Of a stretch of 29,154 nucleotides of DNA, positions 1 to 29,154 are shown in pieces. Position numbers and translations under genes: made by a program. The stretch is taken from IMG/VR virus record IMGVR_UViG_3300045950_000308, positions 1-29,154 of that record, one strand, 5' to 3'. The DNA is from a virus. The notes beneath the pieces are model-generated. The model ran no database searches. It saw only the letters and a program-made list of their open reading frames with translations, and was not told the origin of the DNA. How positions within the stretch are numbered: position 1 is the stretch's first letter; the number at the start of each line of letters is the position of its first letter.

Positions 1-1122
1 TCACGCCGAGCCCTTGATGTGGCCGAGGTCGATGCCGGCCTGGCGGAGCGAGTGGAGCAACGTGCTCAGCGCGCGGACGTCGTCCGCCAGGACCTCACAG
101 GCATCTCGGAGCGCCTGGACCTCCGCCTGCGTCGGGGGATTGCTGATGGTCAAGCCACCGATGTCGCCGTCGTCGTTCCCAAGCGTCACGGCAGCCTGGT
201 CCGATCCCGCTTTCTGCCCCGAGAGATAGACGACGTTTGTGCCGTCGCTCCCCACGACGGTCGACAAGCCCTGCGTCGCGACCACGCCGGTGCCGGCCGG
301 CGTGCGTACGGTCACCGTGAACGCGCCGCCGGTCACGTTCTGGATCTGCCACCACCACACGGTCGGCGGCACGATGAGCGCGATGTTCCCCGTGAGGGTT
401 CCGGTCAGCTCGATGACCTGGCACCGCGCCTGCGCCGCCGTCAGGACCACGTTCGAGTTCCCGGCCACGTTGATTGACACGCGCCCGCTCTCCGGCCGCG
501 CCGTCGATCGGTGATCGGTGTAGCTCGTGACCGAACTCGCCCCCGTGACGATCTGATAGAGCGGCATCGGCGCCACGAAGGCGTTGCCGATATCGAGGCC
601 CTTGCCCACCTTCACCGACGGCGTTCCGGCCGTCGTCACCTTGGCGGCGGTCCCACCGCTTCCCGTGCCCGAAAACCCCGACGTGTTCACGTTGATGGTG
701 ATGGTGGTCGCCGCAATCGCAGTCACCCGAGCGAATGACTTGCGCAGGTTCGTCATCGCGAGCGAGTTGTCGAACCATACAACGTCGCCGACTTCGAACC
801 CGTGGTTCGAACCCACCGTGACGACACAGGGATTCGCGGCCGTGATCGCCGTGACCGCCCGCGTCGTCGACGAGACCGGCCCGGCCTCGATCTGCTGCGT
901 CCGGCTCGCCACCAACTGGAAGGAGTCATTCGCCACCTGCACAGGCACGCCGTTCAGCAGCGCCGTTCCGCCGTACAGCCCCCAGGTCAGGCCGCTCGTC
1001 GTCGACGCACGCCGGCCGAAGGACGTCGCCGGCGACCCGGCGTCGAAAACGGCGTTCGCCGTGACCTCCTTCGACGCCTGTCCGCTGCTGATCAGATCGA
1101 GATTCGTTGAGCTGTTCGCCAT
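1..1122 (-). CDS. Tail fibre / tail-tip appendage protein
   Basis: This is a 373-residue virion protein, complete at both ends; its TGA stop is the first three bases of the window. The N-terminus (about 1-80) resembles the attachment region of tail-tip fibres that follow a GTA-like hub. Residues 90-161 form an FCCH-like beta domain (TAITAANP, HGFEVGD, GTGSGGTAAK) that also occurs inside the DUF2460 protein at 5553-6413. Residues 215-305 are beta-rich, and the C-terminus (about 330-370) is a heptad-like helix suited to trimerisation. The ATG shares one base with the hub stop (TGATG), so the two are translationally coupled. A role in host binding is inferred from position and composition; no receptor-binding fold is recognised with certainty. 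Confidence 0.75.
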   Translation of the reverse strand: MANSSTNLDLISSGQASKEVTANAVFDAGSPATSFGRRASTTSGLTWGLYGGTALLNGVPVQVANDSFQLVASRTQQIEAGPVSSTTRAVTAITAANPCVVTVGSNHGFEVGDVVWFDNSLAMTNLRKSFARVTAIAATTITINVNTSGFSGTGSGGTAAKVTTAGTPSVKVGKGLDIGNAFVAPMPLYQIVTGASSVTSYTDHRSTARPESGRVSINVAGNSNVVLTAAQARCQVIELTGTLTGNIALIVPPTVWWWQIQNVTGGAFTVTVRTPAGTGVVATQGLSTVVGSDGTNVVYLSGQKAGSDQAAVTLGNDDGDIGGLTISNPPTQAEVQALRDACEVLADDVRALSTLLHSLRQAGIDLGHIKGSA

Positions 1123-4100
1123 CAGATCACTCCCTGCAACACGTCTCCTCGGCCGACGGTCGCGCTGAGCTGGTAGACCCGCACCGACACCGATGCCTGA
1201 ACCGCACCAAAATCCGTCGTCTGATCGGTGGCCGTGTAGGTCACCGTCTGGGAGCTTGCCGTCAGTGTCCGCTTCAAGGTCGTGAACCCGGACGTCCAGA
1301 TCTCGATCTCGTACGACTCGCTCGCTTCCCCGAGCGACGCGTCGACGTTGTCACGCCACTCGCCGCCGACCCGCGTGCGGCGCACCCAGTTGATGGTCAG
1401 ATCTCCTGCCGCGTTGCGGCCGCCGCCCAACTGCACACCCGAGTACGGGCGCAGCCCCCGGCCCGTGTTGGTGAACGCAAGCGGCAACGTGTCCTGCACG
1501 ACGCCGCCGATGGTGACCGCCTTGTAGTCCCGCTCGAGATTCAGCTCGGCGCTCGCCCCGACGATCCGCCGCAGCGCATCCGCTTCGAGGAGGATGAATC
1601 GCTCGTTTGCCACGTGCGTTGCGATCGCGGCTTCGGTGCCGCGCCGCCCGCGCAACAACCCGCTGAGCGTGTATTGCTTCTCCGCGATGAGCGTTGCGGT
1701 CCTGAATTGCAGGATCTCGCTCCCGAGCAGGCAGGCGTTGGCACCATTCAGGACGCTCACCTCGTCCCGGGACTCGAGCTCCCCGCTCGTGAGGGTCACC
1801 GTGACCGAGTTCGTCTCGTCGAAGATGTTCCCGCCGGTGAAGTTCCCGAGGGTCGTGGATGCCGTCCCCCACGTGGCGGCAAGCAGGAACGCCTGCACCT
1901 GGTCGTAGCTCTGCCCGTCATCCTCCGACCGGTACAGCACGGCGCCTGGCCACCCGGCCTCGTAGGCGGCAACCGCGGCATAGAACCCTGCGTTGTCATC
2001 CTGATCGCGCAGCAGCGGGATATCGAGCAGCAGCGGCGTCGTCGGTCCAGCCAGGCCAAGCACATCGTCCGTCGGCACCTCGTCGCCACCCGGCGCGGTC
2101 TGTTCGTACACCGAGATTTCCTCGGCGACTGCTTCAAGCTCGAGCACACCGGGCCGCCCCTCAGCCTTCTTCACCAAACGCAACGTGTGCGTCGCCGCAC
2201 CACGCTCGACGTTGATCACATCGGTCGGCTCGAGCGCCGCGTAACCGCGCGTCAAACGGAACCGCAACCGCGTTCGGTCGACCCAAGCGTCGTGCAGCAG
2301 CAGCTCGGCCACCTGGCGCGCTTTGTCGTTAGCGAGCGCGAGCGGGAGTTCCACAGTGGTCGCCTCCCGGCTGAGCGTCGTGATCCGACGCGCCTGCTGC
2401 GTCGCCTGCTGGTACTCTTTCGCCTGGCTGTTGTAGACCACGTTCACGGTCGCGGGGATGTCAGCCTCCTCGCCGCGCACGATTTCGAGCGGCTCGACCG
2501 GCGTCTGGCCGAACTCGACCGCGCCCAGATCGTCCTCGGGAACGGTGGCCACCGGAGCGCCGCCTCGCTTGACGAAGCGCAGGGCCTGGTCCGACTCCAC
2601 CGCGTCGAAGAAATAGGTCCGCTGGAGCGGCTCTATCGCGCGGCGGGCCGGCATCTGCGAGGCAATGACAAAGCCGTCGACGTCGTCCGTCAGCGCGGTG
2701 GTGTCGATGTCCGGGGCCTCGAGGCCCGCCCTCGCGCACAGATCGCTGACCACCGTCGAGAGATCGAGCGCTCCGGCGGTCACGACCCGTGAGTACAGGG
2801 TGAACTGGTCGATGATGTCGTCCTTCAAGAGCACCTGCTCGGACTGAATCGCGAACCACTGCTCGGTGCCATTCGGGCCGGTCATCCACGCACTCGAAAC
2901 CCCGTTGACGATTCGATAGACCCCGTTCGAAGCCGTCACGACGTAGAACTCGCTCGCGCCGGCCGCGCGGATCCAACCCGGGGAGACGGATGGCAGATCC
3001 GGGGCGATCGGCTCGCTCCCGAGATAGTTCAGACGGTGATCGAACCGTGCAATCGTCGGAGGCGAGCGAGGGATGAGCAGGTACACGAACGCGCTCGTGA
3101 TGTCGATGGCCACGCGGTTGCCGGCGTCCGGGAAAAGGGACTGGATCCGAAGCGTATTGACCAGGTTGCCGCCGACGAACGCATGGACATACGTATCAGA
3201 GCCACTGCTGTTGCCGAGCACGAGCAGGTTGAGACCACTGTCGTACGCGGCGAACTCCGATGTCTCGCTGAACGTCGCCGGCGGGACCACCTGGAGGGTG
3301 CTGCCGTCGGCGAAGTAGAGGGCATAGAGGTCGACACTGTCGTACCGCCCCCAGCCCGCGGTGATGTTGCTGTTCACCCGCTTGGTGCCGACCGGCGCTC
3401 CGGCCGGACCGGTCGGGAACGGCCCGCCTACCACTCTCGAGACGGTCGGGCCGAGATACATGGCCCAATAGAGCGTGCCGATGGCGTTGCCGACCAGCAT
3501 CACCGCGTTGCCCTCGAGCGCGTACTTGCTGGGGTAGCCCCGCACCGTCACGGTCTGACCGTCGACCTGCGGGATCGCGGCATACGTGCGTGTCACCGTC
3601 GGCGCCGTCGCGCCGTTGACGACCTCGAAGGTGAAGTTCGGGATGACGTTGCCGTAATCCGCGAGCTGGAAGTCGTCGAAGACGACGTACGCCTGGCCGC
3701 GATACCCTGGTACGTCACCGACGCCGACGAAGCTCTCGATGAGCGGATCGGGCAACTGGGTCTCGGTGCCCGTGTAGATCGTGATGTCCCGCGCGTTCTG
3801 ATTGCTCCGGAGCAGGGCCTCCGTGGTCGCGGTGTCGCTCACGTCGTAGATGACCTTGCCATTCGCCCAGATCCGCCGCACGCCGGTGATCGGCCCTTCG
3901 CACAGCGACACCGCGAGGCTCGCCGAATAGGTGTAGCTCGTCTGCGTCTGCTTGGGTCCGCCCTTGCCGCCGGAGACGCGCGTGCGGTGCACCGTCTCTT
4001 TGATCGGCGTCGACCAGATCACGTTGCCGGCGATCCGCGCCGTGCCGTAGACGATCGGAACCATCAGCCCGTACGCGGAATTCTGAACGCGCAGGTCGCT

Positions 4101-4241
4101 GACGCGCGGGCCTTGGATGTCCGGCAGCTTGGCCGGAAAGAGGAAACCGCCGAGCGTCGACCCGATCGCGAACCCGAGCGCCGCCTGGCCGAAGACCGAT
4201 CCGATCCCGGCACCGACGACCGCGAGCGCGAGCTGCGCCAT
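1122..4241 (-). CDS. Tail hub protein, GTA/J-like (Phage-tail_3 family)
   Basis: This 1039-residue tail-tip hub protein probably forms the central ring at the tail end and carries the fibres. The N-terminus has the glycine/alanine-rich hydrophobic start typical of this family, followed by PIVYGTARIAGNVIW, the SLCEGPI motif (about 112-118) and a conserved block ending near residue 210. Residues 480-700 match the Phage-tail_3 region (DLCARAGL, then FVIASQMPARRAIEPL). The C-terminal third resembles the Rcc01698-type C-terminal domain (PLLLDIPLLRD, then LSGLLRGRRGTE at about 860). The large N-terminal TIM-barrel region of true GTA hubs is absent. Residues 220-480 are an extra beta-rich stretch between conserved parts. 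It abuts the NlpC/P60 gene without a gap. Confidence 0.88.
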   Translation of the reverse strand: MAQLALAVVGAGIGSVFGQAALGFAIGSTLGGFLFPAKLPDIQGPRVSDLRVQNSAYGLMVPIVYGTARIAGNVIWSTPIKETVHRTRVSGGKGGPKQTQTSYTYSASLAVSLCEGPITGVRRIWANGKVIYDVSDTATTEALLRSNQNARDITIYTGTETQLPDPLIESFVGVGDVPGYRGQAYVVFDDFQLADYGNVIPNFTFEVVNGATAPTVTRTYAAIPQVDGQTVTVRGYPSKYALEGNAVMLVGNAIGTLYWAMYLGPTVSRVVGGPFPTGPAGAPVGTKRVNSNITAGWGRYDSVDLYALYFADGSTLQVVPPATFSETSEFAAYDSGLNLLVLGNSSGSDTYVHAFVGGNLVNTLRIQSLFPDAGNRVAIDITSAFVYLLIPRSPPTIARFDHRLNYLGSEPIAPDLPSVSPGWIRAAGASEFYVVTASNGVYRIVNGVSSAWMTGPNGTEQWFAIQSEQVLLKDDIIDQFTLYSRVVTAGALDLSTVVSDLCARAGLEAPDIDTTALTDDVDGFVIASQMPARRAIEPLQRTYFFDAVESDQALRFVKRGGAPVATVPEDDLGAVEFGQTPVEPLEIVRGEEADIPATVNVVYNSQAKEYQQATQQARRITTLSREATTVELPLALANDKARQVAELLLHDAWVDRTRLRFRLTRGYAALEPTDVINVERGAATHTLRLVKKAEGRPGVLELEAVAEEISVYEQTAPGGDEVPTDDVLGLAGPTTPLLLDIPLLRDQDDNAGFYAAVAAYEAGWPGAVLYRSEDDGQSYDQVQAFLLAATWGTASTTLGNFTGGNIFDETNSVTVTLTSGELESRDEVSVLNGANACLLGSEILQFRTATLIAEKQYTLSGLLRGRRGTEAAIATHVANERFILLEADALRRIVGASAELNLERDYKAVTIGGVVQDTLPLAFTNTGRGLRPYSGVQLGGGRNAAGDLTINWVRRTRVGGEWRDNVDASLGEASESYEIEIWTSGFTTLKRTLTASSQTVTYTATDQTTDFGAVQASVSVRVYQLSATVGRGDVLQGVI

Positions 4242-4649
4242 TCAAGTCACCCCGGGGAAGCGGTAGATCCCGCGCACGCGACGCCGCCAGTGCGCCCCGA
4301 AGCTGTGCTCACGGCAGGCGCCGATCCGCTGGTAGGCGTGCACGATGGTGTCGACGTCGGTGAGGATCGCCAGGTGCTGGGGCTCCCGCGCGAACGCGAT
4401 CTCGAGCACCGCCGCCGGCTCGGTGACCGGGATCGCGATGAGGTGCTCGTTGAGGAGTCTGGTGAGCATCGCGCCGTGCGGCTCGCGCCCATAGCCTGAA
4501 TGGTCGAAATCAGAGATCCCGAGCGCGTGGGCGACGCCGATCACGATGCCTGCGCAGTCGACGCCCACGCCCCTGAGCCGGCCCTGGTGCGCGAACGGCG
4601 TTCCGAGCCACGACCGCGCTTCGGCGATGACGTCGGCCCGGGTCGTCAT
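4242..4649 (-). CDS. NlpC/P60 tail-tip peptidase
   Basis: This 135-residue protein is a likely peptidoglycan peptidase carried at the tail tip and used during DNA entry. The family's catalytic features are visible: SWLGTPFAHQG near the N-terminus, nucleophile Cys32 in VDCAGIVIG, His92 in QHLAILTD and a third polar residue at His104. I chose the ATG at 4649 because it overlaps the DUF2163 stop by four bases (ATGA) and gives the canonical MTTRADVIAEARSWLGTPF start. A longer reading frame runs upstream, but its first 35 residues are an arginine-rich shadow of the DUF2163 gene. The order DUF2460, DUF2163, NlpC/P60, hub is the tail-tip order of gene transfer agents and some Mu-like siphophages. 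Confidence 0.92.
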   Translation of the reverse strand: MTTRADVIAEARSWLGTPFAHQGRLRGVGVDCAGIVIGVAHALGISDFDHSGYGREPHGAMLTRLLNEHLIAIPVTEPAAVLEIAFAREPQHLAILTDVDTIVHAYQRIGACREHSFGAHWRRRVRGIYRFPGVT

Positions 4650-5482
4650 TTCGGTCCTCGCAGAATGGCGTCGACGCCAGGCAGGTGAGGCTCGCCGCGG
4701 AAATTGACGACGTTGTTGAACTTGGTCTTGCAGGTACTGAACAGCTTGTCGCAACCGGCGTACACCGAGTACCCGTCGCCGATCTGGATGTCATACGGCA
4801 TCGGCAGCACCAGCGTGAAGACACCGCCCGAGAACGCCTTGACCTCCATCTCGAAGCCGTCGTTGTTGCCGCTCGTCCAGGTGAGCTTCCCGAACGCGAA
4901 CCATCCGGCCGCCTCTCCCCGGCCGCTGTCAGTGAACACCCGGCGGCTCGACACCGCCGTGACCGTCCCGGTCACCGTGAACGACGCCAGGTTGACCTGG
5001 CAGCGGCCATCGCCCAGATCCGCCCGGCACGTGACGGAGTAGAGCTCACCGATCGTCGCCTGGAGCGCCTGCGCCAGGCCCCGGAGCTCTGCCACGAACG
5101 ACGAGCGGCCGATCCGCACCTCCCCGAGCCGGCCCTTGCGCAGCCACAGTTTGCCCTGCGTCAGATCGAGGTAATTGACCTGGAAGATCTCGACTTCGGC
5201 GTGGTCCCACAGCCCCGCCTGGATGTCGACCTCGGTGATATGCTCGCTGTCGAGCAGTCCTTCGACGTCGAGGTTGTCCACCGCCAGGTTGCTCGAGGTC
5301 GCTACCGTGGTCGGCGTGTAGCCGGCATCCGCCTCGAACAGCACGCCATCGATGTTGAGGTTCCCGACGGCATCGGTGAATCCGAAGATTGCGCCGTCGC
5401 GCCGCGTCACGCGCCAGCACGTGGCGAGCGTGGTGAGCTCGCCCGCGAGGTGCGTTGCCAGTGCACCAGAGATCGTCTTCAT
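4646..5482 (-). CDS. DUF2163 / BR0599-family tail-tip protein
   Basis: This 278-residue protein belongs to the DUF2163 family (phage conserved protein BR0599), a distal tail component in GTA-like tails. Family signatures are LATCWRVTRRDG near residue 20, the SNLAVDNLDVEGLL block near 60-75, and the Cys-containing C-terminal part (YSVTCRADLGDGRC, then YAGCDKLFSTCKTKF, then FRGEPHLPG). The paired cysteines fit a family that may bind metal or form disulfides. I used the ATG at 5482 (MKTISGALATHLAGE) because conservation begins there; an open frame extends upstream but encodes low-complexity Arg/Ser sequence antisense to the end of DUF2460. A gap of 70 bases separates it from DUF2460, the largest gap in this tail-tip block, and I see nothing in it. 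Confidence 0.92.
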   Translation of the reverse strand: MKTISGALATHLAGELTTLATCWRVTRRDGAIFGFTDAVGNLNIDGVLFEADAGYTPTTVATSSNLAVDNLDVEGLLDSEHITEVDIQAGLWDHAEVEIFQVNYLDLTQGKLWLRKGRLGEVRIGRSSFVAELRGLAQALQATIGELYSVTCRADLGDGRCQVNLASFTVTGTVTAVSSRRVFTDSGRGEAAGWFAFGKLTWTSGNNDGFEMEVKAFSGGVFTLVLPMPYDIQIGDGYSVYAGCDKLFSTCKTKFNNVVNFRGEPHLPGVDAILRGPK

Positions 5483-5552
5483 GCCGGCTTCCACCACCCG
5501 TGTTCGAGGAAGCCGAACACCATCCCCGCACGCCTCGCGGGAGATGACGGGC

Positions 5553-6413
5553 TCACAGTCTGAGCTCCACGATCGGCAGGCTGAACAGATAGTGGAGCGC
5601 CTCCTCGTCTGCTTCACGCCAGGCGTCGAAGCGCGTGCGGAGCTGATCGGTGTCGAAGCGCACGGGCACGTCGAACTCACCGGCCCACGTGAGCGCATCG
5701 GCCGGCTGCGGGTACTTGGCCGCCGTGCCACCGCTGGTGTAGGTGCCGTAGTTCGTCGTGTCGACGCCCAGCGTGAAATGCGTCGAATCGACGTTGGTGA
5801 TGGTGAAGACCAGGTTGTTGACCTGCGTCATGCCCCCCACACCGGTGATGTAGATGAGATTGCCGGTCGAGAACCCGTGCGCCGCCGATGTCGTCACCTG
5901 GCCTGGGTTCGCCTGGGTGATGGCCGTGATGGTCCGCGTCGCGAACGCGGGCATGGTCACGATGCCGGTGGTGTAATCCACCGACGCGCCCGCCTCCGGA
6001 CTCGCGTTGAGGTACACGGTGATGGGGTCGACCGGCTTCACGATCTTCCGCCGGTCGGTCGCCGTGTCCTCCACGTACTCGCGATAGAGCTGATAAGTCG
6101 GCTTGCCGGTCCCGACACCGAGATCGAGCACGCCCTCGGCAGTCGTCACCGCATAATCGGCCCAATCCTTGAACCGGAAACCGAACGCGCGGCCGCGCAT
6201 CGCGCGATAGAAGTCGATGACGGCCTGGAGCTCGGCGCGCGTCAACCGCCGCTCGCCGAGTTCCCAGCGGCCGCGCCCCTCGTTCCAGTTGATGTTGCGC
6301 TTCTCGAAGCCCGATTGAACCACCACCACGTCGGTCGAGAAGAGCGGTCCGCCGGCGGTGTCGTAGAGGACCGCGCCGATGATTTCATTGATGCGGGTCT
6401 CGACGAAGCTCAT
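5553..6413 (-). CDS. DUF2460 distal tail protein with FCCH-like insertion
   Basis: This 286-residue protein is a DUF2460 (TIGR02217) member, a distal tail protein linking tube and hub. The family core is split. Residues 1-158 hold the N-terminal half (GFEKRNINWNEGRGRWELGE, then FYRAMRGRAFGFRFKDWADY), and residues 240-286 the C-terminal half (AGEFDVPVRFDTD, then EADEEALHYLFSLPIVELRL). Between them, residues 160-233 form a foreign beta domain (RTITAITQANPG, AAHGFSTGN, YTSGGTAAK) related to the one in the fibre at 1-1122. Known relatives are nearer 200 residues, so the extra length is the insertion. The ATG overlaps the tape-measure stop by four bases. Confidence 0.92.
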   Translation of the reverse strand: MSFVETRINEIIGAVLYDTAGGPLFSTDVVVVQSGFEKRNINWNEGRGRWELGERRLTRAELQAVIDFYRAMRGRAFGFRFKDWADYAVTTAEGVLDLGVGTGKPTYQLYREYVEDTATDRRKIVKPVDPITVYLNASPEAGASVDYTTGIVTMPAFATRTITAITQANPGQVTTSAAHGFSTGNLIYITGVGGMTQVNNLVFTITNVDSTHFTLGVDTTNYGTYTSGGTAAKYPQPADALTWAGEFDVPVRFDTDQLRTRFDAWREADEEALHYLFSLPIVELRL

Positions 6414-9157
6414 AGATTCCGCCGCGCCCGGCTGAGCGCGATCTGGAGCTCCGCCGCAATCTGACCCTTCGACCGCAGGAAGCTCCCGGCGTCGGGCGTC
6501 ATGACGGTCATCTGGACGTTGACGCCGGCGCCGCGGTTGCGTACGTGCCGCGGATCGTCTTCGGTCAGCACCTCCTCGCCGCGCCGGGCGATGATCGGGA
6601 TCTCATCGGGACGCAGCCCGAGGACTCCGCCATCGTGCAAGCGCGGGGCGCCGGCGAACGCGAGCGCCGGCAGCCGGACGCGCGGCGCGGCGGTCTCGAC
6701 CAGGCCGCCGGCGTGCTTCAGATTGAAGAGCTTGGAGACGAACCCGCCGATCCCGCCGGAGCCGCCACCGCCGCCTTCGAACAGCGATCCGAGCAGCTTC
6801 TCGGCGAACTTCTCGGCCAAGATCCGGTTGATGGCCTTCAGCACGGAGTCGGCGAAGTCGAGAAACGCTTCCTTCGCCGATTTCGCGCCCGTCGTCACGT
6901 CGGTGAACAGATCAGAGAGCGCGTCCTGGAAGGCACCATTGATGCGCTGTGCGACCTCGTCGACGACGAGCTTGACGCTCGCGAGCTGATTCTTGTACTG
7001 CTCGACCGCATTCACCGCCTCCGGACCGATCGACTTCGCCAGGCGCTCGAGCTCGGGGATCAGGCCCTCCACTTCCAGGGCCGTCCGGCCGTGCAGCTCG
7101 AGCACCCGCTCGCGCAGCTGTGCCTCCGTCAGGAGGCCGGCTTCGCGCTGGATCCGCAGCGCATCCTCGGCAGCGCGCATGCGCTCGAGCGACTGCACGA
7201 AGTCGCGCTCGAGCGCCCCGAATTCCGCGCGGGCGGCTTCCACGTTGATGAGCCTCGTCACGACGTCGAGACCCGCCTGGTCGCCTTCCGCCCTCAGACG
7301 TTTGATGAGGTCCCGGAACTCGCGCTCCACAGCGGCCCGCCGATCGGCGGTGGTCGCGGTGCCGGTCAGATCCAGCAGCCGGTCGCGCACGTGGGCGAGC
7401 TCGTCCGCGTGCTCCCGCTCGGCGATGGTGAGCGCGGTGACGGCGTCGAGCTCGACCTGAAGGCGATTCCGAGACAGCACCGTGATCTCGGACTCGAGTT
7501 TCGCGATGCGGCCGAGTGCGGCGACGCGATCGTCCTCATCGGCGGCCGCTGCGACCAGCCGCCTCTCCTCCTCCAGTTGACGCCGCTTGGCGTCGATCTC
7601 CGCGTCGATTTGCGCCTGCGCAATGCGCGTCCGCTCCTCGTAGAAACGCCGGGTGCTGACCGCATTCTGCTCGAGCTGGGCATCGAGGGCCTGCTGCTCC
7701 CGCGTGAGCGCATCGCGCAGCACCGCGAACTGCGCCTCGGCTTCCGCCTCGACGAGCTTGGTGCGCCGCTTCGCCTCTTCCGCGAGATCGGGGGTCACGA
7801 GCGGGGGCAGCTCACCCGGCGGGCCGCCCGCCGTACCGGCTTTCGCCTCGAGCGCCTCGCGCCGCGCCTGGAGCTCCGCGATGCGGGTCTCGATCTGGGC
7901 GATGGCCGCGGCGGCGCGCTCGGGCTTGATGGTCCGCAGTTCAACGCCTCGTCTCAGTTGCTCGAGCTGCATGCGCAGCAGCTCGATCGAGCGGCCGATG
8001 CGCTCGACGTCGGAGACAGTGCGCGGGGCATCGGGGATCAGGCGATCCGCGAGCGCAAAGCCGGCCGCGGCGCCGCCGAGCCGGCCGCCGCCCTTGATGG
8101 CCAATTGCAGCAGCGGGTGCTTGGCGAGCTTCGCGAGCTGATCGGCAGTCGCGCCACCGACGCTCAGTCCGATGAGACCGCCGAGGAAGTTGTCGATCTC
8201 GGTGGAGTGCTGGCCGATCAGGCGGATCAAATCACCGAGGTTCTTGCCGAGGACCTCGGCGCCGGCCCGCACGTCCGGATCTTTCAGCGTCTTGCCGAGT
8301 TCCCGGAAGGTGTCGCTGAGGGCATCCAGGAAACCGCTCTCGGCGAACGCGAGCTTGAGATCTGTGAGCGCGTTCTGGAACTCGACCAGCGCCGCGCGCG
8401 CCGTGCGGGTCGCCGCGGGCACGTCCTTGCCGAATTCCTTGCGGATCTGCTCGGCGAAACGCAGCAGGAACGCGTCGGAGGCGAGCTCGCCGCTCGCGAT
8501 CAGCTTGTTCAGCTCGGCAGTCGTCAAATTGACCGACCGCGCGGCGATCTGGAACGCACCGAACAGGCGGTCGCCGAGTTGCTGGCGCAGCTCCTCGGCC
8601 GAGACGACACCTTTCGACATGATCTGCTGCACGGCGCGCATCGTGCCCGCGAGATCCTCGCCCGAGAGTCCGAGCACCAGCCCCGCCTCCGAGAGCGCGG
8701 TGAAGATCTGCCGGGTGCCCGCGCCCTCGAGGGCCGTGCCGCGCGCAGCCGCCGTGAGCTGCACGAAATTGCGGGTCGCGACGGCGAGCGGGATCCGCAG
8801 CCGCTCGGCTTCGCTGCGCACGAAGGCGAGCGCCGCTTCGGCAGCATCGGCCGACCCCGTGACCGCACGCATCGACGCGCGCAGCGACTGGAACTCCGCG
8901 GCCGTATTGAAGATGTTGCGGATGACCGCGAACCCGCCGAGAACCTGCACCAGCCGCACCGCCGATCGGCGGGTCGCCTCGAGCTGGTCGCTGATGGAGC
9001 GCAGCCCCTGGCGGAGCTGGCCGGTCGCCTTGGCGCTCTCCTGGGCCGCGCCGGTGAAACCGCCGCCCAGCCCGCGGGCGGCCTGGCGCACACGCGCAAT
9101 CGCAGCGGTGGCGAGATCGCGCGCACGAATGATGATGGATAGCTCTTGCTCGGCCAC
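6410..9157 (-). CDS. Tape measure protein
   Basis: This 915-residue protein sets tail length and is threaded inside the tube. The N-terminal 300 residues match the tape-measure N-terminal domain (RSAVRLVQVLGGFAVIRN, then AEFQSLRASMRAVTGS, then GVVSAEELRQQLGDRLFGAF). Residues 320-370 are hydrophobic and glycine-rich. Residues 380-760 are long alpha-helical, charged repeats with coiled-coil character. The C-terminus has the common RLHDGGVLGLRPDEIPIIARRG-type motif (positions about 840-862). At roughly 0.15 nm per residue it predicts a tail of about 135 nm. It starts with GTG at 9157; a TAG codon lies immediately upstream in frame, and a GAGGG Shine-Dalgarno sits 8 bases away, so the start is well defined. 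Confidence 0.95.
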   Translation of the reverse strand: MAEQELSIIIRARDLATAAIARVRQAARGLGGGFTGAAQESAKATGQLRQGLRSISDQLEATRRSAVRLVQVLGGFAVIRNIFNTAAEFQSLRASMRAVTGSADAAEAALAFVRSEAERLRIPLAVATRNFVQLTAAARGTALEGAGTRQIFTALSEAGLVLGLSGEDLAGTMRAVQQIMSKGVVSAEELRQQLGDRLFGAFQIAARSVNLTTAELNKLIASGELASDAFLLRFAEQIRKEFGKDVPAATRTARAALVEFQNALTDLKLAFAESGFLDALSDTFRELGKTLKDPDVRAGAEVLGKNLGDLIRLIGQHSTEIDNFLGGLIGLSVGGATADQLAKLAKHPLLQLAIKGGGRLGGAAAGFALADRLIPDAPRTVSDVERIGRSIELLRMQLEQLRRGVELRTIKPERAAAAIAQIETRIAELQARREALEAKAGTAGGPPGELPPLVTPDLAEEAKRRTKLVEAEAEAQFAVLRDALTREQQALDAQLEQNAVSTRRFYEERTRIAQAQIDAEIDAKRRQLEEERRLVAAAADEDDRVAALGRIAKLESEITVLSRNRLQVELDAVTALTIAEREHADELAHVRDRLLDLTGTATTADRRAAVEREFRDLIKRLRAEGDQAGLDVVTRLINVEAARAEFGALERDFVQSLERMRAAEDALRIQREAGLLTEAQLRERVLELHGRTALEVEGLIPELERLAKSIGPEAVNAVEQYKNQLASVKLVVDEVAQRINGAFQDALSDLFTDVTTGAKSAKEAFLDFADSVLKAINRILAEKFAEKLLGSLFEGGGGGSGGIGGFVSKLFNLKHAGGLVETAAPRVRLPALAFAGAPRLHDGGVLGLRPDEIPIIARRGEEVLTEDDPRHVRNRGAGVNVQMTVMTPDAGSFLRSKGQIAAELQIALSRARRNL

Positions 9158-9164
9158 CTATACT
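9136..9164 (+). promoter_or_regulatory. Candidate sigma70 promoter for the plus-strand membrane gene
   Basis: A TATACT hexamer (9159-9164, five of six matches to TATAAT) is preceded by a 17-base spacer and a TGGATA hexamer (9136-9141, four of six matches to TTGACA). Transcription would begin about 9170-9172, at or next to the ATG at 9171, so the message would be leaderless. This agrees with the lack of a ribosome binding site before that ATG. The elements lie over the start of the tape measure gene on the other strand. Support is sequence match and position only. Confidence 0.45.
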
Positions 9165-9170
9165 GCCCTC

Positions 9171-9392
9171 ATGGACGCCAAGGACGACAGCCCGCGGATC
9201 GAGGCAAATTTCGACCACCGGCTGGGCACCCTGTGCGGTTGGATGGCCCTCGCGGGATTCTTGCTCATGGGGAAGTACGGCGAGTGGGCCACGTGGATGA
9301 CACTCATCGGGCTCATCGGCTGGGTCGCACTCGCGCGGAACAGCCTCATCGTGGTCGCGCTCGTCATCCTACTCGCCGTCATTTTGTTCTGA
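9171..9392 (+). CDS. Small three-TM membrane protein on the opposite strand (moron candidate)
   Basis: This 73-residue protein is the only plus-strand gene inside the tail operon. It fills the gap between the tape measure start (9157) and the end of the frameshifted chaperone (9379), overlapping the latter tail to tail by 14 bases. Its N-terminus is charged (MDAKDDSPRIEANFDHRLG). Three hydrophobic segments follow, at about 21-33, 40-55 and 59-73, ending SLIVVALVILLAVILF. Codon third positions are strongly G/C as in the neighbours, so it looks like a real coding frame. No good minus-strand gene occupies this interval apart from the chaperone end. It probably sits in the inner membrane. Independent transcription, small size and membrane location fit a lysogeny-expressed moron such as a superinfection-exclusion protein, but I recognise no family. 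Confidence 0.68.
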   Translation: MDAKDDSPRIEANFDHRLGTLCGWMALAGFLLMGKYGEWATWMTLIGLIGWVALARNSLIVVALVILLAVILF

Positions 9393-9962
9393 ATACCGGC
9401 TCCTCGAGCGACTTCAACAGCTTGTTGAAATCCTTTTTCGACGCGAGCACGCCCCGCATCAGCACCAGCTGCTGACGCGCCTGCCGCCGCTCGGCGCGCG
9501 CGACGGCGTCGACCAATGCGCGCACCTGCCCGAGCGTGTAGCCTAAGACGTCGGGGAACCGGTGCCCGGCGCCGACGAGGCATTGAACGGCATCCGGCCA
9601 AGCTCGAGGGTCAGGCGGTCCGCCGCTTGGACGAACGCCGGCAGCAGGCGCTGGGCGAAAAAATCGAGGTTGGCCTCCACGACCGCAGTCGCAAGCGGCA
9701 CGATCGCTTCGGCCGGAAGCGCCCCGATCTCATCCACGCTCGCATGCGTCACGATCGCAATCGCTTCGGTCAGGCGCTCGCCGTGCTCCGCGATGAGCGC
9801 CACGACGTCGAAGTCGTCCTTGCCGATCTCCGCCATGAGCGGTCGCACGGCCTTCGTGAACCGCGGCAACTGCCCGATCGTGAGCGGGTGCACCTGGAAG
9901 GTGCGGCCGGCCACCTCGAGGATGGCCGGCTCGACGACGAGCGTCTCCAGGCCCTCGCTCAC
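9379..9962 (-). CDS. Tail assembly chaperone, -1 frameshift fusion (G-T type)
   Basis: This is the predicted 194-residue frameshift product. The ribosome reads residues 1-102 of the upstream frame, slips back one base at the T-TTT-TTC site (9657-9663), and continues for 92 residues in the -1 frame to a TGA at 9379-9381. The extension begins with a proline-rich linker (RPAPAAGVRPSGGPPDPRAW). It then has a protein-like segment containing RFPDVLGYTLGQVRALVDAV and the helical ERRQARQQLVLMRGVLASKK. No ATG or GTG precedes the RFPDVLGYTL segment in this frame, so translating it needs frameshifting. In lambda-type tails the longer product recruits the tape measure and the shorter coats it. The gene lies directly before the tape measure, as expected. 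Confidence 0.72.
9543..9962 (-). CDS. Tail assembly chaperone, short form (G type)
   Basis: This 139-residue protein is the unshifted chaperone product. It starts with GTG, overlapping the tail-tube stop by four bases, and begins MSEGLETLVVEPAILEVAGR. Most of it is helical (LTIGQLPRFTKAVRPLMAEI, then ALIAEHGERLTEAIAIVTHA). Position between tube and tape measure, size and overall look fit the tail assembly chaperones of Mu-like siphophages, which assist tape-measure folding and tube polymerisation and are absent from the virion. The last 37 codons (after Phe102) overlap the -1 frame of the longer product. The terminal residues (NASSAPGTGSPTS) are low-complexity, as expected when that DNA is mainly constrained by the other frame. 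Confidence 0.85.
   Translation of the reverse strand: MSEGLETLVVEPAILEVAGRTFQVHPLTIGQLPRFTKAVRPLMAEIGKDDFDVVALIAEHGERLTEAIAIVTHASVDEIGALPAEAIVPLATAVVEANLDFFAQRLLPAFVQAADRLTLELGRMPFNASSAPGTGSPTS
9657..9663 (-). promoter_or_regulatory. Ribosomal -1 slippery site, T-TTT-TTC
   Basis: On the minus strand, codons 100-102 of the chaperone read GAT TTT TTC, giving a canonical X-XXY-YYZ heptamer (T TTT TTC). Slipping back by one base keeps near-perfect pairing and opens a 92-codon frame. About 20 bases downstream a possible helper stem exists: GGCG and GTCC, separated by a TTC bulge, pair with GGAC and CGCC across a seven-base loop. The heptamer is read directly from the sequence; its activity is inferred from the known behaviour of lambda-like and Mu-like tail chaperone genes. 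Confidence 0.72.
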
Positions 9963-10720
9963 GCCAGGTCTCGGATCCGGCCGAACTGCCCGAGCGGATC
10001 GGAGGAGAGCTTGGTGTCGTCGAGCAGCGCCTTGCCGGTCAGGTCATAGCCGGCGAACTCGTTGCCGATCAACGCGAGCTCGGAGAGCGGCGCGAACTGT
10101 CCCTTGTAGAGGTCCACCTGGATCTTGGAGTCGCTGTTGGCCGTGTTGAGCCCGTCGAACCGGATCCAGCGCACCGGCGGCGGGTTCTTGAACATGCCGA
10201 CGTCCTTGCGCGCGCCGTAGGTGTAATCCGCCTTAAAGGGCTGCGTGTAGGCCCCGAGGTTGAGGATCTTGATGCGGCCGAACCCGTCATCCTCGATGGA
10301 ATAGTCGGTGTTGAGCACCAGCGTCGCCGGGGTGCCCGCGCTGTCCTTGACGGTGACAGAGGAGATCTTCGGGTGCTTGGTCGCCACGACGTCACCCACC
10401 ACGAGCCCGCTCGGGAATGCCTCATTGGTGACCGAGGCGCCCGTCACGGTGACCTTGGTGCCGAACAGCCCGAGCGCGAGGTTGTCGAGATCGAAGGACT
10501 CGAGCCGCGCGGTAAAATTGGCCCGCTTCGCGGTGATGAGGGTGGCATCGACCAGGCGCTGCCCGGAGTAGCTCTCGGTGTGCTCCTCCTCCTCGGTCTC
10601 GAACTGCACGCTCAGGCCGTTGACGTTGCCGACCCACACGAGCTGCTTGTGATTGCCGCTGCCGTCGCGCTCGGCGACGTAGACGCGGCCCTGGCCGCTG
10701 AAGTAGAGGTTAGTTGCCAT
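9959..10720 (-). CDS. Major tail tube protein
   Basis: This 253-residue protein is the probable tail tube subunit of a siphovirus-type tail. It begins MATNLYFSGQGRVYVAERD and is beta-rich throughout, with blocks such as VWVGNVNGLSVQFETEEEEH and the C-terminal APLSELALIGNEFAGYDLTG that resemble tube proteins of B3/D3112-type Mu-like phages. The ATG at 10720 has an AAGGGAGA Shine-Dalgarno about 10 bases upstream. Its stop overlaps the chaperone GTG by four bases. No sheath gene is present between the terminator and the tube, which argues for a non-contractile tail despite the Mu-like head genes. Confidence 0.87.
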   Translation of the reverse strand: MATNLYFSGQGRVYVAERDGSGNHKQLVWVGNVNGLSVQFETEEEEHTESYSGQRLVDATLITAKRANFTARLESFDLDNLALGLFGTKVTVTGASVTNEAFPSGLVVGDVVATKHPKISSVTVKDSAGTPATLVLNTDYSIEDDGFGRIKILNLGAYTQPFKADYTYGARKDVGMFKNPPPVRWIRFDGLNTANSDSKIQVDLYKGQFAPLSELALIGNEFAGYDLTGKALLDDTKLSSDPLGQFGRIRDLA

Positions 10721-10883
10721 CGCGTGTTGTCTCCCTTGGTTTGGACTTTCCGCTCGGTGCGTCGATCACGCCCTGCTCGCTCAGCCAGGCGGCCGTGCCT
10801 TCGTCGACCTCGAGGACGTCGCCGGACTGGTACTGCCGGCCCGCGTCCTCGTGGTCACGTTTCAGTGTCACCTTGACCTTCAT
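10710..10883 (-). CDS. Small conserved phage protein, DUF7210-like
   Basis: This 57-residue protein (MKVKVTLKRDHEDAGRQYQS, then GDVLEVDEGTAAWLSEQGVI) has the look of a small beta-hairpin family common in phage head-tail regions, where a GDVLEVDE segment is followed by a helix ending in GVI. I chose the ATG at 10883 because it overlaps the tail terminator stop by four bases (ATGA); upstream codons in this frame are a shadow of that gene. It overlaps the tube gene by 11 bases. A minor role at the head-tail junction is inferred from position only. The family name is from memory of the motif and should be treated as tentative. Confidence 0.72.
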   Translation of the reverse strand: MKVKVTLKRDHEDAGRQYQSGDVLEVDEGTAAWLSEQGVIDAPSGKSKPRETTRDGN

Positions 10884-11308
10884 GTGAAAACCCTCGTTGT
10901 GAACATCAATGGAAAATAGCCGGCAGCCTTGCTGTAGAGCGGCCGCGGCGCATTGACCCGCTTGAACGCTCGCAATCCATCGAGCGGCTTCCAACCCGAG
11001 AGTGCGGCGATGAGCGAAGAGAGCACGGGTCCGGCCTCCTGACGCACGCCATCACCGGTGCGAGCCTGTCTAGCGTTGCGCACCATCAGCCACACGAGCC
11101 ACTGCTGATCGACCGCCGTGCGTTCACCCTCGCCGGCGTCATCGGCGATGCGGTCGCCCTGATACACCACGAACGCCGCCGGCGTCGTCTGCTGGCTCTC
11201 CTGCACTGTGGCGAGATCCGACGCCGCGCCGACGAACGCGAGCGCACCGACCTGGTCCCTGATCCGCTCGATCATCGCGTCACCGACGGCGAGATAGTCC
11301 TCGAGCAT
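10880..11308 (-). CDS. Tail terminator-like protein (Mu gp37 position)
   Basis: This 142-residue protein lies directly after the DUF1320 protein, where Mu encodes gp37 (DUF1834) and siphophages encode the tail terminator. Recognisable stretches are the N-terminal helix MLEDYLAVGDAMIERIRDQV, the central strands AAFVVYQGDRI and DQQWLVWLMVRNARQ, a helix SSLIAALSGWKPLDG, and a C-terminal RVNAPRPLYSKAAGYFPLMF. The alternation of one helix and a small beta-sheet is the fold expected of terminators that cap the tube and join it to the head. Its start shares one base with the DUF1320 stop (TGATG). Confidence 0.8.
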   Translation of the reverse strand: MLEDYLAVGDAMIERIRDQVGALAFVGAASDLATVQESQQTTPAAFVVYQGDRIADDAGEGERTAVDQQWLVWLMVRNARQARTGDGVRQEAGPVLSSLIAALSGWKPLDGLRAFKRVNAPRPLYSKAAGYFPLMFTTRVFT

Positions 11309-11721
11309 CAGATGAATCCGTCATCGGAGCGATCGAAGACATTACCGCCACCTGCAAACTCGACCAGATTCTCCGAGTCGTCGAGCTGGTCGTCGGCGCC
11401 GAGCTTGATGTCCCCCCTCGCGATGGCGCCGAGAAACTTGATGGCGGCGTCGTAGCGCTTGTTGACCTGCTCGGGGGCGGCATCCGTGTACAAGTAGTAG
11501 CGCGCGAGGTCGCAGGCAATGCGCACCAGGCTGATCGGGACGGTGGCGAGTGGCAGTTGGTACCGCGGCTCGAGGTGCGCGTCGATCTCGCCGGCGGCGT
11601 CGTTCAATGCCTTGGTGACTTTGTCGCTGTCGATGACGCCGCGCCCGTCCTCGTCGGTGAGCTGCACGAGCTGATCCCGGCCGAACCGGCTCACCATGTC
11701 GCTTTCAGTCGCGTAGCTCAT
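11308..11721 (-). CDS. Head completion / head-tail adaptor, DUF1320 (Mu gp36-like)
   Basis: This 137-residue protein is a clear DUF1320 member, homologous in position and sequence to Mu gp36. It probably forms the adaptor ring below the portal. Key stretches are MSYATESDMVSRFGRDQLVQ, then KALNDAAGEIDAHLEPRYQL, then RIACDLARYYLYTD and KFLGAIARGDIKLG, which give the helical bundle and the conserved RYYLY helix typical of the family. The C-terminus ends with a flexible acidic tail. It starts with ATG and shares one base with the tail terminator start. Confidence 0.93.
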   Translation of the reverse strand: MSYATESDMVSRFGRDQLVQLTDEDGRGVIDSDKVTKALNDAAGEIDAHLEPRYQLPLATVPISLVRIACDLARYYLYTDAAPEQVNKRYDAAIKFLGAIARGDIKLGADDQLDDSENLVEFAGGGNVFDRSDDGFI

Positions 11722-11725
11722 CGCC

Positions 11726-12052
11726 TCACGCCACCACCGTGACCGGTAGCTCTTCGGTCCACACCAGACCGTTCGGGTTGTCGGGGTCGTAGGACACGAG
11801 CCGCCCGAGGTACTCGCCGGCGGCGAGCTGGAGGCTGCCGAGCTGCAATACGAGCGCCTTGACGGCTTGCTTCTTCCACGTCCGATCGACCGGCCACGTA
11901 AACGCGTCCGTATCCACGGCGGAATCGATGGTCGTCGCCCCGAGCCGCAGCGTGAACCGGGTTACCGGCGTGATGTCGATCGGTACGCCGTCGGAGCGCA
12001 ACAGCAGATCGTTCGTGTTGTCGTGCCCGAGATAGACGATCTCGCGTTTCAT
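11726..12052 (-). CDS. Small beta-rich phage protein of unknown role
   Basis: This 108-residue protein begins MKREIVYLGHDNTNDLLLRS and contains ITPVTRFTLRLG and VLQLGSLQLAAGEYLGRLVS, then DPDNPNGLVWTEELPVTVVA. The alternating hydrophobic pattern predicts a beta-sandwich, somewhat like the small baseplate or adhesin-associated proteins of siphophages, but I cannot assign a family. It lies four bases before the DUF1320 start and just after the Gp80-like fibre protein. The ATG at 12052 is the natural start; a slightly longer overlapping frame starting at 12059 encodes arginine-rich nonsense and is discarded. Confidence 0.75.
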   Translation of the reverse strand: MKREIVYLGHDNTNDLLLRSDGVPIDITPVTRFTLRLGATTIDSAVDTDAFTWPVDRTWKKQAVKALVLQLGSLQLAAGEYLGRLVSYDPDNPNGLVWTEELPVTVVA

Positions 12053-12063
12053 GCGTCATGGCA

Positions 12064-12474
12064 TCAGGCGAAGGTGACGTCGAGCGCGCCGACCGCGAAT
12101 TTCGGCGCCGGATCGCCGTTGTTGATGGTCTTGGGCGTCGTCAGCGCCCCGTGGATGAGGAGGTTGCCGCCGCTCGCCGCATCGAAGATCCCGAGGTGCG
12201 TCACCTGGCCCCAGTTCGCAGTGGGCGCCGGGAACGTGATCTCGGCCAGGTTGTCGGTCAGGCCATTGCCCGATGAGGGCGCCGCCCAGTTCGAGTCGCT
12301 CGGGTTCAACTGCGCCCGGGCGTAGCTGCCGCCCGACACCTCGGTGCCGCCACCGGAATCCGACGGGGCGGCGGTATAGAGCGCCACGTAGAGCGCGCTC
12401 GGTTTGGTGAAGCTGCCGGTGCGGAAGATGTGCTTGATGATCTCGCCTTCCAGATAATCGCTCATTGCGGACAT
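12064..12474 (-). CDS. Gp80-like fibre / virion protein
   Basis: This 136-residue protein resembles the small Gp80-type phage fibre family. The pattern is an N-terminal helix (SDYLEGEIIKHIFRTGSF) followed by PSALYVALYTAAPSDSGGGT, GSYARAQL and a beta-strand domain ending LTTPKTINNGDPAPKFAVGA. Family members occur among virion structural genes, often near fibres or minor capsid proteins. The first ATG gives MSAMSDYL; a second ATG three codons later (MSDYL) fits the family start equally well. It lies between the LamG-like protein and a small beta protein, so it belongs to the accessory virion block between capsid and connector genes. Confidence 0.8.
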   Translation of the reverse strand: MSAMSDYLEGEIIKHIFRTGSFTKPSALYVALYTAAPSDSGGGTEVSGGSYARAQLNPSDSNWAAPSSGNGLTDNLAEITFPAPTANWGQVTHLGIFDAASGGNLLIHGALTTPKTINNGDPAPKFAVGALDVTFA

Positions 12475-12484
12475 GGCGGCGCTC

Positions 12485-13681
12485 CTAGATTCGAGTGACG
12501 GTTAAACGCGGTGTGATGGCCTGCACGTCGCGCGCCGCTGTCAGGGAGAGGACATCGAGGTCCTCAATCTGGCCGAGGCCTGCGCCCTGAAGCATCGCGG
12601 CGATCTGGGCGGAGGCTGTGAGTGTGCTCTGACAATGGATCTCGATCGTGAGCGCCGGCGCCACCGCCGCCAGGGAGTTGCATTGACCGAGGAGTCGGAT
12701 CTCGGTCATGAGCTGCGCGGTGGCGGCGGCCTGGGCGGTCAGCGCCGTCTGGAGCGGGATCTCGGTCGTGAGGCTGCCCGCGAGGGTAGCGGTTGCGGCT
12801 GGTTGCGCGGTGAGCGGGATCTCGGTCGTGAGCTGTCCGGCGAGGGCGGTGGTCGCGGTGACGGCGGCGGCGGCGCGGATCTCCGTCGAGAGGCTGCCGG
12901 CGACGGTGGCGGTCGCTGAGGGAGTCGCCGCGAGCAGGATGTCATCATCGCTCGGCGAATCGGCGCAATCGGTGAGCGCACCGTTGACCGTGAAGTCGCC
13001 GCCCGTGCCGCGGTTGGTCTGGAAGTCTGTCGAGTCGCCGTTGAGGTAGAGGATGGGCGCGGTGCCGGTCGGCAGAGATCCGTCCGCGCCGAGGAAGACG
13101 GGTTTGCCGGCGGCGTCGATGAACTTGCGGCGGTTGGCTGCGATCGAAAAATCGATATAGATGCCCGGTGCGAACCAGAACTCCGACAGGCAGCCCATGA
13201 ATCGATTGCCAGCGGTGTCGATGCCGATCAGCCAACTGTTCCGGGTATAGTCGATGGTGTCGTTGACGAACGTCACCACACTCAGATCAGAGGTGTCATT
13301 GATGTACAGATGTCGCTTGGCGCTATCGGACAAGTCGAAGGACACCAAGAGAGACGTCCATCCGGCGGCGGAGGTGTACGCGCTCGACTCGAGCACGATG
13401 ACGTCGGTTCCGGCGGCGTTTGTGGCACGCAGTCGAAGTTTCCCGTCGGATAGCCAACGCAGATGGACGCGCCCTGCATCGGACGACAAGAGCCCGCGGT
13501 TTTGATCGTCAACGTCTACATGCCCTTTGAACCAGCACACCAGGGTGCCGAGCTTGCTGTCGGCGTTGCCGAGGAAGTCGGAGGCACGGCTGAGATCATC
13601 ATTGATACCATCGAACTCGACGGCATTGGCGACGTACGTCGTGGGGATGAGCAGCGGCAGGTGGAAGTTGCGCAGGCTCAT
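12485..13681 (-). CDS. LamG-like (concanavalin A-like) virion protein with C-terminal 20-residue repeats
   Basis: This 398-residue protein has two parts. Residues 18-235 look like a LamG/concanavalin A-like lectin domain: YVANAVEFDGINDDLSRASD, LGTLVCWFKGHVD, LRATNAAGTDVIVLESS, WTSLLVSFDLSDSAKRHLYI and LIGIDTAGNRFMGCLSEFWF. Residues 249-348 are five tandem 20-residue units, each ending in a T/I-E-I tripeptide (I268, I288, I308, I328, I348) and rich in Ala/Thr. The final 50 residues are a weaker continuation. Sugar binding is the usual activity of the lectin fold. The gene is in the head rather than the tail block, so it may decorate the capsid or be an adhesin packed elsewhere. Its ATG overlaps the upstream gene's stop by four bases. 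Confidence 0.82.
   Translation of the reverse strand: MSLRNFHLPLLIPTTYVANAVEFDGINDDLSRASDFLGNADSKLGTLVCWFKGHVDVDDQNRGLLSSDAGRVHLRWLSDGKLRLRATNAAGTDVIVLESSAYTSAAGWTSLLVSFDLSDSAKRHLYINDTSDLSVVTFVNDTIDYTRNSWLIGIDTAGNRFMGCLSEFWFAPGIYIDFSIAANRRKFIDAAGKPVFLGADGSLPTGTAPILYLNGDSTDFQTNRGTGGDFTVNGALTDCADSPSDDDILLAATPSATATVAGSLSTEIRAAAAVTATTALAGQLTTEIPLTAQPAATATLAGSLTTEIPLQTALTAQAAATAQLMTEIRLLGQCNSLAAVAPALTIEIHCQSTLTASAQIAAMLQGAGLGQIEDLDVLSLTAARDVQAITPRLTVTRI
12638..12937 (-). repeat. Five in-frame 60-bp tandem repeats
   Basis: Five units of 60 bases encode the Ala/Thr-rich 20-residue repeats of the LamG-like protein. The unit ends (T/I-E-I) are exactly 20 residues apart, with no indels. The bases around the TEI codons are nearly constant (ATCTCGGTCGTGAG on the plus strand in several units), while the middle of each unit has diverged. 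This suggests expansion by duplication followed by drift under a length constraint. Confidence 0.8.
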
Positions 13682-14025
13682 GCGATCTTCGCCACGTTAT
13701 GCCGGTAGGTGCGGTCGGTGCCGGCCACCCTTTTCACGGTGAACTTGCCTTTTTCGTTGGCGTCAATCGCGGTCAGGACCATCGGCGGGGACTCGATCCA
13801 GCGATCCCCCAAGTCGTGCCGGAGCGGCACGCGCTCGCCGATCTCCCGGTACCCGTCGGTTGAGTTCTGCTGGCGCCAGCGCGCGATCTCGATCTCGTCG
13901 TCATCGGCGAGCGGGCTCACATCGAGGTAGAGCACATACGTGCCGGCCGCGGTCAGCTCGCCGCCGATGGTCTGATCGGTCGCGTCCGAGGTGATGGTGC
14001 CGTTGAAGGCAGAGGTCGTCGGCAT
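13678..14025 (-). CDS. Small beta-rich virion protein, unknown family
   Basis: This 115-residue protein begins MPTTSAFNGTITSDATDQTI and continues with GGELTAAGTYVLYLDVSPLA, EIEIARWRQQNSTDGYREIG and GDRWIESPPMVLTAIDANEK. The strand pattern suggests a compact beta-sandwich, as in small capsid or fibre-associated proteins. The ATG at 14025 shares one base with the upstream gene's stop (TGATG) and starts the non-shadow sequence; 34 further upstream codons are an Arg/His-rich shadow and are left out. It is coupled on both sides: its own stop overlaps the LamG-like gene start by four bases. I do not recognise the family. Confidence 0.78.
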   Translation of the reverse strand: MPTTSAFNGTITSDATDQTIGGELTAAGTYVLYLDVSPLADDDEIEIARWRQQNSTDGYREIGERVPLRHDLGDRWIESPPMVLTAIDANEKGKFTVKRVAGTDRTYRHNVAKIA

Positions 14026-14831
14026 CAGTCGAGCCCGTGCACGATGTAATCGAGCGTGTTGAAGCCGGTGTTGCTCGAATCGCTCTGCACCCCGAGGGCG
14101 AGCTTCTTGCCCGCGGGGATGAAACACGGCAGCGCCGGCGTCGGCATGCCGACGAAGCTCTCCGAGACGGTCGTGCGAAAGTGATAGGGCGGCACCACGA
14201 CCTTGTCACTCGCCCCCATGCAGAGATCGACGAACAGCGAGATGTCCCCGAGGGTGATATCCCCGCCCGAGCCCGCACTGATGATGGCGGACTTGATGGG
14301 ATTCGCGACGCTCGAGGCGATCTGCGTCACGACGCGCGTGTTGGCGGTACCCCCGGCCGACACCGATACGCCCCCGGTGTTCGCCGCATCGACGCCGTAG
14401 GCGGTGCAGCGGGTGAATCCGAGCGGATTGAGGAACGCGCCCTTGAAGAGCGCGACCGCGCAGGCCACCGTGCCGCTCGCGTCCGAGGTCTGCGCGCGCG
14501 CCGAGATTTTGCGCCCCGGCGGGCGCGACAGCGGGATCTTGTAGGCCGCCGACCAGGCAGTGAGGTTGTTGCTGATGTAGAGGTCCGGAACGACGACCTT
14601 GTTCGAATCGCCCTCCAGGATGTCGATGAGCGCCTCGCGCGCCGTGGTGCCGGTCATCAGCATCACGACCAGGAGATCGAAGCCCGGATTGTTGGCCGCG
14701 GAGACCAACTCCACCGCCGAGCCCTTGGTGTGCGCGCTGGCACCGCCCGTGAGCGTGGTCAGCGTGGTCGAAGCGGTGACGAGGCCGCCTGCGACCGCGC
14801 GGTTGAACGACTGGATGAAAGGCCATTCCAC
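14025..14831 (-). CDS. Putative virion structural protein, unknown family
   Basis: This 268-residue protein starts with GTG (MEWPFIQSFNRAVAGGLVTA) immediately after the upstream stop codon. It is rich in short hydrophobic strands and small residues (TTLTTLTGGASAHTKGSAVE, then NPGFDLLVVMLMTGTTAREA, then AGSGGDITLGDISLFVDLCM), and ends HTG-free with DSSNTGFNTLDYIVHGLD. Such composition fits an extracellular-stable structural protein made of beta-sandwich repeats; two similar-looking halves (each with a V-V-V-P-x-L/Y block near 78 and 214) hint at an internal duplication. It lies in the accessory virion block between the capsid and connector genes. No enzymatic motif is visible, and I cannot name a family. 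Confidence 0.75.
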   Translation of the reverse strand: MEWPFIQSFNRAVAGGLVTASTTLTTLTGGASAHTKGSAVELVSAANNPGFDLLVVMLMTGTTAREALIDILEGDSNKVVVPDLYISNNLTAWSAAYKIPLSRPPGRKISARAQTSDASGTVACAVALFKGAFLNPLGFTRCTAYGVDAANTGGVSVSAGGTANTRVVTQIASSVANPIKSAIISAGSGGDITLGDISLFVDLCMGASDKVVVPPYHFRTTVSESFVGMPTPALPCFIPAGKKLALGVQSDSSNTGFNTLDYIVHGLD

Positions 14832-15260
14832 TCACGGCACCGTCTTGTCGAGCAGCGCGCTCTTGCGCCCGGCAGCGAGGTAGCCCTGCGCGATGCAGTG
14901 GTCGAGGGCGGCGGCGAGGAACGGATCGTCCAGATCGAGCCGCGCGCTCTCGAGGAGGCGCAGCACCTCGAGGAGCGCCCCCATCACGTAGTCCCCCTCG
15001 GCCTCGCCGCGCTTGATGGCGACCATCTCCTCCAGCGTGAAGCGCTTCAACCAGGTGCGGATCGCGCGCACGGAGTCGGGCGGCCGCGGATCGAGGGCGA
15101 GGGACTGCGGGTTCCAGATCCCGTCGGGCGCCGTTTCGTGCTCGCCGATTTCCACCGCCGCCTGACCCTCCTGGAGCTTCTCCGGCAGCACGCTCGTGCG
15201 GCTCAGCTCCCGCCCGCTCGCCGGGTCGTAGATCACGTGCCAGGTGCTCATCGCGCTCAT
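14832..15260 (-). CDS. Hypothetical phage protein with helical C-terminus
   Basis: This 142-residue protein starts MSAMSTWHVIYDPASGRELS. Its N-terminal 60 residues look like a small beta domain of the kind seen in phage fibre-associated proteins (WHVIYDPASGREL, then AAVEIGEHETAPDGIWNPQS). The C-terminal 80 residues are helical and acidic (IRTWLKRFTLEEMVAIKRGE, then VLRLLESARLDLDDPFLAAA). I chose the ATG at 15260 because it overlaps the upstream gene's stop by four bases; the ATG at 15251 (MSTWHVIYD) is an alternative. The stop abuts the GTG of the next gene. No family is recognised; a chaperone-like or assembly role for the neighbouring virion proteins is only a guess. Confidence 0.72.
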   Translation of the reverse strand: MSAMSTWHVIYDPASGRELSRTSVLPEKLQEGQAAVEIGEHETAPDGIWNPQSLALDPRPPDSVRAIRTWLKRFTLEEMVAIKRGEAEGDYVMGALLEVLRLLESARLDLDDPFLAAALDHCIAQGYLAAGRKSALLDKTVP

Positions 15261-15571
15261 CCGTGATGGTGGCCGCCGAGCGCGTGCCACAGCTCCTCGC
15301 CGAGCGCGTGGAACTTCTCGTGCTCGGCGTCGTGGAAGATCCGCGGGATGGTGATGATCCGGCGGTTCGGGTCATAGCAGGCGAGCGCGCCGGGTCCGCA
15401 GTAGTCCTGGATCTCGGAAGGGGGCACCTGGCGCACCGTGATCGTGATGCTCTGAAACGCGGCGGTGTAGAAGTGCGCGGCCGAGAAGCCCTCGCGGCGC
15501 CACTCGGGCGCCTCGGGCGCTGACGCGGCCGGCTTGCGCCTGCGTCCGAGGTTTCTGAGCAGGTCGAGCAC
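15257..15571 (-). CDS. Small protein with degenerate HExxH-like motif
   Basis: This 104-residue protein probably starts with GTG at 15571 (MLDLLRNLGRRRKPAASAPE), 11 bases after the upstream stop and with AGGG just before it. Its C-terminal half resembles the small phage proteins that end in a zincin-type motif HELGHxxGxxHH: here the equivalent reads EELWHALGGHHHG (residues 92-104). The first metal-binding His is replaced by Glu92, while Glu93, His96 and His101 remain. Other conserved-looking parts are DYCGPGALACYDPNRRIITI. It may be an inactive or altered metallopeptidase-like protein. The family link is inferred from motif shape; the longer upstream frame is low-complexity and unlikely to be translated. 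Confidence 0.65.
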   Translation of the reverse strand: MLDLLRNLGRRRKPAASAPEAPEWRREGFSAAHFYTAAFQSITITVRQVPPSEIQDYCGPGALACYDPNRRIITIPRIFHDAEHEKFHALGEELWHALGGHHHG

Positions 15572-15582
15572 TGGACCCTGGG

Positions 15583-15927
15583 TTACTTCTGGGGCTCGAG
15601 CGCAGCCTCGCGCATCGGGCCGCTGACCTTGAAGCCGACGCGCTCGCTCAGCACATCGAGCACCGGGCGTCCCTGCTTGTCCCACCAGTCGGGATTCTTG
15701 TGCTCCGGATCCTCCGCCCCCATCGCGTGGGCGGCGTCGCGCACCGCGATCAGCGCGACCCTCGGATCGTCATCGTCGAACGCTTCGATGACGAGATGCG
15801 GGTCAGCGCGCAGTTGCTGCGCCTGCTCCTCGGTGAACTCGCTGACGTCGACCACTGTGGTCGCGCGCGTCCACGCGCGGCCCGCGCGGCGGTACCCATC
15901 CCGATGTGCCGTGACCTTCAGTTTCAT
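15583..15927 (-). CDS. Mu gp35-like protein with FluMu_N domain (HI1506-related)
   Basis: This 114-residue protein matches the small proteins that follow the major head gene in Mu-like prophages. Residues 2-48 fit the FluMu N-terminal domain (KLKVTAHRDGYRRAGRAWTR, then VVDVSEFTEEQAQQLRADPH, then LVIEAF). The C-terminal part has DWWDKQGRPVLDVLSERVGF, resembling the HeH/LEM-like helix-extended-loop-helix seen in the FluMu gp35 family. Its ATG at 15927 has an excellent AAGAGGAG Shine-Dalgarno six bases away. It is separated from the major head gene by 137 bases holding a strong hairpin, so expression may be tuned apart from the capsid gene. Confidence 0.88.
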   Translation of the reverse strand: MKLKVTAHRDGYRRAGRAWTRATTVVDVSEFTEEQAQQLRADPHLVIEAFDDDDPRVALIAVRDAAHAMGAEDPEHKNPDWWDKQGRPVLDVLSERVGFKVSGPMREAALEPQK

Positions 15928-15946
15928 GTCGCACTCCTCTTGACTG

Positions 15947-15981
15947 CCCGCGGCCGGAACTGTGGCGCTTCCGGCCGCGGG
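15947..15981. terminator. Perfect 13-bp stem-loop after the major head gene
   Basis: CCCGCGGCCGGAA (15947-15959) is exactly complementary to TTCCGGCCGCGGG (15969-15981), with a nine-base loop. GACT (15942-15945) and AGTC (15987-15990) could extend it past an internal loop. It lies 84 bases after the major head stop codon and 20 bases before the next ATG on the minus strand. No U-tract follows, so it is more likely an attenuator or RNA-stabilising hairpin than a full intrinsic terminator. Such an element would let the capsid gene be expressed above its downstream neighbours. The other bases of the 137-base gap hold nothing I recognise. Confidence 0.65.
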
Positions 15982-16064
15982 ACTTCAGTCGGCCTCGACC
16001 CGCCTAGCGCGCCACCGCAGAGCAGGCGTCAACGGCTACGTTGGCGTTTTCGTCGCAGGATTCG

Positions 16065-16958
16065 CTATGCGAGCCACTCCGTGACGAGCACGTCGACGGC
16101 GTCGCGGTTGATGTTGGTCGCGCCGTCCGCGCGCCGCTCGGCCTTGACCACCTCGAGCGCCGCCGCACGGTTGGTGGAGCCACACACCAGCAGGTTCGGG
16201 CGGACACCGAGCGGTTTGCCCGAGCGCTTCTTCAGCCCCATCATCGCCGCGTACGCGGCGTTGAAGTTCGTCGCATCGAGTGCCGCCTTCGACCCGAACG
16301 CCTGCTGCCAGAAGCCGAAGCCGCTGTTCATGCGCCCCTTGACCCCGTACTCGAACTCGTCTTTCTTGAACACGTTCTCGTCGGTCGGGTTGTCCCGCGC
16401 GACGAAGTCGAACGACTCGCGCAGTTGATAGACCAGCGGCTTCAGCGGCCGCCGGGTGTCCATCAGGAACCAGGGATTGCCCCCGCCCGCCTGGAGGTTG
16501 GAGACGCTGACCTCAGCCCCGGTGGCGTCCCAGCCCGGATGGTCGCTGTCGAAGAAGAACTGCCCGTCGTAGGCGTTCTGCGCAAACCCCGCGGCCAGCA
16601 GCTCGAATACCAGCTCATCCGGGAAGCGCGCCGTCTCGAAGCCCATGTTGGCAAACAGCGGCGCGAACACCCCGTACTGGTCGTCCTTGATGTCGTCGGC
16701 GGGCACCGCGATCGTCATCTCCCACTTCTTGTTCTTGATGGCGTAGTCGAACTGCGCGAGCTTGTGGATCTCCCGCTCGCCGATCCACTCGCGGATGCCG
16801 GGCATGTCGCCGAGCCACGGATACTTGTTGTCCGCCGTCGTGCTCGGCACCACGCTCGCGATCTGCATGTAGTGGGTCGCCGCGCTGTTGAAGCCGGTGT
16901 TGTAGTTCCCGCGGAACCCGGTGGTGAGTCCCGCGAGATTGGCAGCGTTGAGTAGCAT
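16065..16958 (-). CDS. Major head (capsid) protein, Mu gpT family
   Basis: This 297-residue protein is the major capsid subunit. It matches the Mu-like gpT family over its length. Recognisable stretches are MLLNAANLAGLTTGFRGNYN at the N-terminus, then WLGDMPGIREWIGEREIHKL (about 48-67), YAIKNKKWEMTIAVPADDI and DDQYGVFAPLFANMGFETAR. Next come FFDSDHPGWD (134-143) and, near the C-terminus, LGVRPNLLVCGSTNRAAALE. It should adopt the HK97 fold. A GAGGA Shine-Dalgarno lies seven bases before the ATG at 16958. It follows the decoration protein and is followed by a strong hairpin, the usual capsid expression arrangement. Confidence 0.97.
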   Translation of the reverse strand: MLLNAANLAGLTTGFRGNYNTGFNSAATHYMQIASVVPSTTADNKYPWLGDMPGIREWIGEREIHKLAQFDYAIKNKKWEMTIAVPADDIKDDQYGVFAPLFANMGFETARFPDELVFELLAAGFAQNAYDGQFFFDSDHPGWDATGAEVSVSNLQAGGGNPWFLMDTRRPLKPLVYQLRESFDFVARDNPTDENVFKKDEFEYGVKGRMNSGFGFWQQAFGSKAALDATNFNAAYAAMMGLKKRSGKPLGVRPNLLVCGSTNRAAALEVVKAERRADGATNINRDAVDVLVTEWLA

Positions 16959-17000
16959 GTGCGTGTCCTCGTGATTGACAGAAAGTGACCGGAGTCCCGA

Positions 17001-17831
17001 TTACCAGGCGGTGTCGATGATGTGGTACCGGGTGCGGACCTTGAGCGGCGAATCTCCGGTCGCGATCTCCGCGACCAGGAGGTGCAGCACGAGCGCCGCG
17101 TTCGGCACCGGCGTGTGCGCGGCCGCGGTCGTGATCGGCGCGATCCGCACCGCGTCCGCGGTCGCATCGAGGAAGCCGGTCGTCTCGATGGTGGCGAGAA
17201 TGGCGCCGCTCGCGTCGGTGTACTTGACCGTGAGGTCCTCGCCCGCCGCGATGCCGCCGTAGGCGGTCGTCGCGAAATCGAGGAACAGCGTGATCTCATC
17301 CAGGATGTTCGCCTTCGCGGCGCCCGGTGCGGCAACGAGCGGCTGCGGGGTCGCGAACAGCGCGAGGAGCTGGGCGCTCGAGACGGTGACCTCCGCGATG
17401 AAGCTGTCGTGCGCTGACGGGTAGGGCAGCAGTCCGACCGCCACCCACACGCCGACCGAGTCGACGTCGACCACGATCCCGGCGACGCTCTTGCCGGCCG
17501 GCGCCGAGCCGACCGTCTGATCGTCCTCGGCGTAGCAGGTCGCGCCGATGTGCGCGGCGGTGACGGGGTTGACGCCGCTGTTCGCGAACCGGAAGACGCC
17601 GGCCCGCACGTTGACGGAGAGCGCGCCGTTCGCGCCGGCCGTGTTGTCGACCTGATCCTCGGCGATGCCGCGGATGTTGAGCCCGGTGGTGGCGGTCGCC
17701 TTGACGGCGAAGCCGCTCGAGTTGATGCCGATGAGCCCGCCCGCGAACACCTTCGCCGCGGCCGCGAGGGGGAAGTTGAACCGATCGCCATCGCGCCAGG
17801 GCGTGTCGCGGTCCTTGATGAGTGCCGTCAT
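17001..17831 (-). CDS. Two-domain capsid decoration protein (DUF2190-like plus extra beta domain)
   Basis: This 276-residue protein lies between protease/scaffold and major head genes, the place of capsid cement proteins. Residues 1-132 match the DUF2190-type decoration domain (KDRDTPWRDGDRFNFPLAAA, then GLNIRGIAEDQVDNTAGANG, then AAHIGATCYAEDDQTV, then VVDVDSVGVWVAVGL). Residues 143-276 form a second beta-rich domain beginning AEVTVSSAQLLALFATPQPL and containing ILDEITLFLDFATTAYGG and LTVKYTDASGAILATIETTG. Domains like the second are, in my recollection, often encoded as separate capsid-region genes, so this looks like a fusion. A GGAGG Shine-Dalgarno lies six bases before the ATG at 17831. 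Gaps of 42 and 61 bases flank the gene. Confidence 0.82.
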   Translation of the reverse strand: MTALIKDRDTPWRDGDRFNFPLAAAAKVFAGGLIGINSSGFAVKATATTGLNIRGIAEDQVDNTAGANGALSVNVRAGVFRFANSGVNPVTAAHIGATCYAEDDQTVGSAPAGKSVAGIVVDVDSVGVWVAVGLLPYPSAHDSFIAEVTVSSAQLLALFATPQPLVAAPGAAKANILDEITLFLDFATTAYGGIAAGEDLTVKYTDASGAILATIETTGFLDATADAVRIAPITTAAAHTPVPNAALVLHLLVAEIATGDSPLKVRTRYHIIDTAW

Positions 17832-17892
17832 CGTGTGCCTCCGTCAATCGATGGTTAATGAGGTGTTTCCCGCTCCTGCCACCAGCGCCGCT

Positions 17893-18486
17893 TCAGGCGG
17901 CGTTCTCTTGGCTGCGCGCCTGCTTGAACTGCTCGGTGGTGAGACCGAGCTGCCGGCAGATGGCGAGCTCCTCGTCCGTCAGCTCGAGGCCGCCGCCCGC
18001 GGGCTGCTTGCCGCTCGTCTGCGTGCCACGCAGCGCCGCGATCGGCTGCGCCTGGTCGAGATAGCTCTTCAGCGCCGCCAGGTCCTTGGCCCCCAGCTCG
18101 CGCGCCCACTTCTCCTGCGCGGGCAGCAGCTTCTTCTGCTCGAGCGCGTTCGCGATCATTTCCTCGAGGTCGCCGTCGTTGAGGCGCTTGGAGAGCGCGG
18201 CGATCTCTTTCTTGAGATCCTCCACGACCTGCACCGGCACGAACTTCGCCGGATCGGGGTTGCCCTCGCCGGCCGCCTTGAGCGCCGCGAGCTGCTTCTT
18301 CAGATCTTCGACGACCTTGACCGGCACGAACTTCGCCGGATCGGGATCGCCCTGACCGGTCTTCAACGCCGCGATCTCGGTGTCCTTCGCGGCGAGCGCA
18401 TCGAGCTTCGCCTTGAGGGCGGCGATCACCGCCTCGGGCGCGCTGCCCGCGGCGAGACCCAGGAGCTTCAGGAGTTCCTCGTTCAT
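17893..18486 (-). CDS. Nested scaffold protein (Mu Z-like), in-frame internal start
   Basis: This is the predicted 197-residue C-terminal product of the protease gene, beginning at the internal ATG at 18486 (MNEELLKLLGLAAGSAPEAV). A clear GAGGA Shine-Dalgarno lies seven bases upstream, better than the one before the full-length start. It consists of helical, charged scaffold sequence with no protease residues. In Mu, scaffold Z is likewise the in-frame C-terminal part of I, made in excess and removed by the protease after shell assembly. The start is read from the sequence; production of a separate protein is inferred. Confidence 0.72.
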   Translation of the reverse strand: MNEELLKLLGLAAGSAPEAVIAALKAKLDALAAKDTEIAALKTGQGDPDPAKFVPVKVVEDLKKQLAALKAAGEGNPDPAKFVPVQVVEDLKKEIAALSKRLNDGDLEEMIANALEQKKLLPAQEKWARELGAKDLAALKSYLDQAQPIAALRGTQTSGKQPAGGGLELTDEELAICRQLGLTTEQFKQARSQENAA

Positions 18487-18990
18487 GTCGGTGTCCTCGT
18501 TGAGTTGGGTTGCGAACCGGGCGGCAGCGAGCGCCTGGAGCCCGTCGATGGCGGGCACGTTGGTGAGGCCGGCGTGCAGGATCTCGAGCACCTCGCCGGT
18601 GCCCTTCGTGAAGGTGAACACCGCGGAGAGGTACTGGTACTCGCCGGCGGCGATCATCTCCCGCGCCCGGGGCGTCCAGCGGACGTCGGTGGCGAAGAGA
18701 CCTCGACCCTCCCGCCATTCGAGCCCCCCGAACCACCCCGCCGCCGGCGCCGGCTGACCGTTCTCCTCGACCTTGAGCGTCTGGTGCTCGTAGTCGATGA
18801 CGGTGGGGTTGCGGCGGGCGGCAAACGCGGCGATGACACGTTTGGCGATGGCCACGTCAAGCCGCCAGGCGGGCGCTTCCTTGGGACGGCCGTCGCGCGA
18901 GCGGAACTCGCCGGCCGGGAGGAGGTGGATCTCGCCGGCGGGCGCCTTGACCTCGGCGACGTACGCGGCGATCGCAATGCGCGCTGCCAT
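17893..18990 (-). CDS. Head maturation protease with scaffold, Mu I family
   Basis: This 365-residue protein is the Mu I-like prohead protease fused to a scaffold. Residues 1-160 are the protease: HLLPAGEFRSRDGRPKEAPA, the VIDYEHQTL motif (Asp66, Glu68, His69) and GEYQYLSAVFTF with candidate nucleophile Ser122. Residues 169-300 are a charged, coiled-coil-rich scaffold with a 29-residue duplication. The C-terminus (about 330-365) contains ELTDEELAICRQLGLTTEQF, probably the capsid-binding tail. An internal ATG at codon 169 has its own Shine-Dalgarno, so a separate scaffold is likely made, as Mu gene Z is inside I. The ATG at 18990 lacks a strong ribosome site. A 6-bp hairpin (17886-17902) overlaps the stop codon. 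Confidence 0.93.
   Translation of the reverse strand: MAARIAIAAYVAEVKAPAGEIHLLPAGEFRSRDGRPKEAPAWRLDVAIAKRVIAAFAARRNPTVIDYEHQTLKVEENGQPAPAAGWFGGLEWREGRGLFATDVRWTPRAREMIAAGEYQYLSAVFTFTKGTGEVLEILHAGLTNVPAIDGLQALAAARFATQLNEDTDMNEELLKLLGLAAGSAPEAVIAALKAKLDALAAKDTEIAALKTGQGDPDPAKFVPVKVVEDLKKQLAALKAAGEGNPDPAKFVPVQVVEDLKKEIAALSKRLNDGDLEEMIANALEQKKLLPAQEKWARELGAKDLAALKSYLDQAQPIAALRGTQTSGKQPAGGGLELTDEELAICRQLGLTTEQFKQARSQENAA
18178..18351 (-). repeat. Tandem 87-bp (29-residue) duplication in the scaffold
   Basis: Residues 214-242 and 243-271 of the protease/scaffold protein are near-identical in their first 25 positions: both read G-D/N-PDPAKFVPV, then K/Q-VVEDLKK, then a short hydrophobic AAL segment. 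At the DNA level a 26-base stretch around the FVPV and PDPAKF codons is exact between the copies. A recent unequal duplication lengthening the scaffold helix is the simplest explanation. Confidence 0.85.
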
Positions 18991-19027
18991 GACAGCGGCG
19001 TATGCTGATCGAGTCGGGCGCCGCGGG

Positions 19028-19067
19028 TAAGGGTGCAGGGCTGCACCCGGAGGGCGGAGTGCGGGGA
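19028..19067. promoter_or_regulatory. Dyad GGGTGCA-N4-TGCACCC upstream of the protease gene
   Basis: A 7-bp perfect inverted repeat with a four-base centre (19031-19048) lies about 40 bases before the protease ATG. The surrounding 40 bases, from TAAGGGTGCA through CCGGAG and GGCGGA to GGGAC, recur at 27768-27810 before the endolysin gene. In Mu, the equivalents of these two operons start at the late promoters PI and Plys, which are activated by C binding to a dyad. On the minus strand a weak -10-like CATACG lies 26 bases past the dyad. It could instead fold as an RNA hairpin. Confidence 0.55.
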
Positions 19068-19105
19068 CGGCGGCAGCCTACACCGTGCCCGAACGCGAGA
19101 TCCAG

Positions 19106-19295
19106 CGATCCCCCCGCCGGCCCTTTGCCCGGGACCTTGTTTAAAAACGCCGCAGCGTGTTTAAAAAAACGTCCTGTGTACTTGCCCAGCGGGATCGACC
19201 CGATCGCCGCTCAGGGCGCGTTTAATGCAGGATCCGTGATTTTCGCGGAATGTGCGCAGTCTCAGCCATCGACGTGACGGTCGGGTAGTGCCTCA
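19106..19295. repeat. Intergenic direct repeat, distal copy
   Basis: This is the copy nearer the protease gene. It contains a GC-rich lead (CGATCCCC, then GCCCGGGACCTTG), paired AT-rich motifs (TTTAAAAACG at 19141 region and again near 19160), and a 71-base core (19189-19259) that differs from the other copy by one base. It ends with about 24 bases that match the last eight codons of the gpG-like gene at 20 positions, a decayed gene end. The copies sit 237-247 bases apart. Confidence 0.88.
19184..19217 (-). terminator. Stem-loop in distal repeat copy
   Basis: On the plus strand GCCC (19184-19187), AGCGG (19188-19192) and GATCG (19193-19197) pair with CGATC (19201-19205), CCGCT (19207-19211) and GGGC (19214-19217), leaving a three-base loop and two small bulges. 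In the minus-strand transcript a run of seven U follows about 13 bases later, which is farther than in a typical intrinsic terminator. It may act as a weak terminator or attenuator between the gpG and protease genes. Confidence 0.55.
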
Positions 19296-19342
19296 GTTTG
19301 AATCTCGACCTTCTGCGTAGTCACTCTGCCGGCCGTTCGGGG

Positions 19343-19532
19343 CGATCCCCGCCGCCCCTCTGCCCGGGGACCTTGATTAAAAACGCCGTAGCTTGATTAA
19401 ATCGATATCAAACCGATCGCGCTGGTACTGTCCCCGCGGGATCGACCCGATCGCCGCTCAGGGCGCGTTTAACGCAGGATCCGTGATTTTCGCGGAATGT
19501 GCGCAGCTCAGCCGTCGGCGAGACGGTCGAGA
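19343..19532. repeat. Intergenic direct repeat, proximal copy overlapping the end of gpG
   Basis: This is the copy nearer the gpG-like gene and includes its stop codon and last few codons (19508-19532). The 71-base core is 19436-19506. The AT-rich motifs here read TTGATTAAAAACG and TTGATTAAATCG, and the spacer before the core is about 10 bases longer than in the distal copy. With the distal copy it makes up most of the 517-base non-coding region between the gpG and protease genes (18991-19507). The rest of that region, apart from the dyad at 19028, shows nothing else I recognise. Confidence 0.88.
19433..19463 (-). terminator. Stem-loop in proximal repeat copy, after gpG
   Basis: The same hairpin as at 19184-19217: GCGG (19436-19439) and GATCG (19440-19444) pair with CGATC (19448-19452) and CCGC (19454-19457), and CCC (19433-19435) pairs with GGG (19461-19463). 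It starts about 45 bases after the gpG stop on the minus strand. The outer arm differs from the other copy yet still pairs, which supports a conserved structure. No close U-tract follows. Confidence 0.55.
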
Positions 19533-19957
19533 TGCGCCTGGAGGATGTCGGCGAGTTCCGCCTCATCATCTTCGGACAGGCCGAGGAACGGCCGGGCCGG
19601 AATGCCGCGATCGAAATCGCCGAACTGGTGGGTCGCCCCGTACGGGCGATCGGTGCCGAACCGAAGCTCCCCGCCCCCGACCTGGTAGCGCAGCGTCTCG
19701 CGCAGATCGCCGCTGAAGGTGAGGATGCGGTCGGGGCCGCCGGCCGCGAGCTTGCGGCGCCGGTAGGCGGGGTTCAGCAGCTCCCACGGCTCGCCCTCCG
19801 GCGAGACCTCGAGCTGGAACCGGAACTCGTGAGAGTCGAGCAGGTACGTGCCGAAGTCCTCGAGCGCCGGGTCGACGTCGCCGATCCGGGACAACCGTTG
19901 CAGCCGCTCGATGACGGCCGCATCGTCGATCTGGACTTCGATGGTCGCGCCGGCCAT
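19508..19957 (-). CDS. Virion morphogenesis protein, Mu gpG-like (Phage_tail_S family)
   Basis: This 149-residue protein matches the Mu gpG / P2 gpS-like morphogenesis family, thought to act in head-tail joining. Typical stretches are GATIEVQIDDAAVIERLQRL at the N-terminus, WELLNPAYRRRKLAAGGPDR (about 80-99), ILTFSGDLRETLRYQVGGGE, GTDRPYGATHQFGD and the C-terminal GIPARPFLGLSEDDEAELAD. The ATG at 19957 (MAGATIEV) gives the family-like start and lies four bases after the preceding small gene; the longer upstream frame is an arginine-rich shadow. It ends the packaging/head operon and is followed by the repeat-rich intergenic region. Confidence 0.92.
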   Translation of the reverse strand: MAGATIEVQIDDAAVIERLQRLSRIGDVDPALEDFGTYLLDSHEFRFQLEVSPEGEPWELLNPAYRRRKLAAGGPDRILTFSGDLRETLRYQVGGGELRFGTDRPYGATHQFGDFDRGIPARPFLGLSEDDEAELADILQAHLDRLADG

Positions 19958-19961
19958 CGGT

Positions 19962-20162
19962 TCAGCCGAGACCCGGGGGTGCCGGCGGGCGGGTCTCGAG
20001 GGGACGCTGCCAGCGCAGGCTCGCCCACAGATCGCCGAAGCGCTGTTCCTCCACCGGATCGGTGATCTGCGCCCGCAGCGCACGCATGCGCTCCACGATG
20101 TCGGGTGGCAGCGGATTCATGCCCATCAGCTCCCACGCCTCTTCAAACGCCCGGCTCGCCAT
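19962..20162 (-). CDS. Small conserved-looking protein between MuF and gpG
   Basis: This 66-residue protein fits exactly between the MuF-like stop (20163) and the gpG start (19957), with no gap on one side and four bases on the other. The sequence is protein-like: MASRAFEEAWELMGMNPLPP, then DIVERMRALRAQITDPVEEQ, then RFGDLWASLRWQRPLETRPP. It predicts two or three helices with conserved-looking tryptophans and a proline-rich tail. It has no membrane segment, signal peptide or known motif. I do not recognise the family. Tight packing and codon use support it being real; a minor morphogenesis role is inferred from its neighbours only. Confidence 0.72.
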   Translation of the reverse strand: MASRAFEEAWELMGMNPLPPDIVERMRALRAQITDPVEEQRFGDLWASLRWQRPLETRPPAPPGLG

Positions 20163-21662
20163 TCAGGGACGTCCTCCACGGGCATTTATAGCACGTTCGA
20201 GCAACTCTTCTATATAGGCCGCGACCGCGGAGTCCCAGACTGCCAGCGCGGGCCGGTTGAGCACCCACGCCGCCACGTGCTCCGCGTGCCACTCGATGGC
20301 GTCGCGGGTCGCGTATCGGGTCAATGACGGCAAACCCCGGGGCACCGCCGGCGCGCGGGCCGCCTGGTGCACGAAGTGGGCGACCTCGTGCAGCCAGGTC
20401 ACGAGCAGCCCCGGCTGTGCCGGCGCGTAGCGCTCATCGAACAGCTCGCGCAAGCTCCAGCCGGCGCGCTGTGCGCGCGCACGCTCGACCGCCCGTTCCA
20501 CGGTCTCGGCGAGCGCCCGCGGCTCGAGCCGTTCGAGGCGCGCGCTCGGACGCACCTTGAGGGTCACCGTCCCGAACGCCGGCGTGCTCCAGCCATTGGA
20601 GATCCGCCACTGCGGATCGACGTACGCGAAGTAGGCCTCGAGCGGGGATCGTCCGATAAACCCCGCGACCTCATCCGCGAGCGCTGAGGACTGCTGGCCG
20701 CCCGCCATCTGAACCGGGCGCACGGCCAGCGTGCGCACCGGCTCGCGCTCGAGAAAGCGCGCGAGCATCGAGACTTCCGCGCGGGCGTGGTCCATGCGGC
20801 GTAGTGCCTCGAGCAGCCCGTCCTCGTCGACGCCGGCGACGGTCGAGAAGGTTGGCAGCGGCGGGAGCCGCGGAGGCGGCGCCGGTGGCGCTGGCGGCAG
20901 AGCATCCAGGCGCCGTGCGAGCGATTGCTGTAGATCGGCCGGCAGGCGTCCGGCCTTTGCATTGATCTGCGCGCGCACCGTCTCGGCGACGCTGCGCCCC
21001 GGCGTGTAGTCCCAACCCGGATCGATCCCGGCCGGCACGCGGTGCACCTCGCCGGTGACGCGGTCGACGTGCTCGACGATGCCGTCGTCGGGCGCCTCAT
21101 CCGGGCCGCTCTTGCCGCGGCGGCGCAGATCGCGCTCGGACAGCGCGAACACGCGGCACTGGCAGCCCCACCCGTTCGGGGGCCAGTGCGCCCCCCACCA
21201 CGGGTGGTCATGGCGCAGCACCAGGCCGTCCCAGGAGACGTGCAGCGGGCGGGGATGCGTGACCGCGTCGCTGTGGCGGTACTCCCAGAACGGTCTGGAG
21301 CGCAGCAGATCCGGATCGGTCAACTGCGCGTAGCGCCCGGCCGCGTAGCTCGTGCGCAGATTCGTCTCGTAAATGACGCGCGTGCGCCAGCCGCGGCTGC
21401 CCTTGTACTGCCAGCCGTGCGCCGCGACGATGCGATCGAAATCCTTGCGGAACTGCGCGAGCGTGATGCCGTCCGCGATGACGGCATCGACCGCCTCGCG
21501 CAGATCGTGCAGCAGATCCGCCTTCATCGCGCCCGCCACCATGAAGCTCGTGTCGTGCTGATCGCCCCAGACGTCGGTGAAGCGCTCGGTCGGGACGTTG
21601 AGCTTGGCGCGGAAGAACGCGGTCTGCTCTTCGAACGGCAGCGAGCCGTACTTGACGGGCAT
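20163..21662 (-). CDS. MuF-like head morphogenesis protein with C-terminal HExxH domain
   Basis: This 499-residue protein has two parts. Residues 1-240 match Mu gpF (phage head morphogenesis): LPFEEQTAFFRAKLNVPTER, TLAQFRKDFDRIVAAHGW, VIYETNLRTSYAAGRYAQL (97-115) and the Cys-containing HPWWGAHWPPNGWGCQCRVF (153-172). A proline-rich linker (255-270) follows. Residues 275-499 are an extra domain with WLHEVAHFVHQ (His425, Glu426, His429) and a downstream EWHAEHVAAW (457-466) able to supply a third metal ligand, so it looks like a zinc metallopeptidase. MuF proteins are bound to the portal and can carry C-terminal effector domains. This one may be packaged and ejected, or process head proteins. 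Confidence 0.92.
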   Translation of the reverse strand: MPVKYGSLPFEEQTAFFRAKLNVPTERFTDVWGDQHDTSFMVAGAMKADLLHDLREAVDAVIADGITLAQFRKDFDRIVAAHGWQYKGSRGWRTRVIYETNLRTSYAAGRYAQLTDPDLLRSRPFWEYRHSDAVTHPRPLHVSWDGLVLRHDHPWWGAHWPPNGWGCQCRVFALSERDLRRRGKSGPDEAPDDGIVEHVDRVTGEVHRVPAGIDPGWDYTPGRSVAETVRAQINAKAGRLPADLQQSLARRLDALPPAPPAPPPRLPPLPTFSTVAGVDEDGLLEALRRMDHARAEVSMLARFLEREPVRTLAVRPVQMAGGQQSSALADEVAGFIGRSPLEAYFAYVDPQWRISNGWSTPAFGTVTLKVRPSARLERLEPRALAETVERAVERARAQRAGWSLRELFDERYAPAQPGLLVTWLHEVAHFVHQAARAPAVPRGLPSLTRYATRDAIEWHAEHVAAWVLNRPALAVWDSAVAAYIEELLERAINARGGRP

Positions 21663-21673
21663 TTACGGGGCCG

Positions 21674-23227
21674 TCAACCGAGGTCCTCGAGGCCCTCGTA
21701 GCGGCCGCCGAGATTGGCCGCGGCGAGCGCGATCCGCAGCGTCTCGGCGAACGCCGACTCGTCCATCTGCGGGTAGAGGGCGGCCAGGCCGTCGCGCACC
21801 GCCTCCAGCGACTCGGCCCCGTCGACCAGGCGCTTGATGGGCTCGATGAGCCGGTCGACCGCCGCGCCGGTTTCGGCCTCGAGCCGATCGGCGAGACGCT
21901 CGGCGAGATCCGGATCGCGGACGCCGCCGTTGCGCAGGACGGCGAGCGCGGTGCGCAGCGTTTCCATCGGCGCCGCAGCGGAGGTGGTGCGCTGGAGGAT
22001 CGCCTCGCCCGCCTGCGGCTCCGGGATCCCGAGCCGTTCGCTCGCCCAGCGACTCGGGATCTGCACGCCCACATCGACCAGTGCCGGCAGCGACTCCGAA
22101 TAGAGCTTGATGTCCTCCGGCTGCTCGGTGTCGAACACGAAGCGCGGCGCGCGCTCGGGCGTCATGCCCGGGAGGTTCAGCGCAGCGACCGGGTAGACCA
22201 GGTGCTTGGTGATCGCCGTGCGGATCTGCCGCACGTCCGAGAGCACCAGGTCGCGCATCACTTCCATGTGCACGCTGCCGAGCGCGTAGGCGCCCGATCC
22301 CTGATCGGTCTGGCTGGTCAGCGTCGCGCCGAGGATGACCTTGCTCTGCGTGCGCTCGCACCAGTCGACCATGAACTCGAACGGATCTTTCTGGCCCTTG
22401 GCGGCCTCGAGGAAATCGATCGACATGCCCTCGGGGATGATGCCGGCGGCGTCGTGCCCGATCTGCATCACCGCCTTGAGGAGCGTCGCCTTCTCCTCCT
22501 TCCCCGAGCCGTTCGGATATTTCCCGAGTCTCAGCGGCAGCCCGTAGATCTCGAGGAACTCCGCGAGATCCCGCACTGCGAAATTCTTGAACAGGTACGG
22601 CCAGGCGAGCGTGCGGTGCAGGCCCGAGCGCGCGAGCCAGCCGCTGCGGGCCTTGTGGATGTGCACGAGCCATCCGAAGGGGATCAGCTCGGCGCCGTCG
22701 ACGGAGTGATCGCGCAGGCGAATGTCGTTGGTGTTCTCCGCCACCTGGAACCACCGCTGCGGGCGGCTCTCGATCGACTTCGGCACGAGCTTGCGCTCGA
22801 CGGTGTGCCACTCGATCTCGAGGCACGCGAACGCCTTGCCGATGGCGTCGGCGACGTCGAAGATCACGTCCTCCATCTCGACGCCGGAGAGCAGCGCCTT
22901 CACCTCTTCGGCGTTGCGCGTCTCGACGCTCGATGCGTTGGCAGGCGGCTCGATGTCCCACGGGAAGCCGAGGAGCGCACGCTTGCGTTTGCTCATCTCC
23001 GCGAAGATGTGGCCGTCCTTCTCCTCCATGTCCTCGAACAGATCGCACTGCGCCTGGATGTCGCCGCGCTCGGCCGCCTCCAGGATGCGCGCGAGCTTGC
23101 CGGGCGTGAGGCCGCGGGAGGGGTGTGTCGCGAAGTCGTGCAGGAGCGAGGCGACCTGCGCGGTCTGGCGCTCGCGCAGATCGCCGGAGCTGATCGGATT
23201 CCCATGAACGTCAACGATACTCGGCAT
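21674..23227 (-). CDS. Portal protein, DUF935 (Mu gp29-like)
   Basis: This 517-residue protein is the portal, the twelve-subunit ring through which DNA enters and leaves the head. It matches the DUF935 family over its length: MPSIVDVHGNPISSGDLRER, then LTPGKLARILEAAERGDIQA, DLFEDMEEKDGHIFAEMSKR (about 63-82), FPWDIEPP, FAVRDLAEFLEIYGLPLRLG and VILGATLTSQTDQGSGAYAL, with a helical C-terminus. The ATG at 23227 has an AGGAG Shine-Dalgarno six bases upstream. It lies between the large terminase and the MuF protein, which bind it on either side. Confidence 0.96.
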   Translation of the reverse strand: MPSIVDVHGNPISSGDLRERQTAQVASLLHDFATHPSRGLTPGKLARILEAAERGDIQAQCDLFEDMEEKDGHIFAEMSKRKRALLGFPWDIEPPANASSVETRNAEEVKALLSGVEMEDVIFDVADAIGKAFACLEIEWHTVERKLVPKSIESRPQRWFQVAENTNDIRLRDHSVDGAELIPFGWLVHIHKARSGWLARSGLHRTLAWPYLFKNFAVRDLAEFLEIYGLPLRLGKYPNGSGKEEKATLLKAVMQIGHDAAGIIPEGMSIDFLEAAKGQKDPFEFMVDWCERTQSKVILGATLTSQTDQGSGAYALGSVHMEVMRDLVLSDVRQIRTAITKHLVYPVAALNLPGMTPERAPRFVFDTEQPEDIKLYSESLPALVDVGVQIPSRWASERLGIPEPQAGEAILQRTTSAAAPMETLRTALAVLRNGGVRDPDLAERLADRLEAETGAAVDRLIEPIKRLVDGAESLEAVRDGLAALYPQMDESAFAETLRIALAAANLGGRYEGLEDLG

Positions 23228-23244
23228 AAATCACTCCTGAGTGG

Positions 23245-24798
23245 CTACCACGCGCCTTCGCCCTCGATGGCGATGTCCTCGTAGAGGTCGTCCAGATCGC
23301 CGGCGCCGGCGCGCTCCCACCGTTCGCTCTTCGAGGGCACGGAGGTGTACTCGATGCTGGCGGGCTCCATCTCGCGCACGGCGTAGGTGGCGAGCGCGAG
23401 GGCGACGGCCGAGTCGCCGTGACGATCGCGGCCGTCGGCGCCTTTGACCCGCGCGTCGTCGGGGACCTTGGCGATCCCCTTCTCCCGCCGGATCGCGCGC
23501 AGGTCCGCCATGACGTCGGCGTCGCGTGGGATCGACAAGGTGCGGTCCTCGAACGCCGCCTTGAAGGGCGGCATGTGCTGGCGGTACCACTCGGCCGACA
23601 GCATGACCTGCGCGATGCGCGTCGGCCCGAACTTCTGCATCGCGACCTCGGCCAGGTACTGGCCGTTGCCGCGGGCGTCCATCGCGCCCGCCTGGAAGCG
23701 CGGCAGACGCTCGACGGCGTAGTACAGGACCTGCTTCTGCTGCTCGAAGGGAATGTTGCGCATCTCGAGCAGGAAGGGCGTCGCGAGGTCGAGCATCCGG
23801 GTCTGCTGCAACGGCCAAAAGACGCTCAGATCGCTGGTCCTCGCGAAGTCGGAGCCGAAGAAGTGATCGAGGTGCGGATCGAGCGCTTCGAGGATGCGGC
23901 CGAGACTGTCGTCGCACCAGTCCCGGCATTCGCCCTCGCGGATGTGCTTCGGCAGCTCCGCGAAGCTCGAGGGCTGCGACCAGCGCACGATCGGAATGTC
24001 CCGCCGCATCACCCCTTCGATCAACACGCGCGGCAGGTACGCCCCTTCACCCTGCGCGGGGATGGCGTCGAGTTCTTCCGCCGCATCATCGCCGTAGAGC
24101 GCGTAAGCGTCGGCGACGTACTGGTCCTCCTTCTCTTGCGTCCAGGGCTCGCCGTTGACCTCGCAGATCCGCCGGTACATGCCCTCGGCGACCGCCTCGC
24201 GGAAGGGGATGCGATGCACGGTGCCGAGCCGCCGGCCGGCCCGCAGCTCCTCGATCAGCTCGTTGAAGGGGTTCAGCTCGCCGTCGTGCGTGCTGATGAC
24301 GCGGATCCGCCCGCCGCGCAGGAACGAGGCCATCACGGCTTTCAACACGCCTTTGAGGTTCGGGTGGAACGCCGCTTCATCGAGCACGAACACGCCCTGT
24401 TTGCCGCGGGCACGGCTCGGCGCCGAGGACAGCGCCACGATGCGATGCCCGGAGGCGAAGGTGATCTTGTAGGTCTTGATCGACTTGTCGGGATCGTCGG
24501 CCGCCAGCACCTCGCCGAGCTCCTCCTCCCAATCGCCTTCCTCCACCTCCGAGCACACCTTGTCGAACGCCCGCGCCCACTTCCCGCACGTCTCGATGTA
24601 CTCGATCGAGTCCTCCTTCGCCTGCGGGAAGTAGTAGACGTTCATGCCGCCGGCTTCGCGGCTCGAGGCGGCGAGTATGACGTCGTCGGAGGCCTCCGCC
24701 CACGTGATGCCGGTGCGCCGTCCCTTCTCGCAGGCCTTGAGCGGCGACTTGTCCGCCACCCAGCGCTGCTGATAGCCGAGCAGGAGGCCCTGATTCAC
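23245..24798 (-). CDS. terL: Terminase large subunit (Mu gp28-like)
   Basis: This 517-residue packaging motor has an N-terminal ATPase and a C-terminal RNase H-like nuclease. A Walker A-like loop is CEKGRRTGITWA (residues 23-34), and Walker B is GVFVLDEAAF with Asp140-Glu141. SSAPSRARGKQG (about 124-135) is the adenine/coupling region. Nuclease acidic residues are Asp317 in FGSDFART, Asp374 in GAMDARGNG and Asp462 in RHGDSAVALALA. Mu-type terminases cut headfuls that include flanking host DNA. It starts with GTG, overlapping the DUF3486 stop by four bases, and has all expected motifs, so it looks active. Confidence 0.97.
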   Translation of the reverse strand: MNQGLLLGYQQRWVADKSPLKACEKGRRTGITWAEASDDVILAASSREAGGMNVYYFPQAKEDSIEYIETCGKWARAFDKVCSEVEEGDWEEELGEVLAADDPDKSIKTYKITFASGHRIVALSSAPSRARGKQGVFVLDEAAFHPNLKGVLKAVMASFLRGGRIRVISTHDGELNPFNELIEELRAGRRLGTVHRIPFREAVAEGMYRRICEVNGEPWTQEKEDQYVADAYALYGDDAAEELDAIPAQGEGAYLPRVLIEGVMRRDIPIVRWSQPSSFAELPKHIREGECRDWCDDSLGRILEALDPHLDHFFGSDFARTSDLSVFWPLQQTRMLDLATPFLLEMRNIPFEQQKQVLYYAVERLPRFQAGAMDARGNGQYLAEVAMQKFGPTRIAQVMLSAEWYRQHMPPFKAAFEDRTLSIPRDADVMADLRAIRREKGIAKVPDDARVKGADGRDRHGDSAVALALATYAVREMEPASIEYTSVPSKSERWERAGAGDLDDLYEDIAIEGEGAW

Positions 24799-25325
24799 GC
24801 CACGATCCGCAGCACCTCTTTATAGAGGCGCTCCTGCTGGTCCGCGGTGAGACCGCCCTCGCGGGCCACCTCCTTGACCTTCGCGGCCGCTTTGGCGGCG
24901 ACCTCCTTTTGCAGACGGAGGATCAGATCCGTATCGATCTTCCGGGCGCGCGCCGTATGGTCGAGCGCCTTGGCGAGCAGCATGGTCTCCATCGCCCGCT
25001 TGTCCGGGTTTTCACGCAGCTCCCCGAGCTGCTGGAACGCGACGGTGCGCAGCATCTCGGTCACCAGCCGCCCGACGTCGCTTTCCGGATCCTCGCCGAG
25101 CTTTCCCACCCACACCTTCGCGATCTCCTGCGCCTCGCGGAACACCTTCATCTGCTCCCGCGCGCTGCGGGCATAGCGCGTGACCGCGCTCTCCGAGACC
25201 TGGGCGCCCATTGCGTTGATGAGCGCGACAATCTCGGCGTTGGTCGCGCGGCCCTCCCGGATCGCGCGATCCACCGCCTCGCGGATCTCAGGGTCGAGCT
25301 GCGCGATGCTCGATTTGCGGCCCAT
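24795..25325 (-). CDS. Small terminase subunit, DUF3486 (Mu gp27-like)
   Basis: This 176-residue protein is the DUF3486 family member that precedes gp28 in Mu-like phages and is taken to recognise the packaging site. The N-terminal 60 residues form a helix-turn-helix-like region (MGRKSSIAQLDPEIREAVDR, then NAEIVALINAMGAQVSESAV, then TRYARSAREQMK). Residues 65-150 are helical (VWVGKLGEDPESDVGRLVTE, then MLLAKALDHTARARKIDTDL), and the C-terminus is a lysine-rich helix. The ATG lies one base after the gp26-like stop, and its own stop overlaps the large subunit's GTG. Confidence 0.94.
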   Translation of the reverse strand: MGRKSSIAQLDPEIREAVDRAIREGRATNAEIVALINAMGAQVSESAVTRYARSAREQMKVFREAQEIAKVWVGKLGEDPESDVGRLVTEMLRTVAFQQLGELRENPDKRAMETMLLAKALDHTARARKIDTDLILRLQKEVAAKAAAKVKEVAREGGLTADQQERLYKEVLRIVA

Positions 25326-25326
25326 C

Positions 25327-25629
25327 TCAGCCCCCTGGACGCGGTCGTTTCACGCCGGTGACGCGGCTGCGGCCGGCGGCGACGTCGAGTCCGCGCTGCG
25401 ACAGGGTCGCGATGGCAACGCTGCCCGTGTGCTCGACCGTGAGCAGCCCCTGTTCCGCCAGCCAGTCGAGATCGGCGCAGACACGATCGAGGGACACCGA
25501 ATGCCCGAAGCCCTCGAGTGCGCTCTGGAGGAGGTGCGCGTTCGCGCGGTAGCCGCCCGCCGCCTCGAGGAGCTTCAGCACCACCAGGCGGCGATCGGCG
25601 TCGACGGCGTCCCGGTAACTCATCGTCAT
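25327..25629 (-). CDS. Mu gp26-like winged-helix protein (VpaChn25_0724 family)
   Basis: This 100-residue protein (MTMSYRDAVDADRRLVVLKL) matches the small ArsR-like winged-helix proteins found between DUF2730 and DUF3486 in Mu-like phages. Its core reads VVLKLLEAAGGYRANAHLLQ, then VSLDRVCADLDWLAEQGLLT, then VEHTGSVAIATLSQRGLDVA, which gives helix-turn-helix plus a beta-wing. DNA binding is therefore plausible but unproved in the family. I chose the ATG at 25629 because it overlaps the DUF2730 stop by four bases; a second ATG at 25623 is possible, and the long upstream frame is a shadow. Confidence 0.9.
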   Translation of the reverse strand: MTMSYRDAVDADRRLVVLKLLEAAGGYRANAHLLQSALEGFGHSVSLDRVCADLDWLAEQGLLTVEHTGSVAIATLSQRGLDVAAGRSRVTGVKRPRPGG

Positions 25630-25976
25630 TTCCCCTGATCGAGCAAATGCTGGTGGACGGTATCGAGCAGGTTGTCGGTCGCCTCGAGCTTTTCCGTGAG
25701 CGCGCTCATCTTCTGCTCGGCGGTGCCGAGCCGGGTGTACAGCTCCCGCCACTTCTCATCGCTCGGGATCTGCTGCTCGATGACCAGCACGCGATCTTCC
25801 AGCGTGTCGACACGCTCGGCCACGCGCTTATCCAGTTTGTCGACCTTCTCGTCGACGCGGTTGATGGCAGCGCGGGTCACCCGATCACGGGAGACCACCC
25901 AGCCGTGGATCCCGATGACCCCGAGCAGCACGAACTCCAAGCCGTGCAACCAGAAATTAAGCGCTGCGTAATCCAC
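25626..25976 (-). CDS. DUF2730 membrane-anchored coiled-coil protein (Mu gp25-like)
   Basis: This 116-residue protein has one N-terminal membrane segment (LHGLEFVLLGVIGIHGWVV, about 10-28) followed by a long heptad coiled coil (DEKVDKLDKRVAERVDTLED and onward to about 105). That is the DUF2730 layout seen in Mu gp25. It probably sits in the inner membrane with the coiled coil in the cytoplasm or periplasm; its exact role is unknown. It starts with GTG at 25976, preceded six bases away by a very strong AGGAGG, which fixes the start. It overlaps the zinc-finger gene by 20 bases. Confidence 0.9.
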   Translation of the reverse strand: MDYAALNFWLHGLEFVLLGVIGIHGWVVSRDRVTRAAINRVDEKVDKLDKRVAERVDTLEDRVLVIEQQIPSDEKWRELYTRLGTAEQKMSALTEKLEATDNLLDTVHQHLLDQGK

Positions 25977-26193
25977 CTCTCGCCTCCTCCTGTGCCTGTT
26001 CGCAATCGACGCACCGCACCGCCTCCGGTACCGCCCCGAGCCGCCCGGCCGGGAGCCGCACGCGGCAGCAGACGCACAGCCGCCGCCCGCCGACGACGAG
26101 CGGCCGCTCCCCGGCCCGCCAACTGAACGCGGCGAGAGCCGCCGCGTTCATCCGTTCCTGGTACGCCTGCGCGGCGTCCGCAGTGTCAGCCAT
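25957..26193 (-). CDS. TraR/DksA-type C4 zinc-finger protein
   Basis: This 78-residue protein has an N-terminal helix (MADTADAAQAYQERMNAAAL) and a C4 zinc finger built from Cys40 and Cys43 (LCVCCRVRL) and Cys61 and Cys64 (RCVDCEQAQEE). An extra Cys42 sits in the first knuckle. This matches the short TraR/DksA-like proteins of Mu-like and P2-like phages, whose relatives bind RNA polymerase through the secondary channel and change promoter choice. It might thus help late transcription. Its ATG at 26193 is seven bases after the hydrolase stop. Confidence 0.9.
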   Translation of the reverse strand: MADTADAAQAYQERMNAAALAAFSWRAGERPLVVGGRRLCVCCRVRLPAGRLGAVPEAVRCVDCEQAQEEARGGLRSA

Positions 26194-26199
26194 CGCCGC

Positions 26200-26766
26200 T
26201 CACAGCCGCTCCAGGCGCCTGTGAATGAACACCGCCCACTGGTCGACCTGCGGGTACAGGAAGTCGTCGTTGTGCCGCCAGAACTCCCGCTCGCTGTAGA
26301 CCGGCGCCTCGATGTTCTCGATCCGCTCATCGAGAAAGCCGAAGCGGCCGGCGTCGCCGAAATCGTTGAACGGCAGCCGCTTGCCCCACTTGATCGCCCG
26401 GTCCTGCGGCGAGTGGATGCAGACGACGCGGTGCTGCCCGCGCGGGAGGAAGAAGTCGCGGTTCATCGCCGGGCGGAACAGGAACGCCGCCGTGCAGAGA
26501 TAGCCGAGTTCCCACATGCGCCAGGCGACCAGGCACCCTCTCGAGTGGGCGACGACGACGCAGCCGCCGGCAGGCCAATATCGGCGCGCGATCTGGACGG
26601 CGTCGGCGAACTGGCGGCCGCGGTCGTAGGTCTGGAACCGGCCGAGGCGGGTTTCCCGGTAGTTGCAGTCAACCGCGGTGTGGCCGAGCAGCTCGAGCGT
26701 TTGCAGCAGCGTATCCGTCGTGCCGCTGCCGTCGGTGCCGACGCCGTTGATCCCGAGCACGTGCAT
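26200..26766 (-). CDS. Alpha/beta-hydrolase fold protein in the lysis block
   Basis: This 188-residue protein looks like a small serine hydrolase. It starts with a short strand and a glycine-rich turn (MHVLGINGVGTDGSGTTDTL). It has a nucleophile elbow in VVVAHSRGCLVAW (Ser75 in A-H-S-R-G), a candidate acid Asp122 in HSPQDRAIKWGK and a candidate His165 in FWRHNDDFLYP. The order Ser-Asp-His is right for the fold. The substrate is unknown; an esterase or lipase acting on the envelope would fit its place beside the endolysin, but there is no signal peptide, so release would depend on lysis or a holin. Alternatively it modifies a small cytoplasmic molecule. It ends seven bases before the zinc-finger gene. 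Confidence 0.78.
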   Translation of the reverse strand: MHVLGINGVGTDGSGTTDTLLQTLELLGHTAVDCNYRETRLGRFQTYDRGRQFADAVQIARRYWPAGGCVVVAHSRGCLVAWRMWELGYLCTAAFLFRPAMNRDFFLPRGQHRVVCIHSPQDRAIKWGKRLPFNDFGDAGRFGFLDERIENIEAPVYSEREFWRHNDDFLYPQVDQWAVFIHRRLERL

Positions 26767-26772
26767 CGCTCG

Positions 26773-27159
26773 TCACTCGGGCGGCGATCGGGCGGCGGCG
26801 TCCCTCGCGCAGCCTTCGCACGGGGCGCTGACCGTACACTTCTCGCCCTGGTAGAGGACCGCCGCGTCCACCTGGCCGAGCTGACTCACGATACAGCCGT
26901 GCCCTGACGCGGCGCCGTCGACGGGCGAGGCGATGGTGCCGCCCTCGATCATGGCGTCGCCCTCGAAGATGCGGAGTTGATGCTCCGCGTCGGGCAACCC
27001 CGCCAACTGCGCGCAGCCGAACAGTAACACCAGCATGGCTACTACAAGGACGAAAGAGAGCCACGCATACCACAGGACGTTGAAGAACTCTCGGATGTTC
27101 CGACGCAGATCATCCAACCGGAATCCGAACACGTCGCTCGATTTTCTTAGTAGATTCAT
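26773..27159 (-). CDS. Single-TM or lipobox-containing protein, possible spanin
   Basis: This 128-residue protein directly follows the endolysin. A basic cytoplasmic N-terminus (MNLLRKSSDVFGFRLDDLRR) precedes a hydrophobic segment at about 26-50 that ends LVLLFGCAQLAG; Cys49 lies in a lipobox-like LFGC. The remaining 78 residues would face the periplasm and include VSQLGQVDAAVLYQGEKC and a C-terminal cysteine cluster (Cys108, Cys114, Cys117). A normal start would make it a signal-anchored protein; a start at Met42 would leave too short a signal for a lipoprotein. Position suggests a spanin- or antiholin-like lysis function, but no coiled coil is evident, so this is uncertain. Confidence 0.75.
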   Translation of the reverse strand: MNLLRKSSDVFGFRLDDLRRNIREFFNVLWYAWLSFVLVVAMLVLLFGCAQLAGLPDAEHQLRIFEGDAMIEGGTIASPVDGAASGHGCIVSQLGQVDAAVLYQGEKCTVSAPCEGCARDAAARSPPE

Positions 27160-27173
27160 CAGCGGTCACTCCG

Positions 27174-27743
27174 TCAGTAGTGCGGCAGCACCAGCCGCTC
27201 GTAGTGTCGGATCCAGTCATCGACGCGCCCCTTTCCCCTCAGCGTGTTGTAGTGGCGCTTCCAATAGGAAGCGAGCGCCGGGACGTCATCAGCAGCGGGC
27301 AGTGCTTCGGGCACGATCCAGTAGCGGATCCGGCAGGCGGCCGTCGCGAGATACAGATCGCCGACCATCCGCTCGGGCGGCCAGCCTCGCAGCTCCACCG
27401 CGAACCTATGCGGCATCATCTCGAAATAGAGATCGATCCAGCGCCGTCGCGGTGATCGACGCGCCCAGAGCGGAATGACCCGGTTCACCAGGTCGACATA
27501 CGTCGCGCGCTCCATCTGGTACAGACCGAGCGCGGGTCCGAGCGTGGTGTCGTTCGCTCCGGTGACCTGTTCGAGGTACTCGAGGTTGGATTCGTGCGCG
27601 GCGGTGCCGAGGACGAGCCGCTCGGCGGCGTCAGACCACAGCTCGAGCGCCTCGAGCGTGGGGCGCACCACGTAGTCGCGCAGGTGCGGGAGATGAATCA
27701 CGGCCCGGCGGAGTGCGGATTGGCGGCGCACATGACCGGGCAT
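27174..27743 (-). CDS. Endolysin, lysozyme/transglycosylase-like
   Basis: This 189-residue protein resembles the phage muramidase/transglycosylase-like endolysins. The core is VLGTAAHESNLEYLEQVTG with the likely catalytic Glu51, then GPALGLYQMERATYVDLVNR, matching the family's ALGIFQMEPAT block. ERMVGDLYLATAACRIRYWI and ALASYWKRHYNTLRGKG follow. It would cleave peptidoglycan glycan strands. No signal sequence is visible, so export needs a holin that I do not see elsewhere. The ATG at 27743 has no good ribosome site; a GTG at 27701 (MIHLPHLRDYVVRPTLEAL) matches where similar proteins begin and may be the true start. A shared dyad lies 25-70 bases upstream. Confidence 0.88.
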   Translation of the reverse strand: MPGHVRRQSALRRAVIHLPHLRDYVVRPTLEALELWSDAAERLVLGTAAHESNLEYLEQVTGANDTTLGPALGLYQMERATYVDLVNRVIPLWARRSPRRRWIDLYFEMMPHRFAVELRGWPPERMVGDLYLATAACRIRYWIVPEALPAADDVPALASYWKRHYNTLRGKGRVDDWIRHYERLVLPHY

Positions 27744-27767
27744 CGTGCGCGGCGAGGGGAACAGCGT

Positions 27768-27810
27768 TAAGGGTGCAACGCTGCACCCGGAGAGGCGGAC
27801 AGCGTGGGAC
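27768..27810. promoter_or_regulatory. Dyad GGGTGCA-N4-TGCACCC upstream of the lysis genes
   Basis: The inverted repeat (27771-27788; 7-bp arms, four-base centre) and its flanks match the element at 19028-19067. It sits in the 103-base gap between the secreted-protein stop (27847) and the endolysin start. The two copies precede the two operons whose Mu counterparts begin at Plys and PI, so it may be the binding site of the late activator. No convincing -10 is seen at the same spacing here. Since the hairpin also follows the repressor-linked gene, it could be that operon's terminator. The rest of the gap shows nothing more. Confidence 0.55.
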
Positions 27811-27846
27811 GATCAGCGTATCACGTCGTGTAGATCGCGATATTCA

Positions 27847-28194
27847 TCACGGAACGAAAGCAACACCTTTCAGCGAGTCGACGACGTAGCTCTTCTGAGC
27901 CGTTCCACCGCGATATGCGATGCAGGTGACTTCATAAGTGCTCTTAACCTGGAGCGCTCTGATGGCCGTGATCTGCGCGCAGAGCAAGCTGTTCAAGTTC
28001 AGGCCGGTCGCGACCATCTGCTCGATCTCCTGAATGGACAACACGTTCTTGACGTCAGCTACTCCAACGCTTAAGCCCATCGCTTTCATGCCGAAGACCG
28101 TCAGTTCTTTCTTCTGGTCCACTGTCAGATCAGCCGCAACCGCCATCAGCGGAAAAAAGCCGATCAATAACAGCGATGCAGTAAGCAGCTTCAT
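27847..28194 (-). CDS. Secreted small protein linked to the repressor (moron candidate)
   Basis: This 115-residue protein has a clear signal peptide: MKLLTASLLLIGFFPLMAVA, with cleavage predicted after the next Ala (VAA|DL). The mature part (about 94 residues) has three cysteines (two likely disulfide-paired) and reads VADVKNVLSIQEIEQMVATG, then STYEVTCIAYRGGTAQ. It should be periplasmic or secreted. An AAGAGGA Shine-Dalgarno lies seven bases before the ATG, 19 bases after the repressor stop, so it is probably transcribed with the repressor in the lysogen. Base composition is lower in GC than neighbouring genes, a hint of separate origin. I recognise no family. Confidence 0.8.
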   Translation of the reverse strand: MKLLTASLLLIGFFPLMAVAADLTVDQKKELTVFGMKAMGLSVGVADVKNVLSIQEIEQMVATGLNLNSLLCAQITAIRALQVKSTYEVTCIAYRGGTAQKSYVVDSLKGVAFVP

Positions 28195-28213
28195 AGACTC
28201 GTCCTCTTGTTTG

Positions 28214-28573
28214 TCAGGCGGTCTTGTCCCTTTTCATTTTCGCTGACGCCAGCGTAACCAACATCTCCTTTGCGCGGGCGCGGTCCGCTTCCGAAAGCCC
28301 ACGGTAGAGTTCCAGCGCCGCACGCTCATCGGGAGACCTCGCCCCCTCCTTTGAATCCGCACATCGGTTGCCTCCTGACCTGGTGCCTGTAAGGACGTAT
28401 TGAACGTCGACACCGGCACTCGCGACCGCGATCAGATAGGCGCCCCCGGGAACGTGGGTACCTGCCTCGAAGTAAGCCTGTGAGCTACGGCTCACGCCGC
28501 CCACTTCGGCCATGCCTGATTGGGTCAAACGCAAGCGCTTCCGCTCCTCCTTGAGGCGTTGCCCAACGGACAC
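28214..28573 (-). CDS. XRE-family repressor (C-like immunity repressor)
   Basis: This 119-residue protein begins MSVGQRLKEERKRLRLTQSG, with a Cro/C1-type helix-turn-helix at about 4-58 (LTQSGMAEVGGVSRSSQAYF, then YLIAVASAGVDVQYVLTGTR). The C-terminal 55 residues are helical (DERAALELYRGLSEADRARA) and probably mediate dimerisation; there is no LexA-like autocleavage domain, so induction is unlikely to be by RecA-driven self-cleavage. It starts with GTG at 28573 with GAGGA seven bases away. It is divergent from the Ner-like gene across an operator-bearing promoter, the expected position for the lysogeny repressor. Confidence 0.9.
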   Translation of the reverse strand: MSVGQRLKEERKRLRLTQSGMAEVGGVSRSSQAYFEAGTHVPGGAYLIAVASAGVDVQYVLTGTRSGGNRCADSKEGARSPDERAALELYRGLSEADRARAKEMLVTLASAKMKRDKTA

Positions 28574-28586
28574 GTGCAGATCCTCG

Positions 28587-28615
28587 TTGACAATGTCCAG
28601 TTAACTGGACATAAT
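28587..28615 (+). promoter_or_regulatory. Early promoter with operator overlapping its spacer
   Basis: TTGACA (28587-28592, perfect -35) is followed by 17 bases and CATAAT (28610-28615, five of six matches to the -10). Transcription should begin near 28622 and run right into the Ner-like gene. The spacer holds the palindrome at 28594-28611, so a bound repressor would block RNA polymerase directly. No comparably good promoter is seen for the repressor on the minus strand. Confidence 0.85.
28594..28611. promoter_or_regulatory. 18-bp perfect palindromic operator
   Basis: TGTCCAGTTAACTGGACA is its own reverse complement and lies between the -35 and -10 of the early promoter. A related, imperfect site follows at 28618-28634 (ACCAGTTTAGTTAACG), sharing the CCAGTT half and the GTTAAC core. 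Two adjacent sites between divergent regulators fit cooperative control by the repressor and Ner-like protein. Which protein binds which site cannot be told from sequence. Confidence 0.82.
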
Positions 28616-28649
28616 CGAACCAGTTTAGTTAACGAGTATAGCCGCCACT

Positions 28650-28859
28650 TTGCACGCAGCCGACATCCAAGCCGCGCTGAAGAAATCCGGCGTTTCCCAG
28701 GCCGTTCTAGCGCGCCGGCTGGGCGTGACCAAGGGGGCCGTCACGTTCGTCGTACAGGGTCGGAGCAAGTCGAGGCGAATTGCCGAGGCTATTGCGCAGA
28801 TCGTGGGCCATTCCATCGATGAACTCTGGCCCGGCACCTACGACGACGAGGCGGCCTGA
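28650..28859 (+). CDS. Ner-like small DNA-binding regulator
   Basis: This 69-residue protein resembles the Ner/Nlp-type regulators of Mu-like phages: HAADIQAALKKSGVSQAVLA, then RRLGVTKGAVTFVVQGRSKS, then AIAQIVGHSIDELWPGTYDD. The helix-turn-helix is about 14-37, and the IDELWPGTY ending is typical. Ner shuts down the early promoter and represses the repressor gene after infection. The only standard start codon after an in-frame stop (TAG at 28626) is TTG at 28650, about 28 bases from the predicted transcript start. A clear Shine-Dalgarno is lacking, so translation may be weak. Confidence 0.88.
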   Translation: MHAADIQAALKKSGVSQAVLARRLGVTKGAVTFVVQGRSKSRRIAEAIAQIVGHSIDELWPGTYDDEAA

Positions 28860-28890
28860 CCATGAAGGAACCCACAGGAAGAGGAGCGAC

Positions 28891-29154
28891 ATGAACGTCG
28901 AAACGAGAATCAACATTGCGACGAACCTCCGCGCCGAGCGTGAACGATTGGGCTTGAGTAGCGGCGCCTTCGCGCGGTTGACGGGCATATCACGAGAGGG
29001 ACTGCGCAAATACGAAAACGGGCAGAGGCGCGTCAGCGCCGAATGGCTGGCCGACGCAGCGAAGCTCGGCGTTGACGGTCAGTTCATTCTCACCGGGGAG
29101 CGTTCGCTCGAGTTCGAGATAGCGGACCGCCTAGCCGCTCGCGATAGACCGTGA
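28891..29154 (+). CDS. Second XRE-family regulator
   Basis: This 87-residue protein (MNVETRINIATNLRAERERL) has a Cro/C1-type helix-turn-helix at about 10-60: GLSSGAFARLTGISREGLRK, then YENGQRRVSAEWLADAAKLG, then VDGQFILTGERS. It is distinct from the repressor but shares the GVD-QF/VQY-LTG pattern after the fifth helix. It follows the Ner-like gene by 31 bases with a strong GGAAGAGGAG ribosome site and ends at the last base of the window. It is probably co-transcribed with the Ner-like gene. It could be a second early regulator or a phage-encoded antirepressor-type factor. A 10-codon frame (28862-28894) overlaps its start and is not annotated as a gene. Confidence 0.88.
   Translation: MNVETRINIATNLRAERERLGLSSGAFARLTGISREGLRKYENGQRRVSAEWLADAAKLGVDGQFILTGERSLEFEIADRLAARDRP

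Follow-up and report, generated by a model that had tools for sequence, protein, structure and literature searches.

The window analyzed here is a 29,154-base virus record, which represents a Mu-like siphophage. It encodes a gpT major head protein, a Mu portal and a Mu F protein (Pfam), as well as a D3112-type tail tube, a chaperone and a TMP_3 tape measure (Pfam/PHROG). Every virion gene is encoded by the minus strand, and the gene at 9171-9392 runs the opposite way. Three HTH genes at 28.2-29.15 kb are repressor- and Ner-like, and the phage is thus consistent with a temperate Mu-like phage. Elsewhere in the window, a pair of direct repeats (one of 82 nt with 95% identity, one of 38 nt with 87%) with a spacing of ~240 nt occupy positions 19128-19506, in a spacer near the head protease; the anti-CRISPR gene of D3112 is found in the same neighbourhood. 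A minus-strand gene upstream of the terminase genes (26203-26766) encodes a 188-aa protein that weakly matches an alpha/beta hydrolase family (PF12697, E = 0.0016) and is possibly lysis-related.

The inverted gene fits between the start codon of the tape measure gene (9157, minus strand) and the stop codon of the chaperone extension (Table 1). At their 3′ ends, the inverted ORF and the frame-shifted chaperone ORF overlap by 14 nt. The extension has a homologue in phage Summit, where it is annotated as a frame-shift product. It is in the -1 frame, as seen at positions 9543-9600 of the minus strand.

Table 1. Features at the junction of the chaperone and tape measure genes, and inverted genes found at the same junction elsewhere
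Feature	Position	Strand	Basis
Tail tape measure protein (TMP_3), 915 aa, GTG start	6410..9157	-	Profile matches
-35 element TGGATA, inside the opposite-strand tape measure gene at its 5′ end	9136..9141	+	Promoter scan
-10 element TATACT, predicted leaderless start	9159..9164	+	Promoter scan
GAGGG, probable tape measure Shine-Dalgarno	9166..9170	-	Read from sequence
73-codon membrane-protein gene (inverted moron, as proposed here), ATG to stop, 73 aa, no family match	9171..9392	+	ORF, codon model, hydropathy, AlphaFold2
Frame-shifted chaperone extension (...DVLGYTLGQVRALVDAVARAERRQARQQLVLMRGVLASKKDFNKLLKSLEEPVFRTK)	9379..9600, start approximate, stop codon 9379-9381	-	Homology to Summit product
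Tail assembly chaperone (phrog_1442)	9543..9962	-	PHROG match
Major tail (tube) protein	9962..10720	-	Query for gathering junction relatives
Slot occupant groups: window; L050/L065; L024/L077/L061; L043/L044/L055; L052; L057; L062			
Further slot occupants: L040; L128; L131; L156; L180; L029; L130; L150			
Lipoprotein slot occupants: L075/L076; L171			
Slot occupants in bacterial genomes: L212; L217; L227; L229			

An inverted gene with its own predicted promoter

The earlier note had described a 73-codon plus-strand frame with strong third-position bias between the tape measure and chaperone genes, and both observations stand. The GC contents at the three codon positions are 0.59/0.41/0.89. 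These values resemble those of the phage's own genes, and the codon statistics of the frame equal those of such genes and fall outside the non-coding range. Under a codon model trained on 13 genes of the window, the frame scores +32.7 bits, and real 73-codon pieces of the phage have a median of 33.7 bits. The best of 415 wrong-frame pieces reached -7.1 bits. We considered the possibility that the frame is a spurious one, open by chance in a GC-rich spacer. An ORF as long as 73 codons occurs in 44% of simulated gaps of the same composition, and thus length alone proves nothing; the lack of any homologue of the 73-aa protein in our searches would also suit a spurious frame. However, an ORF that both spans the gap and carries an equally strong hydrophobic segment occurred in only 0.00015 of the simulations, the codon score is far from that of every wrong-frame piece, a promoter lies at the right distance, and the arrangement recurs in other phages. 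We consider a spurious frame highly improbable. That 9171-9392 is a genuine gene is well supported, and the codon model is decisive.

The promoter TGGATA-17-TATACT, which the earlier note had also pointed out, is the sole sigma-70-like match in 2 kb (0.1 expected) and outscores all 77 control windows taken antisense to the tape measure gene. The -10 element ends 6 nt before the ATG and no Shine-Dalgarno sequence was seen before this codon, which makes the leaderless placement proposed in that note a fair reading. The GAGGG of the tape measure gene falls between the -10 element and the ATG, so the start regions of the two genes are interleaved. No intrinsic-terminator-like site was detected within 8500-10500. 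Morons commonly, but not universally, have their own terminator.

The junction in other phages and prophages

We gathered relatives of the junction via the tail tube and via the tape measure. Loci gathered via the J-like tail protein were set aside as mosaic relatives that are uninformative on the junction. The chaperone-tape measure junction is empty in D3112, in Summit, in L122 and in most of about 100 loci, and it is occupied in the window. In L122, which has a tape measure segment 60% identical to that of the window, the stop of the chaperone gene and the start of the tape measure gene overlap. The contig of L002, a close tape measure relative, stops short of the junction. Where relatives did not have an empty site, they had a different inverted membrane gene, and decayed copies were not found. 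The earlier note had named lack of conservation as a reason to doubt the frame. This holds in its weak form, as no relative of the frame was found, and not in its strong form, which would be copies in decay. The gene is present in the window and missing from this junction in relatives, it has a good predicted promoter independent of the operon, and unrelated inverted membrane genes are its counterparts in some relatives. These features support the earlier proposal that it is a moron.

About 20 phage and prophage groups have small inverted genes at the chaperone-tape measure junction (Table 1). Two of the loci belong to lysogens, L024 to Pseudomonas thermotolerans DSM 14292 and L040 to Paenacidovorax caeni R-24608. 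The recurrent pattern is a small membrane-protein gene that is inverted relative to the late operon and stands head-to-head with the tape measure start. We evaluated this pattern in 112 viral and prophage loci, limiting the slot count to loci with a direct tape measure match; the automatic frame is unreliable in some, for example L055, L061 and L042. All 12 distinct head-to-head, coding-like inverted ORFs carry a strong hydrophobic segment (mean hydropathy of 1.7 or more), and the product of each is a membrane protein or a lipoprotein. Of the 58 inverted coding-like ORFs at other positions in these loci, only 6 are hydrophobic (Fisher p = 1.7e-9). Because the head-to-head definition was chosen after seeing this first data set, we took a second set of 754 bacterial genomes from two classes, with about two dozen tape measure genes. 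Its four inverted slot ORFs (L212, L217, L227 and L229) are all hydrophobic, and this set is the sole independent check.

Promoters were compared across 21 occupants by taking the best site with a -10 element 5-9 nt before the start codon, and antisense-strand ATG/GTG codons of the same regions served as controls. Leaderless-type promoters are enriched at the slot (p = 1.7e-7). The promoter scores above every control of its own locus, without a Shine-Dalgarno sequence, in the window and in L050, L052, L057, L128, L180, L040, L227 and L229. The genes of L062, L131, L150 and L171 have a Shine-Dalgarno sequence and no leaderless-type promoter. Overall, a recurrent slot for inverted membrane genes beside the tape measure gene is well supported.

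In L024, L043, L057 and L077, the start codons of the tape measure and inverted genes, which stand head-to-head, overlap or abut around a CATG palindrome, and these inverted genes have no clear Shine-Dalgarno sequence.

Three occupant groups (L024/L077/L061, L043/L044/L055 and L050/L065) are conserved as proteins, with 39-98% identity among members in different phages. Scans of IMG/VR with two of the conserved groups recovered only copies in the slot, so these two groups are rare and slot-bound within the reach of word-based scans. With lengths of 42 and 44 aa, respectively, the short occupants of L029 and L131 are less certain. The inverted 159-aa lipoprotein of L171 (about 1700-2180) matches phrog_1353 (E = 3.5e-21, unknown function). 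The frame of L217 reads MAIISCPECGHQVSDKAASCPSCGTPL and encodes a zinc-ribbon membrane protein, for which match scores are approximate given the provisional N-terminus of the query. On the inverted strand, the L150 junction carries three consecutive genes, preceded by good Shine-Dalgarno sites and encoding an 87-aa coiled-coil-like protein and two single-TM peptides of 38-41 aa. Given the lipoproteins, the zinc-ribbon protein and the three-gene operon, the membrane morons of the slot may differ in function. The chaperone and the inverted membrane gene are separated by a late-strand gene in L043 (4747-5822), L077 (4753-5905), L050 and L065; that of L077 is a DUF2513 gene (Pfam E = 5e-22) and the other copies look alike. 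The slot thus collects genes in both orientations. None of the eight slot proteins checked had a convincing match to the PADLOC defence families.

The protein and its candidate roles

The 73-aa product, MDAKDDSPRIEANFDHRLGTLCGWMALAGFLLMGKYGEWATWMTLIGLIGWVALARNSLIVVALVILLAVILF, is predicted to have a charged N-terminus followed by two or three membrane helices. Hydropathy rises through three maxima of increasing strength (about 17-33, 39-57 and 57-73). A single-sequence AlphaFold2 model has two helices, 7-31 and 33-72 (pLDDT 80, pTM 0.47). Prediction thus agrees with the membrane location proposed in the earlier note, and the proposed three TM segments fit the hydropathy maxima but not the two-helix model. 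A homology search, also suggested there, provided neither a homologue nor a family. The protein has no match in Pfam, PHROG or PADLOC, neither to any exclusion family in Pfam or PHROG nor to the Imm_superinfect profile (PF14373). No homologues were retrieved from phages, plasmids, IMG/VR or GTDB genomes, and we note that the IMG/VR and GTDB scans require a shared peptide word and that distant relatives could escape them. Comparison with HK97 gp15 gave a score of 29 (p about 0.1 against shuffles), which indicates no relationship. The best similarity to a slot-mate, that of L057 (z = 3.3, p = 0.006), was rejected because it is one of 16 comparisons of hydrophobic sequences, and no similarity to any slot-mate survives correction for this number. 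Because the protein has no homologue or family, the functional interpretation rests on slot-mates of different sequence.

Two independent pointers favour superinfection exclusion. HK97 gp15, a gene annotated between the chaperone and tape measure genes, is a proven superinfection exclusion moron (Cumby et al. 2012, as cited in PMC10883804). The other pointer is the inverted slot protein of L065, a locus whose tape measure protein is 44% identical to that of the window. This protein matches PF14373, ‘Superinfection immunity protein’, at E = 4.9e-6, with a score just under the Pfam curated cut-off (26.8 vs 27.9 bits), and the PHROG annotated as ‘immunity to superinfection’ is matched at E = 0.004. 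The homologous protein of L050 has weak matches to PF14373 (0.033) and to the same PHROG annotation.

We propose with moderate confidence that the gene is a moron whose inner-membrane product is made by the prophage and excludes phages as their DNA enters, and that late transcription silences the gene on crossing it. We infer lysogen expression, exclusion activity, action at DNA entry and antisense shut-off, which would be connected as follows. With the late genes silent in the lysogen, transcription would start from the sigma-70 promoter with no need for a phage factor, and the leaderless mRNA would give rise to an inner-membrane protein. This protein would most likely be a superinfection exclusion factor acting at DNA entry, when the tape measure protein of the infecting phage encounters the inner membrane, and the block would hit phages with a similar tape measure. 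Upon induction, late transcription across the gene from the other side would generate antisense RNA and turn the gene off while virions are made. More tentatively, and as a less likely reading, the junction could be a dedicated and widespread siphovirus exclusion slot. Unrelated membrane proteins would have been inserted there repeatedly, head-to-head and often with leaderless lysogen promoters. Each would be matched to the tape measure protein encoded next to it, and a prophage would thereby exclude phages that share its entry machinery; each would also be auto-silenced by late transcription.

Other roles were weighed against exclusion. A membrane moron could serve lysogenic conversion in another way, for example in uptake, conjugation, motility or envelope stress, and the diversity of the occupants, which include the lipoproteins of L075 and L171 and the zinc-ribbon protein of L217, would accommodate this, as would a window protein without a family. 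This role would make the adjacency to the tape measure gene accidental, however, and both HK97 gp15 in the slot and the Imm-like protein of L065 point to exclusion; we regard it as unlikely. The inverted promoter might alternatively act as a regulatory device that mainly makes antisense RNA against the chaperone, tube and head genes and keeps the late genes silent in the lysogen, with the peptide being secondary. Transcripts could indeed run on, as there is no terminator after the ORF, and the orientation against the operon is a constant feature. Yet the ORF equals structural genes in the strength of its codon signal, the occupants with a codon signal are all membrane proteins, and three groups are conserved as proteins, which antisense RNA would not need. 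We therefore find a regulatory device improbable. The size and hydrophobicity of the protein, the marginal holin match of L077 (E = 0.1) and late transcription that would be antisense to the gene are all compatible with a lysis-related holin or antiholin, or with a type I toxin peptide checked by the late antisense transcript. Against this, the orientation and promoter imply that the gene is off in the late phase, when holins act, the window protein has no holin or toxin family match in Pfam or PHROG, and the gene is inside the tail operon rather than a lysis module. A lysis or toxin role is quite improbable.

Novelty and relation to known systems

Morons, exclusion proteins and, from HK97, the slot itself are already known. 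In the open full-text literature searched, we found no account of membrane genes that recur in this slot in an inverted and leaderless form, and such a membrane-moron slot appears to be undescribed there. The nearest precedent is an HNH gene between the chaperone and tape measure genes of cluster O mycobacteriophages (PMC4351075). Most slot proteins are too short and divergent for homology-based defence finders. If our interpretation is true, genome position alone, inverted and head-to-head with a tape measure gene, predicts a large number of small membrane proteins that lack annotation and probably have a role in common, and exclusion genes are physically tied to the tail gene that they may act on. 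They would then be natural inhibitors that make the crossing of the inner membrane by siphovirus DNA testable. A layout that is both inverted and leaderless hints at a simple form of control, with the gene on in the lysogen and off under late transcription.

Several known systems act in comparable ways. P22 SieA, TP-J34 Ltp and Tuc2009 Sie2009 are prophage-expressed membrane proteins that stop DNA injection, and changes in the tape measure protein overcome Ltp; the excerpts of PMC10883804 do not place them in the chaperone-tape measure slot. SNIPE is a membrane defence with the tape measure protein as its partner (PMC13190303). The Tab protein of JBD26, a related Mu-like siphophage, is the product of a prophage-expressed moron and acts through the tape measure protein. 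It differs in that its gene lies between the terminase genes and it blocks tail assembly, and the sections of PMC10884400 at hand do not describe it as a membrane protein. Imm_superinfect (PF14373) is a small membrane protein that is approached by the slot-mate in L065, which has the same orientation, and not by the window protein. HK97 gp15 is transcribed together with the late genes and has an annotated terminator after it, whereas the window gene is inverted, and its predicted leaderless promoter lies within the tape measure gene. The two proteins have no sequence similarity, with one hydrophobic stretch in gp15 and two or three in the window protein. Nevertheless, both are very small, predicted inner-membrane proteins encoded by apparent morons in the same slot. 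By analogy, it is reasonable to suppose that the window protein blocks DNA entry of related phages.
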